A DNA stretch of 64,000 nt from an uncultured Paracoccaceae bacterium (lineage in GTDB: Bacteria > Pseudomonadota > Alphaproteobacteria > Rhodobacterales > Rhodobacteraceae): positions 186,001 through 250,000 of the forward strand of contig CANMPD010000002.1 of NCBI GenBank assembly GCA_947499635.1. The letters are read 5' to 3'. The notes under the pieces are model-generated. The model was not told the DNA's origin. It saw nothing but the letters and a program-made list of their open reading frames with translations, and did no database searches. Shown piece after piece: positions 1 to 64,000 of this stretch (its first letter is position 1; each line of letters opens with the position of its first letter). Both the position numbers and the translations under genes were made by a program.

Positions 1-427
1 CGGATTGTAAAAGATCAAGGCACCCTTCAAAATCACGGGTGTAGTATGGATCAGGGACATCTTGCGTGCGACCATCATCCGCCAATGGGGCAAATAACAT
101 GACCGGCGTTTCACTTTCGGCCGGTCGCAAACGCTCGATATCTGACAGGTTTTCCTGATCCATTGCCACAATCAGATCAAACCGCAGAAAATCATCCGAC
201 TTTACTTGTCGTGCTCGCAAATCAGAGATGTCGATCCCGCGCGCCTTGGCAGTCTGCTGCATCGGACCATATGGGGGTTTACCCAAATGGTACTGCGCCG
301 TGCCGGCGCTATCTGTTGTAACGTCCAAACCCTGCGCTGCACAAAGATCCCGCACGATCCCTTCAGCCGCTGGCGAACGACAGATATTTCCCAAACACAC
401 AAAAAGAATTCTGGTCGACATATTCAT
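1..427 (-). CDS. Low-molecular-weight protein tyrosine phosphatase (C-terminus cut by window edge)
   Basis: Read on the minus strand, this gives about 140 residues of a cytoplasmic LMW phosphotyrosine phosphatase. The N-terminus holds the P-loop VCLGNICRSP, i.e. the C(X)5R signature with nucleophilic Cys and phosphate-binding Arg, and the far end holds the general-acid motif DPYY (VPDPYYTRDFEGC). The family is about 150 residues, so only the last few residues lie outside the window. Two in-frame ATGs (427 and 421) are possible. The GGGAG ribosome site sits 4 bases before the first and 10 before the second. Such enzymes dephosphorylate tyrosine-phosphorylated proteins, in some bacteria those of exopolysaccharide synthesis; the substrate here is unknown. 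It lies downstream of the PCuAC gene, past a likely terminator. Confidence 0.92.
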   Translation of the reverse strand, partial: MNMSTRILFVCLGNICRSPAAEGIVRDLCAAQGLDVTTDSAGTAQYHLGKPPYGPMQQTAKARGIDISDLRARQVKSDDFLRFDLIVAMDQENLSDIERLRPAESETPVMLFAPLADDGRTQDVPDPYYTRDFEGCLDLLQS

Positions 428-436
428 TTAACTCCC

Positions 437-466
437 AAAGGCCCTGCCACTTCAAAACGGCAGGGC
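437..466 (-). terminator. Hairpin between PCuAC gene and phosphatase gene
   Basis: Perfect 8-bp inverted repeat (GCCCTGCC at 441-448, GGCAGGGC at 459-466) with a 10-base loop. On the minus strand it is followed by CTTTGGG, so the U-run is short. It lies 11 bases after the PCuAC stop and just before the ribosome site of the phosphatase, so it may be a weak terminator or attenuator. Confidence 0.5.
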
Positions 467-477
467 GATCTGTGACT

Positions 478-1011
478 TTAATCAGAGTGGCTGTGATCGT
501 GTTCCGAATGATCATGCGCGTTGTGGTCATGTTCCGTATGATCGTGTCCACTATGCCCGTCATGTGACGGTTTACGCCCCAAGTTTACAGGCACATCAAC
601 ACTCACGTCACCGGCTTTTTCGAAAACAAGCGTGACAGGAATGGTCTCTCCATCCTCAAAAGGATGTGTAAGCCCCATAAACATCACATGGTTTCCACCG
701 CGTTCCAGAACAACGCTCTCGCCAGCAGGAACCACAAAACCGTCTTCAACATGGAGCATTTTCATAACCCCGTTGGCGTCCTCTTGATGGGTATGCAACT
801 GGGTCCGCGCAGCCACACCCGACTTTACGGCAATCAAACGATCATCTGTATCCGTGTGGTTCATGATTTCCATGAAGGCCGCACCAGCTTTGGCGTTTGA
901 GGCACGGGCATAGGCATCATGTACCATAATCTTATGTGCCGTATCCGCAAAGGCGGCACCAGACAGGGCCAAGGTGGTAGCAACCAGTGCAGTCAGTGTT
1001 TTAAAAGACAT
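478..1011 (-). CDS. Periplasmic copper chaperone PCuAC with His-rich tail
   Basis: 177 residues. A Sec signal peptide (about residues 1-22, ending AAFA) is followed by a PCuAC domain. Its copper ligands are visible: a His in the QLHTH segment, Met residues in the MKMLH segment, and a late HVMF-M segment (the H(M)X10MX21HXM pattern of the family). PCuAC proteins deliver Cu(I) to the CuA/CuB sites of cytochrome oxidases. The last 30 residues are unusually rich in His and Asp (repeated HDH, EHDH), an extra metal-binding tail. The start is supported by GGAG upstream of the ATG. The gene directly upstream encodes a small exported CxxC protein, and the 45-bp gap suggests one transcript. Confidence 0.9.
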   Translation of the reverse strand: MSFKTLTALVATTLALSGAAFADTAHKIMVHDAYARASNAKAGAAFMEIMNHTDTDDRLIAVKSGVAARTQLHTHQEDANGVMKMLHVEDGFVVPAGESVVLERGGNHVMFMGLTHPFEDGETIPVTLVFEKAGDVSVDVPVNLGRKPSHDGHSGHDHTEHDHNAHDHSEHDHSHSD

Positions 1012-1056
1012 TTTCGTCTCCGTTCGAATTGAATAAGATATTGAATAAATGAGATT

Positions 1057-1401
1057 TCAGCCAAATTCTGGCGGGGCCCGCGGCCAGGCACTTTCGCTCA
1101 AGAAACGAAAATGTACGACGTCTTCGATAACAACCGCTCTCTGAGATCGCTCAGCAGGTTGAAAAACCGCATCCCCCGGCGCGAGACCATCCCACGTAAA
1201 GAGGTGCAGCGCACAATCTGGACAATAATGAGGAGGAGCCGTCGGGTCGCCGTTTTCATCAAGGTAGACAACAACGGTATTCAAACCAACACATAGTTCA
1301 GTTGGATGCGCAGCCCCACCGCGCCCTGCTGCAATCGCATGGCTTGTGACCATCACGCATAGGGCCAATCCCAAGGCCAGATATCGACGCCACTGCTGCA
1401 T
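1057..1401 (-). CDS. Small exported CPDC-motif protein (DUF2946-like)
   Basis: 114 residues with an N-terminal hydrophobic signal segment (about 5-24, ending AIAA). The mature part carries one Cys near the start (ELCVG) and a YCPDCALH motif (CxxC followed by His), then a Trp/acidic region. The layout resembles DUF2946 proteins, which are found near copper and TonB-linked genes, but the match is from memory and not certain. Its position directly upstream of the PCuAC gene suggests a role in periplasmic copper or thiol handling. No function is claimed beyond that. Confidence 0.65.
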   Translation of the reverse strand: MQQWRRYLALGLALCVMVTSHAIAAGRGGAAHPTELCVGLNTVVVYLDENGDPTAPPHYCPDCALHLFTWDGLAPGDAVFQPAERSQRAVVIEDVVHFRFLSESAWPRAPPEFG

Positions 1402-1531
1402 GAATACAGGGTATGACAGGGGTATTCGAGAGCCTCAAGCCAACAAACGCAACAACCATAGGAAACAAATAGGACAAACCGCCGCAGGTCACCCTACGAC
1501 GGTTTAAAATCACTTCGCTAAAAAATGCGAA

Positions 1532-1822
1532 TTACGCAGCTGCAGCTTGTGCTTTTGCGATTTCTTTTTTGACTTTCAAAGCTGTATCGGACAGCTCTTC
1601 GTCTTTTGCTTTCGCCAAGAACGCGTCCAGACCACCACGGTGATCAACAGAGCGCAGCGCGGCAGCAGAAATGCGCAGCTTCACGCCACGACCCAGTACT
1701 TCAGACTGCAGCGTAACATCGTTCAAGTTTGGCAAGAAACGACGTTTTGTTTTATTGTTGGCATGGCTGACATTGTTGCCAGTCATCGGGCCTTTTCCGG
1801 TCAGTTCGCAACGGCGCGACAT
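1532..1822 (-). CDS. rpmB: 50S ribosomal protein L28
   Basis: 96 residues beginning [20 protein letters not shown], the standard L28 N-terminus, followed by the basic [11 protein letters not shown] segment and a conserved core. The C-terminal helix ends in an Ala-rich tail (KAQAAAA), and the length is typical of alphaproteobacterial L28. It is a structural protein of the large ribosomal subunit. An imperfect inverted repeat (about 1476-1506, AAACCG with CGGTTT) lies just past the stop but lacks a good U-run on the minus strand, so the downstream small CxxC gene could receive read-through. Confidence 0.98.
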
Positions 1823-2045
1823 GGTGTTATCCTTCGTATCTGCGGCGGGTCAATTCGTACAGCTCCACGGCCAAATCGAATTCATCGCCAAATTACTTGG
1901 GCGCGGCCATTAGCTGCGCCCGAAAACTGGTTGGATGCGTCTACGAGGAATCGCAGGCAGGGTCAAGACATATGAATCGGATTCACGCCAATCCCAGCAA
2001 AGTTTCCTACACCCCCTCGGGCATCCGGCATAAAAGGCTGGTAAT

Positions 2046-3020
2046 CTATACACCCAAGCCGCGCAAGACCTGCTGTGCGGCCGCTGTTACGCTAATTTCG
2101 CCCTGAGCCACATCTTTGGACAGGCGTGCCAATTCCGCGGCCACCCAGGGGGTTTCTAATCGCGCCAACATCCCCTGCTCCACATCTTCTCGCACCCAAT
2201 ATCCGGCCTGTTGCTGACGGGTCTGTTCCCAATGCCCATTCGCGCGTCGCCACTGTGCCAAATCGCAAATGTCTTGCCACACCGCATCTAACCCCTTCTT
2301 TTCAAGCGCAGACACTGTAGCAGCTTTGGGGAAACCCTCAGGATCCTGCGTACGTTGCCCCAACAATCTCAGCGCCGAAGCATAATCAGCACAGCTACGC
2401 GAGGCGGCCGATTTCAACTCACCATCGGCCTTATTGATCAACACAATATCTGCGATTTCCATGATGCCCCGCTTGACCCCTTGCAACTCATCTCCACCTG
2501 CAGGCGCCAAGAGCAGCAAAAAGATATCCGACAAGTGTGAAACTGCTATTTCCGATTGACCAACACCAACGGTTTCAATGAGCACAACATCAAATCCCGC
2601 CGCCTCACAGATCTGCGTTGCCTCGCGGGTGCGTCTGGCAATTCCCCCTAAATGGTTTTGATTCGGGCTTGGGCGGATATAGGCATGCTCAGACTGGCTC
2701 AAACGCTCCATACGGGTTTTATCCCCTAATATGGATCCACCGCTGCGTGTCGAACTGGGGTCCACAGCCAAGACTGCGACGCGCAGTCCTTTTGCGATCA
2801 ATTGCAAACCCAAGGCTTCTATGAACGTCGACTTGCCCACACCAGGGGTCCCAGACAACCCAATACGCAACGACTGGCGTCCTGATTTTGCAAGCGCGAC
2901 CAACAATGCCTCGCTCAAGGCACGGTGATCTGCACGCTGACTTTCAACAAGCGTAATAGCGCGCGCCAATGCCCGACGCTCGGCCTGCTGTACACGCGCG
3001 GAGAGATCTACGATATCCAT
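2046..3020 (-). CDS. meaB: Methylmalonyl-CoA mutase-associated GTPase MeaB
   Basis: 324-residue G3E-type P-loop GTPase. The Walker A is [10 protein letters not shown], a Mg-binding DPSS motif follows ([20 protein letters not shown]), then switch residues around ETVGVGQSE and the base-recognition NKAD. MeaB gates cofactor loading of, and protects, adenosylcobalamin-dependent methylmalonyl-CoA mutase in the cytoplasm. The mutase gene is not in this window, but the epimerase of the same pathway is at 27.4-27.8 kb. The start was set at 3020 because an AGAGGG ribosome site lies a few bases upstream and the family begins at this point. A TTG 15 bases upstream is also open. It is divergent from hrpB. 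Confidence 0.95.
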
Positions 3021-3121
3021 AACACCCTCTAGCAAATCTAAAGTATTTTTGCGACCTCAGATCGGGCTTGTCCAGCCGACAGATACTGGACCTCGACACA
3101 GGGATTGGCCATAAGCGTGCC

Positions 3122-5656
3122 ATGGCCTCCAACACATCCTCGCTCCGCCTTCCGATCGACGACGCTCTGCCTGATCTACTCACGGCTTTGCAACAACATG
3201 GTCGTGCCGTCCTACAGGCACCGCCCGGCGCGGGGAAAACCACCCGCGTTCCTCTGGCAATGCTGGATGCAAACCTATGTGATGGCCGCATTCTCATGCT
3301 AGAACCTCGCCGTCTTGCAGCGCGCGCTGCAGCAGAACGCATGTCAGATACACTTGGCGAAACCACCGGCCAAACCATCGGTTACCGCATGCGAGGCGAC
3401 CGAAAAATCTCAAAAGACACCCGCATCGAGGTTGTCACCGAAGGCATTCTAACACGCATGTTGCAATCTGATCCTGAATTACCCGGGGTCGGCGCGGTTA
3501 TCTTTGATGAATTCCACGAACGTTCCCTCAACGCAGATCTTGGGCTTGCCTTTTGTCTTGAGGTCGCCAGCACTCTACGCGAAGACCTAATGTTGCTGGT
3601 CATGTCTGCAACTCTAGATGCCGCACCGGTCGCCAAACTTATGGATGCGCCGATCGTCACCTCGAAAGGACGCAGTTTTGAGGTCGAGACACGTTGGTTG
3701 GACCGCCCCCTCGCCCCCAAAGCACGCCGCACCGACGCGTTGGTTGACTTGATCCTGCAAGCAGAGCGTGAAACCCGTGACCAAACCTCGAACAAGGGCG
3801 GCGGCATTCTCGTCTTTTTGCCCGGCGAAGGCGAAATTCGCCGCGCAGAACGCGCGCTGACCGGACGCCTACCCGGTGATTGCCAACTGGCGCCGTTGTT
3901 TGGGGCCCTGCCCTTTGTCCAACAGCAAGCCGCAATTCACCCTGCTGCCTCTGGTGTGCGCAAAATTGTTCTTGCGACCTCCATCGCCGAAACCTCTCTC
4001 ACGATCGAGGATGTCCGCGTCGTTGTCGACATGGGACAAGCACGCCGCGCACGGTTTGATCCGGGGTCGGGAATGTCGCGACTGGTCACGGACAAAGTCA
4101 CCAGAGCCGAGGCAACCCAACGTCAAGGCCGCGCAGGTCGTATGGCCGCAGGTGTCTGTTACCGTCTTTGGACCAAAGGCGAAGAAGGCGCCTTGTTTGC
4201 ACATCCTCCCGCAGAAATCGAAGCAACAGATCTGACCAGCCTCGCACTCGAGCTGGCTCAGTGGGGTGGCGATGAAACGGAACTCCCCTTTCTCACCCAT
4301 CCTCCCAAAGGCAGTCTTGCAGAGGCACGTGCCCTCTTGCAGATGCTTGGCGCATTAGATGACACCCTGCGCCTGACCCAGCACGGTGGAACCTTAGCCA
4401 AGCTCCCCCTGCATCCACGTCTTGCGCATATGATGACCCTCGCAGGGCCAGCGGCCGCCCCCCTTGCCGCCTTGATGGCCGAACGCGACCCTTTGCGCGG
4501 CGCGCCCGTCGACCTGTCTCTGCGTCTAGAAGCGCTGAAAGACGTCAAGAAATTCCGTGCCCGCCGCCCTTATGATGTTAACACGCCCACCTTGCAGCGC
4601 ATTACCTCCGAGGCCAAACGCCTGCAACAAGCGCAACAAAAATTAGGCGGCGGGGGCACAACACAGGCCAAACATACCTCGACCCGACCCGCCGCCAGCG
4701 ACCACGCGCTGTCACCTGCCGCGATGGCGGCCCTTGCCTACCCAGATCGCGTAGCCCAGCGACGCAAGGGCGATACCGCACGCTTCGTGCTCTCTGGTGG
4801 CAAAGGTGCAATACTGGCAAACGATGATCCATTGGCTGCCACCCGCTTTCTTGTGGTGCTCGACAGTGATGGCAATCCTCGCGAAGCTAAAATCCGCATG
4901 GCCGCCCAAATATCACAATCCGAAATCGAAACCTTATTTGCGGATCAAATCACCGCGTCACAGCATTGCGTTTGGTCAAAACGAGACCGCAGGGTCCTTG
5001 CCGAAGAGCATATCAGCTTTGGCGCACTTACCCTCGACAATCAACGTTGGAAGACCGCCCCCGACACAGCGATCGCCCATGCCATGCTCGACGGTATTCG
5101 CGACCTCGGCCTCACTCTCACCGGTGCTGCGGCACGATTTGCCACTCGTGTTGAACTGGTCCGAAAAGATGGCCATGACCTGCCCGATTTTTCACATAAA
5201 ACACTCCTCGCAACACTTGAGGATTGGTTATTGCCCATGCTCACAAACGTAAGATCCGCCGAAGACTGGAAATCTTACGACCTCCTTCCCGCACTCAAGG
5301 CGCAGCTCGACTGGGGGCAAAGCCAGATCCTCGAACGCGAAGCACCGGGCAGCTTTACCACACCTCTTGGACGAAAAATTCCAATCGATTATGCCGATAC
5401 CACTCCCGCAATCGAAGTCCGGATCCAAGAAGTCTTTGGCGTCACCCGTCATCCGTCTATTGGGGGCACAGCTCTCAAAGTCACATTGCTTTCACCCGCA
5501 CGCCGTCCAATTCAAATCACAACAAACCTGCCCGGATTTTGGGCGGGATCCTACGACGATGTGCGCAAAGACATGCGCGCCCAATATCCCAGACACCCCT
5601 GGCCCGAGGATCCGACCCAAGCAGACCCGACTTTGCGTGCAAAACCACGAAAATAA
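3122..5656 (+). CDS. hrpB: ATP-dependent DEAH-type helicase HrpB
   Basis: 844 residues, the usual HrpB size. Motif I is PPGAGKTT (about residues 34-41), motif II is DEFH (IFDEFHERS), motif III is MSATLD, and motif VI is QRQGRAGRMAAGVCYRLW. The long C-terminal half carries the helicase-associated and HrpB-specific domains. HrpB proteins are SF2 helicases whose cellular substrate is poorly defined. The ATG at 3122 fits the family start; a TTG at 3068 would add 18 residues. It is divergent from meaB with about 100 bp between them, and the next gene on the strand begins 114 bp later. Confidence 0.95.
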   Translation: MASNTSSLRLPIDDALPDLLTALQQHGRAVLQAPPGAGKTTRVPLAMLDANLCDGRILMLEPRRLAARAAAERMSDTLGETTGQTIGYRMRGDRKISKDTRIEVVTEGILTRMLQSDPELPGVGAVIFDEFHERSLNADLGLAFCLEVASTLREDLMLLVMSATLDAAPVAKLMDAPIVTSKGRSFEVETRWLDRPLAPKARRTDALVDLILQAERETRDQTSNKGGGILVFLPGEGEIRRAERALTGRLPGDCQLAPLFGALPFVQQQAAIHPAASGVRKIVLATSIAETSLTIEDVRVVVDMGQARRARFDPGSGMSRLVTDKVTRAEATQRQGRAGRMAAGVCYRLWTKGEEGALFAHPPAEIEATDLTSLALELAQWGGDETELPFLTHPPKGSLAEARALLQMLGALDDTLRLTQHGGTLAKLPLHPRLAHMMTLAGPAAAPLAALMAERDPLRGAPVDLSLRLEALKDVKKFRARRPYDVNTPTLQRITSEAKRLQQAQQKLGGGGTTQAKHTSTRPAASDHALSPAAMAALAYPDRVAQRRKGDTARFVLSGGKGAILANDDPLAATRFLVVLDSDGNPREAKIRMAAQISQSEIETLFADQITASQHCVWSKRDRRVLAEEHISFGALTLDNQRWKTAPDTAIAHAMLDGIRDLGLTLTGAAARFATRVELVRKDGHDLPDFSHKTLLATLEDWLLPMLTNVRSAEDWKSYDLLPALKAQLDWGQSQILEREAPGSFTTPLGRKIPIDYADTTPAIEVRIQEVFGVTRHPSIGGTALKVTLLSPARRPIQITTNLPGFWAGSYDDVRKDMRAQYPRHPWPEDPTQADPTLRAKPRK

Positions 5657-5770
5657 ACTTCATGCGATTGTGGTCTGGCAAAAAACAACCTATGATAAAA
5701 TTCACCCTTTACACTACAGACAAAACCTATCGCCAACGTCGCGTTCCTTGCACATATCGCCATATCCATA

Positions 5771-6286
5771 ATGCTCTCCCTCCCCCTTAAAAACCTTCAG
5801 GCCACATTGCCACGTTCTTTAAAACGTCTGCGCAAACGCCTCCGCAAACGCCTCCGCAAACGTCTACGCCGCTTTCAAGTGGCCGCGCTCTGCTTGCGCG
5901 AGGGGGACACCGGCCCCGAAGTGCTATTGGTGACCAGCCGTGACACCCAGCGCTGGGTCCTGCCAAAAGGTTGGCCGATGCGGGGAAAGACCCTCGCCCA
6001 AAGTGCAATGCAAGAAGCTTGGGAAGAGGCGGGCGTGCAGGCCACGCCCAATGGCACAACCCCCGTGGGGTGGTACCCCTATGCCAAACGTCTCAAGACG
6101 GGTCATAGCCGTTACTTGCTGACCCTAATTTATACGGCCCAAATTGAGAACCTTGAGGATGTGTTTCCTGAATACAAACAACGGCAGCGGCAGTGGTTTC
6201 CGGTGGCAATCGCCGCAACACAGGTCCATGAGCCTGGCTTGCAAAAGTTTTTTCACCGCCTCGCCCGCACTGCTACTCGCTTGTAA
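5771..6286 (+). CDS. Nudix hydrolase with Arg/Lys-rich repeat N-terminus
   Basis: 171 residues. After an unusual basic N-terminus (four RKRL-like units, residues about 18-35), a Nudix fold follows with PKGWPMRGKTLAQSAMQEAW-EEAGV. Against the consensus GX5EX7REUXEEXGU, the first Glu is Lys and the Arg before the central Glu is Gln, while the metal-binding EExG part is intact. Related enzymes (diphosphoinositol/diadenosine polyphosphate type, GWP variant) hydrolyse nucleoside diphosphate derivatives; the substrate here cannot be read from sequence. It is followed by a bidirectional terminator facing argF. Confidence 0.85.
   Translation: MLSLPLKNLQATLPRSLKRLRKRLRKRLRKRLRRFQVAALCLREGDTGPEVLLVTSRDTQRWVLPKGWPMRGKTLAQSAMQEAWEEAGVQATPNGTTPVGWYPYAKRLKTGHSRYLLTLIYTAQIENLEDVFPEYKQRQRQWFPVAIAATQVHEPGLQKFFHRLARTATRL
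5825..5872 (+). repeat. Four in-frame 12-bp tandem repeats
   Basis: Units cgtctgcgcaaa, cgcctccgcaaa (twice, identical) and cgtctacgccgc encode a string of Arg-Leu-Arg-Lys at the N-terminus of the Nudix protein. Gain or loss of a unit keeps the frame. Confidence 0.9.
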
Positions 6287-6332
6287 TGCTATAATGTAGT
6301 GCTCTGACTGTGCTCTGGGTTGCAGCAAAACA

Positions 6333-6378
6333 AAAGCGCGACTGGGCAACTACATCCGCAGTTGGCCAATCGCGCTTT
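6333..6378. terminator. Bidirectional terminator between Nudix gene and argF
   Basis: Imperfect inverted repeat: GCGCGAcTGGgCAACT pairs with AGTTGgCCAaTCGCGC around an 8-base loop. It is flanked by AAAA on the left and TTTG on the right, so it serves both convergent genes and is better in the argF (minus) direction. Confidence 0.8.
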
Positions 6379-6403
6379 GTAACTTACGCTCTCTACGTCT
6401 TGT

Positions 6404-7330
6404 TTAGACGCCCAAACACCACCGCATCACGGCTTTTTGGGCATGCAGACGGTTTTCGGCCTCGTCAAAGATGACCGATTGCGGCCCGTCCATGACACTT
6501 GATGTGACCTCTTCGTCGCGGTGTGCGGGCAGACAGTGCATAAACAGCGCATCCGGTTTTGCTTTTGCCATCAGCGCATCATTCACCTGATAAGGCCGCA
6601 GCATATTATGACGACGTTCCTTGGAGGATTGACTGTCATGCATCGACACCCATGTATCTGCGACAATCAAATCCGCAGCCGCCACAGCTTTGTCTGCATC
6701 ACGCTCAATGCTCACTGTCGCCCCAGCTTTTCGGGCCAACTCAACAAATTCGTCTTCGGGATCTAATTGTTGCGGGCCAGCAAAGGTCAGATCAAAGCCG
6801 AATTGACCGGCTGCATGTAAAAACGATGCGCACACATTGTTGCCGTCCCCACACCAGACAACCTTTTTCCCTTTGATCGATCCACGGTGTTCTTCATAGG
6901 TGAGAATATCCGCCATAATCTGGCACGGGTGTGTCCGATCGGTAAGCCCGTTAATCACCGGCACATCTGCATATTCAGACATCTCCATCAGCACTGTCTC
7001 GTCAAAGGTACGGATCATGATCATATCCACGTAACGCGACAAAACGCGGGCGGTGTCCGCAATGGTTTCACCGTGACCCAGCTGCATATCCTTGCCCGAC
7101 AAAACCATCGTTTGGCCGCCCATCTGACGAACACCTACATCAAAAGACACACGTGTCCGAGTTGAAGGCTTTTCGAAAATCAACGCAACCATATGTCCTG
7201 CAAGTGGTTGTTCCGCATCAGGTGCACCTTTGGGACGACCCGCACGTGCGGCCTTCATCGCGGCGGCCTGATCAATCATGCCTCTCAGTGCGGCAGGATC
7301 TGTTTTATGGATGTCTAGAAAATGATTCAT
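6404..7330 (-). CDS. argF: Ornithine carbamoyltransferase
   Basis: 308 residues. The carbamoyl-phosphate loop is STRTRVSF, with HPCQ downstream and the ornithine-binding HCLPAHR near the C-terminus. This cytoplasmic enzyme joins carbamoyl phosphate and ornithine to give citrulline in arginine synthesis. The start was set at 7330 (MNHFLDIH, the family N-terminus); an upstream in-frame start would add 22 residues of poor similarity. It lies 73 bp downstream of argD on the same strand, so argD-argF is a likely operon. The carbamoyl phosphate is made by CarAB, and carB is at 32.8 kb. Confidence 0.97.
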
Positions 7331-7403
7331 AGGTCTGTCACTCTTGGTCGTGGCAGCGGGACACCTTGCGCGCCCCTCTGCAAATTCTCGTTTCATGTCA
7401 CCT

Positions 7404-8579
7404 TTAGGCGGCGTTTATCTTTTGAGCCGCGGCATCAAGACGTGTGACCGCCTCTGTAATATCCGCATCGGTTATATTCAGTGCTGGCAACAGGCGAATA
7501 ACATTATCACCCGCAGGGACTGTAACCAGTTCACAGTCATAGGCCGCTTGAACAAAATCAGTGTTCGCCACTTTGCACTTCAAGCCGATCATCAGCCCAG
7601 CGCCACGGATGTCTTCGAACACATCCGGGTGCTCAGCCAGCAGCCCCTCAAGCTTTTGACGCAGCAATCCGGACTTGCGCTGAACTTCGGCCAGAAATGC
7701 ATCATCCGCGACATGATCAATCACCACATTGCCAACCGCACAGCCCAGTGGATTCCCACCATAGGTCGACCCATGAGTGCCTGCCACCATCCCCGACGCG
7801 GCCTCTTGTGTGGCAAGGACCGCACCCAGTGGGAAACCACCGCCGATGCCTTTGGCCACCATCATAATATCCGGTGTAATCCCTGCCCATTCATGCGCAA
7901 ACAATTTCCCCGTCCGGCCAACGCCACATTGAACCTCGTCCAAGATCAACAAAATACCGTACGCATCACAGATCTGGCGCAGCACTTTCAAATCCGCATC
8001 TGGCAACTGGCGAATACCGCCCTCGCCTTGGATGGGTTCGATCAAAATCGCTGCGGTTTCCTCCGTGATCGCATTGGTGATGCCGTCGATGTCCCCAAAG
8101 GCAAGTTTGACAAACCCCGGTAAGATAGGGCCAAAGCCTTTGACCATTTTATCCCCACCCGAGGCCGCGATCCCCGCCGAGGAACGCCCATGAAAGGCGC
8201 CATCAAAGGTGATAATCTCAACCTTTTCAGGATTGCCTTGTTCATAATGATACTTACGGGCCATTTTGACGGCCAGTTCGCAAGCTTCGGTGCCTGAGTT
8301 GGTGAAAAACACCGTATCCGCAAAGGTCAAATCCACCAATTTATCCGCTAGGGTCTGTTGCTGTGGAATTTCATACAGGTTCGATACGTGCCACAGGTTT
8401 TGTGCCTGCGATGTCAGCGCATCGACCAAAGCCGGATGTGCATGGCCCAGCGCATTCACAGCAATACCGCTGCCCATATCCAGATAGCGTCGCCCATCCG
8501 CCGCAATCAACCAACTGCCTTCGCCTTTGACAAAATGCAAAGGGGCGCGATTATAGGTGGGCAAAACGGAAGCGATCAT
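7404..8579 (-). CDS. argD: Acetylornithine aminotransferase
   Basis: 391-residue fold-type I, class III aminotransferase. It shows the [10 protein letters not shown] cofactor loop, the [12 protein letters not shown] motif with the PLP-interacting Asp, and the AKGIGGG motif with the Schiff-base Lys. ArgD converts N-acetylglutamate semialdehyde to N-acetylornithine using glutamate, and often also acts in the lysine pathway. The start at 8579 was chosen because AAGGA lies about 9 bases upstream; ATGs at 8588 and further upstream are less well placed. It is the first gene of the argD-argF pair, and a perfect inverted repeat lies 85 bp ahead of it. Confidence 0.97.
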
Positions 8580-8663
8580 CAGGATCATCCTTTTCAAATT
8601 TAAGACCAAAGCAGTGCACTGATGCGGCATGCGGGTCAATATAAGTGTTTAATTTTCAGAAGA

Positions 8664-8682
8664 GACCTTGAACTGCAAGGTC
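8664..8682. promoter_or_regulatory. Perfect inverted repeat upstream of argD
   Basis: GACCTTG-N5-CAAGGTC, a 7-bp perfect dyad with a 5-base centre in the 285-bp divergent region between argD and the MFS gene. The size and symmetry suit a dimeric repressor site. It is not followed by a U-run, so a terminator is unlikely. The binding protein is unknown. Confidence 0.45.
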
Positions 8683-8864
8683 AACAGGATCAGTCCGCAG
8701 CACATATAACGTGCACGGGAAACAACATCAGCGTCGACGTCGGACAGGTGATATATGTGTCAGGTTGATCATGACAATGGCGGATACCCTAAGAATCACT
8801 CTGTGTGAACCCCTTTTCTCAACCCATCCTTGACAAAACACGCCTGCCAGCAGTTTTGTGACCC

Positions 8865-10124
8865 ATGGCACATCTCTTCACCTCAAAGCGCTATCGACTT
8901 TTGTTTTCCGCCTCAGCCATTTCCAATCTGGGCGATGGTGTTTCGTCGCTCGCCTTTCCTTGGCTGGCAACGCTGCTGACTCGCGATCCGATGTTGATTG
9001 CCCTTGTCGCTGCCGCCACCCGCCTGCCATGGCTGCTGTTTTCTATTCCTGCTGGAGTCTGGACCGATCGGCGAGACCGTCGCAAGCTGATGGTGCAGGC
9101 CGACCTCGTGCGATTTGCGCTCACTGGATGTGTGGTTGCCGTGACCCTAACACTCCCCGCCACACCTCAGGACATCGGTCCAAGCGGGGGGCTGCCTTAT
9201 ATTTATGCACTGGCCGCCCTCGCCTTTCTTTTGGGCAGCGCTGAGGTTCTGCGAGACAATGCCGCACAAACCATTCTTCCCAGTGTTGTGTCCAAGGAAC
9301 AACTGGAACAGGCCAATGGGCAACTCTGGAGCATTGAGCAAATCATGGGAGCCTTTATCGGCCCGCCCTTGGCCGGGGTTTTGATTGCCTACGCCGTTCC
9401 CGCTCCGTTTTTATTGGATACGGCCACATTTGCACTGGCCGCCGCACTGGTCTGGTGCATAACGCTGTCTGCAGACACCCCACGCACATCCCCGTCACGG
9501 TCCTGGATCTACGAAGCCCGCGAGGGGGGACACTGGCTCTGGCACCATCGAGAGATTTTACAGCTTGCCTTGATGTTGGGATGCTTGAACGCCTGTAATG
9601 CCATGACCTTGACCGTTTTGCCGCTCTTTGGTCAGGAACTCCTTGGCCTAAGCGCAGCACAATACGGAGTGTTAATCACCGCAGAGGCTGCAGGTGGCGT
9701 CATCGGAGGCCTCATTTGCCCAATGATTGTCGCCTATGTCGGAGGAAGGCGCGCGCTGATGCTGGCGCTCCCCACCATGGCCTGCGGCTGGGGCCTGATT
9801 ATGTTTTGGCCGACCCCGTGGATCGTTGCCCCGGGGTTGTTCTTAGGTATGTTCGCAGGGCTGTTATGGAATGTCGTCACGGTCTCGTATCGTCAACGAC
9901 GCATTCCGGATGCTTTGTTGGGGCGCGTGAACTCTCTGTATCGTTTCTTTGGCTGGGGCGCCTTACCGGTCGGATCCCTGATCGGCGGGGCCTTGGTCAG
10001 CCTCGGCGAAACCAACCTAGGGCGGGAGATGGCTCTGCGCCTTCCCTTTGCCGTTGCCGCCTGCGGTGCCCTCGCCCTCTGGTGCTATGCCATCTTATGT
10101 CTCAAGCTCAAAGACACGCCTTAA
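8865..10124 (+). CDS. MFS exporter (EntS/MFS_3-like)
   Basis: 419 residues with about 12 hydrophobic segments. The typical motif between TM2 and TM3 is present (IPAGVWTDRRDRRKLM, the D-R-x-x-R/K signature), and the N-terminus (LFSASAISNLGDGVSSLAFPWL) is that of the MFS_3 enterobactin-exporter type. It probably exports small molecules by proton antiport; the substrate is unknown. It is divergent from argD. Its stop codon overlaps the stop of the convergent ABC-2 permease by 4 bp. Confidence 0.88.
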   Translation: MAHLFTSKRYRLLFSASAISNLGDGVSSLAFPWLATLLTRDPMLIALVAAATRLPWLLFSIPAGVWTDRRDRRKLMVQADLVRFALTGCVVAVTLTLPATPQDIGPSGGLPYIYALAALAFLLGSAEVLRDNAAQTILPSVVSKEQLEQANGQLWSIEQIMGAFIGPPLAGVLIAYAVPAPFLLDTATFALAAALVWCITLSADTPRTSPSRSWIYEAREGGHWLWHHREILQLALMLGCLNACNAMTLTVLPLFGQELLGLSAAQYGVLITAEAAGGVIGGLICPMIVAYVGGRRALMLALPTMACGWGLIMFWPTPWIVAPGLFLGMFAGLLWNVVTVSYRQRRIPDALLGRVNSLYRFFGWGALPVGSLIGGALVSLGETNLGREMALRLPFAVAACGALALWCYAILCLKLKDTP

Positions 10125-10957
10125 GCCTTAAGACGATACCCCGTCGACAACATCCGCCACGCCAGCAGGCAAATCGCGAATGTGGCAGTAAAACAAACCA
10201 CGAACCCTAAAACAGGGCTGCTGTCTGATACGCCCAAAATACCAAACCGCACCCCGTCGATCAGATAAAACACCGGGTTCACATGGGACAACACCGACAA
10301 TACAGGCGGCAAAGCTTCCACTGAATAAAATGTGCCCGACAAAAAGGCCAAAGGCGTCACGATAAAGTTGGTGATTGCAGCCATCTGATCAAACCGGTTC
10401 GAATAAATCCCCGCAACGATGCCAAGCCCACCAAGAAATGCCGCACCAAGGACCACAAAGACCAAGGCAATCAACGGATGTGCCGGAATAATACCAAGGG
10501 CAAGCAAGATCCCCAAACCAATGCCAAAGGCCACAAACAGCCCACGGATGACAGCGCCTGCAAGATAGCCCAGCAAGATTTCCAACCCAGACAGCGGTGG
10601 CATCAATGTATCAACGATATTTCCCTGCACCTTGGAAATCACCAAAGACGACGACGTATTGGCAAAGGCATTCTGGATCACCGTCATCATTAAAATACCC
10701 GGCGCAAGAAACGCCAAAAACGGCACCCCCATCACATCGCCACGGCGCGGGCCAATCGCAATGTTAAAAATCAGCAAAAACAATCCCGCCGTCACCAAAG
10801 GGGCAAGCAGCGTTTGCGTCCACACCACCAGAAACCGGCTCACTTCACGATGGATCAAGGTTTGCAACCCCAACCAATTGACGCGCCCAAACCGACGTGC
10901 GCCCAATTCGATCTGATACCCGTACTGAGACCCTTGATCCGTATGTTGATCTGGCAT
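10121..10957 (-). CDS. ABC-2 type transporter permease
   Basis: 278 residues with six hydrophobic segments, including FLVVWTQTLLAPLVTAGLFL, and the ABC-2 signature region (ITNFIVTPLAFLSGTFYSV and LSHVNPVFYLIDGVRFGILG near the C-terminus). This matches the YadH/NodJ-like permease group. The start at 10957 is supported by GAAGGA 7 bases upstream. No ATP-binding partner is adjacent, so it must pair with an ATPase encoded elsewhere or outside this view. Possible substrates are polysaccharide, lipid or drug; none can be chosen from sequence. Confidence 0.88.
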   Translation of the reverse strand: MPDQHTDQGSQYGYQIELGARRFGRVNWLGLQTLIHREVSRFLVVWTQTLLAPLVTAGLFLLIFNIAIGPRRGDVMGVPFLAFLAPGILMMTVIQNAFANTSSSLVISKVQGNIVDTLMPPLSGLEILLGYLAGAVIRGLFVAFGIGLGILLALGIIPAHPLIALVFVVLGAAFLGGLGIVAGIYSNRFDQMAAITNFIVTPLAFLSGTFYSVEALPPVLSVLSHVNPVFYLIDGVRFGILGVSDSSPVLGFVVCFTATFAICLLAWRMLSTGYRLKA

Positions 10958-11179
10958 TGTGATATCCTTCAACCCTATGGCAATAATTCTCCCTGCATAA
11001 CCGCTGTATCCCGCAACGCAAGATCGTTTGGGCACATCCGCATCAGACACAGACCCATTATAATCATCCCTCTTGTATCTCCGGATCAGGTGACTAGAAT
11101 GACCCGGAAATTTCGAAATTTGATGACGACCTCATGATCACTGTGACTTTGGGGTTCGAGTCCCTTGGAAAGGCAAAAA

Positions 11180-11761
11180 ATGTCCTGGACAGACGAACGC
11201 GTCGAACTGCTCAAAAAGATGTGGGGCGAAGGTCAATCGGCCAGCCAAATCGCAAAAGAACTGGGCGGGGTGACCCGAAACGCGGTGATCGGCAAAGTCC
11301 ACCGTTTGGGTTTGTCTAATCGCGCGACCACCAGCACCAAAGCTGCAACCGAACCAAAGGAAAAGCCCGCGCCAAAGCCCAAGGTGCAGCCAAAAACCGA
11401 ACCTGCGCGTCCCATCACGCCGCAAGCCACAACGCCTGCAGCGACGACCAGTGCGCAACCCAAGCCACCGGTTCCTGCGCGCAAACAGATTATCCCCGCC
11501 GGCCAGCCTTTGCCTCCACAGCCTTCTGCAAATGAAATCAGCCCTGAAGCCTTAGCAAAGGTGAACGAAGTTGAGAAGAAAGCCAAAAGGCTCACGTTGA
11601 TGGAACTTACAGAGCGGACCTGCAAGTGGCCAGTTGGCGATCCAGCCACCGAAGATTTCTGGTTCTGTGGCCTACCGGTCAAGCAAGGTAAGCCCTATTG
11701 CGAAGCCCATGTCGGTGTTGCCTTTCAACCCATGAGTTCGCGGCGCGAGCGGAAACGGTAA
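11180..11761 (+). CDS. gcrA: GcrA family cell-cycle regulator
   Basis: 193 residues. The N-terminal HTH (MSWTDERVELLKKMWGEG, then SASQIAKELGGVTRNAVIGK) is followed by a long Ala/Pro/Lys linker. The conserved C-terminal RNA-polymerase sigma-interacting part has TCKWPVGDP, FWFCGLP and YCEAHV. In Caulobacter GcrA works with sigma-70 at promoters carrying CcrM-methylated GANTC. A GAGTC lies 18 bp before this start. The ATG at 11180 has GGAAAGG 6 bases upstream. It is followed by a duplicated 12-mer and a strong terminator. Confidence 0.95.
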   Translation: MSWTDERVELLKKMWGEGQSASQIAKELGGVTRNAVIGKVHRLGLSNRATTSTKAATEPKEKPAPKPKVQPKTEPARPITPQATTPAATTSAQPKPPVPARKQIIPAGQPLPPQPSANEISPEALAKVNEVEKKAKRLTLMELTERTCKWPVGDPATEDFWFCGLPVKQGKPYCEAHVGVAFQPMSSRRERKR

Positions 11762-11779
11762 AACGTCTACGCCCCCACA

Positions 11780-11803
11780 AACGGATATGGCAACGGATAT
11801 GGC
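11780..11803 (+). repeat. Tandem duplicated 12-mer after gcrA
   Basis: AACGGATATGGC occurs twice in direct succession, starting 18 bp beyond the gcrA stop codon and before the terminator. Confidence 0.85.
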
Positions 11804-11834
11804 GCAAGCCAATACGGCCAAAGCCCAAAATACA

Positions 11835-11866
11835 AAAAACCCCCAGCACCTATGTGCCGGGGGTTT
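11835..11866. terminator. Bidirectional terminator between gcrA and YHS gene
   Basis: CCCCCAGCAC-ctat-GTGCCGGGGG with A residues on the left and TTTTCT on the right. There is one A-C mismatch in an otherwise 10-bp stem. It serves both convergent genes. Confidence 0.9.
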
Positions 11867-11890
11867 TCTATTTCGCAGTTACCACTGAAA

Positions 11891-12409
11891 TTAGTTGGTA
11901 ACAGGTGCCAGTGAAGAGAAGTTAGGGATTGTGTTGGTTGATGCGTCTACTGGCTCAATGTCTGGCCAGTTGCCCTCTGCCAAATCCAGGTTCCCTGGAA
12001 TGTCTTCTTCGAAAAACGTCACAACAGTTTTCGTGATGTTCAAATACAGTTTATCGTCAACGATGCGCCAAAGATTTGGGTTACCTGGAACCTTACCACC
12101 TCTGGATACGCCATAAGCGCAGTGACCGTCGTACTGTGGAGCGTAATGCTCAGGGTCGCTTAAAAATGTGTCGCGATTTTCTTCTGTTGCAAATGCAAAT
12201 TTCGCCCCATTGTACTCAGTTGTAATACTGGCAAGACCTTTAACACCTTCAGGCTGTTCTTGGCCAACAGGAGCTTGTGACAGACCGTAATACGCCACCA
12301 CGTCATAGCCAGAAACCGCATAGCCGGTTTCATCCACATATTGCTCGCCTGCGAACGCTGGCATAACAGATGTCAGGGCCAATGCAGCACCTAGCACGAG
12401 ATTTTTCAT
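11891..12409 (-). CDS. Secreted YHS domain-containing protein
   Basis: 172 residues. A signal peptide (residues 1-20, ending AFA) is followed by a YHS-like domain: SGYDVVAYY, then FAFATEENRDTF, PEHYAPQYDGHCAYGVSRG. YHS domains are short modules thought to bind metal; the Cys and His of GHCAYGV may take part. The start at 12409 has AAAGGAACTGACC before the ATG. The function is unknown; it is probably periplasmic. It is transcribed divergently from the yghU-like gene across a 367-bp region. Confidence 0.85.
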   Translation of the reverse strand: MKNLVLGAALALTSVMPAFAGEQYVDETGYAVSGYDVVAYYGLSQAPVGQEQPEGVKGLASITTEYNGAKFAFATEENRDTFLSDPEHYAPQYDGHCAYGVSRGGKVPGNPNLWRIVDDKLYLNITKTVVTFFEEDIPGNLDLAEGNWPDIEPVDASTNTIPNFSSLAPVTN

Positions 12410-12776
12410 GGTCAGTTCCTTTCGAGTTTCCTTACTCAGAGTGGCTACCTGAGCGTATATTGTTAAAATAGCGTACCAGAACCGCTTGCGCAGCCCCACT
12501 CACAACCCTGTGTCCAGTCGTGTGAATTCAGCTCACTTTCAGCATAAAATTGAAATATTACCGCACAGCTTACAAACACACCCTGGGCGCTCGTTTTCAG
12601 GGAAAACCCTTAGGGAAAACACAGGAAAATTCAGAAAAAACAATATGTCTGTAAATTAAGAATATATTCACAACCACCCATTGGAATCTCTCAAAGGATG
12701 ATTACCTTGTTTCGCGAGCCTCAGAAATATTAGGTCTGAGAGCACTGCCCATATTTTCGAAAAAACGAGGATCCCC
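12410..12776. promoter_or_regulatory. Divergent intergenic region, YHS gene and yghU
   Basis: 367 bp, A/T-rich towards the yghU side. It contains a direct repeat AGGGAAAAC (12599-12607 and 12612-12620, period 13 bp), which could bind an activator. No gene or RNA is seen. Promoters for both flanking genes must lie here, but no clear -35/-10 pair was identified. Confidence 0.5.
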
Positions 12777-13628
12777 ATGAGCGACACAGCATATACTCCC
12801 CCTAAAGTTTGGGTATGGGACCAAGCAAACGGCGGCGAATTCGCCTCGATTAACCGTCCTGTCGCCGGTGCGACACGTGAAAAAGACCTGCCCGTCGGCG
12901 AACACCCTTTCCAGCTACACTCCATGGCGACACCTAATGGTGTCAAAGTCACCGTTCTGTTTGAAGAGCTCCTCGAAGCTGGATTTACAGATGCGGAATA
13001 CGATGCCTGGCTTATTAGCATCAGCGACGGTGATCAATTCGGGTCCGGTTTTGTTGACGTAAACCCAAATTCTAAAATCCCAGCTCTGATCGACAACACA
13101 GGTGACGCCCCTGTTCATGTCTTTGAAAGCGCCTCAATCCTCTTCCACTTGGCGGAAAAATTCGGCGCGTTCCTCCCCAAAGACGGCCCCGCCCGTACAG
13201 AGGTGATGAACTGGGTCTTCTGGCAAATGGGAAGCGCCCCATATCTGGGCGGCGGGTTTGGCCACTTCTATGCCTATGCCCCCGAAAAGTTTGAATACCC
13301 AATCGACCGTTTCACGATGGAGACAAAGCGTCAGCTTGATGTTCTAGACCGTGAATTGGCCAAAAAGCCATATATTGCCGGTGATGACTATACGATTGCG
13401 GATATGGCGATTTGGCCATGGTACGGCCAACTGGTCTTGGGCCGCCTATACAGCGCCGCCGAATTCTTGGATGTCGCCTCTTATGAAAACGTCGTGCGTT
13501 GGGCGAAAGAAATTGATGAACGTCCTGCGGTTAAACGCGGCCGTATGGTCAATCGCTCGTTTGGCGACGCTGACATGCAAATGCCTGAACGCCACAGCTC
13601 TGCGGACTTTGACCGTGTGGGCAAATAA
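12777..13628 (+). CDS. yghU: YghU-type glutathione S-transferase / disulfide reductase
   Basis: 283 residues. An N-terminal extension (WVWDQANGG) precedes a thioredoxin-fold GST domain with NPNSKIPAL and the glutathione-binding ESASILFHLAEKFG. The C-terminal helical domain holds WQMGSAPYLGGGFGHFY and the N-capping IADMAIWPWYG. This is the Nu-class YghU family, which has glutathione-dependent disulfide reductase and peroxidase activity in E. coli. The 283-residue length matches that family. It is single, with a terminator right after the stop. Confidence 0.94.
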   Translation: MSDTAYTPPKVWVWDQANGGEFASINRPVAGATREKDLPVGEHPFQLHSMATPNGVKVTVLFEELLEAGFTDAEYDAWLISISDGDQFGSGFVDVNPNSKIPALIDNTGDAPVHVFESASILFHLAEKFGAFLPKDGPARTEVMNWVFWQMGSAPYLGGGFGHFYAYAPEKFEYPIDRFTMETKRQLDVLDRELAKKPYIAGDDYTIADMAIWPWYGQLVLGRLYSAAEFLDVASYENVVRWAKEIDERPAVKRGRMVNRSFGDADMQMPERHSSADFDRVGK

Positions 13629-13656
13629 CCCAACACGCGTCACATCACATTGAAAC

Positions 13657-13693
13657 AAAAGGCCTGCATATTTCATGCGGGCCTTTTTATTTT
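13657..13693 (+). terminator. Terminator after yghU
   Basis: AAAAGGCCTGCAT-attt-CATGCgGGCCTTTTTATTTT: a long stem followed by a U-rich run on the plus strand. The A-run on the left allows weak action for the convergent SseB-like gene. Confidence 0.9.
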
Positions 13694-13699
13694 AACTGC

Positions 13700-14494
13700 C
13701 TACCGCAAACGTGGTGGCGCATCCGGGTCACTCCCCGGGATTTTCGGAGCATAGGTTTTTGCCTCTTGCGGCTGAGGCAACTCAAACCGCAAACCAACAC
13801 GCGCCAAACGTGCGGCCATCGTATCCGTAGGCTCAAAGAACCCGACATCCAATGCGCCTGCCTCTAATCCGGAAAAGGTCAAAGCCTCGCCAACCGCTTT
13901 GGCCAAGGCCCCCTCGGCGCCAGACGTTACGCCAACGAACCCCAACAAATGCCCTGTTCCACCACCTGCATAGGTAACGCCGACGAGATAGGCACTTTGT
14001 GCGAGGCCCACCGCGGTTGCCAATTTGCTGTCCAATGCGGTCAACAACACTTCCGGCAGACCTTTGGGTGGCAGCAATTCTTCAAGTTCGGCTTCCACTT
14101 CTCCCGGCGCATGGGACAAAGTCTCGGCCAACCATGTCATTCCCTCTGCGGGTATCAAAATGGACGAAGGCGCAACCTCTAGGTTCAGCCCCAGTCCGAT
14201 GCCCTGCCCGTCCAACATTTGAACGATCACGCGCCCCGACAAAGCCGCATAAGGCACCACCCGCTGCGCAAACGCGGCCAAACGTTCTTCGCGATCAAAG
14301 ACCAATACGAATTGGCCTTCGTCGGTTTCAAACACATCCGGCGCCAAGATCTCGCCTTCGGGTTCACGTGCCAACAAAACAAACAACTCTGCATCCGCAA
14401 GCCGTTCAAAAAACCGCAGCCGCAGGGCGTCATCGTGGGGCGAGGCCTCCATAACAGCATGAGCCTGATCCAGAGGGGTGGTGAGTTCAGTCAT
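13700..14494 (-). CDS. SseB-like N-terminal domain protein
   Basis: 264 residues, acidic and soluble, without membrane segments. The first half has the SseB N-terminal pattern (FFERLADAELFVLL, FVLVFDREERLAAFA, then a strand-rich segment with GLGLNLEVAP). The second half is an alpha/beta region ending in a Pro-rich tail (PGSDPDAPPRLR). SseB-domain proteins are widespread in Rhodobacteraceae and their role is not established. It converges on the yghU terminator. The region upstream is the long spacer before kpsT. Confidence 0.8.
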   Translation of the reverse strand: MTELTTPLDQAHAVMEASPHDDALRLRFFERLADAELFVLLAREPEGEILAPDVFETDEGQFVLVFDREERLAAFAQRVVPYAALSGRVIVQMLDGQGIGLGLNLEVAPSSILIPAEGMTWLAETLSHAPGEVEAELEELLPPKGLPEVLLTALDSKLATAVGLAQSAYLVGVTYAGGGTGHLLGFVGVTSGAEGALAKAVGEALTFSGLEAGALDVGFFEPTDTMAARLARVGLRFELPQPQEAKTYAPKIPGSDPDAPPRLR

Positions 14495-14902
14495 TTATTA
14501 CGCTCCTTTGGGGCTGCGCAAAGAGACACCAGCGCCCGTGATCCAAAACCATGGCTATTGTCCCGTCCACCACGTTGCAAGAGCTGTCGACAAACAGACC
14601 GGCATTGCGCGACGTAAAATATGTTAAAGCAACATTCGAACGCGGCATCATGGTTAACAAATCGTTTATAAATCGCTTCAAAATCGACATATTTAAGACC
14701 CATTCGGCCCGTAACTTGTTAATCATGTTACGATAGATTTGGACGAAAGCAGAGATCTTTTCAAAATAATTTGACTGTGATTTAAAAGGCTTAACCAAGT
14801 CATATAGGGTAACATTCAAAGATCGAACCATACAACAGCTGGAAATATCCAGTTTAAAAGCCACCTACTTAATGTAGTCATATTGGATTTTGTGAACGAA
14901 CC
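14495..14902. promoter_or_regulatory. A/T-rich spacer upstream of capsule operon
   Basis: 408 bp, noticeably more A/T-rich than its surroundings. It must carry the promoters of the SseB-like gene (minus) and of kpsT (plus). A TTGACT near 14770 could be a -35 element but has no convincing -10 at 16-18 bp. No gene or hairpin was found. A/T-rich leaders of surface-polysaccharide operons are often silenced by xenogeneic repressors, which is inference here. Confidence 0.45.
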
Positions 14903-15562
14903 ATGTTGGAATTTGTGAATGTCAGCAAGTCCTTCTGGACCGGCACACAGCGCAAAGTGATCTTGGACCAAGCTTCTTTTAAAGTTGAGCTTGGCAAATC
15001 TCTGGGGATTCTTGCCCCCAACGGCACAGGTAAAACCACACTTATCAATATGATGGCCGGACTTGAGAAGCCAGACGAAGGAACCATCCATCGTAACTGC
15101 AAAATCTCATTCCCTCTGGGGTTTATGGGCGGGGTCGTTAACCGCTTATCCGCGATGGATAACGCTCGCTATATTGGCAACCTTTATGGGCTAGATCCAG
15201 ATTACGTCGAATCTTTCTGCCGGTGGCTCTGTGGTTTGGGTGAATATTTCGACCAACCCATCGGCACATATTCCGCAGGGATGAAATCACGGTTTACCTT
15301 CTCGCTGATGCTGGCTTTGGATTTTGACATCTACCTTGTGGATGAAGGCATGCCATCGACCACAGATGTGGAATTTAACAGAAAAGCAGGCACAATCCTG
15401 CGCGAGCGCCTAGAGACCACGACAATGATTATCGTGTCCCATCAGGCTGAGACTCTCGAAAAATTTGCAAGCTCTGCCGCGGTTTTACGCAACGGCCACC
15501 TTCACTTATTTGACACTCTGGAAGAAGCGAAACAGCTCTATGACTATGAAAACCAGGGCTAA
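14903..15562 (+). CDS. kpsT: Capsular polysaccharide ABC exporter, ATP-binding protein (KpsT-like)
   Basis: 219 residues, the usual KpsT size. The Walker A is LAPNGTGKTT (first P-loop Gly replaced by Ala), the ABC signature is YSAGMKSR, the Walker B is FDIYLVDEG, and the switch His is in IVSHQ. KpsT energises export of group 2-type (Kdo-linked) capsule across the inner membrane together with KpsM, but no kpsM lies in this window. Its 3' end overlaps the next gene by 23 bp (if that gene starts at 15540), which suggests translational coupling. Confidence 0.93.
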   Translation: MLEFVNVSKSFWTGTQRKVILDQASFKVELGKSLGILAPNGTGKTTLINMMAGLEKPDEGTIHRNCKISFPLGFMGGVVNRLSAMDNARYIGNLYGLDPDYVESFCRWLCGLGEYFDQPIGTYSAGMKSRFTFSLMLALDFDIYLVDEGMPSTTDVEFNRKAGTILRERLETTTMIIVSHQAETLEKFASSAAVLRNGHLHLFDTLEEAKQLYDYENQG

Positions 15563-17270
15563 AAAGTACCGTATACGTCGTTCTCCGAAAGAGGGCGCGC
15601 CGGCCACTGCACAGCCTATTGCTGCGCCAGGGTCAGACAGCCCTGCACAAAACACCGACGCAGCGGCGGAGACTGCTCAGCAACCGGTGGATGGCAACAC
15701 GCCTCCAAATGCAGGAAAGCCACGCAACAAAAAATCGCAATTTACTGGGGTCAGCAGCGGGTCGACAACAGGCAAGCAAACCACTCCCGGGCGACGCACA
15801 TCAGACACTGGTGACGCGCGCCCTGATTTCACGTCAATGTCCACTGACATCGAAGAAATCAAACGCGAAGGTCTGTCAGGGCGACAGCTGCGTTTGGCAC
15901 GCCGTGTCGCACAAAAGCACAATTTACAGGTTGAGTCAGACTTTGACGCCATTCGCATGCTTCGGCTCAAAGGGATTGACCCTTTTCAACGCAGTAACTC
16001 GCTCGAATTGGTCGTCGCAAAGGATTCCAATTCAGCCGCAGATACCGGTGCCGTCACCACAGCCCGCGCGGCACAAGCAAAAACCAACTTACCCGCCGAA
16101 ACAGAAATTCTAAGCCCCGCGGAACGGCGTGATCGCGAAATTCGCACCATTCAGCTGGAAATCGCAAAACGCCGGCGCCGCAAATTGCGGCTTCTCGGGG
16201 TTCGCCTCGCCGCATTTGTGTTGTTTCCGACAGTGGTTGCCGGTTACTATTTTTATGCGATGGCAACGCCGATGTATTCAACCACCGCCTCTTTGTTGGT
16301 GATTAAGGCCGATACCGAAGGGTCAGGCGTAGGTGGATTGTTCAGTGGCACTCAATTCGCCACCACAACCGAGGCTGTGACGGCACAAGACTTCTTACAA
16401 TCCCGCGAGGCCATGCAGGCCCTAAACGAATACGAAGCTTTTCGGGAACATTTTTCACAGCCTTGGATCGACCCGCTGCAACGTCTGGATCCAGAGGCCA
16501 GCAATGATGAAGAATTTAAACTCTACAAGCGCAACGTAAAAGTTGGTTACGACCCCGCCGAAGGTATGGTCCGCCTAACAGTCACCGCAGCGGACCCCAT
16601 GTTGGCAACCCAGTTTGCCGAGAGGTTAATCCAGGTCACCCAAGCACGCGTGAATGGCCTGTCACAGGAAAAACGTGATGACCAAGTCAGCTATGCGGAA
16701 AAAACCCTTACCCAGGCAACACAACAACGCCGGGATGCCCAAGAAGATCTCGTTAAATTGCAGCAGCAAAATGCAATTTTAGACCCTCAGGGCGTCATCG
16801 CTTCTTTGCGGTCGCAGATCTCAACGTTTGAGTTGCAACTGCAAGAGAAGGAACTGGAACTTGCCGCTCTTTTGGACAACACACGCCCCAATCAAGCCAA
16901 AGTAGATGGCACGCAGGCGGATATCCAACGCCTTCAAAATCTCATCCAACGGTTGAACGAACGCATGGTTGATGCCTCCGCAGGCGAAAATTCGCTTGCC
17001 TCTATGAGCGTGCGAATCCAGATGGCTCAGGCCGATCTGGCGACCCGCGATCTCATGCTGCAATCCGCCTTACAACAACTGGAATCCGTGCGTTTAGAGG
17101 CCGATAAACAGGTCCGATATTTAACCACTGCGGTTGAGCCAGTTCCTTCGGATCAACCGTCCAAACCGCGCAAGTTTGAAAATACGGTTTTGGCTTTCTT
17201 GATCTTTTCCGGTATCTACCTGTTATGCTCATTGACAGCATCCATTCTCAGGGAACAGGTATCCTCGTAA
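15540..17270 (+). CDS. kpsE: Capsule export inner-membrane protein, KpsE-like, with long cytoplasmic extension
   Basis: 576 residues (574 if started at the second ATG, 15546). About 215 residues of Ala/Pro/Thr-rich and basic N-terminal sequence precede the first TM (about 218-240, LLGVRLAAFVLFPTVVAG). The periplasmic part contains the chain-length/Wzz-like start (MYSTTASLLVIK) and long coiled coils (about 390-500). A second TM near the C-terminus (VLAFLIFSGIYLLCSL) is preceded by a Pro-rich PSDQPSKPRK. This is the polysaccharide co-polymerase layout of KpsE, which links the exporter to the outer-membrane channel. Typical KpsE is near 380 residues; the excess is the N-terminal extension. It overlaps kpsT and sits 4 bp before kdsA. 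Confidence 0.88.
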   Translation: MTMKTRAKKYRIRRSPKEGAPATAQPIAAPGSDSPAQNTDAAAETAQQPVDGNTPPNAGKPRNKKSQFTGVSSGSTTGKQTTPGRRTSDTGDARPDFTSMSTDIEEIKREGLSGRQLRLARRVAQKHNLQVESDFDAIRMLRLKGIDPFQRSNSLELVVAKDSNSAADTGAVTTARAAQAKTNLPAETEILSPAERRDREIRTIQLEIAKRRRRKLRLLGVRLAAFVLFPTVVAGYYFYAMATPMYSTTASLLVIKADTEGSGVGGLFSGTQFATTTEAVTAQDFLQSREAMQALNEYEAFREHFSQPWIDPLQRLDPEASNDEEFKLYKRNVKVGYDPAEGMVRLTVTAADPMLATQFAERLIQVTQARVNGLSQEKRDDQVSYAEKTLTQATQQRRDAQEDLVKLQQQNAILDPQGVIASLRSQISTFELQLQEKELELAALLDNTRPNQAKVDGTQADIQRLQNLIQRLNERMVDASAGENSLASMSVRIQMAQADLATRDLMLQSALQQLESVRLEADKQVRYLTTAVEPVPSDQPSKPRKFENTVLAFLIFSGIYLLCSLTASILREQVSS

Positions 17271-17274
17271 GATT

Positions 17275-18108
17275 ATGAAAAAAATTGACATCAATGGTAT
17301 CACCATTGGCAATGACTGTCCCCTGACGGTCATTGCCGGGCCTTGCCAGCTCGAAAGTGCAGAACATGCGCAGATGATAGCAGGCAGTTTGAAAGACGCG
17401 TGTCAGGCAGCTGGAGCACAGTTTGTCTTTAAAGCGTCTTATGACAAGGCAAACCGCACATCGCTGTCCGGCCAACGTGGCCTTGGTATAGATAAGGGCC
17501 TTCAGGTTTTACACGATATCGGCAAAGAATTCGATGTCCCTGTACTGACCGACGTCCACACAGAAGCCCAGTGCGCAATTGCTGCACAGGCAGTCGACAT
17601 TTTGCAAATTCCCGCGTTTTTATGCCGCCAAACAGACATGCTGATCGCCGCCGGTCAAACCGGAAAAGTGATCAATGTCAAAAAAGGCCAATTCTTAGCA
17701 CCTTGGGATATGGCAAACGTCGTCGCCAAACTAGAAAGCACTGGCAACGACAAGATTTTGCTGACCGAACGTGGCACATCCTTTGGCTACAACACATTGG
17801 TTGCTGATATGCGCAGCCTTCCTCAGATGGCGCAGGCGGGCTATCCGGTCGTGATGGATGCAACCCATTCCGTGCAACAGCCCGGTGGCAAAGGCGGCTC
17901 AACCGGTGGCCAGCGCGAGTTTGCACCTTTGATGGCTCGTGCAGCAGTGGCAAGCGGAATTGCCGCTGTTTTCATCGAAACACACCAAGATCCTGACTCT
18001 GCACCTTCAGATGGACCAAACATGGTTTACCTAGATCAAATGCCACATTTGATTGACACATTAATGCGGTTTGATGCGCTTGCAAAAGCAGACCCGATCA
18101 GAATTTGA
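17275..18108 (+). CDS. kdsA: 3-deoxy-8-phosphooctulonate (Kdo-8-P) synthase
   Basis: 277 residues of a DAHP-synthase-fold aldolase. It begins near VIAGPCQLES (PEP site), followed by FKASYDKANRTS, the IPAFLCRQTDML segment, KKGQFLAPWDM and DATHSVQQPGG. It condenses phosphoenolpyruvate with arabinose 5-phosphate to give Kdo-8-phosphate. The position between kpsE and phosphomannomutase suggests it feeds the Kdo linker of the capsule, possibly as a second copy beside a housekeeping kdsA elsewhere (inference). The start is 4 bp after the kpsE stop. Confidence 0.96.
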   Translation: MKKIDINGITIGNDCPLTVIAGPCQLESAEHAQMIAGSLKDACQAAGAQFVFKASYDKANRTSLSGQRGLGIDKGLQVLHDIGKEFDVPVLTDVHTEAQCAIAAQAVDILQIPAFLCRQTDMLIAAGQTGKVINVKKGQFLAPWDMANVVAKLESTGNDKILLTERGTSFGYNTLVADMRSLPQMAQAGYPVVMDATHSVQQPGGKGGSTGGQREFAPLMARAAVASGIAAVFIETHQDPDSAPSDGPNMVYLDQMPHLIDTLMRFDALAKADPIRI

Positions 18109-18131
18109 TTCTTCAAAGGACACTTAAAGTT

Positions 18132-19628
18132 ATGAATAAACCACTGCCAGAAGTCACCCCCAATAGCTGGAGCTTCCTGCGAGATGCGATGATCAAACCT
18201 ACCGGGTTTCGTGAATATGATGCACGCTGGAAATATCCTGAAGAAATCAACCTGCCAGGCATGACGGCCCTGGGCCTTGGCCTTGGAACTCAGATGCGCA
18301 AACGCGGCATCGCCCCTGTCATCGCCGTTGGCAATGACTATCGTGACTATTCCGTCGCCATCAAAAACGCCCTGATCCTTGGCCTGATGCAAGCCGGTAT
18401 TCAAGTGAAAGATATCGGCCCTGCTCTGTCTCCTATGGCATACTTCTCTCAGTTTCATTTGGATGTGCCTGCGGTTGCAATGGTCACAGCCTCTCATAAC
18501 CCAAATGGCTGGACCGGCGTCAAAATGGGCTTTGACCGCCCGCTGACACATGGCCCCGACGAAATGGGTGAATTGCGCGATATCGTCTTAAACGGCGAAG
18601 GCCAGACACACGAAGGTGGTTCCTACGAATTTGTAGATGGCATCAAAGAAGCCTACATCAATGATCTGGTTGGTGACTTCAAAATGTCGCGCCCACTCAA
18701 AGTGGTCTGCGCCACCGGCAACGGTACAGCCGCAGCCTTTGCACCTGAGATCTTTGAACGCATTGGCGTCGAAGTGGTGCACAGCCACACCGAGCTGGAC
18801 TACACCTTCCCTAACTACAACCCAAATCCCGAAGCCATGGAAATGCTGCACGACATGTCCGCCAGCGTCAAAGCCTCAGGTGCGGATTTGGCACTTGGGT
18901 TTGACGGCGACGGCGACCGCTGTGGTGTTGTCGACGACGAAGCCGAAGAGATCTTTGCGGACAAAGTTGGTGTCATCATGGCCCGCGATCTGTCCAAAAT
19001 TTACCCCAACTCGACCTTTGTTGCGGATGTGAAATCCACGGGCCTTTATGCCTCAGATCCTGAGCTCAAGAAAAACGGCGTCAAGGCAGACTACTGGAAA
19101 ACCGGACACAGCCACATGAAACGCCGTGTCAAGGAAATCGGTGCTCTGGCAGGGTTCGAAAAATCCGGCCACTATTTCCTCGCGGAACCCATTGGTCGCG
19201 GATATGATTGCGGTATGCGTGTCGCCGTCGAAGTTTGCAAAATGCTGGACCGCAACCCAGACATGAAAATGTCAGACCTGCGCAAAGCTCTGCCCAAAAC
19301 ATGGGCAACGCCAACCATGTCCCCCTACGCGGCTGATACAGAGAAATACGACATTCTTGCACGTCTTGTTGACAAGCTGGTCGCCAAATCTGAAGCCGGT
19401 GAAACTATTGCAGGCCGCCCGATCAAAGAGGTCGTAACTGTGAACGGTGCCCGCGTCATCCTAGACAACGGCTCATGGGGTCTGGTGCGTGCATCTTCAA
19501 ACACACCGAACCTCGTTGTGGTCTGTGAAAGCTCTGAAAGCGAAGACGAAATGCGCGCAATCTTTGCAGATATTGACGCCGTAATCCGCACAGAACCTAG
19601 CGTCGGTGATTACGACCAAACGATCTAA
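18132..19628 (+). CDS. Phosphomannomutase/phosphoglucomutase
   Basis: 498-residue alpha-D-phosphohexomutase. The phosphoserine loop is TASHNPNGW, the Mg loop is DGDGDRC, the sugar-binding loop is FEKSGHYF and the phosphate-binding loop is RASSNTPNL. It interconverts hexose 6- and 1-phosphates (mannose and/or glucose), supplying nucleotide-sugar precursors. As the last gene of kpsT-kpsE-kdsA it probably serves capsule and LPS synthesis. The start at 18132 has AAAGGA about 12 bases upstream. Two terminators follow. Confidence 0.94.
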   Translation: MNKPLPEVTPNSWSFLRDAMIKPTGFREYDARWKYPEEINLPGMTALGLGLGTQMRKRGIAPVIAVGNDYRDYSVAIKNALILGLMQAGIQVKDIGPALSPMAYFSQFHLDVPAVAMVTASHNPNGWTGVKMGFDRPLTHGPDEMGELRDIVLNGEGQTHEGGSYEFVDGIKEAYINDLVGDFKMSRPLKVVCATGNGTAAAFAPEIFERIGVEVVHSHTELDYTFPNYNPNPEAMEMLHDMSASVKASGADLALGFDGDGDRCGVVDDEAEEIFADKVGVIMARDLSKIYPNSTFVADVKSTGLYASDPELKKNGVKADYWKTGHSHMKRRVKEIGALAGFEKSGHYFLAEPIGRGYDCGMRVAVEVCKMLDRNPDMKMSDLRKALPKTWATPTMSPYAADTEKYDILARLVDKLVAKSEAGETIAGRPIKEVVTVNGARVILDNGSWGLVRASSNTPNLVVVCESSESEDEMRAIFADIDAVIRTEPSVGDYDQTI

Positions 19629-19653
19629 ACATCGTTTATCTTATTCTATTCAA

Positions 19654-19686
19654 GCGGGCTGCATCTCACGAGCAGCCCGTTTTCTG
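19654..19686 (+). terminator. First terminator after capsule operon
   Basis: CGGGCTGC-atctcacga-GCAGCCCG followed by TTTTCTGTTT: an 8-bp stem with a U-rich tail, 27 bp after the phosphomannomutase stop. Confidence 0.9.
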
Positions 19687-19697
19687 TTTAAGCGCCC

Positions 19698-19756
19698 CGC
19701 CTGCGCAGCAGGCGCAAAACCTGTGTGTCAGGCCACCGGCCTGGCACACCTTTTTA
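19698..19756 (+). terminator. Second hairpin pair after capsule operon
   Basis: A perfect 7-bp hairpin (CGCCTGC-gca-GCAGGCG, 19698-19714) is followed by a 12-bp near-perfect stem (19723-19749, GTGTGTCAGGCC with GGCCTGGCACAC) and then CTTTTT. The second is a strong factor-independent terminator, giving a tandem arrangement with the one at 19.66 kb. Confidence 0.85.
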
Positions 19757-19795
19757 CAAGCCCAACAATCCATTCGCACACAGCGGAAATCCTGC

Positions 19796-21718
19796 TCAGT
19801 CTTGTCCTAAAAACTTAAACAGCTGCTCTCGGGCCTGATCTTCTATACGTTGCCGCAAGGCTTCTTCGGCGTCTTCAAGACTGGTGATTGGGGCCTCCAG
19901 CTCTTCACTCAATTTATTCTTAAGCGCATCTGCCGCTTGTTCCTGCAGCGCCCTCAGCTCTTCTAGCGAAGACAGATCCGGTGTATAGCTTAAATCATTC
20001 CATGGTCCATGCACCCGCAGCGGGACAGATATTCCCGTACTCCCTTCGCCTGCAAAGGCGGTCGGCGTCAGTACAATGTCCATATCTTGCTGCGCAATAC
20101 CTATCTCTCCGACACCCGTTGCAGTCAAAAGCGGAAGAGTGGCGGCAAAATCGTCAGTGGTCAAAACACCGTTTGAAATCAAATAGCTGGCAGAAAGCGC
20201 ATCAAACACCGTTGTTCCGCCGTCGCCGCCATCCGGATCCATCAGCGCATGTAAATCAAATCCCGTAAATCGCCCTGTCCCCATTTCGATGTTACCACTG
20301 CCACTCAGCGAACTCATAATTGCAGACACAGTATTGCCCACTCCCAAAAGCTTGACCTGACCTGTTGCCGCCCCTTCCAAACCATCATAGCCAGCAGTTT
20401 GTTCTAACACATGCTGCAACTCGATCCCTTGGAATGACAGATCCGCAGCGACAGACAGCCCATCACGGTTATTAACAACCAGTTCTCCTGTAACTTGCCC
20501 ATCAAACCCAGCAACCGGATCCAGTGACAGAACCGCGCGAGACTGGTCAACGGTCAGTGTCAAAAGGCTCTCCCCTAACGACACATCCGCAACCTTAATA
20601 CCTGCGGCCTTTAACGACACCTCGCCGTCAAACAAGGCCAAAGCCGACGCATCAATCACATCTTGAGACCATGCCGCGTCGTCTTCGCCCGTGGAACTGT
20701 CAACAGTGTCACTGTCCCCCTCAAGCGCGCTCAGATCCAGTGCCGAAGACGTAAGCTGAGCAGAGATTTGCATTGGCGTCTGCAACACGCCAAGCTCGGC
20801 CGAGCCTGAGATTTGCGTGCCCTCTAAATCAAACGCCATATTACGCAGTGTTAGCGCCCCATCTGGTTGATAGGTGACCTCTGCTGCGACATCCCCAGCG
20901 CGCCCTAAACCTGTAGGTAAATCCAACGGCGGTAAGCCAAGCGCAACCAAGACAGCATCTGTTTCCGCGATATTCCCTGTAATATGCCCACGCGCCTGAC
21001 CCGAGGTATCCGCTTCCCCGTCAAAATTAATTGTGCTGTCAGCAGCCTGTACTGTGACATGCATCGCACTGGGTTTGCCCTGCAACACATCAGTAAACGC
21101 CTCAATCTGCGCGGAAATCTGCACCGGCGCGCCTGCAGGGCGTACCGTCACCGCAAGATTGGCTGGCTCTGACGGGCTGGGCCAGCCCAAAGACATATCC
21201 ACCTGCTGCATTTCGATGACATCCCCTTCAAATGGGGCATAGCGGAACGCTCCACCTGCAACAGACAAAGCTTCAATTGATATGTCACTCTGATCCTCTC
21301 CTGATGCCGCGGCGCCATCCTCATCCGGGCGCGACGGTGTGAACTCCCAGTTCCCCGTTCCATCTGCCCGCGTCTGCAAATTGAGCTGCGGTACGATTGC
21401 CGTCAGCTCTGTGATACGAACCTTGCCGTTCAACAAATCCGCCGCATCCAATCCGATATTCAATCGCCCCGCCGTCAGAAAGGGCTCATTCCCTGCCCAA
21501 GGCGCATTGGCAATGCTGACATCATTGGCACGCAGCCCAAGTGTTGGCCAAAGTGAAAAGCGAACATCCCCGTCGAAATAAACCGCACGGCCAATTTTCT
21601 CTTCAAGCTGCGTTGCTGCAATTTGCGCCAGCTTTTGCCCCGGCAGCAGAAATAGAACGCCAATTCCAATCGCCAAAGCAAGACAGAGGGCTGCAAGACT
21701 ACGAAGCAGAATGCGCAT
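19796..21718 (-). CDS. AsmA family protein
   Basis: 640 residues. A single N-terminal membrane anchor (about 5-26) is followed by the AsmA pattern (QLEEKIGRAVYFDGDVRFSL, LGLRANDVSIANAPWA, LTAGRLNIGLD). A long beta-rich periplasmic region has the C-terminal AsmA_2 features (GVLTTDDFAATLPLLTATG, GIAQQDMDI, SVPLRVHGPWNDLSYTPDL). AsmA-like proteins resemble lipid-transfer (chorein-type) repeats and act in outer-membrane phospholipid or LPS homeostasis. It is divergent from rimO with about 200 bp between them. Confidence 0.9.
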   Translation of the reverse strand: MRILLRSLAALCLALAIGIGVLFLLPGQKLAQIAATQLEEKIGRAVYFDGDVRFSLWPTLGLRANDVSIANAPWAGNEPFLTAGRLNIGLDAADLLNGKVRITELTAIVPQLNLQTRADGTGNWEFTPSRPDEDGAAASGEDQSDISIEALSVAGGAFRYAPFEGDVIEMQQVDMSLGWPSPSEPANLAVTVRPAGAPVQISAQIEAFTDVLQGKPSAMHVTVQAADSTINFDGEADTSGQARGHITGNIAETDAVLVALGLPPLDLPTGLGRAGDVAAEVTYQPDGALTLRNMAFDLEGTQISGSAELGVLQTPMQISAQLTSSALDLSALEGDSDTVDSSTGEDDAAWSQDVIDASALALFDGEVSLKAAGIKVADVSLGESLLTLTVDQSRAVLSLDPVAGFDGQVTGELVVNNRDGLSVAADLSFQGIELQHVLEQTAGYDGLEGAATGQVKLLGVGNTVSAIMSSLSGSGNIEMGTGRFTGFDLHALMDPDGGDGGTTVFDALSASYLISNGVLTTDDFAATLPLLTATGVGEIGIAQQDMDIVLTPTAFAGEGSTGISVPLRVHGPWNDLSYTPDLSSLEELRALQEQAADALKNKLSEELEAPITSLEDAEEALRQRIEDQAREQLFKFLGQD

Positions 21719-21919
21719 CAGCTTTCCTTTCTAGAACAATATCTTGGACGCCTATATTTACGCCCCAATTTCGGCCAGAATACAAAGCACCTGCCTGGGA
21801 TCAATGACCAATGTGCATGCTGGACAGTAAAATTACCCGCGCACCACAACGCAAGAAAGTCGCCCTTTCCATAACAAACAGGCATTTCCTTGCTGGTGCG
21901 TGCAGGTTATACGCCCCAC

Positions 21920-23338
21920 ATGACCCATGACACGTCCAGCAACCCGCCAGATCTTCGCCCTGACCTTGCCCCAAAAGCACAGCTCTCAGAGGCCCCACGC
22001 GCCGGCCAGCCAACCCTTGGCATGGTCTCGCTGGGCTGTCCCAAAGCCTTGGTCGACAGCGAACGTATCCTGACGCGTCTACGGGCCGAAGGTTACGGTA
22101 TCTCACCTGATTACACAGGCGCGGATGCGGTGATTGTAAACACCTGTGGCTTTCTCGACAGTGCCAAAGCCGAAAGCCTTGATGCAATCGGCGAAGCGCT
22201 CAAGGAAAATGGCAAGGTGATTGTCACCGGTTGTCTGGGTGCAGAGCCCGATTATATTCGTGAACACCATCCCCGCATTCTGGCCGTGACCGGACCCCAT
22301 CAGTATGAACAGGTTCTAGATGCGGTACATGGCGCGGTCCCGCCCTCGCCGGATCCTTTTGTGGATTTGTTGCCCGCCGCCGGTGTAAAACTCACGCCGC
22401 GTCACTTTAGTTACCTCAAGATATCTGAGGGTTGTAACCACAAATGCAAGTTCTGCATCATCCCTGACATGCGCGGCAAACTGGCCTCGCGCCCGGTTCA
22501 TGCGGTTCTGCGCGAAGCTGAAAAGCTGGTGGGCGCAGGTGTGCGCGAATTGATGGTGATCAGCCAGGACACCTCGGCTTATGGGCTGGATCGTAAGTAT
22601 TCAACACACCCGTGGAAAGGCCAAGACCTGCGCAGCCATATTCTGGAACTCAGCCGCGAATTGGGCAAACTCGCCCCCGCGGACGAGCTGTGGGTGCGTC
22701 TGCACTATGTCTACCCCTATCCACATGTGCGCGATCTCATCCCACTGATGGCTGATCCAGACAACGCGCTGCTCCCCTATCTGGACATTCCATTCCAACA
22801 TGCGCACCCAGATGTGCTAAAGCGGATGGCCCGCCCGGCGGCGGCCGCAAAAACACTGGATGAAATCAACGCATGGCGCGCAAGCTGCCCTGACATCACC
22901 CTGCGCTCGACCTTTATCGTCGGCTATCCCGGCGAAACCGAAGCAGAGTTCCAACACCTGCTGGATTGGCTAGACGAAGCACAGCTGGATCGCGTCGGTT
23001 GTTTTCAATATGAAAACGTCGCGGGTGCGCGCTCAAACGATCTTCCCGATCATGTGCCTGCAGACATCAAACAAGACCGCTGGGATCGTTTCATGGAAAA
23101 GGCACAAGCCATTTCCGAGGCAAAACTGGCCCAAAAGGTCGGCCAAACCCTGCAGGTCCTCGTGGATGATATCGACGAAGACGGCATCGCCACCTGCCGC
23201 ACCAAAGCCGACGCACCCGAAATCGACGGAAACCTGTTTATCGACGAAGGCACCGATGGCTTGAATGTCGGCGATCTGGTCACCGTAGAGGTCGACGAGG
23301 CCGGAGAATATGACCTATGGGGTATGTTGAAAACCTAA
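21920..23338 (+). CDS. rimO: Ribosomal protein S12 methylthiotransferase
   Basis: 472 residues. The N-terminal MTTase domain has Cys ligands in [17 protein letters not shown] and TGCLG. The radical-SAM core has CNHKCKFC (CxxxCxxC). A TRAM domain forms the last 70 residues ([15 protein letters not shown]). RimO methylthiolates Asp88 of ribosomal protein S12. The start at 21920 (MTHDTSSN) avoids a 10-residue extension from a start further upstream; the ribosome site is weak either way. It is a single gene. Confidence 0.96.
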
Positions 23339-23398
23339 AACATACCCAAAGCGGGTTGCTGCAGTTGAACACCTGAGTTTTCGAATTACATCAAATTC

Positions 23399-23797
23399 AT
23401 GAACGATAAACAGACTGCTCAAACCGCACCCAACGAAGAGACAGCCGTGCTGTTTAATGCCGACTGCCCTGTTTGTAATTTTGAGATTTCTCATTACGCC
23501 ACCTATGCGGCACAGGGCAATCTGGCGATCCGGTTTGATGATCTCAATGCCTGCGATTTGTCTCGCTGGGGCGTTAGCGCAGATCAAGCAGCACGACGAT
23601 TACATGTGCGCAAGACGGGCAAAATTCACGTCGGAGTAGATGCTTTTATCGCTCTTTGGCAAGATATGCCGCGCTATCGCTTATTGGCGCACATTGTGGG
23701 CCTGCCCGGCATCCTTCAACTCTCGCGCGCGGTTTATGATTATGCCTTGGCTCCGGTGATCTACCGTGCGCATCTGCGCAGACAGGCAAAGCCCTAA
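23399..23797 (+). CDS. DCC-family thiol-disulfide protein (DUF393)
   Basis: 132 residues. The family signature is visible near the N-terminus: NADCPVCNFEI (D-C-x-x-C), followed by a helix, FDDLN, and a segment containing HVRKTGKIHVGVDAF. DUF393 proteins are thioredoxin-like and predicted to exchange thiols; no substrate is known. Its 3' end overlaps the convergent DUF6455 gene by 4 bp. Confidence 0.88.
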   Translation: MNDKQTAQTAPNEETAVLFNADCPVCNFEISHYATYAAQGNLAIRFDDLNACDLSRWGVSADQAARRLHVRKTGKIHVGVDAFIALWQDMPRYRLLAHIVGLPGILQLSRAVYDYALAPVIYRAHLRRQAKP

Positions 23798-24081
23798 TCG
23801 CCGCGTTCTTCTTTCAAAAAATCAAACAGATCCAGGTTACGACAATAATCAGGCGCGCTTTTCATGACGGACGGTTGGCCTTCGATCTCGTTTAACCAGG
23901 TTTTACAGGCCTCAGGTTGCCCGCATTTTGTGCAACGCACCACGGCATCGGCGATTTCGTCGAAAACCAAATTGCCCGAGATCGCTTCGTCCTGCAGATC
24001 CAACCCAACTGCAGTGCCCATACGATCAAACAGCTCTGCATGATCTTTCATGGTTTTTGTCTCAACGGTTTCATGGCTCAT
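23794..24081 (-). CDS. DUF6455 family protein, Cys-rich
   Basis: 95 residues, soluble. It has VVRCTKCGQPEACKTWL (CxxC plus a third Cys) and a late PDYCRNLDLF, so four Cys in all, plausibly a metal or iron-sulfur site. This matches the DUF6455 pattern of Rhodobacterales; no function is known. A perfect TTGAT-CTAG-ATCAA palindrome lies 55 bp upstream of the start, the consensus of FNR/FnrL, so the gene is probably switched by oxygen. It overlaps the stop of the DCC-family gene. Confidence 0.8.
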   Translation of the reverse strand: MSHETVETKTMKDHAELFDRMGTAVGLDLQDEAISGNLVFDEIADAVVRCTKCGQPEACKTWLNEIEGQPSVMKSAPDYCRNLDLFDFLKEERGD

Positions 24082-24135
24082 AGACTGACCTCCGACTGGA
24101 TAATCTAAGTCTAAGCGCGCAGAGAGAGCAGCACT

Positions 24136-24149
24136 TTGATCTAGATCAA
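24136..24149. promoter_or_regulatory. FNR/FnrL-type box upstream of DUF6455 gene
   Basis: TTGATCTAGATCAA is an exact match to the TTGAT-N4-ATCAA consensus of FNR/FnrL and a perfect 14-bp palindrome. It sits 55 bp before the DUF6455 ATG and 17 bp past the stop of the upstream YigZ-like gene, i.e. in promoter position for the minus-strand gene. Confidence 0.75.
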
Positions 24150-24166
24150 GTCTAGCAACCTATGGA

Positions 24167-24535
24167 TTAGTCGGACTTGCAGTGTTCAAAATATGCGCGT
24201 ACGGCGTCTTGAACACGGCGAAACCGGTCTCCGCCCAATTTCTTTCCCCCATACCAGCGGGTCACGATGATGACATGATCGGTCAGCCCTTCGCGTTCCA
24301 TCATCCGCAAAATAACCATGCCCGCGCCTGCCTCGCCGTCATCTGCCTTAAGTCCGCCAGTGGGCAAAACCGCCGCCCATGTGTTATGGGTCGCCTTGGC
24401 ATAGCTGCGGTCGGATTTCAGCCTGTCCAAAACCGCGTTCACACCGTCGCGGCTGGTCACCGCAGCCCCGCTTACCGCGTATTTTGAGCCTCGGTCAGTC
24501 AGAACAACTCCCAACTGTACCAATTTATCCGTCAT
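24167..24535 (-). CDS. YigZ/IMPACT family protein (UPF0029)
   Basis: 122 residues (125 from a GTG at 24544). It is the single-domain UPF0029 part of the IMPACT family: ATHNTWAAVL, DDGEAGAG, ILRMMEREGLTDHVIIVTRW and YGGKKLGG are the conserved blocks. Full-length YigZ is about 205 residues, so this is a short, one-domain form. Family members interact with translation factors or bind nucleic acid; the bacterial role is unsettled. It lies 13-22 bp after the M48 protease gene on the same strand, a likely operon. Confidence 0.85.
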   Translation of the reverse strand: MTDKLVQLGVVLTDRGSKYAVSGAAVTSRDGVNAVLDRLKSDRSYAKATHNTWAAVLPTGGLKADDGEAGAGMVILRMMEREGLTDHVIIVTRWYGGKKLGGDRFRRVQDAVRAYFEHCKSD

Positions 24536-24557
24536 CTGCGTCACTCACTGTTCGCCA

Positions 24558-25217
24558 CTATTGTAGGTCATAGGCCCGGATCGTTTCCTGCACGACCCGT
24601 AGACGATCCGGATTCGAAGGATGTGTCCCCAAAAACTGATCCCCCGGATCAGGAATTCGTTCAAAAAACGCCATTCCTACAGTGGGGCTATACCCTGCGC
24701 GCGCGGCAATCAATGTCCCAAGCGCATCGGCTTCTAATTCAAAGACTTTTGAGTAACTGCGCCCGCCAACGAGTGCCCCCAGTTGCTGCGCATTTGCGAC
24801 CTCGTCACTGCTGCCGCCCTCGGCCTCAACCAACTGTCCCAGCCATGCAGCCCCTTCGTGTGCATGAAATTGCTGTTGTTGGATATGCCCAAGGATATGG
24901 TGCGCAGCCTCATGCGACATGACAAACGCAATCTCATCCACATTCCCGATTTCTTTCAGCAAAGGTCGTGTAAAGGTGACGACCGGTCGCCCCCTGCGGT
25001 CAAGCGCTTGATACGCGTTGGGGAAGGCATCTTCCCGTATGTCTATAAAGAACGAAAAGTCGCAGGGCCCCTGCGGGCGTTCTTGCAAACATTCAGCCTC
25101 TGCCACGGGCTCAACCCGCGCGACAACCTCAGCAAATTGCAGATAAAGTGGATCATCTAAATCCACCGTTGCACAAGCAGACAACACCAACAGCATCAGA
25201 TATTTTACCGCACGCAT
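24558..25217 (-). CDS. M48 family metalloprotease, lipoprotein
   Basis: 219 residues. A lipobox (LVLSAC, Cys about residue 15) makes it a predicted lipoprotein. The zinc-protease motif is HEAAHH (HExxH) in a helix, with the third ligand Glu in FELEADALG, and THPSNPDRL near the C-terminus, all typical of M48/BepA-like periplasmic proteases. These act in quality control of outer-membrane proteins. It is first in a two-gene unit with the YigZ-like gene. Confidence 0.92.
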   Translation of the reverse strand: MRAVKYLMLLVLSACATVDLDDPLYLQFAEVVARVEPVAEAECLQERPQGPCDFSFFIDIREDAFPNAYQALDRRGRPVVTFTRPLLKEIGNVDEIAFVMSHEAAHHILGHIQQQQFHAHEGAAWLGQLVEAEGGSSDEVANAQQLGALVGGRSYSKVFELEADALGTLIAARAGYSPTVGMAFFERIPDPGDQFLGTHPSNPDRLRVVQETIRAYDLQ

Positions 25218-25362
25218 ATCTTTTGCTTTCTCTTTGGCTGCTCATCAAGCGTTCTGTCTCCACATTATTCTCCGAACAGGAATGGGGGCAAGCACAAGGT
25301 ATTCAGGATGTTGTGTAATTCACGGACTTGTCAGGGCCGCAATCCCCTGACACAGTGAATGT

Positions 25363-25611
25363 ATGTTTACGATCGAACATGAATTTGACTCGACCTTGAT
25401 CACCTTCGTTGACGAAGGCGAGACGCCTTTGCAAGAAGATGTGGTGATAAACGCCTTTGCGGAATGCGTCACTGTGGAACAATACGATCCAATCAGTGGC
25501 CGCGTGCAGAAAATCACCTTCTCGCCAGAGCAGCTCGATGATCTCGCGGCTGCTTTAGATCTACCCGAAGGGGTATATCGACTGATAAAGGACGATGATA
25601 CTTCGCGCTAG
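25363..25611 (+). CDS. Small acidic conserved-type protein, function unknown
   Basis: 82 residues, strongly acidic, no signal peptide or membrane segment, one Cys (AFAECVTVEQ). Codon use looks coding and an ATG is present. It is not recognised as a named family. It stands alone between the divergent M48 gene and the nitroreductase. Real but uncharacterised is the best description. Confidence 0.65.
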   Translation: MFTIEHEFDSTLITFVDEGETPLQEDVVINAFAECVTVEQYDPISGRVQKITFSPEQLDDLAAALDLPEGVYRLIKDDDTSR

Positions 25612-25733
25612 CGCTGCCCCTCCTGCAAGCTATGGCTCCTAAAATCTCTTAGGCCTCGCGCGCTAACCTTTCCTTGAACTCGCCCCAACCTATACCGACA
25701 ACATAGGCCTGATATATTATAAGGTGCTTTTAC

Positions 25734-26312
25734 ATGCCGACAGCCAATACAGCTGCTCTAGACTTCTTACTGAACCGCCGCTCACGCCCTGCAAAAACCC
25801 TGGTTGCCCCGGCCCCAACCCGAGGCGAGCTGGCTCCCATACTCACAGCCGCCGCCCGCAGCCCAGATCACGGCATGACGGTTCCTTTCCGCTTTATCGT
25901 CGTTGAAAAAACCGCAATGGGCCGTTTGTCACAAATGGTAGAACAGGCGGGTGCACGGCTTGGAAAATCAGAAACCGACATCACCAAAGCCCGCAGTCAA
26001 TTTGATCAGGGCCAATTGGCCGTCGCGGTGGTCGAAGTCCAACAAGACACGCCCAAGATCCCCGCAATTGAGATGACCTATGCAGCCGGCGCAGTCTGCC
26101 TGTCTTTGCTGAACGCAGCCTTGGCTTCGGGCTGGGGGGCAAATTGGCTAAGTGGGTGGCATTCACATGATCCACAATTCTGCCAAGAGGCTTTTGATCT
26201 CGCTGAAAATGAGCGCATTGCTGGCTTGATCTATTTGGGCACCCAAAGCCATATCCCATCCGAACGTCCACGCCCTGATGTGGCAGCGATAACCCGCTGG
26301 ATTACAACATGA
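25734..26312 (+). CDS. Nitroreductase family protein (YdjA-like)
   Basis: 192 residues of FMN-dependent nitroreductase fold. The FMN-phosphate segment is LLNRRSRPAKTL, AARSPDHGMTVPFRF follows, and a core helix (AAGAVCLSLLNAALASGWGANW) and ERIAGLIYLGT strand close it. The size and motifs match the short YdjA-type oxidoreductases acting on NAD(P)H and an unknown acceptor. Its stop overlaps the start of the next gene (ATGA), so the two are coupled. Confidence 0.9.
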   Translation: MPTANTAALDFLLNRRSRPAKTLVAPAPTRGELAPILTAAARSPDHGMTVPFRFIVVEKTAMGRLSQMVEQAGARLGKSETDITKARSQFDQGQLAVAVVEVQQDTPKIPAIEMTYAAGAVCLSLLNAALASGWGANWLSGWHSHDPQFCQEAFDLAENERIAGLIYLGTQSHIPSERPRPDVAAITRWITT

Positions 26313-26995
26313 TCTTTACGGCTTTTGCCAAAGCAATTTCCCAATTCGGTGATCCTCGCTTTCGACGGGTCATCCGAAATGGCATCTGCCTCAGCGCCCT
26401 GTTGCTTTTAGGGGGCTCTGTTTTGCTCAAGCTGCTCGTTGCTTGGCTTATCGGGCCAAGCTTAACCTTGCCTGTGATTGGTGAAGTCACCTGGGTTAGC
26501 AGTTTTCTCTCGAATGGGGTTCTGGTGATGATGCTCGCCGCATCCACCTTTATGATGATCCCGGTCGCGTCCGCCATGGCCTCTTTGTTCTCAGATCAAG
26601 TGGCCGATGCCGTCGAAGACGTGCACTATCCACACTTACCATCCGTCAAGGGCCTCTCGATCTGGGACAGCCTCAAAGACGGGATAAGCGCCCTTGGTGT
26701 AATGATTGCTGCCAACACCCTTGCATTGATCCTGTATCTGCTGCTGCCACCCTTTGCGCCTTTTATATTTTGGGCGCTCAATGGGTTTTTGTTAGGACGC
26801 GAGTACTTCACCCTCGTTGCTGCGCGTCGCGTCGGTTTGGCGACAGCAAAGCACCTGCGCCGCCGTCACCGTTTCACCATCTGGGCCGCTGGTATTTTGA
26901 TGGCCTTACCTTTATCTGTGCCGATCTTAAACTTGATAGTGCCCGTTTTGGGGGCTGCAACCTTCACGCATATTTATCATCGTCTCAAAGAATAA
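26309..26995 (+). CDS. EI24 / CysZ-like membrane protein
   Basis: 228 residues with four to five hydrophobic segments (about 23-48, 66-88, 127-150, 188-215). The conserved EI24 region includes FSDQVADAVED, FWALNGFLLGREYF and the basic RRVGL-LRRRHR loop. CysZ, the best-known EI24 protein, is a sulfate permease; whether this one moves sulfate is not shown, although sat-cysC is 31 kb away. It is coupled to the nitroreductase through a 4-bp overlap. A GC-rich hairpin follows. Confidence 0.88.
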   Translation: MIFTAFAKAISQFGDPRFRRVIRNGICLSALLLLGGSVLLKLLVAWLIGPSLTLPVIGEVTWVSSFLSNGVLVMMLAASTFMMIPVASAMASLFSDQVADAVEDVHYPHLPSVKGLSIWDSLKDGISALGVMIAANTLALILYLLLPPFAPFIFWALNGFLLGREYFTLVAARRVGLATAKHLRRRHRFTIWAAGILMALPLSVPILNLIVPVLGAATFTHIYHRLKE

Positions 26996-27021
26996 ATCAC
27001 CCGCTGGCCACAAACGCCACC

Positions 27022-27044
27022 GCGCCGCGCGCCCTGCGCGGCGC
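27022..27044. terminator. GC-rich hairpin after EI24 gene
   Basis: GCGCCGCGC-gccct-GCGCGGCGC, a perfect 9-bp stem 26 bp past the stop. No U-run follows on either strand, so a factor-independent terminator is not certain. Confidence 0.5.
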
Positions 27045-27130
27045 TTGGCCCAACGGATTTAGGGCATGTTTCATACCCCAAAGCGGGCGGGAGCACCACG
27101 TTGCCTCCGTGGTTGCCCCCGTGCTTTGCG

Positions 27131-27406
27131 CTACTGTCGCTCAGATAAAACGCCAAACCAATCCAGATCCTCAACCGTAATGATCTCCATTACAACGATC
27201 ACGGCGATTATGCTCCAGATAACTGCAGCAACGCCGGTTGTGATCCACGCTTTTTGTCTAAGATAATGCGTTTCAGGCGCGCCTGCATGTGTGCCGGGCA
27301 CAATGTCCCCAACATCTCCCTGTGTTTGGACACGTATCGGTAAGACAATGAAAAACGTCATAAACCAAACCACGGCATACAGCACGATTGCAGATGTAAT
27401 CCCCAT
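27131..27406 (-). CDS. DUF1467 family small membrane protein
   Basis: 91 residues with two TM segments (about 4-23 and 53-75). Between them lies the conserved VLPIRVQTQGDVGDIVPGTHAG-type loop, then APETHYLRQK. This is DUF1467, an alphaproteobacterial family often encoded next to methylmalonyl-CoA epimerase, as here (37 bp downstream of mce). The function is unknown. Confidence 0.9.
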   Translation of the reverse strand: MGITSAIVLYAVVWFMTFFIVLPIRVQTQGDVGDIVPGTHAGAPETHYLRQKAWITTGVAAVIWSIIAVIVVMEIITVEDLDWFGVLSERQ

Positions 27407-27443
27407 ATCTCACCTCTTTAAATTGGCACACGCGCATCAGCAA

Positions 27444-27842
27444 TCACACCTGCTCCAATTCGATCAGGCAGCCGTCAAAGTCTTTGGGATGCAGGAACAC
27501 AACAGGCTTCCCATGTGCTCCAATTTTCACCGGGCCCAAAACACGTGCTCCCTGTTCGATCAACTGGTCCCGCGCCGTGGCGATGTCATCCACCTCGTAA
27601 CAGATGTGATGCATGCCGCCATTTGGATTCTTTTCCAGAAACGTTGTGATCACCGAATTGTCTCCAAGCGGAAACAAAAGCTCAATTTTGGTATTGGGTA
27701 AATCGACAAATACGACCGTAACACCATGCTCGGGCTCGTCCTGTGGCGCACTGACCGACGCGCCCAACATATCGCGATACGTCGCAATCGCGCGCTCTAA
27801 ATCAGGAACCGCAATTGCCACATGGTTCAATCGACCGATCAT
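27444..27842 (-). CDS. mce: Methylmalonyl-CoA epimerase
   Basis: 132 residues of the glyoxalase/VOC fold: MIGRLNHVAIAVPDLERA at the start, VVFVDLPNTKIELL, GGMHHICYEVDD and a C-terminal FDGCLIELEQV. Metal ligands His, His and Glu are in place. It interconverts (S)- and (R)-methylmalonyl-CoA in propionyl-CoA use. The start at 27842 is set by GGAGG 5 bases upstream; longer upstream forms are not needed. It is followed by the DUF1467 gene. MeaB of the same pathway is at 2-3 kb. Confidence 0.95.
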   Translation of the reverse strand: MIGRLNHVAIAVPDLERAIATYRDMLGASVSAPQDEPEHGVTVVFVDLPNTKIELLFPLGDNSVITTFLEKNPNGGMHHICYEVDDIATARDQLIEQGARVLGPVKIGAHGKPVVFLHPKDFDGCLIELEQV

Positions 27843-28002
27843 CGCCACCTCCATCCTTGGGTCGCCATTAGGCACAGGTTGGTCCTGAAGACTCAAGAGA
27901 TTTTTCACCCTGACCGAATACATACAAACCCACGCGTAACATTAACCACTTGTTAGCCCCGTTTTCTTATCGTCACAGGCATCACTCAGTAAGGATCACA
28001 AC

Positions 28003-28722
28003 ATGGACGATTCGGACCTATTTGCATCAGCCACGCGCTTAGCCACGCCCCGCCGCCCGCTTTTGGGACTAACCGTTTTGGTTGTCGAAGACAGCCGGTA
28101 TGCCTGCGAAGCCATGCGCCTACTGTGTCTTCGCAGCGGTGCTCGGATTAGACGTGCTGATTGTCTGCGTTCTGCGCGGCGACACTTGCAAGTCTATCGT
28201 CCATCAACTGTCATCATCGATTTGGGCTTGCCTGATGGGTCCGGCGCGGATCTGATCTCGGAATTGGCCAACACCACGCCACGTGTTTCTGTCATTTTGG
28301 GCATGTCCGGGGACGATGGCGGTGAACAAATTGCTCTGGATGCAGGGGCCGATGGCTTTTTGGCAAAACCCATTACATCCCTTGGCGCCTTTCAGGCCTC
28401 TATTTTGTCAAAGCTACCAGCCGAACGTCAACCTGTCGGCCCGAGAACCGTCACCGACGAACAGGTCGAGCCTGATCTCCTCGCTTTCCAAGACGACCTC
28501 GCCCATGCCGCCGAAGTTCTAAACGATGCTTCAGACGAAAAGACACTTGCCTACCTCGCGCAATTCCTAGGTGGCGTGGCGCGCAGTGTTGGGGACACGA
28601 CACTTGCCGATGCAGCTATGGATGTCGCCAACACCTCGTCAGGAGAGATGGACATTGCGATGCAATCCAACATGCTTGCAAATCTGGTTCAAAAACGTAT
28701 CGAACGTAAAATCGCTATCTAA
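28003..28722 (+). CDS. Response regulator with C-terminal helical domain
   Basis: 239 residues. A receiver domain (about 22-140) has an acidic pocket in VVEDS, phospho-acceptor Asp in IIDLGLPDGSG, Ser in GMSGDD and Lys in LAKPI. The remaining 100 residues are helical, without a recognisable DNA-binding or enzymatic output (LAYLAQFLGGVARSVGD, then LANLVQKRIERK). It may signal by protein contact. AAGGATCACAAC precedes the ATG. The stop codon overlaps the start of a 30-residue membrane peptide (TAATG). No sensor kinase is nearby. Confidence 0.88.
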   Translation: MDDSDLFASATRLATPRRPLLGLTVLVVEDSRYACEAMRLLCLRSGARIRRADCLRSARRHLQVYRPSTVIIDLGLPDGSGADLISELANTTPRVSVILGMSGDDGGEQIALDAGADGFLAKPITSLGAFQASILSKLPAERQPVGPRTVTDEQVEPDLLAFQDDLAHAAEVLNDASDEKTLAYLAQFLGGVARSVGDTTLADAAMDVANTSSGEMDIAMQSNMLANLVQKRIERKIAI

Positions 28723-28814
28723 TGCTTGAAACGATTTTGATCAGCTCAACCACGCTCGTCGTCGCCCTTGCAATGCAAGCCATCAGACTAAAACGTGAGC
28801 GCCGCAAGAACTGA
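28722..28814 (+). CDS. 30-residue single-TM peptide coupled to response regulator
   Basis: The ATG shares a base with the response-regulator stop (TAATG). The peptide starts MLETILISSTTLVVALAMQA, one hydrophobic helix, and ends in a basic tail (RLKRERRKN). That is the layout of a small membrane protein with its C-terminus in the cytoplasm. There is no other gene between it and the terminator at 28.87 kb. The stop/start overlap and intact frame suggest it is translated, but there is no family match to support it. Confidence 0.5.
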   Translation: MLETILISSTTLVVALAMQAIRLKRERRKN

Positions 28815-28865
28815 TTTCCGTGAGACGCGTGAGCTTATCTTCCGACAATCAAAGAAGAACCAACG

Positions 28866-28895
28866 ACAAAGGGCCGCCAAATGGCAGCCCTTTGT
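28866..28895. terminator. Bidirectional terminator between response regulator unit and aspS
   Basis: ACAAAGGGCcGCCA-aa-TGGCaGCCCTTTGTGT. The stem has one internal mismatch and is flanked by A's and T's, usable from both sides. Confidence 0.85.
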
Positions 28896-28923
28896 GTTTC
28901 AACACTCCGCAATCAGAGCAATC

Positions 28924-30720
28924 TTAGTCTTGTGGGATAACCCGCAGATTTAGTTCCATCAACTGCTCTGCCAAAGGCTCAGATGGGGCAGACATCATCA
29001 GATCTTCGGCGCGTTGGTTCATTGGGAACATGATGACTTCACGGATATTTGCCTCATCCGCAAGCAACATCACGATACGGTCGATCCCAGCAGCACAACC
29101 ACCGTGCGGAGGGGCACCGTATTGGAACGCATTCACCATCCCGCCAAAGCGTTTTTCAACTTCTTCTTTGCCATAACCTGCAATTTCAAAGGCTTTGAAC
29201 ATGATTTCCGGGCGGTGATTCCGGATCGCGCCTGAAACCAATTCATATCCGTTACAGGCCAAGTCATATTGGTTGCCGCGTACATCCAGCGGATTGCCTT
29301 CTAGCGCGTCCATACCGCCCTGGGGCATGGAGAACGGGTTGTGTTCAAAGTCGATTTTGCCACTGTCTTCGTCTTGCTCGTAGATTGGGAAATCCACGAT
29401 CCAAGCAAAGGCAAAACGGTCCCGCCAGTTCTCATTTTCCGCAGATTTGGGAGTCTCTTCCCAAATCACATTACGGGCACGACCTGCGATGGCTTCAAAC
29501 GTTTTGGGTTTACCACCCAAGAAGAACGCAGCATCACCAACCTCAAGACCCAATTGCTGACGGATTGCTTCAGTCCGCTCAGGGCCGATGTTCTTTGCCA
29601 GTGGACCTGCGGCTTCCATACCCTCAGCACCTTCGCGCCAGAAGATATAGCCCATGCCCGGCAGGCCTTCTTGCTGGGCGAATTTATTCATACGGTCACA
29701 GAACTTACGTGACCCGCCTTTGGGGGCAGGAATGGCGCGGACTTGGGTGCCTTCTTGCTCCAAAAGCTTAGCAAAGATTGCAAAACCAGAGCCACGGAAA
29801 TGGTCAGACACCACTTGCATTTTGATCGGGTTACGCAGATCCGGCTTGTCGGACCCATACCAAAGCGCTGCATCTTTATAGGAAATCTGCGGCCATTCAT
29901 CTGCCGCATCGACTTTACGACCGTTCCCAAACTCTTCAAACACACCAGCGATGACAGGCGAGATTGTGTCAAAAACGTCCTGTTGGGTGACAAAAGACAT
30001 TTCCATGTCAAGCTGATAGAAATCTGTAGGTGACCGGTCAGCCCGCGGGTCTTCGTCGCGGAAACAGGGGGCGATTTGGAAATACTTATCAAACCCAGAG
30101 ACCATCATCAGTTGTTTAAATTGCTGAGGCGCCTGAGGCAAAGCATAGAACTTACCCGGATGCAGACGTGATGGCACGAGGAAATCGCGCGCGCCTTCAG
30201 GTGATGATGCGGTGATGATTGGGGTTTGATATTCGTTAAACCCTTTATCCCACATGCGTTTGCGGATCGATTGAACCAGATTTGAACGCAGCACCATGTT
30301 CTTTTGCATCTTTTCGCGACGCAAATCGAGGTAACGATACCGCAGGCGTGTCTCCTCGGGGTATTCCTGCTCTCCAAAGACCATCAACGGCAACTCTTCT
30401 GAGGCGCCAAGAACTTCGATATCGCGGATAAAGACCTCAATCTCACCTGTGGAAATCTTAGAGTTCACAAGGCTCTCGTCACGCGCCATGACATTCCCGT
30501 CGATGCGGATACACCACTCTGAACGCACTTTTTCGATGTCAGCAAAAACCGGGCTATCGGGATCTGCCATAACCTGCGTCACGCCGTAATGGTCGCGTAA
30601 ATCGATAAACAACAGTCCGCCGTGATCGCGGACCCGGTGAACCCAGCCAGATAAACGAACGGTTTCGCCTACGTTGGATTTATTTAATTCGGCGCAGGTG
30701 TGGCTGCGATAAGCGTGCAT
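28924..30720 (-). CDS. aspS: Aspartate--tRNA ligase
   Basis: 598 residues, class II synthetase of bacterial AspRS size. The N-terminal OB fold for anticodon binding ([23 protein letters not shown]) is followed by the catalytic core: motif 2 around [12 protein letters not shown], a GAD insertion domain and motif 3 ([14 protein letters not shown]). Many alphaproteobacterial AspRS also charge tRNA-Asn (non-discriminating); that cannot be decided here. Its 3' end shares the terminator with the response-regulator unit. Confidence 0.98.
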
Positions 30721-30858
30721 AGAGGGCCTCTTTCGGCTGATGGCGTATTTTCAACCTGACTGCCGCCGATCACAAAACCAGCGCCTCTCGTCGAAAATAT
30801 TCAATTCCGTTTTAGCCGATACACAAGGTTGCGCGCGCGTTGTCAAGCAAACTGGATA

Positions 30859-31548
30859 TTAAATGTCTTGCGGCGCCACAAATTTCGCGACGATCAGACC
30901 TCGTAATGCATTGGTCAGGTATATTGTCTGTGCTTGGGTTAAATCATGCTGAGATATCACAGCCTCTGATACACGCCCCTGCGCAAGCAGAGATTGGCGA
31001 AAAACTCCTGGCAAACACCCCGTTGTCCGTGCAGGCGTCAACCACCTTTCATCAGCGGTCACGACAACGACATTGGTAATCGTCCCTTCGCAGACTTCGC
31101 CGCGTTCATTCACAAATACATATTCATCAATCCCCGCGGGCAATCTGCGACGCGCGTCATCATAGACACCACGGCATGTGGTTTTATGCTGCAAAAACAC
31201 GTCTTCAGACTGTAAGATACTGGGCGCAATCGTAAACCGCCACTCTTGAGCGGCGGCAGGCATCTCTGCCAAGGTTACGTCAAATTCACCATTCGCCGCG
31301 AGTGTGAACCGGCACCGTTTGGGCTGTTCGGCAGCAATCCCGTCGACCAAAGCCACAGCCTGTTCACGATCAAAGGCTATCCCGAAAGCAGTGGCCGAGC
31401 GTTGCATGCGGGAAAGGTGCAAATCAAATCGTTGCACAGCTTGCCCCGGTACGTATCCAAAGGTTTCGATCAAACGAAACGTTGGATCAGCAAGCGCTTG
31501 CGCACGCTCAGCAGGTGTTATGACAGGTGTGCAAATCGGGATTTCCAT
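30859..31548 (-). CDS. pabC: Aminotransferase class IV, aminodeoxychorismate lyase-like
   Basis: 229 residues of fold-type IV PLP enzyme. The catalytic Lys is in the HKTTCRGVYDDARRR segment, then EYVFVNERGEVCEGTITNVV (the EGT-x-N cofactor segment) and LPGVFRQ. By context (31-bp overlap with the end of pabB) it is the lyase that releases p-aminobenzoate for folate synthesis. The GAGGAAACG ribosome site is inside pabB, indicating coupling. Branched-chain or D-amino-acid transaminase activity cannot be excluded by sequence alone. Confidence 0.88.
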   Translation of the reverse strand: MEIPICTPVITPAERAQALADPTFRLIETFGYVPGQAVQRFDLHLSRMQRSATAFGIAFDREQAVALVDGIAAEQPKRCRFTLAANGEFDVTLAEMPAAAQEWRFTIAPSILQSEDVFLQHKTTCRGVYDDARRRLPAGIDEYVFVNERGEVCEGTITNVVVVTADERWLTPARTTGCLPGVFRQSLLAQGRVSEAVISQHDLTQAQTIYLTNALRGLIVAKFVAPQDI

Positions 31549-32633
31549 TGCGTTTCCTCATATTCAGATGCAGCCGTACTGTCCCAAACAAGCCCGCCGC
31601 CCACGTTAAACCGCGCCTGCGTGCCATCAAGTGTCAGTGTGCGAATGGCGACATTAAATTCTGACCGCCCATCAGGGGCCGCCCAACCGATTGTGCCACA
31701 GTAAATTTCGCGCGCAGCCGGTTCCAAATTCGCCAAAATGGTCATCGCACTCACTTTGGGGGCCCCCGTAATCGACCCACAGGGAAACAAGGCCGCAAAG
31801 ATATCCGCCAGCGTCACCCCGACCCGTAATCGTGCACGCACAAGGGACACCATCTGATGCACCGTGGTATAGGTCTCGACGGCAAACAGATCCGGCACTT
31901 GCACAGAGCCAAGCTCGGCCACGCGTGAAATATCGTTGCGTAAGAGGTCGACAATCATCAGGTTCTCAGCGCGGCTTTTTTCGTCTGTCATCAAGAATTC
32001 TTTGCGCTGCAAATCTTCGCTCGCATCATCACTGCGCGGCTGCGTGCCTTTCATTGGGCGAGTCTCGATCACCCCATCAGCGTCGGTGCGAAAAAATAAT
32101 TCAGGACTGCGAGACAACAGCGTAGGCAAGGCATCCTGCACCACCAAGGCGCCGTGCCCAACTGGCTGGCGTGCGATCAGCGCGCCATACAGCGCCTCTG
32201 CAGAGCCTTTTGCCTGCGCATCAATCGGATAGGTCAGGTTGGCTTGGTAAATATCCCCTGCCCCAATGGCGGCCTTTACCGTATCAAACGCGCTTTGATA
32301 CGCTTTTGCATCCCATAGCGGTTTAAAATCCTGCAAACTGGCCACGCCACCCGCAAGCGGTGCAGCAATCGTCGGCGCGTCATAGACACCGAATTGCAAC
32401 AGCGGCAATTTTCGCCTCTGGGGCATGAGCTCCGCCAATTTGGGCTCGAGCGCGTATCCCAACTCATAACTGGCATATCCGGCCACCCATGACCCAGCCG
32501 CGCGCGCCGCGTCAATTTGTGCCAGCGCCCCCGACACGTCACACGCATGCCACGCCGAAATAAGTTGCCGCGGCGCGTTAAACCAGGCAGGTTGTTCCTG
32601 CGCATTGGGACCTGTGTCAAACCGGATCCGCAC
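31518..32633 (-). CDS. pabB: Aminodeoxychorismate synthase component I
   Basis: 371 residues of the anthranilate-synthase-I/chorismate-binding family. Key blocks are GDIYQANLTYP, SPELFF, ETRPMKGTQPR, MIVDLLRNDI, ALFPCGSITGAPK and GTIGWAAPDG. PabB aminates chorismate. The short N-terminus is typical of the alphaproteobacterial form. A GTG at 32633 is chosen as start: GAGGAG lies 9 bases upstream and the protein then begins MRIRFDTGP as in relatives; a TTG or CTG further up is possible. It forms an operon with the class IV aminotransferase and is divergent from carB. Confidence 0.93.
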   Translation of the reverse strand: MRIRFDTGPNAQEQPAWFNAPRQLISAWHACDVSGALAQIDAARAAGSWVAGYASYELGYALEPKLAELMPQRRKLPLLQFGVYDAPTIAAPLAGGVASLQDFKPLWDAKAYQSAFDTVKAAIGAGDIYQANLTYPIDAQAKGSAEALYGALIARQPVGHGALVVQDALPTLLSRSPELFFRTDADGVIETRPMKGTQPRSDDASEDLQRKEFLMTDEKSRAENLMIVDLLRNDISRVAELGSVQVPDLFAVETYTTVHQMVSLVRARLRVGVTLADIFAALFPCGSITGAPKVSAMTILANLEPAAREIYCGTIGWAAPDGRSEFNVAIRTLTLDGTQARFNVGGGLVWDSTAASEYEETQWKSRFAHLS

Positions 32634-32839
32634 CAGCGGGTACTCCTCTTTTATCGTGACCAGCCATATATATGTTTCCCCTCTGTAGGGAAGGGTCGAA
32701 AACGGCAAATTACATCTCAGGTCCGATGCCCCTTGCACCTTTCGTCCCGCTGCCTATAACGCAGGACAATTTGGGTGTTCGCGCGCCCTGATTCACAAGT
32801 TACAGCCCGCCCACGCCGAGACATCTAAGGACAGCAACC

Positions 32840-35800
32840 ATGCCTAAAAGAACCGACATCAAATCCATCATGATCATCGGCGCGGGGCCGATTGTGATCG
32901 GTCAGGCTTGCGAGTTCGATTATTCCGGGGCCCAAGCCTGTAAAGCGCTGCGCGAAGAAGGATATCGCGTTATTCTCGTCAATTCGAACCCCGCGACAAT
33001 CATGACGGACCCCGGGCTGGCAGACGCGACATATATCGAGCCGATCACACCAGAAGTGGTCGCCAAGATTATCGAGAAAGAGCGCCCAGATGCATTGCTA
33101 CCAACCATGGGTGGGCAAACCGGCCTAAACACCTCGCTTGCGCTTGAGGAAATGGGTGTGCTGGAAAAATTCGGTGTCGAGATGATCGGCGCCAAACGCG
33201 AAGCGATTGAAATGGCCGAAGACCGCGCCTTGTTCCGCGAAGCGATGGATCGTCTGGGTCTTGAAAATCCGCGCGCGACCATCGTAACGGCTCCGACAAA
33301 AGACAACGGAGCTGTGGATCTGGATGCCGGCGTTCAAATCGCTTTGGAATCGCTCGAAGATATTGGTCTGCCTGCAATTATCCGGCCCGCCTTTACCCTT
33401 GGTGGCACCGGCGGCGGTGTGGCGTATAACCGCGAAGACTATATTCATTTCTGCCGCTCCGGCATGGATGCCAGCCCTGTAAATCAGATTTTGGTCGACG
33501 AAAGCTTGTTGGGTTGGAAAGAATACGAAATGGAAGTGGTCCGCGACAAAGCGGATAATGCCATTATCGTCTGCTCGATCGAAAACATCGACCCTATGGG
33601 CGTCCACACTGGCGATTCGATCACAGTGGCCCCCGCCCTGACGCTGACAGATAAAGAATACCAAATGATGCGCACCGCTTCGATTGCGGTTCTGCGTGAA
33701 ATCGGCGTAGAGACTGGCGGCTCAAACGTACAATGGGCGGTGAACCCTGCGGACGGTCGTATGGTCGTCATCGAGATGAACCCACGTGTCAGCCGATCCT
33801 CTGCTTTGGCATCCAAAGCAACCGGTTTCCCGATTGCCAAAATCGCCGCAAAACTGGCAATTGGCTTTACACTGGACGAGCTGGACAACGATATCACAGG
33901 GGTGACGCCTGCGTCGTTTGAACCCTCAATCGATTATGTTGTCACCAAGATTCCGAAATTCGCCTTTGAGAAATTCCCCGGCTCAGAACCTTATCTGACA
34001 ACTGCGATGAAATCCGTCGGCGAAACCATGGCCATCGGACGCACCATCCACGAAAGCCTGCAAAAGGCACTGGCATCGATGGAATCTGGCCTGACCGGCT
34101 TTGACGAAATCACCATCCCAGGCGTCACTGCAGGCCTATGGGAAAGCGCCAGCGGCGATGACAAAGCGGCCGTCGTCAAAGCGATCAGCCAGCAAACCCC
34201 AGACCGCATGCGCACCATCGCACAAGCCATGCGTCATGGGTTAAGCAACGACGAAATCTTTGCCGTCACCAAATTCGACCCATGGTTCCTTGCCCGCATT
34301 CGTGAAATCATCGACGCCGAGCGTGATATCCGCAAAGACGGCCTGCCAATGCGCGAAGAGGCGATGCGCCAGCTGAAAATGCTGGGCTTTACCGATGCCC
34401 GTCTTGGCCTATTAACGGGTCGCGACGAAGACAACGTACGCCGGGCCCGTCATAATCTTGGCGTCAAAGCCGTCTTCAAACGCATCGACACCTGTGCCGC
34501 TGAATTTGAAGCCCAAACACCTTATATGTATTCCACCTATGAGGCGCCAATGATGGGTGAGGTCGAATGCGAAGCCCGTCCTTCTGATCGTAAAAAGGTG
34601 GTCATTCTTGGTGGTGGTCCCAACCGTATCGGCCAAGGGATCGAGTTTGATTACTGCTGTTGCCACGCCTGTTATGCGCTGACAGATGCAGGTTACGAGA
34701 CCATCATGATCAACTGTAACCCTGAAACGGTTTCAACGGATTATGACACCTCGGATCGCTTGTATTTCGAACCGCTGACCTTTGAGCACGTGATGGAAAT
34801 CCTGCGTGTTGAGCAAGAAAACGGCACGTTGCACGGTGTGATCGTACAGTTTGGCGGCCAAACACCGTTGAAATTGGCGAACTCGTTAGAAGCCGAAGGG
34901 ATCCCGATTCTTGGCACCACCCCTGATGCGATTGACCTTGCCGAAGACCGTGAACGTTTCCAAGAGCTGGTAAACACGCTTGGCCTGAAACAGCCAAACA
35001 ACGGCATCGCATCCACAGATGAGCAAGCCTTTGAAATCGCCAAAAAGATCGGCTTCCCACTGGTCATCCGCCCATCCTATGTTTTGGGCGGTCGTGCGAT
35101 GGAAATCGTGCGTGATATGGATCAGCTGAAACGCTATATCGCCGAGGCCGTTGTTGTGTCCGGTGACAGCCCTGTGCTGCTCGACAGCTATCTGTCTGGC
35201 GCGGTTGAGCTGGACGTGGATGCAATTTGCGACGGCACCGACGTACATGTTGCGGGTATCATGCAACATATCGAAGAAGCTGGCGTTCACTCAGGCGACA
35301 GCGCCTGCTCCCTGCCGCCCTACTCGTTGGAGCAGGACGTTATCGAACGCGTCAAAGAGCAAACCAACGCTTTGGCCAAGGCCCTGAATGTTGTGGGTCT
35401 GATGAATATCCAGTTCGCGATTAAGAACAATGATATCTACCTGATCGAGGTCAACCCACGCGCATCCCGTACGGTTCCCTTTGTGGCCAAAGCAACCGAC
35501 AGTGCCATTGCGTCAATCGCGGCACGTGTCATGGCCGGCGAGCCGCTCAGCAACTTCCCACGGCGCGGTGCTTATGCGGATGATGCAGGTTATGACGTGA
35601 ACACGCCAATGGCGGATCCAATGACATTGGCCGATCCAAACATGCCCTGGTTCTCGGTCAAAGAGGCGGTCCTGCCCTTTGCCCGCTTCCCCGGTGTGGA
35701 CACAATCCTCGGGCCGGAAATGCGCTCAACCGGTGAAGTCATGGGCTGGGATCGCAGCTTTGGTCGGGCCTTTCTTAAGGCACAGATGGGGGCCGGTGTT

Positions 35801-36202
35801 ACACTTCCCCGTACCGGTACGGCCTTTATCTCGATCAAGGATGACGACAAGACAGACGTCATGCTGGATGCGGCACGTACCCTAGTGGCACAAGATTTCA
35901 AACTTGTTGCATCGCGCGGAACACAGGCGTGGCTTGCGGATCAAGGGATTGACTGCACCGTGGTCAACAAGGTCTATGAGGGACGCCCCCATATCGTTGA
36001 CATGCTCAAAGATGGTGAAGTTCAACTGTTGATGAACACCACCGAAGGCGCGCAGGCGGTAGAAGATTCCAAACCTATGCGGACTGTCGCACTTTACGAT
36101 AAGATCCCGTATTTCACGACAGCAGCCGGTGCACATGCCGCTGCCCAAGCGATCAAGGCACAAGCCGAAGACGAGATCGAAGTGAAATCTCTTCAGGGCT
36201 AA
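32840..36202 (+). CDS. carB: Carbamoyl-phosphate synthase large subunit
   Basis: 1120 residues, with two homologous ATP-grasp halves (about 1-400 and 560-950), an oligomerisation domain between them and a C-terminal MGS-like allosteric domain. Repeated motifs include [17 protein letters not shown] in the first half and [17 protein letters not shown] in the second. It makes carbamoyl phosphate from bicarbonate, ATP and ammonia supplied by CarA, feeding pyrimidines and arginine (argF at 6.4 kb). AAGGACAGCAACC precedes the ATG. carA is not in this window. A strong terminator follows. Confidence 0.98.
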
Positions 36203-36238
36203 CGCCATCATCTGCACGACCCTAATTCACAGATCCAA

Positions 36239-36265
36239 AGCGCCCCTTTGATAGGGGCGTTTTTT
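36239..36265 (+). terminator. Terminator after carB
   Basis: AGCGCCCCTttgatAGGGGCGTTTTTTA: a 7-bp GC-rich stem followed directly by six T's, 36 bp past the carB stop. Confidence 0.93.
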
Positions 36266-36848
36266 ATGTGGAGGGATAAAATCACCTATCTCCTTAAAGG
36301 GGATTAAATAGGACAGCAAAACTGTCTTATCGTTTCGTTCGCGAAACATTAGGTCACAGGCAATGCCTATTAACCATTTGATAATACGTTAAAAATACAC
36401 AAAATACCTTATCAGAACACCGTTTCAAATAGATCAGAAATGCGCTCTTCAGCACGTTCTTGATTTGGATCTCACCTCAGGCACACAGTTGTAAGGTCAT
36501 TCAAAATATACCAAAGCTTTGCTTGTCATCCGTTCGTTTGAGATGATTTCCCCCCCCCCGTTAGGTCTCAGTACTTGTCAGAGATTTCCGCCTCTACTGT
36601 AAAAATGCGCATTAGATGCGAGCTAGAGACGGATACAAATCGACCTCAACTGCGCCTGTAATCAAAGGACTGTTTACCAATATGCGCCATGAAGGATCTA
36701 GAGCCTTTGAAGTAGGTGGTGAGAGGTCAGGTAAAACGCTGATCTGGCGTCAATTTATGGGTAAAACCTGCCCAGCCTAAGCACAACTCTTGCGTTCATA
36801 TGGCAAACGTTTCACTCTTGATTAAGACCGATAGACCGAGGACCCCCA
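36266..36848. other. Intergenic region with C10 tract, no clear gene
   Basis: 583 bp. It holds a small perfect hairpin with a TTCG loop (GTTTCG-TTCG-CGAAAC, about 36334-36349), a run of ten C's at 36550-36559, and a 32-codon frame at 36682-36780 that resembles nothing known. The second half has the promoter for the tiny lipoprotein gene. No RNA gene was recognised. Confidence 0.5.
36550..36559 (+). repeat. Homopolymer tract of ten C
   Basis: Ten consecutive C residues in an otherwise A/T-rich stretch 300 bp upstream of the small lipoprotein gene. Such tracts are prone to slippage (and to sequencing error). Confidence 0.85.
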
Positions 36849-36929
36849 ATGCGCATTCTTTTGATACTCAGCCTTTTGGCAACCTTATCTGCCTGTGGAC
36901 GCGGCGTGCCCTTAGTTCCGTTAATTTAA
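36849..36929 (+). CDS. Predicted 26-residue lipoprotein peptide
   Basis: ATG at 36849 with GAGGA 6 bases upstream. The peptide has a basic start, a hydrophobic stretch and a lipobox ending LSAC (Cys at residue 16), then ten residues GRGVPLVPLI. The layout of a small Lol-type lipoprotein is complete, and similar very short CGRG peptides occur in Rhodobacteraceae (from memory). It could be a bacteriocin-release-like or entericidin-like peptide; no function is claimed. It faces the 3' end of the RND pump gene. Confidence 0.55.
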   Translation: MRILLILSLLATLSACGRGVPLVPLI

Positions 36930-37042
36930 CGTAATCCAACAGACGTCCCCTGTGGCATCTGCTTGTATGTCGCGACTTGTTTCGAGACATGACAAAAGGC
37001 CCTGCAACAGATTGCAGAGCCTTGTGTGTGTTTTGCATATCC

Positions 37043-40000
37043 TTAAGCTGCGAGGGCTTGTTCTTCGCGACGTTCCACATCTTTGAAAAAGATCAGATAG
37101 AACACAGGAGCCGCAATCATTGTGAGCACCGTGGCAAAAGCCAGCCCTCCCATAATTGTGACGGCCATCGACACGAAAAATGCATCTCCCATCAATGGAA
37201 TCATCCCCAGAACAGTGGTGACAGCGGCCAGCATCACTGGGCGCAGGCGTGACACGGATGCCTGAACAATACTTTCCCGCAGTGGTAATTCCTCTGTTCG
37301 GCGGACGATATCAATCTCTTCGACCAATACGATCCCATTCTTGATCAACATGCCAGACAGGCTCAGCAGGCCTAAAAGCGCAGTAAAGGTGAACGGAAGC
37401 CCCGTGCCCAAAAGCCCCAAAGCCACACCGTTCACACTCATCGGGACCAACAGCCAAATGATCACTGGCTGTCGTATCGAATTGAAAAGCAATATAGAAA
37501 TCAGAACCATAATCAAAAGCGACAGCGGCAATTGCTTTGCAAGCGAAGCGTTGGCTTGGGTTGAGTTTTCGTGCTCGCCACCCCATTCCAATGCATAACC
37601 TGCTGGCACGTGAATGGCTTCTACAGCGGTATGAATTTCGTTCCATGCGCTTGCTGCAGTGACACCGGCAACGACATCTGCCTCGGTTGTTATGGTGAAG
37701 ACACGCTCGCGACGGTGTACCAGCGTGTTCTCGACCACATATCCGATGCCATCTAGCATCTGTTCAACCGGCACCCACACGTTGGCCGCAGTGGAGTATA
37801 CCACCTGCTGCATCAAATTGAGACCCTGATCTTGTGGCAGTCGTATGACGATCGGGATCTGCCGTTCGCGTTCGCGAAACACCCCAGCTGTCAGGCCATC
37901 TGTGGCAATTTCCATTGCCCCTGCGATATCATCACGCGAAACCCCCGCAGTTTGCGCCCGGTCTGTTGCATAAATTGGTCGCAAGACCAGTTCTTGTTCC
38001 CGCCAATTCTGTCGAATATTTAACAAGCTATCCGACGTTCCGGCCATCACGGCCTGTGCTTCTTGCGCCAGCGCGCGCAAAACTTTGGGGTCAGGTCCGG
38101 AAAAACGCGCCTCAATCGGAGCGCCTCCGCCGGGGCCAAACACCAGACGCTCGGTTCTGAATTCCCCCTCGGGGAAACGGTCCTGTCCGAAATCATCCAA
38201 ATCAGCGCGCAAGGCCGGGATATCATCGATTGTTTTCGTGCGGATAATGAGATGCCCGTAAGATGGGTTTTCCGGCTCTGCAGCATATGTCAGTAGAAAC
38301 CGGGTTGCCCCCTGCCCGACAAAAGTTGTCGTTGAAACAACATCATCCCGCGCGGCCAGCCACTCTTCGAAAACACGCAAATGCGCAGACGTCGTTTGGA
38401 TCGATGTGCCTTGTGGCAGCTTGTAGTGAACAAAAAAGATCGGCGTGTTCGAATTTGGAAAGAATTGCTGTTTGATCAGACCAAAGCCTGTAAAACAGGC
38501 GAGTGTTATGACAACCAAAGCAGCGACAACCAACCAACGAAGTTTTAAAGCAAGGCGTAGACACGACGCATATGCCCGAAACATCACCCCGTTGTAACTA
38601 TCGCCCTGCCCGAGGTCGGCGCGTTTGAAAAAGTAATGCCCCAGCAATGGCGTGGCGGTTAGGGCGAGAACCCAACTCAGCAACAACGAAATCGCAATCA
38701 CAGCAAACAGCGAAAACAGGAATTCCCCCGTCGAATCCGGACTGAGACCGATCCCAGCAAAGGCCATAATGCCAATCACCGTAGCCCCCAAAAGGGGGGT
38801 TTGGGTTTTGGATGCGGCATCTGTCGCCGCCTCGCGCGAACTACGCCCCTGCAGCATCGCGATTTGCATGCCTTCGGCAACGACGATCGCATTATCAACC
38901 AACATTCCCATCGCAATGATCAGCGCCCCTAGGGAAATGCGCTCCATCTCGATGGAAAAGATCGCCATGAAAAACAATGTCCCAACAACTGTCAGCAACA
39001 AGGTCACGCCCACAACGATCGCAGCCCGCCCCCCCATAAAGATGGCAAGCACAACGATCACGATGCCAATGGACATCGCAAGGTTCACGAGGAAGTCGTT
39101 GGAGGCTTTTTCGACCACCAAATGTTGCTGATAGATCGGATGGAGCTCTACGCCATATGGGATCTGCCCATCCAATTCAGCCAGCTTAGCGTCGACGCGA
39201 TGCCCGACCTCTACGATATTTTCATTAGCGACACCGGAGATGCCAAGCGTAAAACTTTCTTGGCCGTCAAAGCGAATGATCTCATCAGGGTCTGCTTCGC
39301 GCCCGCGATAGACATTGGCAATATCGATAATATTAATCGTCTCACCCTGCGACCCCACGGTCAGACCTGCGATTTCCTGAACCGAGTCCGACCCTTTTGG
39401 TGTCTCAATCCGTGTTTTGATGTCTCCTTGCGTCAGTGCTCCGGCGGATGCCACGGAGTTAGACGTCGCGATGGCATTTACAATCGCCTCACTTGTCATA
39501 TTGAGGTTGTTAAACAGCGCCTGATCAGGCTCGATATAGATCGCCTCGTTGGGAACGCCCGACAGCTCGACATCTGCGACCCCTTGGATTGCGAGAATTT
39601 CTCGTCGCAGATAGGTCGACAAATCATAAATTTCTGCGTCACTAAATCCTGGCATGGTGACCGCATAAAAAATCCCGTACACATCGCCAAAACTATCATT
39701 CACAAGTGGTTGGCTTGTGCCAGATGGCAGTGAACGCGCCGCATCGCGGACCCTTGCCCGCAGCTTTGTCCAAATCTCAGGAAGCACATCCCCGTCGTAG
39801 GTGTCTTTAAACTCGATATCGATACGCGAAAATCCGGGTCTGTTCGTAGAGGCGATGTTATCAACCTCTTCCATTTTCTGGATCGCGGACTCGAGCGGTT
39901 CTGACACTTCCAGAGCCACTTGTTCGGCGCTGGCCCCTGCGTATGTGGTGATTACAACCACCTGTTTGATTGTAAAGGCCGGATCCTCGAGGCGACCAAG

Positions 40001-40093
40001 TGAGTTAAACCCCCAGATGCCGCCAAACAACGCGATGAGCATAATCAGCCATGTATAAAGCGGCCGATCTATTGAAGTCCGTGCAATATCCAT
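37043..40093 (-). CDS. Efflux RND transporter permease subunit
   Basis: 1016 residues, 12-TM RND layout: TM1 near the N-terminus, two large periplasmic loops, and TM4 and TM10 with proton-relay residues. In TM4 the usual DD pair is VDNAIVV (second Asp is Asn), and TM10 keeps Lys in LIKNGIVLVEE. Overall similarity is to the HAE/AcrB-like drug or solvent pumps rather than metal CzcA types. The start at 40093 (MDIARTSIDRPL) has AAGG upstream. It is 10 bp behind the adaptor gene; no outer-membrane channel gene is seen next to it. Confidence 0.94.
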   Translation of the reverse strand: MDIARTSIDRPLYTWLIMLIALFGGIWGFNSLGRLEDPAFTIKQVVVITTYAGASAEQVALEVSEPLESAIQKMEEVDNIASTNRPGFSRIDIEFKDTYDGDVLPEIWTKLRARVRDAARSLPSGTSQPLVNDSFGDVYGIFYAVTMPGFSDAEIYDLSTYLRREILAIQGVADVELSGVPNEAIYIEPDQALFNNLNMTSEAIVNAIATSNSVASAGALTQGDIKTRIETPKGSDSVQEIAGLTVGSQGETINIIDIANVYRGREADPDEIIRFDGQESFTLGISGVANENIVEVGHRVDAKLAELDGQIPYGVELHPIYQQHLVVEKASNDFLVNLAMSIGIVIVVLAIFMGGRAAIVVGVTLLLTVVGTLFFMAIFSIEMERISLGALIIAMGMLVDNAIVVAEGMQIAMLQGRSSREAATDAASKTQTPLLGATVIGIMAFAGIGLSPDSTGEFLFSLFAVIAISLLLSWVLALTATPLLGHYFFKRADLGQGDSYNGVMFRAYASCLRLALKLRWLVVAALVVITLACFTGFGLIKQQFFPNSNTPIFFVHYKLPQGTSIQTTSAHLRVFEEWLAARDDVVSTTTFVGQGATRFLLTYAAEPENPSYGHLIIRTKTIDDIPALRADLDDFGQDRFPEGEFRTERLVFGPGGGAPIEARFSGPDPKVLRALAQEAQAVMAGTSDSLLNIRQNWREQELVLRPIYATDRAQTAGVSRDDIAGAMEIATDGLTAGVFRERERQIPIVIRLPQDQGLNLMQQVVYSTAANVWVPVEQMLDGIGYVVENTLVHRRERVFTITTEADVVAGVTAASAWNEIHTAVEAIHVPAGYALEWGGEHENSTQANASLAKQLPLSLLIMVLISILLFNSIRQPVIIWLLVPMSVNGVALGLLGTGLPFTFTALLGLLSLSGMLIKNGIVLVEEIDIVRRTEELPLRESIVQASVSRLRPVMLAAVTTVLGMIPLMGDAFFVSMAVTIMGGLAFATVLTMIAAPVFYLIFFKDVERREEQALAA

Positions 40094-40103
40094 TTTTCGC
40101 GCC

Positions 40104-41204
40104 TTAGTTGCTAAAACTGACAAAACGGCGGACAGTTGCGCCGTTTGGGATTGCTGAGCCACCAGTCGCTACGATTTCCTGACCGCTTTCCACGCCGGAT
40201 GTCACATAGAAATCTCCGGTTTGAGTTGGTTCCAATGAAACGGCCACCCATTCAACAACACCGGTTTCGTCATCTGCACGATTGCTGGACGGAGAGAAAA
40301 CCATCACGCCGGGGTCACCGTTGGTGTTTAAAACAACCGCTGGCGCCGCAATACTTATTTTCTGATCTCCCGAGTTTGCGCTAATTGTAACTGTGGCCGA
40401 AGCCCCCGGGAGAATTTGGCGATCTTTGGGCGGGTCCATTTTTAAGGAAACACGATAGCTTTGCCCAACGGACGATGCTTCGGCGACGTATTCAATAATT
40501 TCGACGGGGTATTCCAAATCAGACTCGGGGAAGCGCGCGTGCATCGTTAAGCCATTTCGCCTGCCGGCGGTTTGAAACAGAACCTCGGGCACATCAATTT
40601 CAATGTGTAGCTCAGACATATCATGAATCCGAGCAACCGGTGTGCCTTGAGAAACTGTCGTATATTGCGCCACAGTACGTCGCGCGACCAAAGCTTGAAA
40701 TGGTGCGTGAATGGTTGCGTTTTTCAAATCACGTTTTGCATTCCGCACGGCAACATCTGCTAGACGGGCATCGGTGTGAGCATCCTCGATTGCAACTTGG
40801 CTGACCGTACCACTCAGGCGTTCATTGCGTTTTTCATCTCTGTCGGCTTGCTCTTTCTGGAGACGCGCTTGTTCCAATTGTAATTCAAACGGTTCTTGAT
40901 CCAGCTGCGCGATCAAGGCCCCCTTGGGGAGAACTTGCCCTGCCTTGACGGGGAATTCCAAAATTTGCCCGCCCACTTGGAACGCAAGATCAACCGTTTG
41001 CTTTGCGGTCACTTGGCCAAAAAAACGTCTCTTGAGGATTTGTTCCCCGCCCTCAAGAGTGATCAGTTTCACAGGTTTCAAGACCGTATCTTGGGCCATC
41101 ACCGCATTTGGAAACGCACTCCCCATCCCAAAGGCGGTGGCCGTAATGACGGCTCCCGCCAAAGCGGTCTGTATGAACTCAGCCAAAATTGAGGGTCTTG
41201 TCAT
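40104..41204 (-). CDS. Efflux RND periplasmic adaptor subunit
   Basis: 366 residues of the HlyD/AcrA membrane-fusion family. An N-terminal signal segment (about 1-35) is followed by barrel-sandwich strands (LAFQVGGQILEFPVKAGQVLPKG), an alpha-hairpin (LQLEQARLQKEQADRDEKR) and beta-barrel and C-terminal membrane-proximal parts. It bridges the RND pump to an outer-membrane channel. The start at 41204 gives the best distance to GGAG (6 bases); an ATG at 41210 touches it. It is the first gene of the pump operon. Confidence 0.93.
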   Translation of the reverse strand: MTRPSILAEFIQTALAGAVITATAFGMGSAFPNAVMAQDTVLKPVKLITLEGGEQILKRRFFGQVTAKQTVDLAFQVGGQILEFPVKAGQVLPKGALIAQLDQEPFELQLEQARLQKEQADRDEKRNERLSGTVSQVAIEDAHTDARLADVAVRNAKRDLKNATIHAPFQALVARRTVAQYTTVSQGTPVARIHDMSELHIEIDVPEVLFQTAGRRNGLTMHARFPESDLEYPVEIIEYVAEASSVGQSYRVSLKMDPPKDRQILPGASATVTISANSGDQKISIAAPAVVLNTNGDPGVMVFSPSSNRADDETGVVEWVAVSLEPTQTGDFYVTSGVESGQEIVATGGSAIPNGATVRRFVSFSN

Positions 41205-41489
41205 CTTCATCTCCGTCGGCGGGGCGTTTTGACGTCCCACAAAAGCATTGTTATGAAATCCACGGGGCAAACGCGGCCAGATCTCCCGCCGATCTGAAGC
41301 AACGTTTGAGGCGTAAGCGTTAAAATATCGCACGTCTTTGTCACAACACCTTTTGCCCATTGTTTGTGTCAGTCAAGCGTATGCTGTCAGCCGTCACCCT
41401 GTCAGTAATCAAAATCACATTTGCGTGATAATTACATTCTAGGACGTAAAACGAACCTGTACTGGCGTGACCTACTTACGTTATTCGCA
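41205..41489. promoter_or_regulatory. Promoter region of RND pump operon
   Basis: 285 bp between the arsH-unit terminator and the adaptor gene. It contains imperfect repeats of GTCAG (around 41370-41404) but no clear dyad for a TetR or MarR regulator. No regulator gene is linked, so the pump's control is unknown. Confidence 0.4.
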
Positions 41490-41526
41490 AACGAAAACAC
41501 CGCGGAACACAATTGTGACCGCGGTG
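41490..41526 (-). terminator. Terminator of the arsH unit
   Basis: Perfect 8-bp stem CACCGCGG (41498-41505) and CCGCGGTG (41519-41526) around a loop that is itself the palindrome ACAATTGT. On the minus strand the stem is followed by TTTTCGTTT. Confidence 0.85.
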
Positions 41527-41561
41527 AAACCTATAATATTAATAATGCCTTACGAGATATA

Positions 41562-42299
41562 TTACCCGATTTTACCGACCCGAGCATGCGTTTCCTCGAC
41601 GGTCTCCACACGTTCAGAATATCGATCAACCAAATAATCTTTACGTCCACGCACAAGCCAAGTGAATTTCACCAACTCTTCCATGACGTCGAAAACTCGG
41701 CGGAAAAATGGCCCTTCGGGCAAGCGTTCACCCTCGTTGAATTCAAGCCATGCCTTGGGAATCGAGCTTTGGTTGGGGATCGTCAACATGCGCATCCAGC
41801 GTCCCAAAGTGCGCATCTGGTTCACCGTATTGAAGCTTTGTGACCCTCCGGAGACTTGCATCACCGCTAGAGTTTTCCCCTGCGTTGGGCGAATTCCACC
41901 CTGTGCAGACAAAGGCAACCAGTCAATTTGCAACTTCATAACCGCAGGCATGGTGCCGTGACGTTCAGGGCTGGACCAGACCATGCCCTCGGACCAAATC
42001 GCAGCCTCGCGCAATTCGGCAACTTTGGGGTGGTCTATAGCCCCTTCATCATCGGGCAGCGGCAGGCCAGATGGATTAAAAATCCGGGTCTCGCAGCCAA
42101 GTGCCTGCAAGATACGCGCACATTCTTCGGCGACTTTTCGCGAATAGCTCACATCACGTAACGAGCCATACAGCAGTAAAATACGCGGAGGGTGACGCGG
42201 ATCATCCGCCGCAGCCAGCATATCAACATCAATCGCATCAAACGCACCTTGAACGACCTGCGGCAGGTCTTTGAAATCAGGACCAGATGTATTAGGCAC
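41562..42299 (-). CDS. arsH: Arsenical resistance protein ArsH (NADPH-dependent FMN reductase)
   Basis: 245 residues of the flavodoxin-like ArsH family: [18 protein letters not shown] (FMN phosphate loop), [12 protein letters not shown] and [17 protein letters not shown]. ArsH oxidises trivalent organoarsenicals and reduces quinones and azo compounds. It starts with GTG at 42299, with GGAAG 7 bases upstream inside the previous gene, overlapping it by 8 bp. No arsenite pump (arsB/acr3) or arsenate reductase (arsC) is near, so a role in arsenic or in quinone/organic-compound reduction is open. Confidence 0.93.
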
Positions 42300-42750
42300 T
42301 TTCGTCTTCCAAATGTAGTTTCATATCAAGAAGAACCTGCTGCAAAAGCACCGTTTCACGCAACAACCGCTTTGCTTCGTTAACAGTGATAATCCCATCG
42401 GCCATTGCGTCCTGATACTCACTCATCAAGGTTGCAAACCGTCGGCTAAGCGCGATGACATCGGCATTCACTCCGCCGGTCTGGGGGGTGTCATCACGGG
42501 GTTTATTGTAAGATAACGTGAGGTTTTTCAAATCCGACAGAGCCGAGGTCACATGCGGAAAAGACGCTGACCCTTCAAGACGTGCAACTGCATCTACCGG
42601 CATAAAGCGATCGCTATGTTCGCTATTGTCTGAATAATAACGCCCCAAAGTCGCTTTGGATTTGCCCGTGATTTGGCAAGCTGCTTCGATGCCTACATCT
42701 TTCACTAATGCTTCTGTATGCTTTTTCAGATAAGTTCCGATATCTGCCAT
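42292..42750 (-). CDS. Probable HTH-type regulator upstream of arsH
   Basis: 152 residues. The N-terminus reads as helix-turn-helix ([20 protein letters not shown]), followed by a region ([11 protein letters not shown]) like phage-type or Cro/CI-like repressors, and a long C-terminal coiled helix ([18 protein letters not shown]). Family assignment is tentative. The 8-bp overlap with arsH suggests co-transcription and possible control of arsH. It has one Cys (AACQ), so an arsenic-sensing cluster like ArsR is not evident. Confidence 0.6.
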
Positions 42751-43173
42751 ATACCCTATTCACCTGCCTGTTTGCCCCTTCACACATTGCAGAGGGGAAG
42801 TGTGGGGTTTCATTCCCACTAGATTCCGTACATCATATTCCTGTTATATATAGTACACCTGCTGAAGAATGTTAGTATTTTCAGTAACTAGTATCAGCGT
42901 TAATGTGTTAAATAGTGTCAGTAGGCTTTAATTTTGACACGTAGGTGTGGTGTCGCGGCGGAAATTAAAGATTGCTTTACACATCCCCAAACAAATCACG
43001 AAACTGCTAGAATAGGTTAACCGCCCCTCAGCCTTGGAACGGGGCAAGTCGCTTATGCCTGCGCAATCGAATGCGGTTTAAGCGCGTTGTTACGTGCCTT
43101 AAGCGTCATGATTTTTGTCTAGCACACGGTTTGCAGTTTACCCCTACTGCCTAGACCGGTTAGACACGGCCGC
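42751..43173. other. Intergenic region between regulator and tdk
   Basis: 423 bp. The left part is A/T-rich and must hold the promoter of the minus-strand regulator. Near 43020-43120 several potential stems occur: CCGCCCC with GGGGC, and GCTTA...TTAAGC with a repeated CTTAAGCG. This could be a structured leader or small RNA ahead of tdk, but no known RNA family is recognised. Confidence 0.4.
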
Positions 43174-43776
43174 ATGGCAAAACTTTACTTTCATTACTCG
43201 ACTATGAACGCTGGAAAATCAGCTATTCTGTTGCAAGCCTCCTATAACTATCGTGAAAACGGTATGGAGACCTATCTGTTAACGGCCGGCATTGATGTGC
43301 GTGACGGAGCAGGGCTGATCGCCTCGCGGATTGGTATCTCTGATGCGGCTGATGCATTTGCCCCGACGGATAACCTGCTTGATAAAATCAACCTGCGCCT
43401 GACCCAAGGCAAACTGGCAGCAATTTTTATCGATGAAGCGCAATTCCTGTCCGAGGATCAAGTTTGGCAGCTGTCGCAAGTCGTCGATGATATGAATATA
43501 CCCGTGCTGTGTTATGGGTTGCGCGTTGATTTTCAAGGGAAATTATTCCCAGGGTCCGCGACTCTCTTGGCAATCGCCGATGAAATGCGCGAAGTTCGCA
43601 CGATCTGTCATTGCGGTAAAAAGGCAACCATGGTCATACGTAAGGACGACAATGGGCAGGTGCTCACCAAAGGGGAGCAAGTCCAGATCGGTGGAAATGA
43701 AACCTATGTTTCACTGTGCCGCAAACATTGGCGGGCCGCTATGGCGCCTTGCAATAACGATGAGGATCTTGGCTAG
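43174..43776 (+). CDS. tdk: Thymidine kinase (type II)
   Basis: 200 residues. The P-loop is STMNAGKSA, the catalytic DEAQF is in FIDEAQFL, and zinc ligands are ICHCG (CxC) and LCRKH in the lasso region. It phosphorylates thymidine with ATP for nucleotide salvage. Type II length is normal. It stands alone, converging on the 2-hydroxyacid dehydrogenase gene. Confidence 0.96.
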   Translation: MAKLYFHYSTMNAGKSAILLQASYNYRENGMETYLLTAGIDVRDGAGLIASRIGISDAADAFAPTDNLLDKINLRLTQGKLAAIFIDEAQFLSEDQVWQLSQVVDDMNIPVLCYGLRVDFQGKLFPGSATLLAIADEMREVRTICHCGKKATMVIRKDDNGQVLTKGEQVQIGGNETYVSLCRKHWRAAMAPCNNDEDLG

Positions 43777-43801
43777 ATCTGTCCCGACATTCACAGCGAT
43801 G

Positions 43802-44758
43802 CTATACTTTGTTTGGAAGCTCAGCCCCGGCGAGACATGCTGCGACATTGTCTAGGGCCATGTGCCCCATGTCGCGGCGCACTTCTTGGGTTGCGGTCCC
43901 AAGATGCGGCAGCAGAACGACATTTTCCATTTGCTTTAACGCTGCGGGCACCTTTGGTTCGAATTCATACACATCCAAACCCGCCCCAGCAATCTCGCCC
44001 TTTTGCAATGCAGTGACCAAGGCCGCCTCATCGATGACCTCTCCGCGGGCAATATTCACGATCATCGCATGAGGGGACATGGCCTTGAGAACCGAAGCAT
44101 CAATCAGGTGATGTGTATCCCCCCCGCCCGGAACGGCAATAACCAGCACGTCCACAGATGCCGCTAAATCCAGCAGGTTCTGAGCACGCTGTGCCGGATA
44201 GGATGTGGTTTTGTCGCTGCGCGCCAGATATGAGATCTGCATACCAAAGCCAAAATGCGCCCGACGCGCAATCGCATCGCCAATACGGCCAAGACCAACA
44301 ACGCCCAAATGTTTGCCCGATAGGTGCATGCCCAGCATCTGTGTCGGATGCCAGCCCGCCCATGTCCCGGCACGCAACATGCGTTCGCCTTCTCCGGCGC
44401 GACGTGCTGTCATCAACATTAATGTCATGGCAATATCAGCGGTCGCGTCGGTGACTGCTCCGGGGGTGTTTGTGACCTCAACCCCAGATGCACGGGCCGC
44501 CGCGACATCAATGTGATTATACCCAACACCAAAATTTGCCAACAACCGGCAACGCGGGCGCGGGATTTCGGCAAAAACCTCTGCCGAGAACAGATCCCCC
44601 AACGTTGGAATAATTACGTCAAACGCATCCAAAGCGGCGGTCATTTCCTGCGATGTCATTACCGAGGTTTCATCTCGGATCACGACATCAAACTCAGCCC
44701 GTGCACGGTCTTGCACAGCCAAGGGCATCGGCCGAGTAATCAGCAGTCGCGCTGTCAA
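43802..44758 (-). CDS. D-isomer 2-hydroxyacid dehydrogenase (glyoxylate/hydroxypyruvate reductase-like)
   Basis: 318 residues. The Rossmann motif GLGRIGDAIARR is present, and the catalytic triad is Arg in IARGEVID, Glu in YEFEP and His in LPHLGTAT. The family reduces glyoxylate, hydroxypyruvate or related 2-oxoacids with NAD(P)H; the exact substrate is unclear. It overlaps the end of csaA by 4 bp (ATGA), so it is the last gene of the ybjN-proC-csaA unit. Confidence 0.9.
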   Translation of the reverse strand: MTARLLITRPMPLAVQDRARAEFDVVIRDETSVMTSQEMTAALDAFDVIIPTLGDLFSAEVFAEIPRPRCRLLANFGVGYNHIDVAAARASGVEVTNTPGAVTDATADIAMTLMLMTARRAGEGERMLRAGTWAGWHPTQMLGMHLSGKHLGVVGLGRIGDAIARRAHFGFGMQISYLARSDKTTSYPAQRAQNLLDLAASVDVLVIAVPGGGDTHHLIDASVLKAMSPHAMIVNIARGEVIDEAALVTALQKGEIAGAGLDVYEFEPKVPAALKQMENVVLLPHLGTATQEVRRDMGHMALDNVAACLAGAELPNKV

Positions 44759-45105
44759 TGCAAGCGCCCCCCCAACGGAACCGGAGGAAGGTTGCCGTCT
44801 GGGCCGATCAAGACCACTTCGCCTTGCGCATCAGGTAAGCCAAGCACCAGAACCTCTGACATGAATTTCCCGATCTGACGCGGAGGGAAGTTGACCACAG
44901 CCAAGACCTGCCGCCCGACCAACCCTTCGGGGATATAATGCGCGGTCACCTGCGCAGACGTTTTCTTTTCGCCAATTTCGCCGCCAAAATCGATCCACAT
45001 CTTGATTGCGGGGTTGCGGGCCTCTGGGTAGGCTTCGGCCCGGATCACAGTCCCGACACGCACATCAACTTTTTGAAAGTCTTTAAATGTGATTTCATCA
45101 TCCAC
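44755..45105 (-). CDS. csaA: CsaA-type tRNA-binding protein
   Basis: 116 residues of a single OB-fold tRNA-binding domain (DVRVGTVIRAEAYPEARNPA, then KFMSEVLVLGLPDAQGEVVL). CsaA is a homodimeric protein proposed to be an export chaperone or tRNA binder. The start is GTG at 45105, set by AAAGGA 9 bases upstream. It overlaps proC by 8 bp and the next gene by 4 bp, i.e. tightly coupled translation. Confidence 0.92.
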   Translation of the reverse strand: MDDEITFKDFQKVDVRVGTVIRAEAYPEARNPAIKMWIDFGGEIGEKKTSAQVTAHYIPEGLVGRQVLAVVNFPPRQIGKFMSEVLVLGLPDAQGEVVLIGPDGNLPPVPLGGRLH

Positions 45106-45925
45106 CAGACAGTTCCTTTGATCGTTTTGTCGCCGCCTCTACCGCCTTTGGCAACAAAGACGGGAAGCCGCTTGTTTCGTCCATCAACACCTCAAGCGCG
45201 GCTTGGGTTGTGCCGTTGGGACTGGTTACATTGACGCGCAACTGGCTTGGGCTGTCTTGGGCTGTCTCGGCCAAGACCCCTGCCCCGGCAACCGTTGCTT
45301 TGGCAAGCTGCATAGCAAGTGTTTCCGGCAGCCCCTGTGCGACGCCCCCTGCTGCGAGCGTTTCAATGAGATGGAACACATAGGCGGGGCCGGACCCTGA
45401 AACCCCTGTCACCGCATCCATCTGGCTCTCGTTATCTAGCCGGACAACTTGGCCCACCGCACTCAATAATGTCTCTGCCGTCGCAAGATCTGCCTCGCCC
45501 ACGTGGTCATTGCCGATGATCGCAGTAATCCCGCGTGAGACGGCTGCCGGCGTATTGGGCATCGCACGCACAATCGGTGTCTGAGCGCCAAGGATATCCT
45601 GATACGTGGCAATGGATGTGCCTGCCGCAACCGAGATAAACAACGTGCCGCCATTGCCAAACCCCTGCAAGCTGGGCAAGGCGTCTTCCATCATTTGTGG
45701 TTTAACCGCGATCAAAACAATTGCAGGCGATGCGGGGAGATCTGCGTTAATATGCACCCCAGTGGATACCAGCCAGTCCGATGGATGCGGATCTACGATC
45801 CAAACATCTGTCGCAACCAATCCCTGATCTAGCCAGCCCTCAAGCATCGCCGAGCCCATTTTACCGCAGCCCAGCAGCACCATTCCATGGTTTGCGCCTT
45901 GGCCGGCTATATCCTTCATCGTCAT
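45098..45925 (-). CDS. proC: Pyrroline-5-carboxylate reductase
   Basis: 275 residues. An N-terminal NADP-binding LLGCGKMGSAMLEGWL motif is followed by AVKPQMM, MPNTPA, the GSGPAYVF signature and the C-terminal LRVNVTSPNGTTQAAL region. It carries out the last step of proline synthesis. It sits between the ybjN-like gene (40 bp upstream) and csaA (overlapping). Confidence 0.96.
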   Translation of the reverse strand: MTMKDIAGQGANHGMVLLGCGKMGSAMLEGWLDQGLVATDVWIVDPHPSDWLVSTGVHINADLPASPAIVLIAVKPQMMEDALPSLQGFGNGGTLFISVAAGTSIATYQDILGAQTPIVRAMPNTPAAVSRGITAIIGNDHVGEADLATAETLLSAVGQVVRLDNESQMDAVTGVSGSGPAYVFHLIETLAAGGVAQGLPETLAMQLAKATVAGAGVLAETAQDSPSQLRVNVTSPNGTTQAALEVLMDETSGFPSLLPKAVEAATKRSKELSGG

Positions 45926-45964
45926 AATCTGCCCCTGAAACGGTTATATGTCTTGGGGACAGGT

Positions 45965-46465
45965 TTACGCGCGACCGTAGGCCTCTGCAATGGCGACATT
46001 CATCGCCTCATCCGCAGAGCGTTCGCCCCAGACAGCCAACTGAATTGCAGGGTAATAGCGTTCGCAATTTGCAACAGCGGATTGAACCATAACATCGATC
46101 TGTTGCGGGCTGGCCGTTTGCCCCCCGATAAGTGTCAGGCCATAGCGGAACAACATCAATTTATGTTCGGCCCAATATGTAAAGGCCCCGCCCCAACACT
46201 TGTCATTCATTTTATTGATCAGCTCATAAAGCTGAGGCAATTTTTCGGCTGGTGGGTCCATCTCAAAGGAGCACACCATCCGTAAACTCTCGTCATAATC
46301 CGACCAAGCCAAGGTCAATGAATACGTTCGCCACTGCCCCTCTACCGCCATAGCGATCTGGTCGTCCGCAATCCTGTCGAAATCCCAATCATGATGAGAC
46401 GCGAGATTTTCAACGATATCGATCGGGTGAATGTCGTCCTGCAGGTGATGCTCTGAAAGGGCCAT
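45965..46465 (-). CDS. YbjN domain-containing protein
   Basis: 166 residues, cytoplasmic, no signal. The YbjN fold (type III secretion chaperone-like) is indicated by the spacing of WDFDRIADDQIAMAVEG, LRMVCSFEMDPP, LINKMNDKCWGGAFTYW and LMLFRYGLTL. YbjN proteins are linked to stress and motility in E. coli; the role here is unknown. It heads the unit with proC-csaA. A 20-bp palindrome lies 92 bp upstream. Confidence 0.87.
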   Translation of the reverse strand: MALSEHHLQDDIHPIDIVENLASHHDWDFDRIADDQIAMAVEGQWRTYSLTLAWSDYDESLRMVCSFEMDPPAEKLPQLYELINKMNDKCWGGAFTYWAEHKLMLFRYGLTLIGGQTASPQQIDVMVQSAVANCERYYPAIQLAVWGERSADEAMNVAIAEAYGRA

Positions 46466-46556
46466 AATGCCACCTCTCTGGTCTCTAGCTTGGGAACGCG
46501 CAGAAATCCCCTATTGCTAGCTGTCGGATCTATGGGGTGCAGAGTTATACCACATC

Positions 46557-46576
46557 CCTACAACATATGGTGTAGG
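46557..46576. promoter_or_regulatory. 20-bp near-perfect palindrome upstream of ybjN-like gene
   Basis: CCTACA-aCATATGg-TGTAGG has one mismatched pair. It lies 92 bp before the ybjN-like start, between it and the KAP gene. A dimeric regulator site is possible; there is no U-run for termination. Confidence 0.4.
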
Positions 46577-46756
46577 CAGACGAAGGCTCTGGCAACCCTT
46601 TATTTGGGGATAACTGCAATAAGTTGTGGACGAGATCGTTTTTCACCCAAAATACGGGGTTGATTGCAGCGAGATACGTCACACAACAGTTAACAACAAG
46701 CGTGCAAGGGTGTCCCCGCATCATCTGTGCTGGAAAGACGTCCCCACGTGCAAAGA

Positions 46757-48121
46757 CTAAATCCTAAATATTTCGACCCAATCTTTTTGAATTCCGGGGG
46801 ATATTGATTTTCTATTCGGCCCATTAAAGCGGCCATAATGATCAAATTGACGTGAAATCCCCTGGAACGACGAAGGAAGGTCTTCAACATCTTCTATCTC
46901 TTCTCTTCCACAGCAAAAGAGGATTGTCGCAAGCCAAGTCGTAACCTCGTGGTCATAAGCAGTGTTGTTTTCATTATTGATATATTCTGCGGTCTTTTCT
47001 TTTGGCGCCGCGAGGTACCTACGAAGTTCTGACACTTGGACATCCCCAGAGACAAGTTTCGCATGAAGCTGAAGGTCAACAACCGAAGTTACAATAAGGG
47101 CGCAGAGGATATCTATATGTCCGTTCAAGAAATTCTTTTCATGAACCTCACCAGGCACCAAAGCAACTTTGGAGAAGATCTTTCCTACATCTCTAAGTGA
47201 GATATCGCGGCTTTGGGCAACGTATTTCAGTAAGCTCACACAACGCTTTGAAACACGCGGAGGCAGTTTCATATCTGCAATAAGTTTTGACGCGTATTTC
47301 TCAATGACACTTACACTACTGTGCTCACCGATTGTGCGGGGGAGCGAGAACGATACATTTATGAATTTGCCGAGGTAGCTTTCTGCGTCAATTTCTGCGC
47401 CGTACCTTGCTTTGACACTGTTCTCTAGTGCCTTTCCGTTGACGCCGAGGATGAAGTGAACTTTTGGTACCGAGAAAAAGTGCTTAATAACCTCCAGAAC
47501 AGTAAGGGCATAGTCCGGTCGGCAACGGTCTAATTCGTCTATGACAATAACAATCGGGGCTGCTGTCTTTTCGGTCAATTCTGACAGCAAGTTTCGAAAT
47601 TCAAACATCGCGTTTTTTCGGTCTTCTTCCTCACCCCAAAGGTCTTGCACCGCATCTTTGGCCTCGCCACCCATCGCATCCGCAAACGCATCCCCTATTT
47701 CATCTAAATGTTGTTTCGCACCAAACGTCGCCATCGAAAGAGCAATCCCGAATGCTGGCTTTGCAAGTTTTACGGCAACGGTCTTCCATTTTCTTAATGT
47801 CACGGGTTGCTCGTCTTTAAGGCGCTCACTGACCGCGGCGATGATGGAGACAAGAGGATCGGTGAGATAATCGTTTTCGAATGCATCAAAGTAGATGGTT
47901 GTGGCCGTGCCATCGTTTTCGTCAGTATGCGCTGCAACCCACCTTTTGAGAAAAAATGTCTTGCCCGTCCCCCACTTATCATCAAGCGCCAGCACAACCG
48001 GATCTTCTATTCGCTCAACAAGTTCAGACAGCTGTTTTGAAATGGATTTTCGGTCAAGAACATCGTCGTTGAACCCCGTTTCATATAAAATGACGTCATC
48101 ATCTTGCGGAAATAGCTTCAT
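46757..48121 (-). CDS. KAP family P-loop NTPase
   Basis: 454 residues. Walker A is DKWGTGKTFFLK (about 48-60). The KAP-type segment FDAFENDYLTDPL (about 78-90) follows, a moderately hydrophobic stretch (about 116-135) stands where relatives carry membrane helices, and Walker B is IVIVIDELDRCRPDYA (about 190-205). The C-terminal half is helical. KAP NTPases (Kidins220/PifA) are membrane-associated; PifA excludes phage T7. The gene looks more A/T-rich than its neighbours, is single, and is preceded by a perfect inverted repeat, so an accessory and possibly defence role is inferred, not shown. Confidence 0.85.
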   Translation of the reverse strand: MKLFPQDDDVILYETGFNDDVLDRKSISKQLSELVERIEDPVVLALDDKWGTGKTFFLKRWVAAHTDENDGTATTIYFDAFENDYLTDPLVSIIAAVSERLKDEQPVTLRKWKTVAVKLAKPAFGIALSMATFGAKQHLDEIGDAFADAMGGEAKDAVQDLWGEEEDRKNAMFEFRNLLSELTEKTAAPIVIVIDELDRCRPDYALTVLEVIKHFFSVPKVHFILGVNGKALENSVKARYGAEIDAESYLGKFINVSFSLPRTIGEHSSVSVIEKYASKLIADMKLPPRVSKRCVSLLKYVAQSRDISLRDVGKIFSKVALVPGEVHEKNFLNGHIDILCALIVTSVVDLQLHAKLVSGDVQVSELRRYLAAPKEKTAEYINNENNTAYDHEVTTWLATILFCCGREEIEDVEDLPSSFQGISRQFDHYGRFNGPNRKSISPGIQKDWVEIFRI

Positions 48122-48159
48122 TCGTAACCCTCTTTAAACATTGATTTCATCAAATAACC

Positions 48160-48186
48160 CCTTCGAATTTCAAGTTCGAAGGTTTT
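48160..48186. promoter_or_regulatory. Perfect inverted repeat upstream of KAP gene
   Basis: CCTTCGAA-tttcaag-TTCGAAGG followed by TTTT: 8+8 bp perfect dyad, 39 bp before the KAP start codon. Each arm contains the palindrome TTCGAA. It could be an operator for the KAP gene, or a plus-strand terminator, though no plus-strand gene ends here. Confidence 0.55.
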
Positions 48187-48592
48187 AAAATGGTCCTTGG
48201 CACAACAGATTTGAAAGCCATTTGAAGCGTTATGTCACCCGGCCTTCAAATATCTCTCTTGACCTCAAACACCATACAAGCCCCCAAGCCTTAAACAACT
48301 ATCGCATTGAATATAGCGTAGCATCGAAAAAGCCTGTGACGTGGCGGCTTTTGGTTTGGTGGCTTGCGAGTGCGCAAAGCAGCTGTCCTAAATTTCACAC
48401 AACCGGCCTTATCACGCAAAATTGCGACTTTTTTCGAGATCGTGCACTTTATGTTGTGAAATTCACAAAAAAACTTATAACTTATTCATTTATATACATA
48501 ATATCACACTCCCTCGCATCATTGACCGCCTTCTGGCTTGCTGCAATAATGCGTATCCAGTAACAAGCGCACCGCCCCCTATGAGAGAACGA
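48187..48592. promoter_or_regulatory. A/T-rich spacer between KAP gene and VirJ-like gene
   Basis: About 400 bp, A/T-rich, especially 48420-48520. No gene or RNA is recognised. It must hold the promoter of the VirJ-like gene (plus) and probably that of KAP on its left side. The open frames here lack ribosome sites or coding character. Confidence 0.4.
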
Positions 48593-49954
48593 ATGATGTC
48601 GCGACGATCATGGCTTCGCACCGCCACAACGAAACAACGATATGCCAGCATACTCGCTCTGGTGGCTGTGGCCGCAGGTGTAAGTTATGGTGCGGCACAT
48701 GTTTTTCGATCACAAACACATGACTACCTACATGCTGTGATCACACCTGATGGGATGGATGCGCGCTCGACCGCGATTTTCTTGACCGATACGTCACATT
48801 GGACTGCGACACAGGCGGACCATGCCCAGCGCCTGTCGCAAATGCATACATTGGTATTGGGGATCGATGCGGCAGGTTTGCTCGCCGATTTGGACGGTGA
48901 TTGTGATCTCTTGGGCCCTGCGCTCGCGGATTTGGCCAAACAGGTACAAACGGAAGAAGCCGCCTTGCCACGCACCCCTGTGTTGGTGAGTTTCGACGAC
49001 GCCTTTCCCTATGCAATGGCCGCTGCGCAACATGGTGTGACCCTGTTCAAAGGCCTAGTCACAACAAATGCGGTCTCTCAAACCGCTGCCTGTTCTGTGG
49101 CAACCGATGAGCAGGCAATCGCATCCAACGCAAAATCCCCTTTGCGGTGGTTCGATCTGACCTCTGACCCTGAAAGTTCCCCCACGCAGGATTTTGCCGG
49201 AGCGGATGCCGTCACCTTTACGCCAGATGCGCAGCGCGCGTTTAACAAAAGCTATCTACGCCTTGCTGGAACAGATTCGTCTTTTGATCTGGGAACAGTC
49301 CCACAATCGGCGGATTTGGCCGATTTGCCTTTGACCGTTCATGCCTCTGAAGCCAGCGCACCTAGCGATACCTATGCGATTTTCCTATCCGGTGACGGTG
49401 GATGGGCCAAGTTTGACGAAGAAGTGTCGGACCGGATGGCTGAACGCGGTATTCCTGTGGTTGGCATTTCTAGCCTGCGCTACATGTGGCAAGAGAAACA
49501 GCCAGCGCAGATCGCCGCCGACATTCAACGCATTGATGCCCATTACCGTGAGATCTTCAACGCGAAACGCCTGCTGTTGGTTGGCTTTTCACTGGGGGCA
49601 AACACCCTGCCCTTTGCCACATCTGCACTGCCTGTAGATCTGCGCGGCGATCTTGCAGGGGTTGTGCTTTTGGCACCAGAGACGCTCACTGGTTTTGAAA
49701 TCGTTGTCGGCGGCTGGCTGGGGCAAGCAACAGGATCGGTCGAGGTCGCGCCGCAGATTGACCAACTTGCAACGGAAATAAATCCGGGGCAGATTTTGTG
49801 TATTTACGGGAAAAAAGAAAAGGTTAGCGCCTGTCCTGAAGTTCAGACACAAGGCATCCCCCGTCATGCCTTTGAAGGCGGGCATCATCTCAGCAAAGAC
49901 TATGATGGTGTGACGGATCTGATCGTGACCCTATCAGAAGACACTCAGAGCTAA
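48593..49954 (+). CDS. AcvB/VirJ-like protein
   Basis: 453 residues. An N-terminal membrane/signal segment (about residues 20-40, LALVAVAAGVSYGAA) precedes a two-part mature region. The second part is the VirJ alpha/beta-hydrolase fold: FLSGDGGWAKFDEEV, then VGFSLGANTLPF (GxSxG nucleophile elbow) and a late GGHHLSKDYDG with the catalytic His. In Agrobacterium AcvB is a periplasmic lysyl-phosphatidylglycerol hydrolase, encoded with the LpiA synthase; no lpiA/mprF is next to this gene. The start could be 48581, 48593 or 48596; GAGAG spacing favours the last two. Confidence 0.85.
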   Translation: MMSRRSWLRTATTKQRYASILALVAVAAGVSYGAAHVFRSQTHDYLHAVITPDGMDARSTAIFLTDTSHWTATQADHAQRLSQMHTLVLGIDAAGLLADLDGDCDLLGPALADLAKQVQTEEAALPRTPVLVSFDDAFPYAMAAAQHGVTLFKGLVTTNAVSQTAACSVATDEQAIASNAKSPLRWFDLTSDPESSPTQDFAGADAVTFTPDAQRAFNKSYLRLAGTDSSFDLGTVPQSADLADLPLTVHASEASAPSDTYAIFLSGDGGWAKFDEEVSDRMAERGIPVVGISSLRYMWQEKQPAQIAADIQRIDAHYREIFNAKRLLLVGFSLGANTLPFATSALPVDLRGDLAGVVLLAPETLTGFEIVVGGWLGQATGSVEVAPQIDQLATEINPGQILCIYGKKEKVSACPEVQTQGIPRHAFEGGHHLSKDYDGVTDLIVTLSEDTQS

Positions 49955-49957
49955 CGC

Positions 49958-49992
49958 AAAAGGCGGCACACGATGAAGGGGCCGCCTTTTTT
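49958..49992 (+). terminator. Terminator after VirJ-like gene
   Basis: AAAAGGCGGC-acacgatgaaggg-GCCGCCTTTTTTC: a 6-bp stem flanked by A's and six T's, right after the stop. Confidence 0.88.
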
Positions 49993-50004
49993 CAACGCAC
50001 GACT

Positions 50005-50076
50005 GGGTCGTGTGTTTATTTTGGGTCGTGTGTTTATTTTGGGTCGTGTGTTTATTTTGGGTCGTGTGTTTATTTT
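50005..50076 (-). repeat. Four perfect 18-bp tandem repeats at the ubiK 3' end
   Basis: GGGTCGTGTGTTTATTTT occurs four times without a mismatch. On the minus strand the first unit met contains the ubiK stop codon (AAA-TAA); the other three lie downstream. Confidence 0.97.
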
Positions 50077-50315
50077 GAACCCGCTTCTAATGCGTCCAAA
50101 CGCGCGCGCAGCTCTATGTTCTCTTCGCGTGCTTTTTGCGCCATCGCCCGCACCGCATCGAATTCTTCGCGCGTGACGAAGTCGCGATCCGCAAGCCAGC
50201 GATCAAGCATATTCTTCATGGCGCCCTCAGCCTCGTTACGGGCGCCCTGTGCGACCCCCATAGCGTTGGTCATCAGTTGCGAAATATCATCCAAGACTTT
50301 GTTACGCGTTTGCAT
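50070..50315 (-). CDS. ubiK: UbiK/BMFP-type accessory factor
   Basis: 81 residues, all helical. It is the YqiC/BMFP family: MQTRNKVLDDISQLMTNAMG, RNEAEGAMKNMLDRWLADRDFVTREEF and a C-terminal coiled coil (ELRARLDALE). UbiK helps ubiquinone synthesis by binding UbiJ; some members induce membrane fusion. AGGAG is 9 bases before the ATG. The stop codon lies inside an 18-bp tandem repeat. It is divergent from lgt. Confidence 0.9.
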   Translation of the reverse strand: MQTRNKVLDDISQLMTNAMGVAQGARNEAEGAMKNMLDRWLADRDFVTREEFDAVRAMAQKAREENIELRARLDALEAGSK

Positions 50316-50435
50316 CTGTCTTCTCCTTGAGAAACCTCTTACCCCCGCAGGGCTCTCCCCTTATATGGAGGGCATGCACATAAACGGCAAGACATGGTGC
50401 ACCTGATGCTACAGTTTTGCCAAGATTGACGCCAC

Positions 50436-51356
50436 ATGGACTTAAGACTGGATGCCCCGATGATCCCTTTCCCCGATCTCTCGCCAGAGCTCTTCTCGAT
50501 CACACTGTTTGGGATGCATTTTGCACTGCGCTGGTATGCCTTGGCCTATATTGCTGGGTTGTTAATCGCGTGGAGCCTTGCCGTACATGCGGTCAAACGC
50601 CATTCTCTTTGGCCAGACAACAGGCCTCCGGTGAAACCCCGTCAAATCGAAGATTTGATGACATATATCATTCTTGGCGTCATTTTGGGCGGGCGTCTTG
50701 GTTATGTGTTCTTTTATCAACCTCAGTATTATCTGAGCCATCCGCTTGAAATCGTAAAGGTCTGGGAGGGCGGCATGGCCTTTCATGGTGGTCTATTGGG
50801 CGTCATCATCGCCGCATGGTGGTATAGCGTGAAATATAAGATCCCCCGTTTGCAGCTGGCAGACCTTGTCGCCCATAGCGTCGCGGCGGGCTTGCTGTTG
50901 GGACGTCTGTCAAACTTCGTCAACGCAGAACTTTGGGGACGGGCAACCGATATGCCATGGGGGGTTATCTTTCCCGGATCAGCGGCGCAGTCTTGTGGGC
51001 AACCCTTAGGAGAGCTGTGTGCCCGCCACCCAAGTCAGCTTTATGAGGCGGGCCTAGAGGGGCTGCTGTTGGGGGTATTGATGCTGTACCTTGTCTACCG
51101 CAAAGCCGCCTTTCATGCGCCCGGTCGCATTTTAGGAGTGTTCTTAACAGGCTATGGCTGTGCACGGTTTTTCGTAGAGTTCTTTCGCCAGCCTGACGTG
51201 CAATTTGTCAGCCCCGGAAACCCGATGGGGTTGGCGTGGCACATCGATGGATATGGGATCACACAGGGGCAAGCCCTGTCTGTGCCGATGATCGCCCTTG
51301 GCCTATGGTTCCTTTGGCGTGCAACACGCGCGACGGCACAGGCTGTTCCCTCATGA
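50436..51356 (+). CDS. lgt: Prolipoprotein diacylglyceryl transferase
   Basis: 306 residues, seven-TM enzyme. Conserved blocks are [49 protein letters not shown] and [13 protein letters not shown]. In the Lgt signature (GRxGNFxNxExxG) the first G is Ser here, a minor change. It attaches diacylglycerol to the lipobox Cys of prolipoproteins in the inner membrane. It overlaps the methyltransferase gene by 4 bp. Confidence 0.96.
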
Positions 51357-52432
51357 GCCTTATCGAGATCCTGCGTGAACGCATCGCCATAGACGGGCCC
51401 CTCAGCATTGCTGAATACATGCAGGAATGCCTGCTGCACCCGACCCATGGGTATTACACCACGCGTGACCCACTGGGGGCAAAAGGCGATTTCACCACGG
51501 CCCCAGAAATCAGTCAGATGTTTGGTGAATTGCTTGGGCTCAGTCTTGCACAGACATGGATAGACCAAGGCAGTCCCGCCTCCTTTGCCCTTGCAGAGCT
51601 GGGTCCCGGGCGCGGCACCTTAATGGTGGATCTGCTGCGTGCCACCAAAGCCGTTGCTGGTTTTCACGACGCCCTGTCGCTGCATCTTGTCGAAGCCTCT
51701 CCTGCGCTGCGAAAAGAACAAGCCGCGCGTCTTGGTGATTTTACCCCCCAATGGCATGAGACCATAGATGCGCTGTCTGCCGCCACGACAGATAAACCGT
51801 TGTTTCTGGTCGCCAACGAATTTTTCGACGCGCTGCCGATCCGTCAATTTATCCGCAGTGGTTCAGGCTGGGCAGAACGACGTGTTGGCTGGGATGGCAA
51901 CGCACTGATCTTTGGCCAAACAGCGCCCACCCCGCAGCCTGTCCTTGCCGATCGCCTCGCGGATACACAAGAAAGTGATCTTGTCGAACACAATGCGCCC
52001 GCCATACAAACCACAGAAACCATCGCCCGCCATATCGCAGCGACTGGTGGGGCCGCGCTTATTGTGGATTACGGCGACTGGAGATCACAGGGTGATACAT
52101 TACAAGCCCTACGTGCCCATGCCCCAACCGACCCATTGGAGGCGCCTGGGCAGGCGGATTTGACGGCACATGTGGATTTTGAGCCCATTGCTGTCGCGGC
52201 ACATCAGGCTGGATGCGCCTATAGCCGCGTGACACCTCAAGGCGTCTTTCTAGAGCGCCTTGGCATTACAGAGCGCGCAAATAATTTGACGGATAAACTG
52301 TCCGGCGACGCCCTAGATCAGTTGATTGCCGCACATCGACGGTTGACGCATCCCCAAGAAATGGGAAACCTGTTCAAAGTCATCGGGCTGTTTCCACAAC
52401 AGTCGCCACCGCCTGCAGGATTAAATTCATGA
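51353..52432 (+). CDS. MidA/NDUFAF7-like SAM-dependent methyltransferase
   Basis: 359 residues. The family hallmarks are clear: [44 protein letters not shown] (SAM motif I) and [19 protein letters not shown]7 methylates an Arg of complex I subunit NDUFS2; the bacterial target is unknown. The start at 51353 (ATGA overlap with lgt) is preferred to an in-frame start upstream within lgt. Likewise overlaps pgeF by 4 bp, giving an lgt-midA-pgeF operon. Confidence 0.92.
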
Positions 52433-53196
52433 CCCTCGAGATCATCACGTCAGACACATTGTCCCCTGTGCGTCACGGTTTTTTCACACGCCGCGGCGGG
52501 GCATCGTCAGGTATATTTGCCGGATTGAATTGTGGCTTAGGGTCATCGGATCAACGTCAAGCCGTGCAAATCAACCGTGACCGTGTGGCCCAAGCGATGC
52601 AGGTCACCCCTGACCGCGTCGCTCGCATGCATCAGGTCCACTCGGCCACAGTTGCAATCGTCGAAAACAGCGACGATATTTCTGCTGCGGCCCCCAAAGC
52701 AGATGCACTGGTGACCAAGACGTCAGGTATCGCGCTTTCTGTGTTAACGGCCGATTGCCAGCCGGTTTTATTCGCCGATCCCCAATCTGGCATCATCGCC
52801 GCTGCCCATGCAGGTTGGCGAGGGACGCTCGACGGTGTCCTAGAAGCCACTGTAGACACAATGATCGAACTTGGGGCCCAGCGCGCAGCGATCCGCGCGG
52901 TGATTGGACCGTCGATTTCGCAAAAAGCCTATGAGGTCGGCCCGGAATTTCACGAGAATTTTGTTTCAGAAAACCCTGATAACACTAAATATTTCACAAA
53001 AGGCAAAGCGGCAGGTAAATTTCTCTTTGACCTGCCCTCTTTGGGCGTTTCACGGCTGAATGCGATGGGTTTAGCTGCAGTCCAATGGACAGGCCACTGC
53101 ACTTATAGCGACGCAGAGCGCTTTTATTCTTATCGGCGAACCACCCATGCAGGCGAGGCTGATTATGGGCGTTTGATATCTTGCATCACGCTCTGA
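52429..53196 (+). CDS. pgeF: Peptidoglycan editing factor PgeF (YfiH, laccase-domain)
   Basis: 255 residues: HGFFTRRGGASSGIFAGLNCG, MHQVHSATV, LTADCQPVLF, AAHAGWRGTLDGV and the late GHCTYSDAERFYSYRR. The His-Cys-His metal site of the YfiH family is present. PgeF removes wrongly built muropeptides and YlmD-like members act on purine nucleosides. It is the third gene of the lgt operon. Confidence 0.94.
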   Translation: MTLEIITSDTLSPVRHGFFTRRGGASSGIFAGLNCGLGSSDQRQAVQINRDRVAQAMQVTPDRVARMHQVHSATVAIVENSDDISAAAPKADALVTKTSGIALSVLTADCQPVLFADPQSGIIAAAHAGWRGTLDGVLEATVDTMIELGAQRAAIRAVIGPSISQKAYEVGPEFHENFVSENPDNTKYFTKGKAAGKFLFDLPSLGVSRLNAMGLAAVQWTGHCTYSDAERFYSYRRTTHAGEADYGRLISCITL

Positions 53197-53280
53197 GTTG
53201 CCCTGCTCGTTGATCACAACAGATCGTACTTGGCGCAGTTTTGTGCCCTGTACCCGTGTCCTTTAAAATCACAACGCCCC

Positions 53281-53340
53281 TGTTGCCCGTACCGTTGTTG
53301 CCCCTACCGTTATTGCCTGTACCGTTGTTGCCACCTCACT
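53281..53340 (+). repeat. Degenerate 15-bp tandem repeats upstream of Hint gene
   Basis: Units TGTTGCCCGTACCGT, TGTTGCCCCTACCGT, TATTGCCTGTACCGT and TGTTGCCACCTCACT: three close copies and one partial. They lie 85 bp past pgeF and 123 bp before the Hint gene. Confidence 0.85.
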
Positions 53341-53462
53341 GCCTTATTGGGACCGTATTGCCCTGACATCTAAGTTCGGCACCGCGGACACCGGCGGCGC
53401 GAGCCGAAATTCGACGCTTCAATAACATTGAACCCTCGACGCTGTTTAAAGGACGTATTGGA

Positions 53463-54233
53463 ATGACGCTTGCCAACTCTCTGCATCGTGTAGCTGCAAA
53501 TGCGACTGCGGCTCAACAGTTGTTACGCGAAACATCTCATGGGTCCCCATCAAAAGCCGCGGTACAGCTGCGGCGTTATGAAATCTGTAGCCTGTTGCCA
53601 AACGGATCGGTTTCGGAAACCCGCCACATCGCCCCTGCACTTCCATTGTTTGAACACGCCTTCACTGCTTTTATGCGGGGGTCCTTGATTGAAACCGACT
53701 TTGGCAGTGTTGCGATTGAAGATCTGTGGCCCGGGGATCGTGTCCAAATTCATGACAACAGCTATCAAGAGGTTGTCTGGAAAGGTATGACCACGCTGGT
53801 GCCCGCACGAAACCAGTCACAAGACACAGACCTACGTCTAACCAGTATTATGGCGGATAGTCTGGGCATGCATAAACCCATATCCAGTCTGGTTGCAGGA
53901 CCTGCGGCACGCCTGCTGGCAACCCCCCCTGAATTGCGCAACACTGTGAAATCCGGTGAAATATTAACACCCGCTTATAAATTCCAAGATGGTATGAACA
54001 TATTTGACGCAGCTCCGCCAACTCCGGTGGATGTCTTTCACATTTGTCTGCGACAGCACGCCGTCATCAAAGTGGGCGGATTACCGTTTGAAACGTACCA
54101 CCCCGGCCCCGATGCACTGCGTACAGTAAGTTATCCGATTAAAACGCTGTTTTTAAATATGTTTTCACATGCTGAAAGCATCGCGGATTTTGGTCCACTT
54201 GCCTTTGAGCGTAGTCGCGACACGCAGGCATGA
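53463..54233 (+). CDS. Hint-domain protein lacking the usual Cys
   Basis: 256 residues. A Hint-type (hedgehog/intein, Hint_2) module occupies about residues 68-200: FMRGSLIETDFGSVAIEDLWPGDRVQI and YQEVVWKGMTTL, ending near YHPGP. In the typical Roseobacter form the first block is CFTPGT with Cys as first residue; here it is AFMRGS, so the nucleophile seems lost and autoprocessing is unlikely. There is no signal peptide. It is single and flanked on both sides by short tandem repeats. Confidence 0.8.
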   Translation: MTLANSLHRVAANATAAQQLLRETSHGSPSKAAVQLRRYEICSLLPNGSVSETRHIAPALPLFEHAFTAFMRGSLIETDFGSVAIEDLWPGDRVQIHDNSYQEVVWKGMTTLVPARNQSQDTDLRLTSIMADSLGMHKPISSLVAGPAARLLATPPELRNTVKSGEILTPAYKFQDGMNIFDAAPPTPVDVFHICLRQHAVIKVGGLPFETYHPGPDALRTVSYPIKTLFLNMFSHAESIADFGPLAFERSRDTQA

Positions 54234-54311
54234 ACGCACTGGCATGAACGCACTGGCATGAACGCGCTGGCATGAACGCGCTGGCACAAACCCCACCGGC
54301 GTAAACGCACT
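54227..54311 (+). repeat. 14-bp tandem repeats at Hint gene 3' end
   Basis: GGCATGAACGC(A/G)CT occurs four times in perfect or one-base-different succession (54227-54282), then two diverged copies (GGCACAAACCCCACC, GGCGTAAACGCACT). The TGA of the Hint gene is in the first unit. Confidence 0.92.
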
Positions 54312-54353
54312 GGTATAAACACAAGGGCATAAAACAGCCGGGAAAACCTTATT

Positions 54354-54854
54354 CTAGGCTTCCCGTGCCAAACGGTCTTCGAGAACGCTGAAGGGAACAC
54401 CCGGTTCGTCCTTCGCTCCGCGAATAACCAGAGACGTTTTGACACTTGCTACGTTTGCAGTGCTCAATAAACTGCCGGTTAAAAAGCTTTGGAAGGTCGA
54501 CAAATCCGGAGCCACGCATTTCAAAATGAAATCCACCTCTCCGTTCAACATGTGACATTCACGTACCAGAGGCCAGCTGCGACATTTGTCTTCGAATGCG
54601 CAAAGTTCCGCCTCGGCCTGACTTTCCAGGCCAACCATCGCAAAAACCTGAACCTCGAATCCCAACTCACGGGCATTTACGTCTGCATGATAGCCGTGGA
54701 TATACCCCGCCTCTTCAAGAGAACGCACCCGCCGCAAACAAGGTGGTGCCGAAATCCCCACGCGTTTGGCAAGTTCGACATTCGTCATACGCCCGTCAGA
54801 TTGCAACTCCGCCAAGATCATGCGGTCGATAGGGTCCAAACGAGGTGTGACCAT
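54354..54854 (-). CDS. Lrp/AsnC family transcriptional regulator
   Basis: 166 residues. An N-terminal winged HTH (LDPIDRMILAELQSDGRMTNVELAKRVGISAPPCLRRVRSLEEAGYI) precedes a C-terminal RAM/AsnC effector domain (VQVFAMVGLESQAE, VRECHMLNGEVDFILKCVAPD). It is divergent from trxB. Two direct repeats 21 bp apart lie in the shared region. AGGAG is 9 bases before the ATG. Confidence 0.94.
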   Translation of the reverse strand: MVTPRLDPIDRMILAELQSDGRMTNVELAKRVGISAPPCLRRVRSLEEAGYIHGYHADVNARELGFEVQVFAMVGLESQAEAELCAFEDKCRSWPLVRECHMLNGEVDFILKCVAPDLSTFQSFLTGSLLSTANVASVKTSLVIRGAKDEPGVPFSVLEDRLAREA

Positions 54855-54901
54855 AAGATATTCTCCTGAAAACGTGATTATTATAGCAGATTGACCTAGG
54901 T

Positions 54902-54933
54902 GCGCAACAATATTTCACTTTGGCGCAACAATA
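54902..54933. promoter_or_regulatory. Phased direct repeat in lrp-trxB intergenic region
   Basis: GCGCAACAATA at 54902-54912 and again at 54923-54933, identical, with a period of 21 bp (two helical turns). Same face of the helix, 47 bp before the Lrp start: candidate binding site for the adjacent Lrp-type protein. Confidence 0.5.
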
Positions 54934-55117
54934 CGAACACCATGACACGTTTAGCCTGTTCGTTCCCGCCATCCTGTACATAGCTCGCGTTCATACGGTG
55001 GTTACAGGCGTCAAAATTCGCTTATCTTTGAGACTAGGGGCTTTCAGAGTGGCTGTAGCGACGTTATATCGCCAGAACCGGCGGCAAGACCGCAGTGACC
55101 TAGTGCAAGGAAGTCTC

Positions 55118-56059
55118 ATGAGCGAAACACGCCACACCAAAGTTCTGATTATTGGCTCCGGTCCTGCCGGCTATACCGCCGCAGTCTATGCGTCACGCGC
55201 TATGCTTGAACCCGTTCTTGTACAAGGACTAGAGCCAGGCGGCCAATTGACCACAACGACCGAAGTCGAAAACTATCCATCCTTCATCGACATTCAGGGC
55301 CCCGAGCTGATGCAGAAGATGGAAGAACACGCCCGGGCGATGGGTACCGAAATTATTGGCGACATCATTGCCTCTATCGACTTTGATCAACGCCCATTTG
55401 TTGCAAAAGGTGACAGCGGCACCACCTATACGGCCGATGCGATCATTCTGGCCACGGGTGCGCGTGCAAAATGGTTGGGGCTGGAAAGCGAAGAGGCCTT
55501 TAAAGGCTTTGGTGTCTCGGCCTGTGCCACATGTGATGGATTTTTCTATCGCGGAAAAGAGATCGTGGTTGTAGGTGGCGGCAATACGGCTGTCGAAGAG
55601 GCGCTTTTCCTTACGAATTTTGCGTCCAAGGTCACCTTGATCCACCGTCGCGACACTTTGCGTTCGGAGAAAATTCTACAGGACCGACTGTTCAAAAACG
55701 AAAAAATCGAAACGCTGTGGTTCCACGAAATTGATGAAATTCTTGGCGATGAAAATCCCAAGGGCGTCACCGGTGTGCGTGTCAAACACACGCAAACTGG
55801 CGCAGAGCAAGTGATCGATTGTGCAGGTGTTTTTGTCGCCATCGGCCACGCACCGGCAAACGAGCTGGTGAACGGCGTTTTGGACACACATATGGGGGGC
55901 TATGTGGTTACACAGCCAGACTCCACTGCGACCTCAATCCCTGGTGTCTTTGCTGCAGGCGATCTGACAGATCACAAATATCGCCAAGCTGTGACCTCTG
56001 CAGGAATGGGATGTATGGCTGCTTTGGAAGCCGAACGCTGGCTGGCCGAACAAGAGTGA
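55118..56059 (+). CDS. trxB: Thioredoxin-disulfide reductase
   Basis: 313 residues. FAD motif [18 protein letters not shown], redox-active CATC in [15 protein letters not shown] motif [15 protein letters not shown] and C-terminal FAAGDLTD are all present. It reduces thioredoxin with NADPH in the cytoplasm. The start at 55118 (MSETRHTK) has AAGGAAG 6 bases upstream; longer upstream readings are not needed. It is divergent from an Lrp-type regulator. Confidence 0.97.
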
Positions 56060-56223
56060 ACGCTGTCTTCACCTAGACCCAAAACAACATAGATCTGCGG
56101 AGCTTTATCTCTGGTATGGCTCTGCAGACACTGTAATATCTCTAAAATGTGTCTGGGATCGTCCCCCGAACTGTGGCTAAATCACAAGGCATTTTGATAT
56201 TCAAATAATTAGGAACCTATGAT

Positions 56224-57963
56224 TTGGCGCATCGTCTGTGGCACGGAAATCTGTCGACCCGGCTTCGTACTATCTCTGGGTTGGTCCTATTTATCTTCGC
56301 ATTTTTCCATTTTTTCAATATCGGCATGGGATTGATCTCAACCGAGTCGATGGAAAGCATGCAGCGCTTGCGCGCCGGGATAACCCGCAACCCAATAGGT
56401 CGCGCGGTACTCTTATGGGCTATATTTACCCATATGGGATTGGCCGTGTGGTCCATCGCCGTCAGGCAACATTTACGGTTTAACCTGACCGCTGGCGTGC
56501 AGTTGATATTGGGCCTATTGATCCCGCTACAGCTCATCCCGCATGTGGTTCACACAAGCATCAGCAGTGAACTTTTCAACGCCAGTGGCAATATGCCGTT
56601 TTTCTTATTGCGCATCTGGAATAGCCCCGATGTGTGGAAACAATCAGCCCTTTTGTTGGTGGTCTGGGTGCACAGCTGCATTGGCCTGCACATGTGGCTT
56701 CGTCATATACCGTTGTGGCAAAAATCCATTCCCTATCTCATTGGGATATCTGTTTTAATACCAGGCTTTGCCTTTGCTGGGCTGATCACCGAAGGCCGCA
56801 CGATGGCCGATCTATATTACAATCAAGGTTATGGCGAGGTGATGCGCGCGACCTTTTATTGGCCGTCGCGCGAAGAGATCTCTTTCCTTGAATATATATC
56901 GATATTGCTTGAACGCGGCTTTCTTATTGTCCTTGTTGCCGCGATTGCCATCTTTGGAATACGATACCTCATGAGGTTGCGCCGCTCGGTACGGATCCAG
57001 TTTACGGATGGTCCAGAAATCACGGCAGAGACTAGTCACACGCTGCTCGAGATGTCCCAACAGGCCAATATTGCGCACGCAGCCCTATGCGGTGGCAAAG
57101 GCCGCTGTACGACATGCCGTGTCGCAATCATCGATGGCGCCGAGACTCTGCCAGCACCAAGCCCTGCAGAAGCACGTGCTTTGCAAGCCGTCGGGGCAAG
57201 CCCTTCCACGCGTCTGGCCTGTCAAATCCACCCCACAGCACCACTTACAGTCACGCGTATCTATCACGACAAAGACCAACCCCGCGGACGAGGTGTCAAC
57301 GGACAGGAAAAACCACTTGCCGTTATGTTCCTTGATATCCGTGGCTTTACCGCCCGCACCACAGATTTGTTGCCATATGACGTGGTGTTTCTATTAAACC
57401 GGTTTTTTGATGCGATTGTTCCGCAAATTACAAATGCAGGTGGTACGGTCGACAAATACATGGGCGACGGCCTGTTGGCTGTCTTTGAAACAGGCGAAAA
57501 ACATACGTCTGCGCGCTGCGCTTTAAAGGCGGTCCAAGGTATTGGACAGGCGCTTGATGCATTCAACACGCAATTGACAAAACAAGGCGACGACCCAATC
57601 AGAATTGGGATTGGATTACATCTCGGGATGGTGGTCCTCGGGGAGATTGGCGCGGCCAGTCATGCCCCACGCACATTAATCGGCGCAACAGTAAATGCAG
57701 CGAGCCGGTTGGAAACACGCACCAAAGACCTGGGTGTCGAAGCTCTGATTTCCAGAGACCTTATTGAAACAGCGGGAATTTCATTATCGCAGGACTGCTA
57801 TTCCAGTCAGAACCTGCGTGGGGTCGAGCACCCTATTGATGCCCTCGCGACAAAGAAGGCTGCAGAGCTTACCAGAATCCTTGAAGAAAACACCATAATC
57901 GCGCCCCAGGAGAGCTCTATTTTCACGGATGTTTCCCCATCGGACGTGCTGGCATCGCATTAA
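56224..57963 (+). CDS. cyaC: CyaC-type redox-regulated adenylate cyclase
   Basis: 579 residues. The membrane part (1-250) has six hydrophobic segments with His in or near them at 29, 70, 107/110 and 150/156, as in diheme-B membrane anchors of succinate:quinone oxidoreductase. A ferredoxin-like [2Fe-2S] domain follows, with C289, C295, C298 and C333 (CGGKGRCTTC). A class III cyclase domain starts near 364: FLDIRGFT (metal Asp 371), VDKYMGDGLLAVF (Asp 415) and NAASRLE. This matches S. meliloti CyaC, which senses quinone redox state. The start is TTG, set by AGGAA 7 bases upstream and a stop just before; a nearby ATG is out of frame. It is a single gene behind trxB. Confidence 0.88.
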   Translation: MAHRLWHGNLSTRLRTISGLVLFIFAFFHFFNIGMGLISTESMESMQRLRAGITRNPIGRAVLLWAIFTHMGLAVWSIAVRQHLRFNLTAGVQLILGLLIPLQLIPHVVHTSISSELFNASGNMPFFLLRIWNSPDVWKQSALLLVVWVHSCIGLHMWLRHIPLWQKSIPYLIGISVLIPGFAFAGLITEGRTMADLYYNQGYGEVMRATFYWPSREEISFLEYISILLERGFLIVLVAAIAIFGIRYLMRLRRSVRIQFTDGPEITAETSHTLLEMSQQANIAHAALCGGKGRCTTCRVAIIDGAETLPAPSPAEARALQAVGASPSTRLACQIHPTAPLTVTRIYHDKDQPRGRGVNGQEKPLAVMFLDIRGFTARTTDLLPYDVVFLLNRFFDAIVPQITNAGGTVDKYMGDGLLAVFETGEKHTSARCALKAVQGIGQALDAFNTQLTKQGDDPIRIGIGLHLGMVVLGEIGAASHAPRTLIGATVNAASRLETRTKDLGVEALISRDLIETAGISLSQDCYSSQNLRGVEHPIDALATKKAAELTRILEENTIIAPQESSIFTDVSPSDVLASH

Positions 57964-58189
57964 CTTGTGATTCCGGTACCACAACGTAAACCTGTACGCT
58001 CCAATTTACGGCTCGCGCCAATTATTCCGTTCTATATTTCGCGATTTTTCGATAACATTCGCTAACATGCACCACTTATAAAGCAGAAATGTCCTTTTTC
58101 TCTTGATAGGGTGGACAGCTGTCAAACAACCACGTTATTCCGCCGGAAACGCAGTATTGCACGATGGCCTAGGTAAAAAGAGATCCGGC

Positions 58190-59908
58190 ATGACCCAATT
58201 AAATAACTTAGCTCCAATCCCCGAGCTTTATGTATCTTATGACTCTGCTCAGAAGCTAAAGGTAGAAGCCGCAGATTTGAAGAGCTATGATCTGACGCCT
58301 CGTCAAATCTGTGACCTTGAATTGCTGATGAACGGTGGTTTTAATCCACTCAAAGGTTTTCTGTCTCAAGCGGATTATGAGGGTGTTGTTAAAAACATGC
58401 GCCTGGCTGATGGCCAATTGTGGCCAATGCCGATCACTCTGGATGTTTCAGAAAAATTCGCCAGTAGCCTAACAGCCGGCGAAGACATTGCGCTGCGTGA
58501 CCAAGAAGGCGTGATCTTGGCGACCATGACCGTCACAGACAACTGGGAACCCAACAAGGCGCTTGAGGCTGAAAAAGTCTTTGGTGCGGATGATGTTGCA
58601 CACCCCGCCGTTGACTACCTGCACAACCAAGCTGGCAAGATCTATCTGGGTGGCCCTGTGACTGGTATCCAGCAACCGGTACACTATGACTTCCGCGCGC
58701 GCCGCGACACCCCAAATGAGCTGCGCGCTTATTTCCGCAAAATGGGCTGGCGCAAGATCGTAGCGTTCCAAACCCGTAACCCTCTGCACCGCGCCCACCA
58801 AGAGCTGACCTTTCGCGCCGCACGTGAAGCCGAAGCAAACCTGCTGATCCACCCTGTTGTTGGCATGACCAAACCCGGCGATGTCGATCACTTTACCCGT
58901 GTGCGTTGCTATGAGGCGGTTCTGGACCAATACCCACAAGCAACAACCTCTATGTCACTTTTGCCATTGGCTATGCGAATGGCAGGTCCCCGCGAGGCGG
59001 TTTGGCACGGGTTGATCCGTAAAAACCACGGTCTGACCCACTTTATTGTTGGCCGTGATCACGCAGGCCCCGGCAAAAACAGCCAAGGCGAAGATTTCTA
59101 TGGCCCCTACGACGCACAGGACCTGTTCCGCGCGCACGAAGAGGAAATGGGCATCAAAATGGTCGACTTTAAGCACATGGTTTATGTGCAAGAGCGCGCC
59201 CAATACGAACCCGCCGATGAAATCGCCGATAAAGACGATGTGACCATCCTCAATATTTCAGGCACCGAGCTGCGTCGCCGTCTGGCCGAAGGTCTGGAGA
59301 TCCCTGAGTGGTTCTCTTTCCCTCAGGTTGTTAAAGAACTGCGCAAGACCAAGCCTCCTCGTGCCAAGCAAGGCTTTACCGTCTTCTTCACCGGCTTCTC
59401 TGGCTCGGGCAAATCTACAATTGCCAATGCGTTGATGGTCAAGCTGATGGAAATGGGTGGCCGTCCTGTAACCTTGTTGGATGGTGACATCGTGCGTAAA
59501 AACCTCAGCTCTGAGCTGGGCTTTTCCAAAGAGCACCGCGACCTGAACATTCAACGTATCGGTTATGTGGCCTCTGAAATCACCAAGAACGGCGGCATCG
59601 CGATTTGTGCGCCCATCGCGCCTTACGCCACCACACGTCGTCAAGTGCGTCAGGGTATCGAACAGTTCGGTGCTTTTGTAGAAGTCCATGTTGCGACTTC
59701 GATCGAGGAATGTGAACGCCGCGACCGCAAGGGCCTTTATAAGCTCGCGCGCGAAGGGAAGATCAAAGAGTTCACAGGGATCTCAGATCCTTATGACGTG
59801 CCAGAAACCCCAGAGCTGCGCCTAGAGACCGAAGGTACAGATGTTGATAACTGCGCACATCAGGTGCTGTTGAAACTCGAAGCCATGGGCCTCATCAACG
59901 GAAACTGA
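58190..59908 (+). CDS. Bifunctional sulfate adenylyltransferase / APS kinase
   Basis: 572 residues. The N-terminal ATP sulfurylase (about 1-380) has QTRNPLHRAHQELTF (the HxxH motif) and VGRDHAGPGKNSQGEDFYG. The C-terminal APS kinase (about 395-572) has P-loop FTGFSGSGKSTIANAL, the DGDIVRKNLSSELGF segment and IAPYATTRRQVR. It turns sulfate to APS and PAPS for assimilation and sulfonation. The start at 58190 is the family N-terminus, with only AGAG as ribosome site. A long leader (about 225 bp) contains a GACAGCTGTC palindrome at 58114. A strong bidirectional terminator follows. Confidence 0.96.
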   Translation: MTQLNNLAPIPELYVSYDSAQKLKVEAADLKSYDLTPRQICDLELLMNGGFNPLKGFLSQADYEGVVKNMRLADGQLWPMPITLDVSEKFASSLTAGEDIALRDQEGVILATMTVTDNWEPNKALEAEKVFGADDVAHPAVDYLHNQAGKIYLGGPVTGIQQPVHYDFRARRDTPNELRAYFRKMGWRKIVAFQTRNPLHRAHQELTFRAAREAEANLLIHPVVGMTKPGDVDHFTRVRCYEAVLDQYPQATTSMSLLPLAMRMAGPREAVWHGLIRKNHGLTHFIVGRDHAGPGKNSQGEDFYGPYDAQDLFRAHEEEMGIKMVDFKHMVYVQERAQYEPADEIADKDDVTILNISGTELRRRLAEGLEIPEWFSFPQVVKELRKTKPPRAKQGFTVFFTGFSGSGKSTIANALMVKLMEMGGRPVTLLDGDIVRKNLSSELGFSKEHRDLNIQRIGYVASEITKNGGIAICAPIAPYATTRRQVRQGIEQFGAFVEVHVATSIEECERRDRKGLYKLAREGKIKEFTGISDPYDVPETPELRLETEGTDVDNCAHQVLLKLEAMGLINGN

Positions 59909-59940
59909 TCTCATCTGAGCTCAGTCGTTTTTGAAACGAT

Positions 59941-59975
59941 AAAAGCCCCGCGATCACAAAGATCGCGGGGCTTTT
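59941..59975. terminator. Bidirectional terminator between sat-cysC and GST gene
   Basis: Perfect 15-bp stem AAAAGCCCCGCGATC and GATCGCGGGGCTTTT around a 5-base loop, serving both convergent genes. Confidence 0.97.
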
Positions 59976-60001
59976 AATACACATAAACGCGATATAATCC
60001 G

Positions 60002-60631
60002 CTAGCCTAATGGGATTTCATTAACCTTTTTGGGCTGATGATAACCGCGCTGCACGGCCGGACGCGACAAAATTTCCTGATACCAGCGGCGCACATTTGG
60101 AAATTGTGCAAGATCAACCTTCTGCCACTCATAACGAGAGACCCAAGGCCAGCACGCCATATCTGCGATAGAATAAGCCCCCGCGATGAAGTCTCGGCCT
60201 TCTAAACGTTCATTTAAAACCTTGTACAGGCGCTGTGCTTCCTGACCGTAACGCTCTTCGGCATAAGGTGCTTTGCCCGAGTTATACTTAAGAAAATGAT
60301 GTGCCTGCCCCAGCATGGGTCCAAAACCTCCCATTTGCCACATCAGCCATTCGATTACCTCTGCACGCGGGCCCGCCTCTTTGGGTAGGAATTTTCCATA
60401 GGTCTCAGCGAGATAAATCATGATCGCGCCGCTTTCCATCAGGGAAACTCCGGTTTCATGATCAACGATCGCTGGAATTTTATTATTTGGGCTGATTTTT
60501 AGAAACTCAGGCGCAAATTGCTCGTCCTTTGTTATATCTATAGAATAGCTTTTGTAGGGCAGCCCCAGCTCTTCTAATAAAATCGAAACCTTGCGCCCGT
60601 TTGGTGTGGTCCAAGTATAAAAATCAATCAT
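60002..60631 (-). CDS. Glutathione S-transferase family protein (YfcG-like)
   Basis: 209 residues: TWTTPNGRKVSILLEELGLPYKS, the PNNKIPAI loop and LMESGAIMIYLAETYGKFLP of the thioredoxin-like domain, then the C-terminal helical domain with MLGQAHHF and IADMACWPW. This matches the YfcG/YghU-related disulfide-bond oxidoreductases, which use glutathione without a Cys or Ser catalytic residue. It is a single gene with an A/T-rich upstream region (60632-60890). Confidence 0.93.
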   Translation of the reverse strand: MIDFYTWTTPNGRKVSILLEELGLPYKSYSIDITKDEQFAPEFLKISPNNKIPAIVDHETGVSLMESGAIMIYLAETYGKFLPKEAGPRAEVIEWLMWQMGGFGPMLGQAHHFLKYNSGKAPYAEERYGQEAQRLYKVLNERLEGRDFIAGAYSIADMACWPWVSRYEWQKVDLAQFPNVRRWYQEILSRPAVQRGYHQPKKVNEIPLG

Positions 60632-60890
60632 ATGACAACTCCTCCATTTCTTTAGTTTGTAACAGATCTATTGGTTTGACGCAGTCCAATTTCAATTATG
60701 AGACCCCTAGGGACACATGGTCGAAAAAATCCTGAAATGTTCGAATAAGACAATTTAATACAAATACTACGGAAAATATTGTTTATTTTGTCCGCTTTAG
60801 ACACCTGAAAATTCAACCCAAGACCGCATTAAATAGAAAATCATCTGCTTCTCTCTACATTTTTGATCGAATATAGAGACAACCATAAAG

Positions 60891-63131
60891 CTAGATCTCA
60901 CGCAAATAGTCCATGACAGCCGGACGTACGCTTTGTTCTCCGCGATGGCGCGCATCCGCGACGATTTTGCGTAAATCGGTCAAGTTCACGCGCATCATCA
61001 GGGATTTAACAGGTCCTATCGAAGCAGGTCGCATCGACAGACGCCGGATCCCCATAGCTGCAAGACAGACAGCTTCGACGGGACGCCCCGCATCTTCACC
61101 ACAAAAACTAAGCGGTGTCCCAGAGATTTCGCACCGCTCAACCACCCGTTCAATAAAGGAAAGAAAACTTATGTTCAGCGTATCATAGCGGCTGCGAACC
61201 CGTTCGTTTTCTCGGTCGGCTGCGAAAAAGAACTGCTTTAGATCGTTCCCACCAATTGATAGAAAATCAACTTCTTCAAAGAATTTAAGCGGTGCAAACC
61301 CCAGTGACGGGGTCTCGAGCATCGCGCCCACTTTCAAAGTCTTAGGCAAGACATGGCCCAGCTTACGTTCGCGATCCAACGTTTTATCCACCTCGCTACG
61401 TGCTTGCCGATATTCTTCGAACTGCGCAATGAACGGGAACATGATAGACAAAGGCCGCCCTTCAGCCGCACGTATTAGAGCCTGCAATTGCATCCGCATC
61501 ACGCCGGGTTTGTCCAAGCCAACCCGGATTGCACGCCAACCGAGCGCCGGGTTGGGCTCATCCGCTGGCGTCATATATGGCAGAACCTTATCGGATCCGA
61601 TATCAAGCGTGCGGAAAATAACCTCTTTGCCTTTCGCGGCGGCAAGAACCCGTGCGTAGCTTGCAACCAATTCTCCCCGTTTGGGCATTTGATTGCGGAC
61701 AAGGAATTGTAGTTCTGTGCGAAACAGCCCAACCCCTTCGGCACCTGAAGTTTCCAGAGATGGCAGATCAGCCATCAAACCAGCATTCATCATCAACTGC
61801 AGCTGCTCTCCATCTACAGTGATTGCTGGTTTCTCGCGAATGGATGTATAGCGTTCTTTCGCCTGCGCCTGCATCGCAATTTTGTCACGAAATGCAGAGA
61901 TCACCGTATCATCTGGGCGCAGATGCACCACACCTTGGTCGCCATCCACCAAGACATGATCACCGTTCAACGCCTCTGTGGTGATCTTACCCACATGGAC
62001 CAATAGAGGGATAGCAAGGGCGCGGGCAACAATTGCTGCATGAGACCCGACAGAGCCTTCGGAGAGGATAATCCCTTTTAGTTTGCGACCATAATCCAAG
62101 AGCTCGGCAGGGCCGATATTACGAGCCACCAAAACAGGATCATCTGGCATTTCAGCGCCTGTTTCACTGCCCTGCCCTGTCAAAATACGCAATAGCCGGT
62201 TCGAGAGGTCATCCAAATCCGCAAGGCGTTCCCGCAAGTAGTTATCTTGCGACTGCGCCATCCGACTGCGCGCAAGGGATTGCTCCTTTTCGACGGCAGC
62301 CTCGGCGCTAAGGCCACGTGCGATGTCTTCCTCCATGCGCCGCATCCAGCTTTTGGAATTGGCAAACATACGATAGGCTTCGAGAACCTGTAACTGTTCT
62401 GCATCGCCATTTTGGGACTGCGCGAGCATCTTATCCACCCCGACGCGCAACTCATCTACGGCCTCTTGTAGACGCTCACGTTCACGATCAGGGTCTTCGG
62501 CGAATGGGTTGGTGACAACGACCCGAGGTTCATGCAGCCATATGTGCCCCTCGGTTGCGCCCTCTTGCGCCACGCCGCCTTTGAGCAAAACAGATTGCTT
62601 GTGCAATGGGGACAGTGCTGCCCCTTCACCGACAAAGGCACCCAGTTCTGTCATTTCCGCAATAACCATCGCGACCACTTCGAGAGCATAAATGGCATCC
62701 GCAGAATAGTCGCGGCTGTCTTTGGACTGCACAACCAAGACACCCAGCATTTCTCCAAGGCGTTGAATGGGAATCCCTAAAAACGAAGAATACCGTTCTT
62801 CGCCCGTTTCCGGCATATAGCGAAACCCGCGCGCATTGGGCGCATCTGCTGTATTGATGACCACACCGCGACGCGCAACCCGGCCAACAAGCCCCTCGCC
62901 CACGCGCATACGTGTTTGATGAACAGATTCGCGGTTCAATCCTTCGGTGGCGCAGAGCTCGAGAGTTTCTTCGTCCCGAAATAGATAGATCGAGCACACT
63001 TCGGTCTTCATGCTGTCAGCAATAAGCGCGGTTATCTTATCCAATCGCGCCTGCCCGGCATCATCACCCGCCATGGCTTCACGAAGACGACCCAGCAGTT
63101 TACGGCTTTCGGTTTCGGTGTTGTTGCTCAT
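60891..63131 (-). CDS. ptsP: Phosphoenolpyruvate--protein phosphotransferase of the nitrogen PTS (enzyme I-Ntr)
   Basis: 746 residues. An N-terminal GAF domain (about 20-165, KTEVCSIYLFRDEETLELCA) is followed by the PEP-utiliser N domain, the mobile domain with phospho-His in GSVGSHAAIVARALAIP, and the PEP-binding TIM barrel (FRTELQFL, RTLDIGSDK, CGEDAGRP). It starts the PtsP-NPr-PtsN relay, which controls potassium and nitrogen-linked processes; NPr and PtsN are not in the window. The start at 63131 has AAGGGCC upstream. It lies downstream of lysC, a frequent arrangement in relatives (from memory). Confidence 0.96.
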   Translation of the reverse strand: MSNNTETESRKLLGRLREAMAGDDAGQARLDKITALIADSMKTEVCSIYLFRDEETLELCATEGLNRESVHQTRMRVGEGLVGRVARRGVVINTADAPNARGFRYMPETGEERYSSFLGIPIQRLGEMLGVLVVQSKDSRDYSADAIYALEVVAMVIAEMTELGAFVGEGAALSPLHKQSVLLKGGVAQEGATEGHIWLHEPRVVVTNPFAEDPDRERERLQEAVDELRVGVDKMLAQSQNGDAEQLQVLEAYRMFANSKSWMRRMEEDIARGLSAEAAVEKEQSLARSRMAQSQDNYLRERLADLDDLSNRLLRILTGQGSETGAEMPDDPVLVARNIGPAELLDYGRKLKGIILSEGSVGSHAAIVARALAIPLLVHVGKITTEALNGDHVLVDGDQGVVHLRPDDTVISAFRDKIAMQAQAKERYTSIREKPAITVDGEQLQLMMNAGLMADLPSLETSGAEGVGLFRTELQFLVRNQMPKRGELVASYARVLAAAKGKEVIFRTLDIGSDKVLPYMTPADEPNPALGWRAIRVGLDKPGVMRMQLQALIRAAEGRPLSIMFPFIAQFEEYRQARSEVDKTLDRERKLGHVLPKTLKVGAMLETPSLGFAPLKFFEEVDFLSIGGNDLKQFFFAADRENERVRSRYDTLNISFLSFIERVVERCEISGTPLSFCGEDAGRPVEAVCLAAMGIRRLSMRPASIGPVKSLMMRVNLTDLRKIVADARHRGEQSVRPAVMDYLREI

Positions 63132-63379
63132 GATTGGCCCTTCTTGGCGCAAACCTATAGAATTTACCGAATGGTCTGTATTTAACCATAACGTTGAGTG
63201 TTGCGAGGATATCGTCTCTTTCTTGTTTCATCAACCGCGACAAAGGCCAACATATTTTATAAACGGCATCATGTCTCAACGTTGAACGACAGTAAAAACG
63301 TTCAAAATCAATATCTCTGAATGTGCAAACCACCATTCACATTGAAAAAACTTGATAATAACCTGATCGCAAACACAGC
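63132..63379. promoter_or_regulatory. Intergenic region upstream of ptsP
   Basis: A/T-rich spacer between the lysC terminator and ptsP. AACGTTGA occurs twice (63190-63197 and 63278-63285), the second inside the perfect 10-bp palindrome TCAACGTTGA (63276-63285). A regulator site is possible. No gene or RNA was recognised. Confidence 0.4.
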
Positions 63380-63408
63380 AAAACCCCGCCGAGGGCCGAC
63401 GGGGTTTT
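63380..63408 (-). terminator. Terminator after lysC
   Basis: ACCCCGcCG-agggc-CGaCGGGGT with AAA and TTT flanks: a stem with one internal mismatch. On the minus strand it ends in TTTTG, 27 bp past the lysC stop. Confidence 0.85.
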
Positions 63409-63434
63409 ACTTAGTGTTGATATAAATTGGGCCG

Positions 63435-64000
63435 TTACGCTTTGTCTAATTCAAAGGCATCGTGCAGAGCCTGAACAGCCAATTCCATATATTTCCGCTC
63501 GACCAGAACCGATATCTTAATCTCAGAAGTGGTGATAATCTTGATATTGACACCTTCGTCACGCAGCACTTTGAACATTTTGGCTGCAACACCAGATTGA
63601 GACCGCATACCAATGCCCACAACAGAGACTTTTGCAACCTCTGTATCGGCAACCAGCTCAGCGTAGTTCAACTCGCCGGATGTCTTGATCTCGTCCAGCG
63701 CGACCTTTGCACGCGCAACCTGATCTGTCGGGCAAGAGAACGTCATATCGGTGCGCCCATCTTCGGATATGTTCTGTACGATCATATCCACATTCACGCC
63801 GGCGTCAGACAAGCAGCCAAAAATTGTCGCGGCAATTCCAGGACGGTCTGCAACTGACAAGCAGGTCAGCTTGGCTTCGTCACGGGAATAGGCAACGCCA
63901 TTTACGATATTGGATTCCATAATTTCCTCCTCGTCACAGACCAGAGTACCGGCCTCGTCGGATTGTTCTTCAAAACTCGACAGTACACGCAGTTTCACTT
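63435..64000 (-). CDS. lysC: Aspartate kinase, regulatory C-terminal part (N-terminus outside window)
   Basis: About 188 residues of the ACT-domain half of aspartokinase: AKLTCLSVADRPGIAATIFGCL-DAGVNVDMIVQNIS (first ACT) and AKVSVVGIGMRSQSGVAAKMF, GVNIKIITTSEIKISVLV (second ACT). The frame stays open to the edge, so the catalytic domain lies beyond. LysC makes aspartyl phosphate, the entry to Lys, Thr and Met synthesis, and is inhibited through these ACT domains. It is the upstream neighbour of ptsP. Confidence 0.95.
   Translation of the reverse strand, partial: VKLRVLSSFEEQSDEAGTLVCDEEEIMESNIVNGVAYSRDEAKLTCLSVADRPGIAATIFGCLSDAGVNVDMIVQNISEDGRTDMTFSCPTDQVARAKVALDEIKTSGELNYAELVADTEVAKVSVVGIGMRSQSGVAAKMFKVLRDEGVNIKIITTSEIKISVLVERKYMELAVQALHDAFELDKA

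Follow-up and report, generated by a model that had tools for sequence, protein, structure and literature searches.

The gene at positions 56224-57963 (+ strand) of the window, by which we mean the whole 64,000-nucleotide stretch of DNA from an uncultured Paracoccaceae bacterium analysed here, very probably encodes a quinone-responsive adenylate cyclase of the CyaC type, in which a six-helix membrane anchor with a tetra-His signature, a [2Fe-2S] domain and a class III cyclase domain are joined in one chain. This redox function is drawn from homology, and the heme, the cluster and the quinone response are ascribed to the protein by analogy with CyaC of S. meliloti. The protein is a typical CyaC, new for this organism and as a sequence, and of a kind already known. 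PMC10463352 states that S. meliloti CyaC (SMc01818) binds two b hemes, which quinone oxidises or reduces with a change in activity, and it draws a [2Fe-2S] cluster in the scheme of the protein; the layout seen by an earlier note on this DNA was therefore already known, cluster included. That note had already named S. meliloti CyaC, as a quinone-responsive cAMP producer of this layout. The gene places a redox-to-cAMP switch that was studied biochemically in a plant symbiont in a widespread marine bacterial group. The source genome is a far simpler setting than S. meliloti, for which 28 cyclases are given in PMC10463352, and a few deletions could separate cause from effect; the family alignment points to the exact residues for testing. 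Judged by title, no paper among those listed in a literature search deals with a cyaC-type gene in roseobacters, which implies no absence from print.

Sequence, predicted fold and active-site residues

The reading frame comprises 579 codons, is unbroken and starts with TTG, nine bases downstream of a probable ribosome-binding site read directly from the sequence (AGGA, 56211-56214, + strand). Homologues begin in the same alignment column with ATG (L018), GTG (L006, L008, L010) or TTG (L013, L016, L017), which supports the TTG start that the earlier note had chosen. The top promoter-like match ends at 56223, immediately 5' of the start codon, and was set aside; promoter-like sites (4 found, shuffle mean 5.3) and terminator-like sites (8 found, 7.1 in shuffles) both occur at about chance level, and an Rfam scan of 52000-63000 returned no family at gathering score.

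The protein was compared with CyaC of S. meliloti strain Ak57 (record CP090106.1, annotated cyaC), to which it aligns end to end with 33.7% identity over residues 13-550 (E 3e-100); by part, identical positions number 64 of 233 for the anchor, 37 of 91 for the ferredoxin part and 69 of 186 for the cyclase. His29, His70, His107 and His150 align with His27, His68, His105 and His149 of the S. meliloti protein, and Cys289, Cys295, Cys298 and Cys333 with its Cys283, Cys289, Cys292 and Cys327. All six catalytic positions (Lys411, Thr484, Asn491, Arg495, Asp371 and Asp415) also match, with Lys410, Thr484, Asn491 and Arg495 of S. meliloti CyaC corresponding to Lys411, Thr484, Asn491 and Arg495 here. 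The CyaC-type layout proposed by the earlier note is thus borne out, and the alignment that it had called for matches the tetra-His signature and the four Cys ligands in full. In PMC10463352, Lys410 and Thr484 were replaced in order to inactivate S. meliloti CyaC, and Asn491 and Arg495 were otherwise mutated.

Because a fold search with the whole protein gave cyclase structures and nothing on the membrane part, residues 1-345 were modelled alone with AlphaFold2 from 30 sequences. The model (mean pLDDT 90.4) contains six membrane helices (10-37, 57-79, 88-118, 136-159, 169-200 and 216-253), with top 19-mer hydropathy values of 1.69 to 2.37, which together form a membrane domain of residues 10-253 (56251-56982). 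Four probable heme ligands, His29 (56308-56310), His70 (56431-56433), His107 (56542-56544) and His150 (56671-56673), lie inside helices 1, 2, 3 and 4, respectively. The earlier note had proposed a six-segment anchor with well-placed histidines and had singled out histidines outside the membrane helices as the observation that would count against it; six helices were modelled and all four histidines are inside them. The direction of the helices suggests that His29 pairs with His107 on the outer (distal) side and His70 with His150 on the inner (proximal) side.

The model supports a predicted fold of the diheme fumarate-reductase subunit C for the membrane part. It aligned with quinol:fumarate reductase (QFR) subunit C of W. 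succinogenes (2bs3_C; Z 14.2, rmsd 4.3, 201 residues aligned) and with QFR of D. gigas (5xmj_C; Z 13.2, rmsd 3.2, 178 residues aligned), Z values that are to be read against the alignment tool's caveat that helical bundles scoring below about 13 may match by chance. Both 2bs3_C and 5xmj_C are diheme subunits. Foldseek alone placed a QFR subunit C (2bs4_C) weakly at rank 26 (E 0.23), and sequence profiles of the anchor matched diheme subunits weakly as well (5xmj_C, E 0.64; 6lum_C, an SdhC, E 0.15), so the link between the anchor and QFR rests on the second-look structure alignment. The Pfam family Sdh_cyt matched residues 15-72 with an E of 0.0064, under its cut-off. Genes for the flavoprotein and Fe-S subunits (frdA and frdB) are not adjacent, the adjoining genes being Lrp, trxB and sat/cysC, and for this reason the anchor is not counted among fumarate reductase components; it may nevertheless work like a diheme subunit.

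The anchor is followed by a [2Fe-2S] ferredoxin-like domain (residues 255-345; 56986-57258), in which Pfam Fer2 matched residues 265-338 above its cut-off (E 2.4e-8). Three of the probable cluster ligands, Cys289, Cys295 and Cys298, form a CX5CX2C motif (57088-57117), and Cys333 (57220-57222) is the fourth. Both the model (Fdx, 1i7h, Z 15.1) and sequence profiles show a resemblance to Isc/adrenodoxin-type ferredoxins. His285 (57076-57078), which stands four positions ahead of the first Cys ligand, is present in all 133 rows of the family alignment described below and in four stand-alone copies of the sensor half.

The class III cyclase domain spans residues 361-543 (57304-57852); Pfam Guanylate_cyc matched residues 363-503 above its cut-off (E 5.5e-13), and the cyclase part superimposes on Spirulina CyaC (1wc1) with a Z of 22.1 and an rmsd of 2.5 over 183 aligned residues. 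The four-Cys ferredoxin motif and the class III cyclase with metal-binding Asp residues that the earlier note had read from this frame are therefore both recovered. The metal ligands are Asp371 (57334-57336; 131 of 132 rows) and Asp415 (57466-57468; 131 of 131), the adenine-selecting residues are Lys411 (57454-57456; 127 of 131) and Thr484 (57673-57675; 131 of 131), and the catalytic pair is Asn491 and Arg495 (57694-57708; 130 of 132 and 131 of 131). The departure at Asp371 is accounted for by L136, which is cut at a contig end, and L149, whose frame is broken. Class IIIb cyclases have a Thr instead of the adenine-binding Asp and are stimulated by bicarbonate, and with Thr484 the window's domain has the residue that marks a class IIIb adenylate cyclase. 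A Gln occupies the position of Lys411 in three relatives, L024/L148 (one gene, in G050), L137 (G200) and L153 (G298), and the first of these also has a His at the position of the catalytic Asn491; judging from these replacements, the three are perhaps altered or inactive cyclases.

Conservation, spread and gene neighbourhood

The family alignment has 133 rows, the window plus 132 loci (L004-L024, L036-L115, L122 and L126-L155), and represents 124 distinct sequences, some genes being present under two locus ids. His107, His150, the four Cys and His285 are identical in 133 of 133 rows, and His29 and His70 in all 132 rows that have a letter there, L113 being cut by its contig. Eighty of the aligned loci were chosen by sequence patterns, one of which included two of the Cys; the His and Cys residues are kept in all 52 rows outside this pattern scan.

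Full-length relatives are present in 22 of 61 genomes, namely the source genome, 16 of 17 congeneric genomes, 1 of 19 from other genera of the family and 4 of 24 from other families. The only congener of the 17 lacking a full-length cyaC, G009, also lacks trxB at E 1e-80 and has sat. Of the 337 alphaproteobacterial genomes scanned, 93 encode the sensor half, and in two of these 93, G096 and G190, it occurs in the stand-alone form only. At least 513 places in the genome contigs collection encode relatives, and the best 80 of these are named mostly as Ruegeria, Leisingera, Phaeobacter, Tritonibacter, Shimia, Sulfitobacter, Tateyamaria and similar genera. Among the relatives is one from R. pomeroyi strain SZCCDBG043 (L056). 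In the plasmids collection, 166 records have a relative, 142 of them from Rhizobium, and the name cyaC appears in 2 of 60 plasmid rows among the matches listed.

In a quick tree of 69 hand-chosen rows, which was midpoint-rooted and carries SH-aLRT support only, the window protein groups with roseobacter sequences in a clade of 36 rows (100) and, more narrowly, with a set of 13 rows (98), of which it has the longest end branch (1.07). This branch could be taken to mean that the cyaC copy of the source genome is decaying and inactive, as could the Ser that follows His150 where relatives usually have Gly and the fact that the source genome yields no more than two matches to class III cyclases. 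However, the frame is intact and every ligand and catalytic residue is present; trxB of this genome likewise shows greater divergence; and pN/pS of cyaC (0.43-0.48 for four pairs with the window) lies inside the range of four other cyaC pairs (0.28-0.67), in a test that is rough, since synonymous sites approach saturation (pS 0.72-0.76 in the window pairs). Decay is thus unsupported by pN/pS, and we regard it as highly improbable; an intact CyaC-type cyclase is the reading that we retain. The corresponding pN/pS values are 0.14-0.24 for trxB and 0.09-0.24 for sat and, by this sequence measure, cyaC is evolving faster than its two neighbours, yet under constraint. Third-position GC of trxB, cyaC and sat in the source genome (55121-59908) is 0.54-0.58, far lower than in five relatives (0.69-0.88).

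The gene is preceded by trxB (55121-56059, + strand; its ATG at 55121 lies inside an ORF listed from 54920), before which an Lrp/AsnC-family regulator is encoded on the opposite strand (54354-54854, - strand), and it is followed by a bifunctional sat/cysC gene (58190-59908, + strand; ATG at 58190, inside an ORF listed from 58103). Among the best 80 of the at least 513 loci, trxB was seen at 78, and Lrp and sat/cysC at 77 each; wherever these genes occur, their order is Lrp-trxB-cyaC-sat. The missing neighbours are Lrp in L097, L113 and L114, trxB in L113 and L114, and sat in L060, L077 and L111, some of these cases being contig ends. A gene for a Hint-domain protein (PF13403) lies before the Lrp gene at 53463-54233 and is present in 62 of the same best 80 loci. 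One locus titled Nocardioides marinus (L069) has roseobacter-type Lrp, trxB, cyaC and sat genes at 53-91% identity, and its record is probably mislabelled or a mixed genome.

The earlier note had taken the position of the gene behind trxB and an Lrp gene as a clue to a redox role, and this part of its argument fails. Eighteen genomes of the same family have no full-length cyaC (G018-G036 minus G022); trxB is nevertheless present in all 18 and sat/cysC in 14, and in 12 of the 18 the two genes lie within 2 kb of each other on one strand. The neighbourhood was accordingly discarded as evidence for a redox or functional cluster. As trxB and sat stand together without cyaC, cyaC would be either a guest in an older neighbourhood or a gene lost from it.

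Cyclase-less relatives beside MscS-family channel genes

Four proteins with the six-helix tetra-His anchor and the [2Fe-2S] domain end after the ferredoxin part. They are encoded in G011 (L033:4598-5806, - strand), G096 (L156:7920-9077, + strand), G190 (L157:6974-8113, - strand) and G490 (L191:5020-6231, - strand), and none of them has lost any of the four His, the four Cys or the extra His. In each of the four loci, the sensor gene is followed directly, on its own strand, by the gene of an MscS-family channel about 650-781 aa long. The open frames of sensor and channel overlap by 22-40 bases; counted from its earliest possible start, the channel gene has a four-base overlap with the sensor stop in three loci, and in L033 it begins two bases beyond that stop. 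The sensor half and the downstream MscS gene probably form one operon. Two of the four have terminal-oxidase genes nearby: in L033 these are cytochrome bd genes, and in L157 they are COX1- and FixO-family genes, together with a Crp/Fnr gene. G011 holds both a full CyaC (L004) and the stand-alone copy. In the tree, the four proteins form one side of a branch (support 96), two of them with very long ends, and label shuffles were equally clustered in 74 of 500 cases, so that their unity is not certain. A search of 398 Pseudomonadota genomes, and of 43 genomes from a single order, yielded no new clear stand-alone copy; short frames appeared there in G999, G997, G1019 and G1012, and some of these matches lay at the very start of a contig.

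It is conceivable, though we hold it to be somewhat less probable than its opposite, that the tetra-His, [2Fe-2S] half is a portable quinone-sensing unit with several outputs, cAMP being one and an MscS-type channel another. If true, the cyclase-less sensor would feed a channel gated by redox state, and the window's cAMP-making version would be one branch of a wider sensor family. Judged by title, none of the papers listed in a search deals with a redox-gated MscS channel, from which no absence from print is claimed.

That the sensor half occurs without a cyclase also means that this module can work on its own, and thus that in the window's protein the anchor might merely tether the cyclase to the membrane, or move electrons for another purpose, with no part in cAMP regulation. 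Nearly all other sensor-half matches, however, lie in frames of at least 529 aa, long enough for a cyclase, the exceptions being in G253 (contig end), G115 (broken frame), and G323 and G267 (both near a contig's first base). Moreover, the activity of S. meliloti CyaC depends on the redox state of its heme, as stated in PMC10463352. A mere tether or an unrelated electron carrier is therefore very unlikely, and an anchor that controls the cyclase is the reading followed below.

Proposed mechanism and comparison with known systems

In the mechanism that we propose, two b hemes would be held in a four-helix core, one by His29 and His107 towards the outer side and the other by His70 and His150 towards the inner side. 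Electrons would pass between these hemes and both the ubiquinone pool and the cytosolic [2Fe-2S] cluster, and the redox state would be passed through helix 6 and the linker of residues 346-360 to set the activity of a cyclase homodimer. In S. meliloti CyaC it is oxidation that activates, according to the legend of Fig. 6 in PMC10463352. The resulting cAMP could be read by a CRP-like regulator of the same genome, encoded at C2:263189, about 19 kb downstream of cyaC and outside the window. Among solved structures, this regulator is matched best by the CRP/FNR proteins 4cyd and 4byy (E 8e-29); a further match is 7pza (E 3.9e-21), presumably S. meliloti Clr. The CRP-like protein would be the natural candidate reader of cAMP. 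The source genome has three cNMP-binding matches and two Guanylate_cyc matches in all. By eye, the second cNMP-binding protein (L125), of the Crp/Fnr family, looks FNR-like in its Cys-rich start, and the third (L124) is longer and looks like an ABC-transporter fusion. The second class III cyclase (L034, G000:C4:39000-45000) is encoded in a frame from 1992 and has 483 aa, in which Pfam found the cyclase domain alone.

The signal might be something other than quinone: O2, NO or CO at the heme, oxidative damage at the cluster, or bicarbonate at the cyclase. The Lys411/Thr484 pair is that of the class IIIb enzymes, whose stimulation by bicarbonate was mentioned above, and the cluster domain would face the cytosol if the N terminus does. 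On the other hand, the presumed heme His pairs are unvaried, which would fit bis-His hemes that leave no free site for a gas, and S. meliloti CyaC answers to quinones (PMC10463352). We consider a non-quinone signal unlikely, and quinone remains the signal that we propose for the window's protein.

The separate parts of the protein have counterparts in known systems. The ferredoxin domain has the CX5CX2C...C ligands and the fold of adrenodoxin/Isc-type [2Fe-2S] ferredoxins but, unlike these, it is built into a membrane sensor and has the unvaried His285. The anchor is like subunit C of type-B (diheme) QFR, such as W. succinogenes FrdC, in its predicted fold and its four helix His; however, it is fused to a ferredoxin and a cyclase, and its sequence similarity to such subunits is nearly nil. 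The catalytic domain is common to Spirulina CyaC and the class IIIb cyclases, although Spirulina CyaC shares the name but has a different sensor part. The closest counterpart is S. meliloti CyaC, described in PMC10463352 and, as cited there, by Wissig et al. 2019; it likewise unites a six-helix diheme-B anchor, a [2Fe-2S] domain and a class III cyclase within a single polypeptide. The two differ in their surroundings: a LysR gene (smc01817) precedes S. meliloti cyaC according to PMC10463352, and in strain Ak57 a LysR gene lies 5' and a TetR gene (rutR) 3' after two IS genes, whereas the window's cyaC has Lrp, trxB and sat/cysC as neighbours and, among its neighbouring genes, neither a LysR nor a TetR gene next to it. 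They also differ in their place in the tree, the window's protein being placed with other roseobacters in a clade apart from S. meliloti CyaC (SH-aLRT 100).
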